NCBI GenBank assembly: GCA_026985515.1
Contig: JALSQH010000141.1
Coordinates: 1 to 11,429 of the forward strand
Length of the DNA stretch: 11,429 bases
Reading direction: 5' to 3'
Source: a bacterium
GTDB taxonomy: Bacteria > JALSQH01
Below, piece after piece: positions 1 to 11,429 of this stretch; the stretch's first letter is position 1, and each line of letters opens with the position of its first letter. The notes under the pieces are model-generated. The model searched no databases and was not told the origin of the DNA. It worked only from the letters and a program-made list of their open reading frames with translations. A program made the position numbers and the translations under genes.

Positions 1-226
1 GGTTTGTGACGGAGACAGACACGATGGGGTAAAGGCGGAGCAATCGTGGAATGCCCGCAGAGGAAGACATCCTTTTTGCGGAGCCTCCCATCGGGTCGGC
101 TGTGAAAGCGGTTTATTCAGGTGAAGCTACTGCCACGGAGTCACAGTTAACGGAGGGACAGAAGGTCGGAAAGAGGGAAAAGTGAATAAACCTTGCAGGG
201 CGGATGGAGACCTTCTGTCCCGGAGT
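1..226. repeat. 226-bp tandem repeat, copy 1 (structured, non-coding)
   Basis: The first 226 bases recur almost base for base starting at 227 with an unchanged period; for example GGTTTGTGAC occurs at 1 and 227, and ACGGAGTCA at 135 and 361. The unit has nested inverted repeats: an imperfect pair at 18-29 and 86-97, an inner CCGCA/TGCGG pair at 55-59 and 77-81, GGTTTATTCA at 110-119 against its reverse complement near 183-192, and GGGACAGAAGGTC at 155-167 against GACCTTCTGTCCC at 209-221. It is visibly GC-richer than the genes. The copy starts at the window edge, so further copies may lie to the left. I infer a dispersed palindromic element or structured RNA; its identity is unknown. Confidence 0.85.
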
Positions 227-432
227 GGTTTGTGACGGAGACAGACCCGATGGGATAAAGGCGAAGCAATCGTGGAATGCCCGCAGAGGAAGACATCCTT
301 TTTGCGGAGCCTCCCATCGGGTCGGCTGTGAAAGTGGTTTATGCAAGTGAACTCACCGCCACGGAGTCATATTTAACGGAGGGACAGAAGGTCGGAAAGG
401 GGGGGGGCGGAAAACGAACAACCTGCAAAGCG
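227..432. repeat. 226-bp tandem repeat, copy 2 (3' end decayed)
   Basis: This is the second copy of the unit at 1-226. Identity is high to about 399, then the copies diverge across a run of nine G (399-407); weaker similarity continues to about 432. The outer stem is perfect here: GACCCGATGGGA at 244-255 pairs with TCCCATCGGGTC at 312-323, enclosing CCGCA/TGCGG at 281-285 and 303-307. The GGGACAGAAGGTC arm is kept at 381-393, but its partner survives only as a degraded CCTTCTG near 441-447. GCGAAGCAATC at 261-271 resembles arms of dispersed palindromic repeats I remember from other bacterial genomes, which is a weak hint only. Confidence 0.8.
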
Positions 433-586
433 ATTCCACATCCTTCTGCAACTTGGCTATGAGAGGCAAAAAGAAGTTTTAAAACTCAACCCCGTCCACG
501 GACGCAGCCTCGCAATGCCCCGAGGGTGGAAGGTGACATGGAATAAACCACACCATGAAAAGCGGCCAATAAGATATAAACCTCAT
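433..586. other. Intergenic stretch with short GC-rich stems
   Basis: I see no gene here. The stretch holds a perfect 12-bp palindrome AGTTTTAAAACT (475-486), a CGTCC/GGACG pair with a 2-base loop (493-504) and a CCTCG/CGAGG stem with an 8-base loop (508-525). AATAAACC at 542-549 repeats the 3' arm motif of the upstream unit, and ATAAACCAC (543-551) is the reverse complement of GTGGTTTAT at 334-342. I infer these are remnants of the same repeat family. No T-run follows the stems on the plus strand, so an intrinsic terminator is not supported. Confidence 0.45.
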
Positions 587-614
587 TTGATTTTTCACTA
601 CCATAAGATATAAT
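587..614 (+). promoter_or_regulatory. Predicted sigma-70-type promoter for the dedA operon
   Basis: TTGATT (587-592) and a perfect TATAAT (609-614) are separated by 16 bp, 38 bases upstream of the GTG start at 653. The first four bases of the -35 match consensus. The predicted leader is about 30 bases. The prediction rests on motif match and position only. Confidence 0.6.
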
Positions 615-652
615 AACTTCAACTGCAAAAATCCTCTAACCAGGGAAACAAT

Positions 653-1267
653 GTGGAGCATCTGATAAATTTTTTGGGTGGCTATTCAGCACACATAATT
701 TACTTCCTCATATTCTTTTTTCTCATCCTCTGCGGGCTGGGATTCCCCGTTCCGGAGGACATAATCCTCCTCACCACAGGATATTTTGTCTATACTGGTG
801 ACATTCATCTCCTCCCGGCCCTCGTAATAACCTACTCTGCGGTTCTTGGCGGTGACACAATAATCTATATGATAGGTAAAATCTGGGGACTTAATATTCT
901 CAAAAAGAAATTCTTCCGCAGGATTTTTTCCGAGAAAAAAATAGAAATAGTGAGGCATCATTTCAATCTCTACGGCAACAAAACCATCTTCTTTGCACGA
1001 TTTGTCGTGGGCATAAGATCTGTTACCTTCTGGTCAGCTGGAGTCGTGGGGTTCCCCTACTGGAAATTCATCCTTTACGATGGTCTTGCAGCAATAATTT
1101 CTGTACCCGTAATCGTTTATCTCGGTTACTTCTTCGGAGAAAACATCGAATACCTGGCAAAGAATATGAGAAAAGCAGAGTTTGCCCTTTCAATTGTTGG
1201 TGGACTTGCCATTCTCTTTCTCATTTACTATAGTGTAAAGAGATTTAAGAAGAGGGAGAGCACTTGA
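653..1267 (+). CDS. DedA-family integral membrane protein
   Basis: This 204-residue protein belongs to the DedA (SNARE-associated/VTT) family of inner-membrane proteins, linked in other bacteria to lipid scrambling or carrier recycling, membrane homeostasis and proton-motive-force maintenance. Visible hallmarks are GFPVPED (residues 30-36), the GD..IYMIGKIWG segment (67-79) and FARFVVGIRSVTFWSAG (114-130), matching the family pattern FxRFxxGxR...AG. Hydrophobic segments lie near residues 12-30, 35-48, 55-75, 140-162 and 176-195; the tail is basic. Length is normal for the family. The start is GTG at 653, preceded by a weak CAGGGA site; the ATG at 651 is out of frame and stops after four codons. 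It is the first gene of a four-gene run, ending in a 4-bp overlap with the next start. The exact substrate cannot be read from sequence. Confidence 0.9.
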   Translation: MEHLINFLGGYSAHIIYFLIFFFLILCGLGFPVPEDIILLTTGYFVYTGDIHLLPALVITYSAVLGGDTIIYMIGKIWGLNILKKKFFRRIFSEKKIEIVRHHFNLYGNKTIFFARFVVGIRSVTFWSAGVVGFPYWKFILYDGLAAIISVPVIVYLGYFFGENIEYLAKNMRKAEFALSIVGGLAILFLIYYSVKRFKKREST

Positions 1268-2040
1268 GAATAGCAATAATTTCAGTGGGAAGAGAGATAC
1301 TCAGGGGGAGAGTCCTGGACACAAACTCCAACTACCTTGCCAGGGAATTAACTGCCCTTGGTCACCAGGTGGTAAGGATTTCCCAGATTGACGATATCAG
1401 GGAGGAAATCATATGGGAAGTCAAATATGCTGCATCTTCACCTGTTGAAGTAATCATAACCACAGGTGGCCTTGGTCCCACATCTGATGATATAACAATT
1501 CCCTCCATAGCCGCTGCATTTGACACACCATGTTTTGAGAATAAAGAAGCATTGAAGATAGTTGAAGAGAGATACAGATACTTTTACGAAAAAGGTGCTG
1601 TTGAATCACCTGACCTGACCCCTGAGAGGAAAAAGATGGCGTGCTTTCCAGAAGGAGCAGTACCACTCTTCAACAATGTGGGAGCCGCGCCAGGGATGAA
1701 GTGGGAAAAGAATGGAATTACAATCTACTCTCTCCCCGGCGTTCCTGCAGAGATGAAGTACATTTTTGAAAACCATATAAAGCCTGACCTGGAAGAAAGA
1801 AATATCTATCGTGAAAGATTTGTTGAAACCCCATGCAGAGATGAATCATTGCTGGAAAAATACATTTCAGATTTTAAAAAAAGAAACCCGGACATTTACA
1901 TCAAATCTGTACCTGAAAAATTTGGAAAAGAAGTACGAATAAAAGTTGTAATAGGAATGAGGGGAGACCGGGAAAAAATTGAGGAACTCCTCACTTCACT
2001 TGCTGGTGAGTTTTTAAAATCCATCAGGGAGCCCTGCTGA
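1264..2040 (+). CDS. CinA N-terminal-type (COG1058, molybdopterin-binding-like) protein
   Basis: This 258-residue protein matches the N-terminal region of CinA. Family features are GREILRGRVLDTNSNYLA (residues 9-26), TTGGLGPTSDD (66-76) and PGVPAEM (158-164), the conserved loops of the MoaB/MogA-like fold. In characterised CinA proteins this domain has ADP-ribose/NAD-related pyrophosphatase activity. Residues after about 170 fit the small domain that follows it. The C-terminal nicotinamide-nucleotide amidase (PncC) domain of full CinA, about 160 residues, is absent, and the stop abuts rpe, so I infer a genuine stand-alone form. The start is TTG at 1264, overlapping the dedA stop by 4 bp, with an AGGGAG ribosome site at 1253-1258. 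A role in nucleotide clean-up is likely, but the substrate is uncertain. Confidence 0.85.
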   Translation: MRIAIISVGREILRGRVLDTNSNYLARELTALGHQVVRISQIDDIREEIIWEVKYAASSPVEVIITTGGLGPTSDDITIPSIAAAFDTPCFENKEALKIVEERYRYFYEKGAVESPDLTPERKKMACFPEGAVPLFNNVGAAPGMKWEKNGITIYSLPGVPAEMKYIFENHIKPDLEERNIYRERFVETPCRDESLLEKYISDFKKRNPDIYIKSVPEKFGKEVRIKVVIGMRGDREKIEELLTSLAGEFLKSIREPC

Positions 2041-2699
2041 TGAAAATGATCGCAGCCTCCATTCTTTCTGCCGATTGCACGAAACTTGGAGAGGAGATAA
2101 AAAGAGTTGAAGAGGCCGGGGTTGACCTTATCCACATTGATGTAATGGATGGTCACTTTGTTCCAAATATTACCATGGGTCCATTTGTTGTTGAATCCAT
2201 CAGAAAAATAACAGATCTCCCCCTGGATGTGCACCTGATGATAGAAAACCCCATTTTTTTTGTTGAAGACTTCATAAGAGCGGGGGCAGACTGGATTTCA
2301 GTGCATGTTGAAGGTGAAAAACATCTGGAAAGAGTTCTTTCAAAAATCAGGTCAAAAGGAAAAAAAGCCGGTGTAGTTTATAATCCGGCAACCTCCATAG
2401 AGGGCTTTGAGTTTATTGAACATGTGGTTGATTTCGTCCTGATAATGACAGTAAATCCCGGTTTTGGGGGACAGAAAATGATAGAACCGGTTCTGAAAAA
2501 GGTAACGATGCTGAAGGAAAGATACAATCTTGAAGAGAAGGGTATCCCGGTGGAAGTTGATGGGGGAATAAAAGTGGAGAATATTAAAAAAGTTGCCCTT
2601 GCAGGAGCAGACATTTTTGTATCTGGCAGTGGAATATTCAAAAGCAATGATTACAGGACCACAGTTGAAAAAATGAGGAGGATCATCAGTGAAATTTAA
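2040..2699 (+). CDS. rpe: Ribulose-phosphate 3-epimerase
   Basis: The enzyme interconverts D-ribulose 5-phosphate and D-xylulose 5-phosphate in the cytosolic pentose phosphate or Calvin pathways. This 219-residue TIM-barrel protein has the normal family length. Visible signatures are HIDVMDGHFVPN (residues 32-43), LDVHLM (62-67), a YNPAT version of the usual NPATP loop (114-118), VNPGFGGQ (138-145) and VEVDGGI (171-177). His32, Asp34, His65 and Asp174 occupy the expected metal and catalytic positions, Asp34 and Asp174 being the acid/base pair. The ATG at 2040 shares its A with the TGA stop of the CinA-like gene (TGATG), and the 3' end overlaps the next gene by 11 bp, so translation is probably coupled. 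No other pentose phosphate gene is in view. Confidence 0.97.
   Translation: MKMIAASILSADCTKLGEEIKRVEEAGVDLIHIDVMDGHFVPNITMGPFVVESIRKITDLPLDVHLMIENPIFFVEDFIRAGADWISVHVEGEKHLERVLSKIRSKGKKAGVVYNPATSIEGFEFIEHVVDFVLIMTVNPGFGGQKMIEPVLKKVTMLKERYNLEEKGIPVEVDGGIKVENIKKVALAGADIFVSGSGIFKSNDYRTTVEKMRRIISEI
2676..2681 (+). promoter_or_regulatory. Shine-Dalgarno site inside rpe for the solute-binding protein
   Basis: A perfect AGGAGG lies within the last codons of rpe, seven bases before the GTG at 2689. It supports that GTG as the true start and the 11-bp gene overlap. Confidence 0.85.
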
Positions 2700-4197
2700 A
2701 TATCTCCTCATTGCCATTCTCGTCACAGGTCTGTTAATTGGGTGTCACAAAAAGAAGTTCAATCCGGGGGAAATTATTGTGGGACTTGAGGGAAGTCCCT
2801 CAATTTTTGATCCAAGGCTTGCCACAGATGCATATTCTGCGAGGATAAACTCACTCATATATGATGGGCTGGTGAGGATAAATGAGAGGGGGGAAATTGC
2901 ACCTGATCTTGCCGAAAAATGGGAAATAAAAGGGAAAAAAGTTATCTTTCACATCAGAAAAGGGGTGAAATTTCACAATGGTAAAGAGCTCACCTCCAGA
3001 GACGTGAAGTGTACCATAGAGAGCATTCTTCATTCCCCCTCCCCTTACCGGAACAGCCTGAATACAATTGAGAAGATTGAAATACCTGATAGATACACTG
3101 TAATTCTCCACCTTAAACAGATTTTTGCTCCCCTTCTCACCGCTCTTGCTGTTGGAATAGTACCCTGTGGAGATGACCCGGACCACTTTAAACCTGTGGG
3201 AACAGGTCCATACATGTTGAAGGAGTTTAAAAGGGGAGAGGAGGTGGTTCTGACGAGATTTGAAAACTATTTCCTGGGTACTCCCCACCTCCAGAAAATA
3301 ATTTTTAAAGTGATCCCTGACGACACAACAAGAATCATGGAACTCGAAAGGGGGGAAGTCTCACTACTCCAGAACTCAATCCCTCCAGATTTCCTTCCTG
3401 AGTTAAAGAAAAACGGGGAAATAGAAATAGTTATCAAACCTGGGGTAAATGTCTCGTATCTTGGATTCAATCTTAAAGACCCCATCCTTTCCCGGGTAGA
3501 GGTTAGAAAAGCTATTGCTCTTGCAATAAACAGGGATGAAATTATAAAACATCTCCTGGGAGGACTTGCAAGTAAGGCCAGCTCCATTATATCTCCACAA
3601 CTCTGGGCATATACACCTGTCACTGTACCTGGATATGACCCGGAGAAGGCAGAAAAACTTCTTGACAGGGCTGGATACAAAAGAGGTGCTGATGGAATAA
3701 GATTTTCACTGGAGTACAAAACATCCACAAACAGATTGAGAAGAAGAATAGCAGAAGTGATAGCAAGGCAACTGGAAAGGGTGGGAATCAGAGTGAAAGT
3801 GAGGAGTTATGAATTTGGAACATTTTTCAGTGACATAAGGAAGGGGAATTTTCAAATCTACTCACTAACCTGGGTGGGAATAACCGATCCTGATATTCTT
3901 TACTACGCCTTTGATTCCCACAGCATTCCTCCCGAGGGAGCAAACAGGGGTCATTATCACAATGAAGAATTTGATAAACTTGTTGAAGAGGCAAGACATA
4001 CCTTCAATAAAAATAAGCGAAAAAAACTCTATGCAAAGGCTCTTAAAATACTTGCAGAGGACCTTCCCATTTATCCTCTCTGGTATCACTTTAACATAAT
4101 CGCTTACAGAAAGGGCCTCAGGGGCATAAAGATTCATCCGGGGGGAGATTACTATTTTCTTAAAGATGTGTACTGGCTGAGATCCTCCGGAAAGTAA
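2689..4197 (+). CDS. Family 5 (Opp/Dpp-type) ABC transporter solute-binding lipoprotein
   Basis: This 502-residue protein resembles the SBP_bac_5 family, which captures peptides, nickel or some oligosaccharides outside the cytoplasmic membrane for an ABC importer. The N-terminus is a lipoprotein signal: basic MKFK, a hydrophobic stretch and the lipobox LIGC with lipidated Cys19. The family motif around LAEKWEIKGKKVIFHIRKGV (residues 74-93) followed by KFHNGKELTSRDV is clear, as is PVGTGPYMLKEF (169-180); YDPEKAEKLLDRAGY further on is also typical. The GTG start follows a strong AGGAGG. No permease or ATPase gene is adjacent: the next gene is cheA on the opposite strand, overlapping the 3' end by 46 bp. 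It may therefore be an orphan binding protein, or pass ligand information to the neighbouring receptor; that is speculation. The ligand cannot be told. Confidence 0.93.
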   Translation: MKFKYLLIAILVTGLLIGCHKKKFNPGEIIVGLEGSPSIFDPRLATDAYSARINSLIYDGLVRINERGEIAPDLAEKWEIKGKKVIFHIRKGVKFHNGKELTSRDVKCTIESILHSPSPYRNSLNTIEKIEIPDRYTVILHLKQIFAPLLTALAVGIVPCGDDPDHFKPVGTGPYMLKEFKRGEEVVLTRFENYFLGTPHLQKIIFKVIPDDTTRIMELERGEVSLLQNSIPPDFLPELKKNGEIEIVIKPGVNVSYLGFNLKDPILSRVEVRKAIALAINRDEIIKHLLGGLASKASSIISPQLWAYTPVTVPGYDPEKAEKLLDRAGYKRGADGIRFSLEYKTSTNRLRRRIAEVIARQLERVGIRVKVRSYEFGTFFSDIRKGNFQIYSLTWVGITDPDILYYAFDSHSIPPEGANRGHYHNEEFDKLVEEARHTFNKNKRKKLYAKALKILAEDLPIYPLWYHFNIIAYRKGLRGIKIHPGGDYYFLKDVYWLRSSGK

Positions 4198-5906
4198 CTC
4201 CAGAGGATTCCGGGATGGATCAGAAAAGAGGGTTCACCATTTCTGAAAAAGTAGCCATAAAGATAGGGTACTGACCTGAAATCAGATGGTAATTCTCTAA
4301 CAAGAACCATATCAATCTCTTCCACTTCCTCAATAAAATATCCAAGATATTTCCCTCTAAACCCAAAGATAAGTGCTGTCCCGGATGGCACCCCCTTTAC
4401 CTCTATCTTTTCTCCTCTAAACCTCACATTATCTGGATCATCCACTGAAACAAGTGCCTCAACCATATAAGAGGGGAAAGCCACCCTTTCTCCATTCATC
4501 ATCACAATTACCACATTCTGAAGAATCGCTGATCTGGGAATTTTGATTGTAAAAACAGTGCCTTTACCTCTCTCGCTTTCCACATATATAAAACCATAGA
4601 GTTTCTGAACCATCTCCTTTACAGCATCAAGTCCCACCCCCCGGCCAGCTATAACATCCTTATTTTCCGAGGTGCTCATTCCCGGATGGAAAAGATACTG
4701 AAGGATTTCACTTTCAGAAAGATCTGCGATCTTCTCCTTCTCAACCAGACCCATCTCAACAATTTTTTCCCTGACCCTCTCAATATCCACACCTCTTCCA
4801 TCATCTGAAACCCTGATCTGAAATGCATCAGGAAAATCCTCTGCCTCTATTTTAACTATTCCAGCTGGAGACTTGCCCATCTCTCTCCTTTCCTCGGGAG
4901 TTTCAATACCATGATAAACTGCATTCTTAATAATATGCACAAGTATGGAGTAAAGTTTATCAACCACCCCTCTATCGATCAAAACCCCTTTATCAACAAT
5001 GGTGAGTATTACACGCTTTCCAAGTTCCTTTGAATAACTCTGCACCATCTCTTTCAAACCATCTTCAAGAATTTTCAGTGGTACCATCCTTATGTCAAGA
5101 AGCCTGTCATACATTTTCTCCACAAGCATATCCAGTTTAAAGGAAAGATCATCATCCGGATCAAGTTTTCTTTTTATCTTCTCTTTGAGAAGAAAGAATT
5201 GTGTGAGGTCATCCATCAATCTATCAAGATCATCGATTCTTACTCTTAGCGTTTCCCCCAGAAGGGGCTTTTGCTCTGGAGATTCTACAGGAGAAACATT
5301 TACTCCTATTATTCCCTTTTCACCTTCCAGGAGATTATAAAGTTTCCCCACATTTCCCTTTACAATAAGAGATAGAGGATTGGGATATTCACCCTTTTTA
5401 AGCAGGTTCTTATCTGCGTTGCTTCTGTAAATCTCAAGTTCCCTTCCAATATTTCTGATGAGTTTAAAAATGGTAGCTGATGGCATGGGAAGCGAGGATG
5501 AAAGGAAAATATCAACTTTAAATGTGCCTTCCCCTGAAGAAGTTTCTTTAATTACAGGAACCAGGCCTTCTTTCTTCCCCTCTTTTTCCTCTTTCTCTTC
5601 TAACTCCACCCCACTCTCAATATATCTTTCAATCATTCTTTTTATTTCCCCGTAGATTCGGGAAATTTCCTCTCTTCCTTTTTCAAAGGCACTGATGGAT
5701 GAAAAGTACTCCTCAAGTCTGTGAATTTTTTCAACAGTTCTGCTCAATCCCACTGTGGCACACATTCCCTTCAGAGAGTGGGCATGCCTGTAGGCTTCAG
5801 CAAGTTCTTTTTCACCGGGAAGGGAACCGGAAATTACGGATTCAATACCTTTTAGATGCTCCTGAGCTTCCTCAATAAATAATTCTCTCAGTCTTTCCTT
5901 TCTCAT
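4152..5906 (-). CDS. cheA: CheA-type chemosensory histidine kinase
   Basis: This 584-residue cytosolic kinase is coupled to a chemoreceptor; it autophosphorylates on a His of the P1 domain and passes phosphate to CheY. Domains in order: P1/Hpt (1-100) with AHSLKG and phospho-acceptor His43; a charged linker; a P2-like regulator-docking domain (about 128-205); P3 dimerisation helices (217-275); a P4 ATPase with N-box HIIKNAVYHG (324-333), DDGRG (368-372) and GRGVGLDAV (421-429); and a CheW-like P5 (459-575). Asn328 is kept, but Tyr331 stands where most CheA proteins have Asp (N..DHG). It is somewhat shorter than the enterobacterial protein. Its ATG overlaps the CheY stop as ATGA, with no clear ribosome site, so translational coupling is likely. 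The 3' end overlaps the convergent solute-binding gene by 46 bp. It could serve taxis, pili or another output. Confidence 0.93.
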   Translation of the reverse strand: MRKERLRELFIEEAQEHLKGIESVISGSLPGEKELAEAYRHAHSLKGMCATVGLSRTVEKIHRLEEYFSSISAFEKGREEISRIYGEIKRMIERYIESGVELEEKEEKEGKKEGLVPVIKETSSGEGTFKVDIFLSSSLPMPSATIFKLIRNIGRELEIYRSNADKNLLKKGEYPNPLSLIVKGNVGKLYNLLEGEKGIIGVNVSPVESPEQKPLLGETLRVRIDDLDRLMDDLTQFFLLKEKIKRKLDPDDDLSFKLDMLVEKMYDRLLDIRMVPLKILEDGLKEMVQSYSKELGKRVILTIVDKGVLIDRGVVDKLYSILVHIIKNAVYHGIETPEERREMGKSPAGIVKIEAEDFPDAFQIRVSDDGRGVDIERVREKIVEMGLVEKEKIADLSESEILQYLFHPGMSTSENKDVIAGRGVGLDAVKEMVQKLYGFIYVESERGKGTVFTIKIPRSAILQNVVIVMMNGERVAFPSYMVEALVSVDDPDNVRFRGEKIEVKGVPSGTALIFGFRGKYLGYFIEEVEEIDMVLVRELPSDFRSVPYLYGYFFRNGEPSFLIHPGILWSYFPEDLSQYTSLRK

Positions 5907-6265
5907 TTAAAAAGCTTATTCACCACCTTCTTTATATCTCTTCTGGAGAAGGGCTTCACAATGAATTCCTCAGCTCCCGCCTCAAGAGCTTCAACCACCA
6001 CATTCTTCTGACCCAGGGTGGTTATAACGATTATTTTTGCATCGGGATCCTTCTCCTTTATCTCCTTAATTGCATCGATTCCATTCTTGCCCGGCATGAC
6101 GATATCCATGGTCACAAGATCAGGCTTCAATTCCTGGTAGAGGTTAACTGCTGAATCCCCATCAAACGCTTCACCAACCACCTCAAAATCAAGGGATGTA
6201 AAAATCTCCTTCAACTTTTCCCTCATAAATCTCGCATCATCAGCAATCAAAACTCTCCTCTTCAT
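5903..6265 (-). CDS. cheY: CheY-like single-domain response regulator
   Basis: This is a stand-alone receiver domain of 120 residues, the normal CheY length, expected to accept phosphate from the adjacent CheA. Acidic pocket Asp9/Asp10, acceptor Asp54 in TMDIVMPG, Thr82 and Lys104 (VKPF) are all present, so the phosphorylation chemistry should be intact. There is no output domain, so it must act by binding a partner such as a motor or pilus component. I chose the ATG at 6265 because GAGGAG lies four bases upstream and homology starts right after it. An in-frame ATG at 6298 would add 11 unrelated residues and overlap the upstream gene. There is a 16-base gap to the CheW-like gene and a 4-bp ATGA overlap with cheA. 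Confidence 0.92.
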   Translation of the reverse strand: MKRRVLIADDARFMREKLKEIFTSLDFEVVGEAFDGDSAVNLYQELKPDLVTMDIVMPGKNGIDAIKEIKEKDPDAKIIVITTLGQKNVVVEALEAGAEEFIVKPFSRRDIKKVVNKLFK

Positions 6266-6281
6266 AACTCTCCTCACACCT

Positions 6282-6611
6282 TTATTCTGCAAATTCAATT
6301 ATCCTGTAACGCTCCCCACCATACAAAAGCCAACCTTCTTCCTGTTCCACCTTTTCGTCTTCAACTGTCGCCAGGATTCCCTCAATCTGAATCGTCCTTC
6401 CTCCTCTGAGAAAAAGGAAAAGCATGTGTTCTGCATTAACTCTGTTAATTATAGCATAAATTTTCTCCCTGAAAACAACTGCCCCCTTCAAATCTTTCCC
6501 CCGGTAAAAGGGTATTGAAAAAACCTTCTCCACCTCCTCCACACCATCAACCCTTTCCAGAGGGACTGCCAGAAGTGACCCATCAGAGCTTTTAACCAGA
6601 AAATACTTCAT
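6282..6611 (-). CDS. Short CheW-like coupling protein (divergent)
   Basis: This 109-residue protein is probably the adaptor linking receptor to CheA. The evidence is partly positional: it lies between a receptor gene and cheY-cheA. In sequence, the pattern LLAVPLERVDGVEEVEKVFSIP (13-34), a KGAVVFREKIYAIINR stretch (42-57) resembling the CheW 'G.....R..I.pvidl' strand, and LFLFLRG..TIQIEGILATV (64-83) fit the SH3-like CheW fold. It is much shorter than a usual CheW (about 140-170 residues), and the conserved glycines are weak. It starts with ATG immediately after the receptor's TAG stop (TAGATG), so translation is probably coupled. An alternative is an unrelated small beta protein of the same operon; structural comparison with CheW would settle it. 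Confidence 0.6.
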   Translation of the reverse strand: MKYFLVKSSDGSLLAVPLERVDGVEEVEKVFSIPFYRGKDLKGAVVFREKIYAIINRVNAEHMLFLFLRGGRTIQIEGILATVEDEKVEQEEGWLLYGGERYRIIEFAE

Positions 6612-7874
6612 CTATGTCCTGAATCTCATCACAAGTTGTCTCAGTTTCTCAGTTGACTCGTTTAACTTTTTCACTTCTTCGTAGATTTTCCCAAGGTATT
6701 CCACCTCATATTCGATGGACTTTGCTATTTCACTAAGGGAAATGGTTGTTTCTCTTGATATGGACGACGCCCTTTCAACATCGCCCGACACCGAATCAAT
6801 TATTCTGCTCCCCTCAATAAATGAGGTCCCTATTTCCTTTATGCTTTTTGTAAAGCCATCAATATTATCTGAAACATTTTCAATTGCTTCATAAACATTG
6901 TCAAGGTTACTCTTCCCCTCTGTAACACTCTCACTGGTTTCCTCAATTGTGCTCCTGACAGCATTGCTTTTTTCTTTCAATTCTTCCATCACATTTCTGA
7001 TTTCAGAAGTGGAATTTTTCGTATGAATGGCGAGATGTCTTATCTCCTCTGCAATAACAGAAAAACTCTCGCCATACTCACCGGCTCTCGTTGCCTCTAT
7101 GGCTGCATTTACAGCAAGTATATCGGTTCTTCTCGCCACATCATCAATTATCTCAACAAGTTCTTCAATCTCCTTTAATTTTCCAATCAGGGAGAGCATC
7201 CCGCTGCTTGAATTCTCAATGTTTGAAAGAACTCTTTTAAGATCGCTGATAAGCTCCTCTACATTCTGCAAAATTCTCTTGCTTTTCCTTCCTGCTTCAT
7301 CAGAGAGTTTTAAAATATCCATAACCTTCTTCACCTCTTCTTTCATCCTCTTCCTCAAATTTCCAAGAGAATCATTAACATTTTCAAAAATGTCCAGCTG
7401 CTCTTCCGCCTTCTTCACCAATCTCCTTGCCGAGCTGCCCACCTCTTCTGCCGCCACAGAGATGTTTTCAGATGATTCAAGAATATTTTTGGAGAGTTCA
7501 TCTATCCCAAAGGAAACATTTTTTATCTCTTCAACCATTTCCCTCAGCCCTTCCCTCATGTTGAGAAGTTCGCTATACAATTTTGCAAGCTCATCATCAA
7601 AGAATCTCTTGAAAGAAGGAGTGTAACCGAGATCACCTTCTCTGATCCTTCTTGTAAAATTTCCAAGGGTTTCAACTGCCCTGTCAAGGGACCTTGACAT
7701 CAGGATCCCTATGATGAGACCAACAGTTATGGCAATGGCAATTGAAACAACGTTGTTGTACCACTCTCCCGGATTCAACCACTCAACCAGCACAAAACCA
7801 AGGATAACTGAAACAATCACAAAGAGAAAGGCAAAAATAAACTGATAGCCGATGTCAATTTTCAGTTTTCTCAT
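6612..7874 (-). CDS. Methyl-accepting chemotaxis protein without an extracytoplasmic sensor domain
   Basis: This 420-residue receptor has two membrane helices (about 11-31 and 42-60) joined by only some ten residues, so no periplasmic ligand domain fits between them. A HAMP-like segment follows (about 60-115), then a long coiled-coil signalling domain. The kinase-control tip is recognisable as DILAVNAAIEATRAGEYGES (251-270); Asn256, Glu260, Arg263 and Glu266 keep the usual residues, while the normally Gln/Asn-containing approach reads ARRTD. The C-terminus (LVMRFRT) lacks a CheR-docking pentapeptide. The ATG at 7874 follows GGAGAGG. This is the first gene of the chemosensory operon and has its own promoter. 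It probably senses a membrane, cytosolic or partner-borne signal. Methylation is doubtful because no cheR or cheB is nearby, though they may be elsewhere. Confidence 0.93.
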   Translation of the reverse strand: MRKLKIDIGYQFIFAFLFVIVSVILGFVLVEWLNPGEWYNNVVSIAIAITVGLIIGILMSRSLDRAVETLGNFTRRIREGDLGYTPSFKRFFDDELAKLYSELLNMREGLREMVEEIKNVSFGIDELSKNILESSENISVAAEEVGSSARRLVKKAEEQLDIFENVNDSLGNLRKRMKEEVKKVMDILKLSDEAGRKSKRILQNVEELISDLKRVLSNIENSSSGMLSLIGKLKEIEELVEIIDDVARRTDILAVNAAIEATRAGEYGESFSVIAEEIRHLAIHTKNSTSEIRNVMEELKEKSNAVRSTIEETSESVTEGKSNLDNVYEAIENVSDNIDGFTKSIKEIGTSFIEGSRIIDSVSGDVERASSISRETTISLSEIAKSIEYEVEYLGKIYEEVKKLNESTEKLRQLVMRFRT

Positions 7875-7895
7875 GAAACCTCTCCATTTTACATA

Positions 7896-7925
7896 ATTAT
7901 AACCCCATTACCTTCCTGTTTGCAA
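7896..7925 (-). promoter_or_regulatory. Predicted promoter of the chemosensory operon
   Basis: On the minus strand a perfect TATAAT (7901-7896) lies 18 bp downstream of TTGCAA (7925-7920), which matches TTGACA at four positions. The predicted start is near 7889, giving a leader of about 15 bases before the receptor ATG. The -35 box is palindromic and also serves the divergent promoter. Confidence 0.65.
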
Positions 7926-7948
7926 AAAAATGTTATATGTAATACAAT
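7920..7948 (+). promoter_or_regulatory. Predicted divergent promoter of the basic-tail protein gene
   Basis: TTGCAA (7920-7925) and TACAAT (7943-7948, five of six consensus bases) are separated by 17 bp, with the ATG 20 bases downstream of the -10. The -35 hexamer is the same six base pairs used on the opposite strand. Confidence 0.6.
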
Positions 7949-7955
7949 GATGATT

Positions 7956-7963
7956 AAGGAGGG
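7956..7963 (+). promoter_or_regulatory. Strong Shine-Dalgarno site fixing the start at 7968
   Basis: AAGGAGGG ends four bases before the ATG at 7968. This decides against the in-frame upstream TTG at 7920, which lies inside the predicted promoter. Confidence 0.85.
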
Positions 7964-7967
7964 TAAG

Positions 7968-8291
7968 ATGAAAACACTCTTCTATTGTGAGGAACTCAAT
8001 TACAGAAGCGTGAAATTTGATACTCGAATCTATTCCCTTGATCAGCGGTATGTTATTACCAGAGACAACAAAAAGTACTTCACAAGAGTAACCAGCATCA
8101 AATTCAACAGAGATGGTACAAGAGAGATCATTCTGGAACTGGAAAAGGACAATGTCAAAAGAGAGGAGAAAAAAATACCTGTTGAAGTTTCAACCCCTGT
8201 ACCCTCATGGATAGACAGATTAATAAGGGACATTGAAGGGAAAAAAGGAAGGGTTTACTGGCACAGGAGAAGAAGAAAAAGGAAGTATTAG
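7968..8291 (+). CDS. Unrecognised small protein with a highly basic C-terminal tail
   Basis: I do not recognise this 107-residue protein. It has no signal peptide or membrane helix. Residues 1-75 look beta-rich, with alternating hydrophobic and polar residues (for example RYVITRDNKKYFTRVTSI and EIILELEK); residues 80-90 could form a short amphipathic helix (WIDRLIRDIEG). The end is strikingly basic: KKGRVYWHRRRRKRKY (92-107), which would suit binding to nucleic acid or another polyanion; that is inference. The single Cys7 has no partner. The ATG follows a strong AAGGAGGG. It is transcribed divergently from the receptor operon and followed 59 bases later by the Sm-like gene, which has its own promoter. 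A DNA- or RNA-binding accessory role is the best guess. Confidence 0.8.
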   Translation: MKTLFYCEELNYRSVKFDTRIYSLDQRYVITRDNKKYFTRVTSIKFNRDGTREIILELEKDNVKREEKKIPVEVSTPVPSWIDRLIRDIEGKKGRVYWHRRRRKRKY

Positions 8292-8293
8292 TC

Positions 8294-8320
8294 TTGACAA
8301 TTTTAAAAAAGTGTTATAAA
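8294..8320 (+). promoter_or_regulatory. Predicted promoter with consensus -35 and extended -10 upstream of the Sm-like gene
   Basis: A perfect TTGACA (8294-8299) begins two bases after the preceding stop codon. An extended -10, TGTTATAAA (8312-8320), follows with a 15-bp spacer to TATAAA; TAAAAC at 8317-8322 would give 17 bp but fits less well. The leader is roughly 20-25 bases. Confidence 0.6.
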
Positions 8321-8334
8321 ACTTTTTGTGTCAA
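8294..8334. repeat. Imperfect inverted repeat over the promoter (operator or hairpin candidate)
   Basis: TTGACA (8294-8299) is mirrored by TGTCAA (8329-8334), and inside these AAAAAGT (8306-8312) is mirrored by ACTTTTT (8321-8327) around TTATAA. The two halves differ in length by several bases. The repeat encloses the predicted -10, so it could be an operator; as RNA it would be a weak, AT-only hairpin, unlike a normal terminator. Confidence 0.4.
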
Positions 8335-8350
8335 AGGCAGGTAGGTGGAT

Positions 8351-8560
8351 ATGGCAAACATACTGAAGGAACTGGAAAGGAAAAATGTGATTGTCTATTC
8401 TATGGGGGTAACATACAAGGGAATTCTCATTGAGGCAAATGAGACTGAGGTTTACCTCAGGACCCAGAATGGATGGGTCACCATCCCCATGGACAGAATC
8501 GCAAAAATAGCCCCTGCACCAGAGGAAAAAGATTTCACTGGAAGAACAAGAAAAAAATAA
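8351..8560 (+). CDS. Small Hfq/Sm-like candidate protein
   Basis: This 69-residue protein has a layout that resembles the Sm fold: a short helix (ILKELERK, 4-11), then strands NVIVYSMG, VTYKGILIEAN, EVYLRTQNG and WVTIPMDRIAKIAP. Aligned by eye with Hfq it shares the helix-to-strand entry, a G.x.G.(I/L) turn and the final I..I.P strand, but has PMDRI where Hfq has its YKHA motif. The tail KDFTGRTRKK is basic and probably disordered. I infer an Sm-like RNA-binding or assembly module; no database search was possible. I prefer the ATG at 8351, with AGG at 8343-8345 as ribosome site, over the GTG at 8345. It lies just before ttcA and behind its own promoter. Confidence 0.75.
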   Translation: MANILKELERKNVIVYSMGVTYKGILIEANETEVYLRTQNGWVTIPMDRIAKIAPAPEEKDFTGRTRKK

Positions 8561-8574
8561 TTTCCTGTCCATAA

Positions 8575-9354
8575 GTGGAAACAATTTTCGGAAAATGTGT
8601 TAATCCCGCCTTTATTGCTCTCAGAAGGAGAATTTTCAAAAGAGCCGGGGAGGCAACCAGAAAGTTCAAACTTATAGAAGAAGGTGATAGAATCCTTATA
8701 GGTTTTTCGGGGGGAAAAGATAGTTTTGTGCTGGTAGACTACCTGCACCACCTCAGATTGAGCAGACCAGGAAAATTTCAGATAGAAGCTGCCATGGTTG
8801 ATATGAATTTTCCAGAAGAAGAAGTGAATTTTATCAGGGGGATTCTGGAAAAGAATTCAATTCCTTTTCACCTGATTCCATCTAAAATACCCTCCATTGT
8901 AACAGGTAAAATGGAAAATCATAAAAATGCATGTGTGCTCTGTTCAAGACTCAGAAGAGGGCTACTGTACTCCTTTGCAAGGGAACACAGATTCAACAAA
9001 CTGGCACTGGGTCATAACGCCGACGATGTAATAGAAACTCTCCTTCTGAATCTCTTTTATAATGGCAAAATAAAGGCAATGTCTCCCCGCTTTCTCAATG
9101 ATGATGGCGATCTGATTGTAATCAGACCCCTCTACTATGTGATGGAAGAAGACACTCGAGCATACGCCAGAGAGTTAAATTGGAATGTTATCAACAATCC
9201 TTGCCCCCTCCAAAAATTCCGCGGGGAAAAGAGGGAAATTATAAAAAAGATACTTAAAGAACTTGAAGAAGATTTTCCCGCTGTTAAGAAAAATATCATC
9301 AGATCGCTGGAAAAAATCGAGAAAAGATTTTTACCTCCCCCTCCAGACTCATAA
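8575..9354 (+). CDS. ttcA: TtcA-type tRNA 2-thiocytidine synthetase (PP-loop ATPase)
   Basis: The family thiolates cytidine 32 in tRNA anticodon loops, using ATP to activate the base and an iron-sulfur cluster. This 259-residue protein has the PP-loop SGGKDS (45-50), CVLCSRLRRG (120-129) with Cys120 and Cys123, LGHNADDVIETLLLNLFYNGK (145-165) and VIRPL (182-186). Cys210 in NNPCP fits the third cluster ligand. EEGDRI..GFSGGKDS is very close to E. coli TtcA; the long C-terminal extension of that protein is missing. The start is GTG at 8575, directly after an in-frame TAA and without a clear ribosome site; there is no other standard start before the PP-loop. Fourteen bases separate it from the Sm-like gene, so co-transcription is likely. 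Its end overlaps the convergent kinase gene by 6 bp. A related PP-loop thiolase specificity is possible. Confidence 0.9.
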   Translation: METIFGKCVNPAFIALRRRIFKRAGEATRKFKLIEEGDRILIGFSGGKDSFVLVDYLHHLRLSRPGKFQIEAAMVDMNFPEEEVNFIRGILEKNSIPFHLIPSKIPSIVTGKMENHKNACVLCSRLRRGLLYSFAREHRFNKLALGHNADDVIETLLLNLFYNGKIKAMSPRFLNDDGDLIVIRPLYYVMEEDTRAYARELNWNVINNPCPLQKFRGEKREIIKKILKELEEDFPAVKKNIIRSLEKIEKRFLPPPPDS

Positions 9355-11037
9355 ATCCTCCGCTACCGGGATTCGCACCATAAATCTACTGCCCTTCCCC
9401 GGCTTGGAAGTAACCATGATTTTGCCGTTATTTTTCTCAAGGATATTTGAAACTATTGAGAGACCCAGCCCTGTTCCCTTTTCCCTTGTCGTGTAAAATG
9501 GTGTAAATATTCTGTCAATCTCCTCTGGAGGGATCCCTATACCATTATCCTCAATGGCTATCTCAATCTCGTTTCCCTCATGCAGTGAAGTTTCAATCAA
9601 AATCCATTTTTCTTCCTTGTCAAGGAACTGAAGTGCATTTTGAATAAGATTAACAATTATCTCTTCAAGTTCGGTCCTGTCAAATTCAACAGGTGGCAGA
9701 GGTTCTGTAAGATTCAATTTTAACTCTATTCCGTTTTTCCTGAACTGGTACTCAAAGAGAGAAAGAACCTCTTTTACTATTCTGTTAACATTGAGTTTTT
9801 CCTTTTTGCGGGAAGGCCTTGAGAAATGGAGAAGGTTTTCAAATAGTCTTGATACCCTTTCTGTATCGGCTATTATCTTCTGCAACTTATCCAGATCCGC
9901 TTCAGTTATCTCTCTTCCCCTGGAAAATTTATGAAGGAGCAATTGAGCGTAAGTGCTTATACCTGTTATGGGATTGTTAAGTTCATGTGCAATACCGGCA
10001 ACCATCTGACCTATTGTGGCAAGTTTATCCTGCCTCAGCATCGCCGCCTCTGCTTCTCTTGCCTTCTCTTCCTGGATCTTTGCCCGAGTAACATCTTTAA
10101 ATGAAACAATTTTAACATTCTCGTTAAGCATGGTTACATGTATTTCAAGATATTTTTTCTTATCATTGACCAGAAGGGGATAATCAGACAATACCAGATC
10201 CTCCTCAGGTCTCACATTCACAATTAAGTCATAAAGACCGGTCTCTCTGAATCTTTGAAGCAACTTTTCAAGCGTATCCGACTCAAAAATATCCATAATT
10301 CTTCTGTTGTAAAAACGAATATTCTCTCCCTCCCAGATAACCACCCCAACAGGGAGAAAAGAGAGGACATCTTCAAGAAACTTCTCAAGTTCCTGGAATC
10401 TTTCCTTCTCCCGGTAAAGACTATCAAAGTTTTTTTCCATTCTCTTTCTCAGGGTTTCTATAATCAGTGTGAACAGAAGAATATAAAAAATCACACCAGG
10501 TATGAAGAAAAGATTTACAACCTCACCATAGTGAGCCTCAATAAAATCCCGAATAATGTTGGCTCCACCAAGCATCCCCCTGCTTTCAAGAACCCCTGTC
10601 AGAGAAAGGAGAAGGATTATGTAAAGGAGGAGTAAATTCTTATATTTTCCCTTATCAAACACAAAGGGAATATAAAGGACAACAGGAACAAAAAATATTG
10701 AAAGCTTGGAGGAAAAACAACCAAGATAGAGACAAACTGCGCTGAGGAGAAGAATATCAATGAGAGTTACGCCTCTTGCATACGCGCAAAGCCACCTGTT
10801 TCTTTCTGGTTCCTGGAATCTGTTAAAACGGCGCAGCAGAATAAAACTTGACACAGCATAAATGAGAGAAATAACCAGAATTGTCGTGAGATAAACTGGT
10901 ACAATACCAAGCACACCTATCCACGAGAAATATAGAAGGACAAAGGCAACAAAAACTGCAAAAAATCTGTAGAGACATCCAAGAATTGATAAAACGTATA
11001 TATCATCAGATGTGAGAAGATGTTTTTCCTGAGTCAT
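9349..11037 (-). CDS. Six-helix PAS-containing sensor histidine kinase
   Basis: This 562-residue membrane kinase has about six N-terminal transmembrane helices (residues roughly 14-37, 42-68, 90-107, 112-128, 134-151, 173-196), a coiled-coil linker, a PAS-like domain (about 215-318, ending in the typical SFKDVTRAK), a HisKA domain with AHELNNPITG and phospho-acceptor His351, and an HATPase with N-box NLIQNA (463-468), DNGIGI (497-502), FYTTREKG and GTGLGL (521-526). All catalytic motifs look intact. The membrane part is not a domain I can name; it may sense membrane state or a small hydrophobic signal. No response regulator lies downstream, where ttcA converges with a 6-bp overlap. The ATG directly follows the FHA gene's TGA, with GAGGAG three bases before that ATG, so the two proteins are probably made together. 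Confidence 0.95.
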   Translation of the reverse strand: MTQEKHLLTSDDIYVLSILGCLYRFFAVFVAFVLLYFSWIGVLGIVPVYLTTILVISLIYAVSSFILLRRFNRFQEPERNRWLCAYARGVTLIDILLLSAVCLYLGCFSSKLSIFFVPVVLYIPFVFDKGKYKNLLLLYIILLLSLTGVLESRGMLGGANIIRDFIEAHYGEVVNLFFIPGVIFYILLFTLIIETLRKRMEKNFDSLYREKERFQELEKFLEDVLSFLPVGVVIWEGENIRFYNRRIMDIFESDTLEKLLQRFRETGLYDLIVNVRPEEDLVLSDYPLLVNDKKKYLEIHVTMLNENVKIVSFKDVTRAKIQEEKAREAEAAMLRQDKLATIGQMVAGIAHELNNPITGISTYAQLLLHKFSRGREITEADLDKLQKIIADTERVSRLFENLLHFSRPSRKKEKLNVNRIVKEVLSLFEYQFRKNGIELKLNLTEPLPPVEFDRTELEEIIVNLIQNALQFLDKEEKWILIETSLHEGNEIEIAIEDNGIGIPPEEIDRIFTPFYTTREKGTGLGLSIVSNILEKNNGKIMVTSKPGKGSRFMVRIPVAEDL

Positions 11038-11429
11038 TCACTCCTCAAATGAAATGTTAACTTTTATCTCCGTATCACCGAGTTTTATGATGTCCCCATC
11101 TTTCAGTTTCCTTGTAAAAACAAGCACTCCATTGAGGTAGGTTCCATTTTTACTTGCCAGGTCTCTCAGAAAAATATTCTCCCGTGTAATAGCCTCAATC
11201 ACGGCATGCTTTCGTGACACTTTTATATCATCCAGAGGTATATCAACATCCTTCCTTCCTATTTTCACCCTTGACTTTCTGATGTGGAAAATTTTACCCC
11301 TGTCGTTTCCCTTTATAACTTCGAGGGTAAGGTTGAGTCCGGGAGGGAGAGGTAGTTCATCAAGATTGAAGGATGGCTGCATGATAGTGGTTTCTTCCTC
11401 AATATTCCCCTCCTCATCAAAGATTATTC
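11038..11429 (-). CDS. FHA-domain protein (5' end beyond window)
   Basis: A forkhead-associated domain binds phosphothreonine peptides. It is clear here: VKIGRK, then DDIKVSRKHAVIE, LRDLASKNGTYLNG and LKDGDIIKLGDTEIKV, with the Gly-Arg, Ser-Arg-Lys-His and Asn-Gly residues that form the peptide-binding loops. An ATG at 11382 would give 114 residues, but it has no good ribosome site. The frame stays open upstream to the window edge, through an acidic segment that includes DEEGNIEEETTI, so I annotate it as partial. The stop TGA abuts the ATG of the sensor kinase, implying one operon. I infer a phospho-dependent adaptor, perhaps for Ser/Thr kinase input to the kinase or its partner; no Ser/Thr kinase is visible. 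Further upstream domains cannot be excluded. Confidence 0.9.
   Translation of the reverse strand, partial: IIFDEEGNIEEETTIMQPSFNLDELPLPPGLNLTLEVIKGNDRGKIFHIRKSRVKIGRKDVDIPLDDIKVSRKHAVIEAITRENIFLRDLASKNGTYLNGVLVFTRKLKDGDIIKLGDTEIKVNISFEE

Follow-up and report, generated by a model that had tools for sequence, protein, structure and literature searches.

The locus examined here raises the question of whether a short open reading frame, carried on a bacterial contig of 11,429 nt (the whole of which we call the window), encodes a relative of Hfq. A preliminary description based on the letters of the sequence had proposed a miniature Hfq-like protein that lacks the YKHA motif and might belong to a new branch of the Sm family. 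The frame runs from ATG to TAA at 8351-8560 on the forward strand and translates to MANILKELERKNVIVYSMGVTYKGILIEANETEVYLRTQNGWVTIPMDRIAKIAPAPEEKDFTGRTRKK (69 aa). This is a real gene and not a chance reading frame, since a homologue lies between the same neighbours in a sister genome (locus L002, JALTID010000078.1) and the substitutions separating the two copies are of the coding type. The two proteins are 83% identical. Their genes differ at 50 bases, distributed 6/8/36 over the three codon positions, so that 36 of the 50 fall in third positions; counted by codon, 30 differences are synonymous and 11 non-synonymous (dN 0.09, dS saturated). ATG 8351 is the likely start because the upstream in-frame GTG at 8345 is out of frame in L002. 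The promoter-like element listed in the table has the counterpart TTGACA-17-TAAAAA in L002, and we count it as inferred because a consensus scan, which demands T at position 6 of the -10 element, does not include it in its list. An Rfam search of the window matched no family.

Features of the window, with the basis for each assignment
Feature	Position	Strand	Basis or remark
CheA-like kinase, response regulator, CheW-like and MCP genes in a row	4152-7874	-	conserved in L002
107-aa protein (MKTLFYCEELNYRS...RRRRKRKY) with very basic tail	7968-8291	+	upstream neighbour
Promoter-like TTGACA-17-TAAAAC between the 107-aa gene and the 69-aa gene	8294..8322	+	read from sequence; inferred
RBS-like AGGTGG	8343..8348	+	read from sequence; present in L002 too
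CDS, predicted Sm-fold protein, 69 aa + stop	8351..8560	+	ORF, purifying selection vs L002, predicted fold
N-terminal helix, residues 2-8	8354..8374	+	DSSP on AlphaFold2 model
Strands 1-3, residues 12-17, 20-29, 33-38; Sm1-like half with V13, Y22, G24, E31	8384..8464	+	model and family alignment
Strands 4-5, residues 41-46, 50-55; Sm2 position	8471..8515	+	AlphaFold2 model and family alignment
TtcA-like PP-loop tRNA thiolation enzyme	8575..9354	+	NCBIfam TtcA 1.5e-72, 244 bits, under the cut-off of 272

AlphaFold2, run on an alignment of only two sequences, predicted the 69-aa protein as a monomer with a pLDDT of 78, rising to about 87-89 over residues 11-50. Of the five models, two scored badly, at about 47. 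The neighbouring 107-aa protein, given the same two-sequence treatment as a control, reached a pLDDT of only 39. DSSP assigned the elements H2-8, E12-17, E20-29, E33-38, E41-46 and E50-55 to the model, which thus shows a helix at the N-terminus followed by the strongly bent barrel of five strands typical of the Sm fold. The helix-strand order, the G-V-x-Y-x-G-(I/L) turn and the I-x-x-I-x-P ending to which the preliminary description had drawn attention are all seen in the protein. The term "miniature", however, is misleading, as 69 aa is an ordinary size for an Sm core.

In a Foldseek search of the predicted model Hfq chains headed the list (TM 0.68-0.75), with E-values of only about 2e-3, as one would expect of a chain this short, and with a few unrelated diheme cytochrome rows among the matches. 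When the Foldseek matches were realigned with VIA-align, the best 50 PDB entries listed were all Hfq, archaeal SmAP or Sm/LSm (Z 8.2-9.0), the first of them superposing at 1.2 A over 57 residues (Z 9.0); RimP chains were not among these 50 and may rank lower. The model makes it very probable that the protein has the Sm fold. Convergence among small beta barrels, with the protein having some other fold or going unexpressed, could be argued from the two-sequence alignment and the two poor models, yet it is very unlikely given the coding-type substitutions, a broad family, a best model at pLDDT 78, the uniformly Sm-type entries among the best 50 and independent sequence matches to SmAP, LSm6, SmF, SM-ATX and RimP-C. 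No confident fold other than the Sm barrel emerged from AlphaFold2 or from the structural realignment, so the proposal of an Sm-family branch without YKHA stands.

Fold kinship with Hfq includes core size, helix-first topology and a conserved glycine in strand 2 in addition to the predicted fold itself. In contrast, the Hfq domain model PF17209 and both Hfq motifs are missing from the window protein. At E<=1 hmmscan did not match PF17209 to the 69-aa protein, and a genome-wide search with PF17209 gave no match at 8351-8560. The helix reads ANILKELERK where Hfq has Q-D-x-F-L-N, and the region aligned with the proximal-site residues YKH(A/S) reads IPMDRI. The loss of YKHA and its replacement by PMDRI, as had been pointed out, are therefore borne out in this protein, and YKHA is absent throughout the family of homologues described below. 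In that family the Asp of Hfq Sm1 becomes N, G or S and is followed by a near-invariant Glu, and GW-x-x-IP-x-x-x-I stands where Hfq has YKH(A/S) and archaeal Sm proteins have their IRG signature. A separate observation is that the family profile matches a canonical Hfq (YKHAIASISKA, L027/L046) at E 4.4e-5; no other direct sequence link between the two groups is as good.

The profile comparison with Sm and Hfq families that the preliminary description had suggested was made with hhalign and a family alignment of 34 members. It gave a probability of 22% over 38 columns against Hfq (10 rows), 3.4% against SmAPs, the first row of which was checked against the PDB, and 1.7% against a CheW-like control. 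Against the C-terminal domain of the 30S-assembly factor RimP (RimP-C, 6 rows) the probability was 95.7% over 52 of 59 columns; these RimP-C sequences were picked by Pfam from the same genomes, independently of the family's own profile. The bacterial proteins with an Sm fold that a review mentions are Hfq and RimP, the latter through its C-terminal domain; the review gives this domain an Sm fold made up of a helix and five strands and calls RimP a monomer (PMC9032327). RimP-C (PF17384, DUF150_C) and the family have this helix-plus-five-strand architecture in common, and their nearly full-length match, the best among the profile-profile comparisons, includes a G-x-L...E...IP..I pattern. RimP models match up to 13 of the 34 members in the Pfam/NCBIfam scan, and the Pfam RimP C-domain model scores 14.7 on the window protein alone, under its cut-off of 26.3. 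RimP differs in having an extra N-terminal alpha/beta domain, which the 69-aa protein lacks, and in core charge: the mean core net charge is -4 in the family, compared with +1.5 in the RimP-C sequences used here and +0.6 in Hfq. The window protein is itself basic (pI 9.4, net +3, with an RTRKK tail). Judging by sequence profiles, the family is likely nearer to RimP-C than to Hfq, although the alignments behind this placement are modest (6 RimP and 10 Hfq rows) and structure alone puts Hfq/Sm chains on top. We considered whether the gene could be a RimP fragment and rejected the idea: its start is clean, its surroundings are conserved, and the same genome has a RimP of its own (G000:C223).

Further relatives are more distant. 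MM0924 (NF041655) matches 19 of the 34 members (best E 1.3e-6) and DUF6897 (PF21838) matches 20 (best E 1.5e-4), weakly but over nearly the full length, whereas the window protein remains below both cut-offs (15 of 45 bits and 13-13.5 of 23.9, respectively). In the literature library searched, no paper named either family. Weak matches to SM-ATX, LSM14 and GatD_N follow behind MM0924, DUF6897 and RimP-C. Searched against PDB sequences, the family profile put the archaeal SmAP3 (1m5q) at the top of its list (E 0.006) and also matched SmF and LSm6. These proteins resemble the family in fold (Z 8.2-8.9) and in the N-terminal half, "L.GK.V.V...G..Y.G.L", but the sequence matches end after strand 2 and the IRG of Sm2 is missing, the family having I-P-M/V there; in the window protein I45-P46-M47-D48 occupies the place of the Sm2 signature I-R-G-(D/N).

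Profile searches found homologues of the 69-aa protein across many lineages. In one phylum, that of genome G124, the family occurs in 95 of 245 genomes (about 39%, one likely RimP match having been removed). Several loci were set aside as spurious, secreted or RimP-type matches (L003, L011-L012, L028-L032), and L013/L025 carry a divergent member. The family motif is L-x-G-K-x-V-x-V-x-A-x-G-I-x-Y-x-G-x-L-x-E-x-x-E-x-x-V-x-L-x-x-x-x-G-W-x-x-I-P-x-x-x-I-x-x-I. Across the 34 members V13, Y22 and G24 are invariant, and E31 (31/34), W42 (30/34) and P46 (29/34) nearly so; at position 47 M or V is commonest, with the consensus IP[MV][ED]xI. The label of a new Sm-family branch is fair, since the fold is predicted to be Sm and no Pfam or NCBIfam model reaches its cut-off on the window protein. 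What had been called Hfq-like is an unnamed Sm-fold branch, widespread and conserved in bacteria, that is not Hfq and whose clear kinship with Hfq is one of fold. Similarity of fold to Hfq is, by itself, no ground for annotating such a protein as Hfq. Conserved C-terminal tails, such as YVDPSFYK, KFVDSSFYFN and YDPQSFWDEKF, were seen in L008, L009, L021, L033-L036, L005 and L062. A mobile or viral origin of the gene was considered and rejected, as there were no matches in IMG/VR, GenBank phages, PLSDB plasmids or PADLOC. Among the members, eight have a match to phrog_18244, which carries no annotation (best E 7e-8).

A check for a canonical hfq elsewhere in the window's genome, also proposed in the preliminary description, found none by PF17209; the genome is 97.6% complete, so that absence of hfq is likely, short of proof. 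Genomes G001, G015, G124, G150, G179 and G288 also carry the family without a PF17209 match, and about half of the family-bearing genomes checked first have Hfq. In the phylum of G124, Hfq is present in 77 of the 95 carriers, and the positive association of the family with Hfq in the 245-genome sample is confounded by phylogeny. Because of this co-occurrence the family is not a general substitute for Hfq, although substitution could occur in lineages without hfq, such as that of the window. Extra pairs of adjacent Hfq-domain matches beside a canonical hfq were noticed in several genomes of family f268 in the same phylum (G441:C354:1159-1545, G423:C8, G456:C70 and relatives); this suggests tandem double-Hfq proteins.

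One could imagine a ring-forming Sm RNA chaperone that fills the role of Hfq in this hfq-less genome through a different, family-specific RNA surface. The superposition of the predicted fold on Hfq at about 1.1-1.5 A, the missing PF17209 matches in the window's genome and the six others, the basic protein with its RTRKK tail and the one genuine Hfq reached by the family profile all agree with this reading. It is nevertheless unlikely in view of the 77 of 95 carriers with Hfq, the missing QDxFLN and YKH, the acidic core of most members and the closer profile match to RimP-C. A matchmaker of sRNA and mRNA is probably not what this protein is, because it lacks both RNA-binding signatures of Hfq and belongs to a family with an acidic core.

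Gene neighbourhoods offer another view of function. The TtcA-like gene starts 14 nt downstream of the 69-aa gene in the window; the spacing is 0 nt in L002 and 28 nt in L005/L088 of G015, the single sampled genome of its phylum, whose TtcA-like protein shares 40% identity (E 4e-59). TtcA-like adjacency was found in none of the 39 other regions examined. The TtcA-like gene is a probable operon partner. Upstream, the 107-aa protein has no Pfam or NCBIfam match at cut-off, and the one further copy found, in L002, is 59% identical to it; the row of CheA-like to MCP genes diverges from this gene and the 69-aa gene. In the phylum of G124 the family gene often adjoins der or yihY and faces rsmE-dnaJ-dnaK-grpE-hrcA, the der context representing one clade and no independent events. 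Other neighbours vary widely and include MATE transporters, an aminopeptidase, FAD oxidases and M50 proteases, and this variety weakens any function deduced from operons.

The explanation we favour, to which we give an even chance, is a stand-alone RimP-C-like Sm module docking on a partner in translation or RNA maturation. The single-domain barrel would use the family-conserved patch around Y22, E31, W42 and P46 to dock on a partner, either a protein or an RNP, that takes part in maturing tRNA or ribosomes; for the lineage of the window, the most plausible such setting would be the TtcA-like tRNA thiolase made from what is probably the same operon. A role in translation or RNA maturation, taken alone, has slightly less than an even chance and is supported by the pairing with TtcA, seen in two lineages that are not related, and by the clustering with der, rsmE and dnaJK in a further phylum; TtcA itself as the physical partner is improbable. 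The docking module has to be reconciled with RimP-C cores that are not acidic, unlike those of the family, and with the basic window protein (pI 9.4), which leaves room for RNA binding in its branch.

Another possibility is a purely protein-binding SH3/Tudor-like adaptor barrel, whose partners would depend on lineage and be encoded next door, RNA being uninvolved. The great diversity of abutting genes (der, yihY, MATE, M50 protease, FAD oxidase, aminopeptidase, TtcA) and the acidic core would suit such an adaptor, as would an FXR2 Tudor domain hit by the profile at nearly the same E-value as SmAP (0.0068 vs 0.006) and the lineage-specific tails such as YVDPSFYK, possible linear binding motifs. 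We regard it as rather unlikely, since pairing with TtcA is found again in unrelated lineages and the gene neighbourhood is in several cases linked to translation or RNA.

Going beyond the docking module, the family could constitute a third class of bacterial Sm protein beside Hfq and RimP-C, one that forms its own rings, acts on tRNA or rRNA precursors with lineage-specific enzymes such as the TtcA-type thiolase and provides the main Sm ring in hfq-less genomes; we hold this to be quite unlikely. A third, unnamed class of bacterial Sm protein, often encoded beside genes for ribosome or tRNA maturation, would extend the scope of Sm proteins in bacteria. The 69-aa protein is a small and easily expressed target for asking whether Sm barrels other than Hfq form rings and bind RNA.

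At the other end of the window, positions 1-403 are apparently non-coding and without an Rfam match, and hold two direct copies of a G-rich 177-nt repeat, 93% identical and spaced 226 nt.
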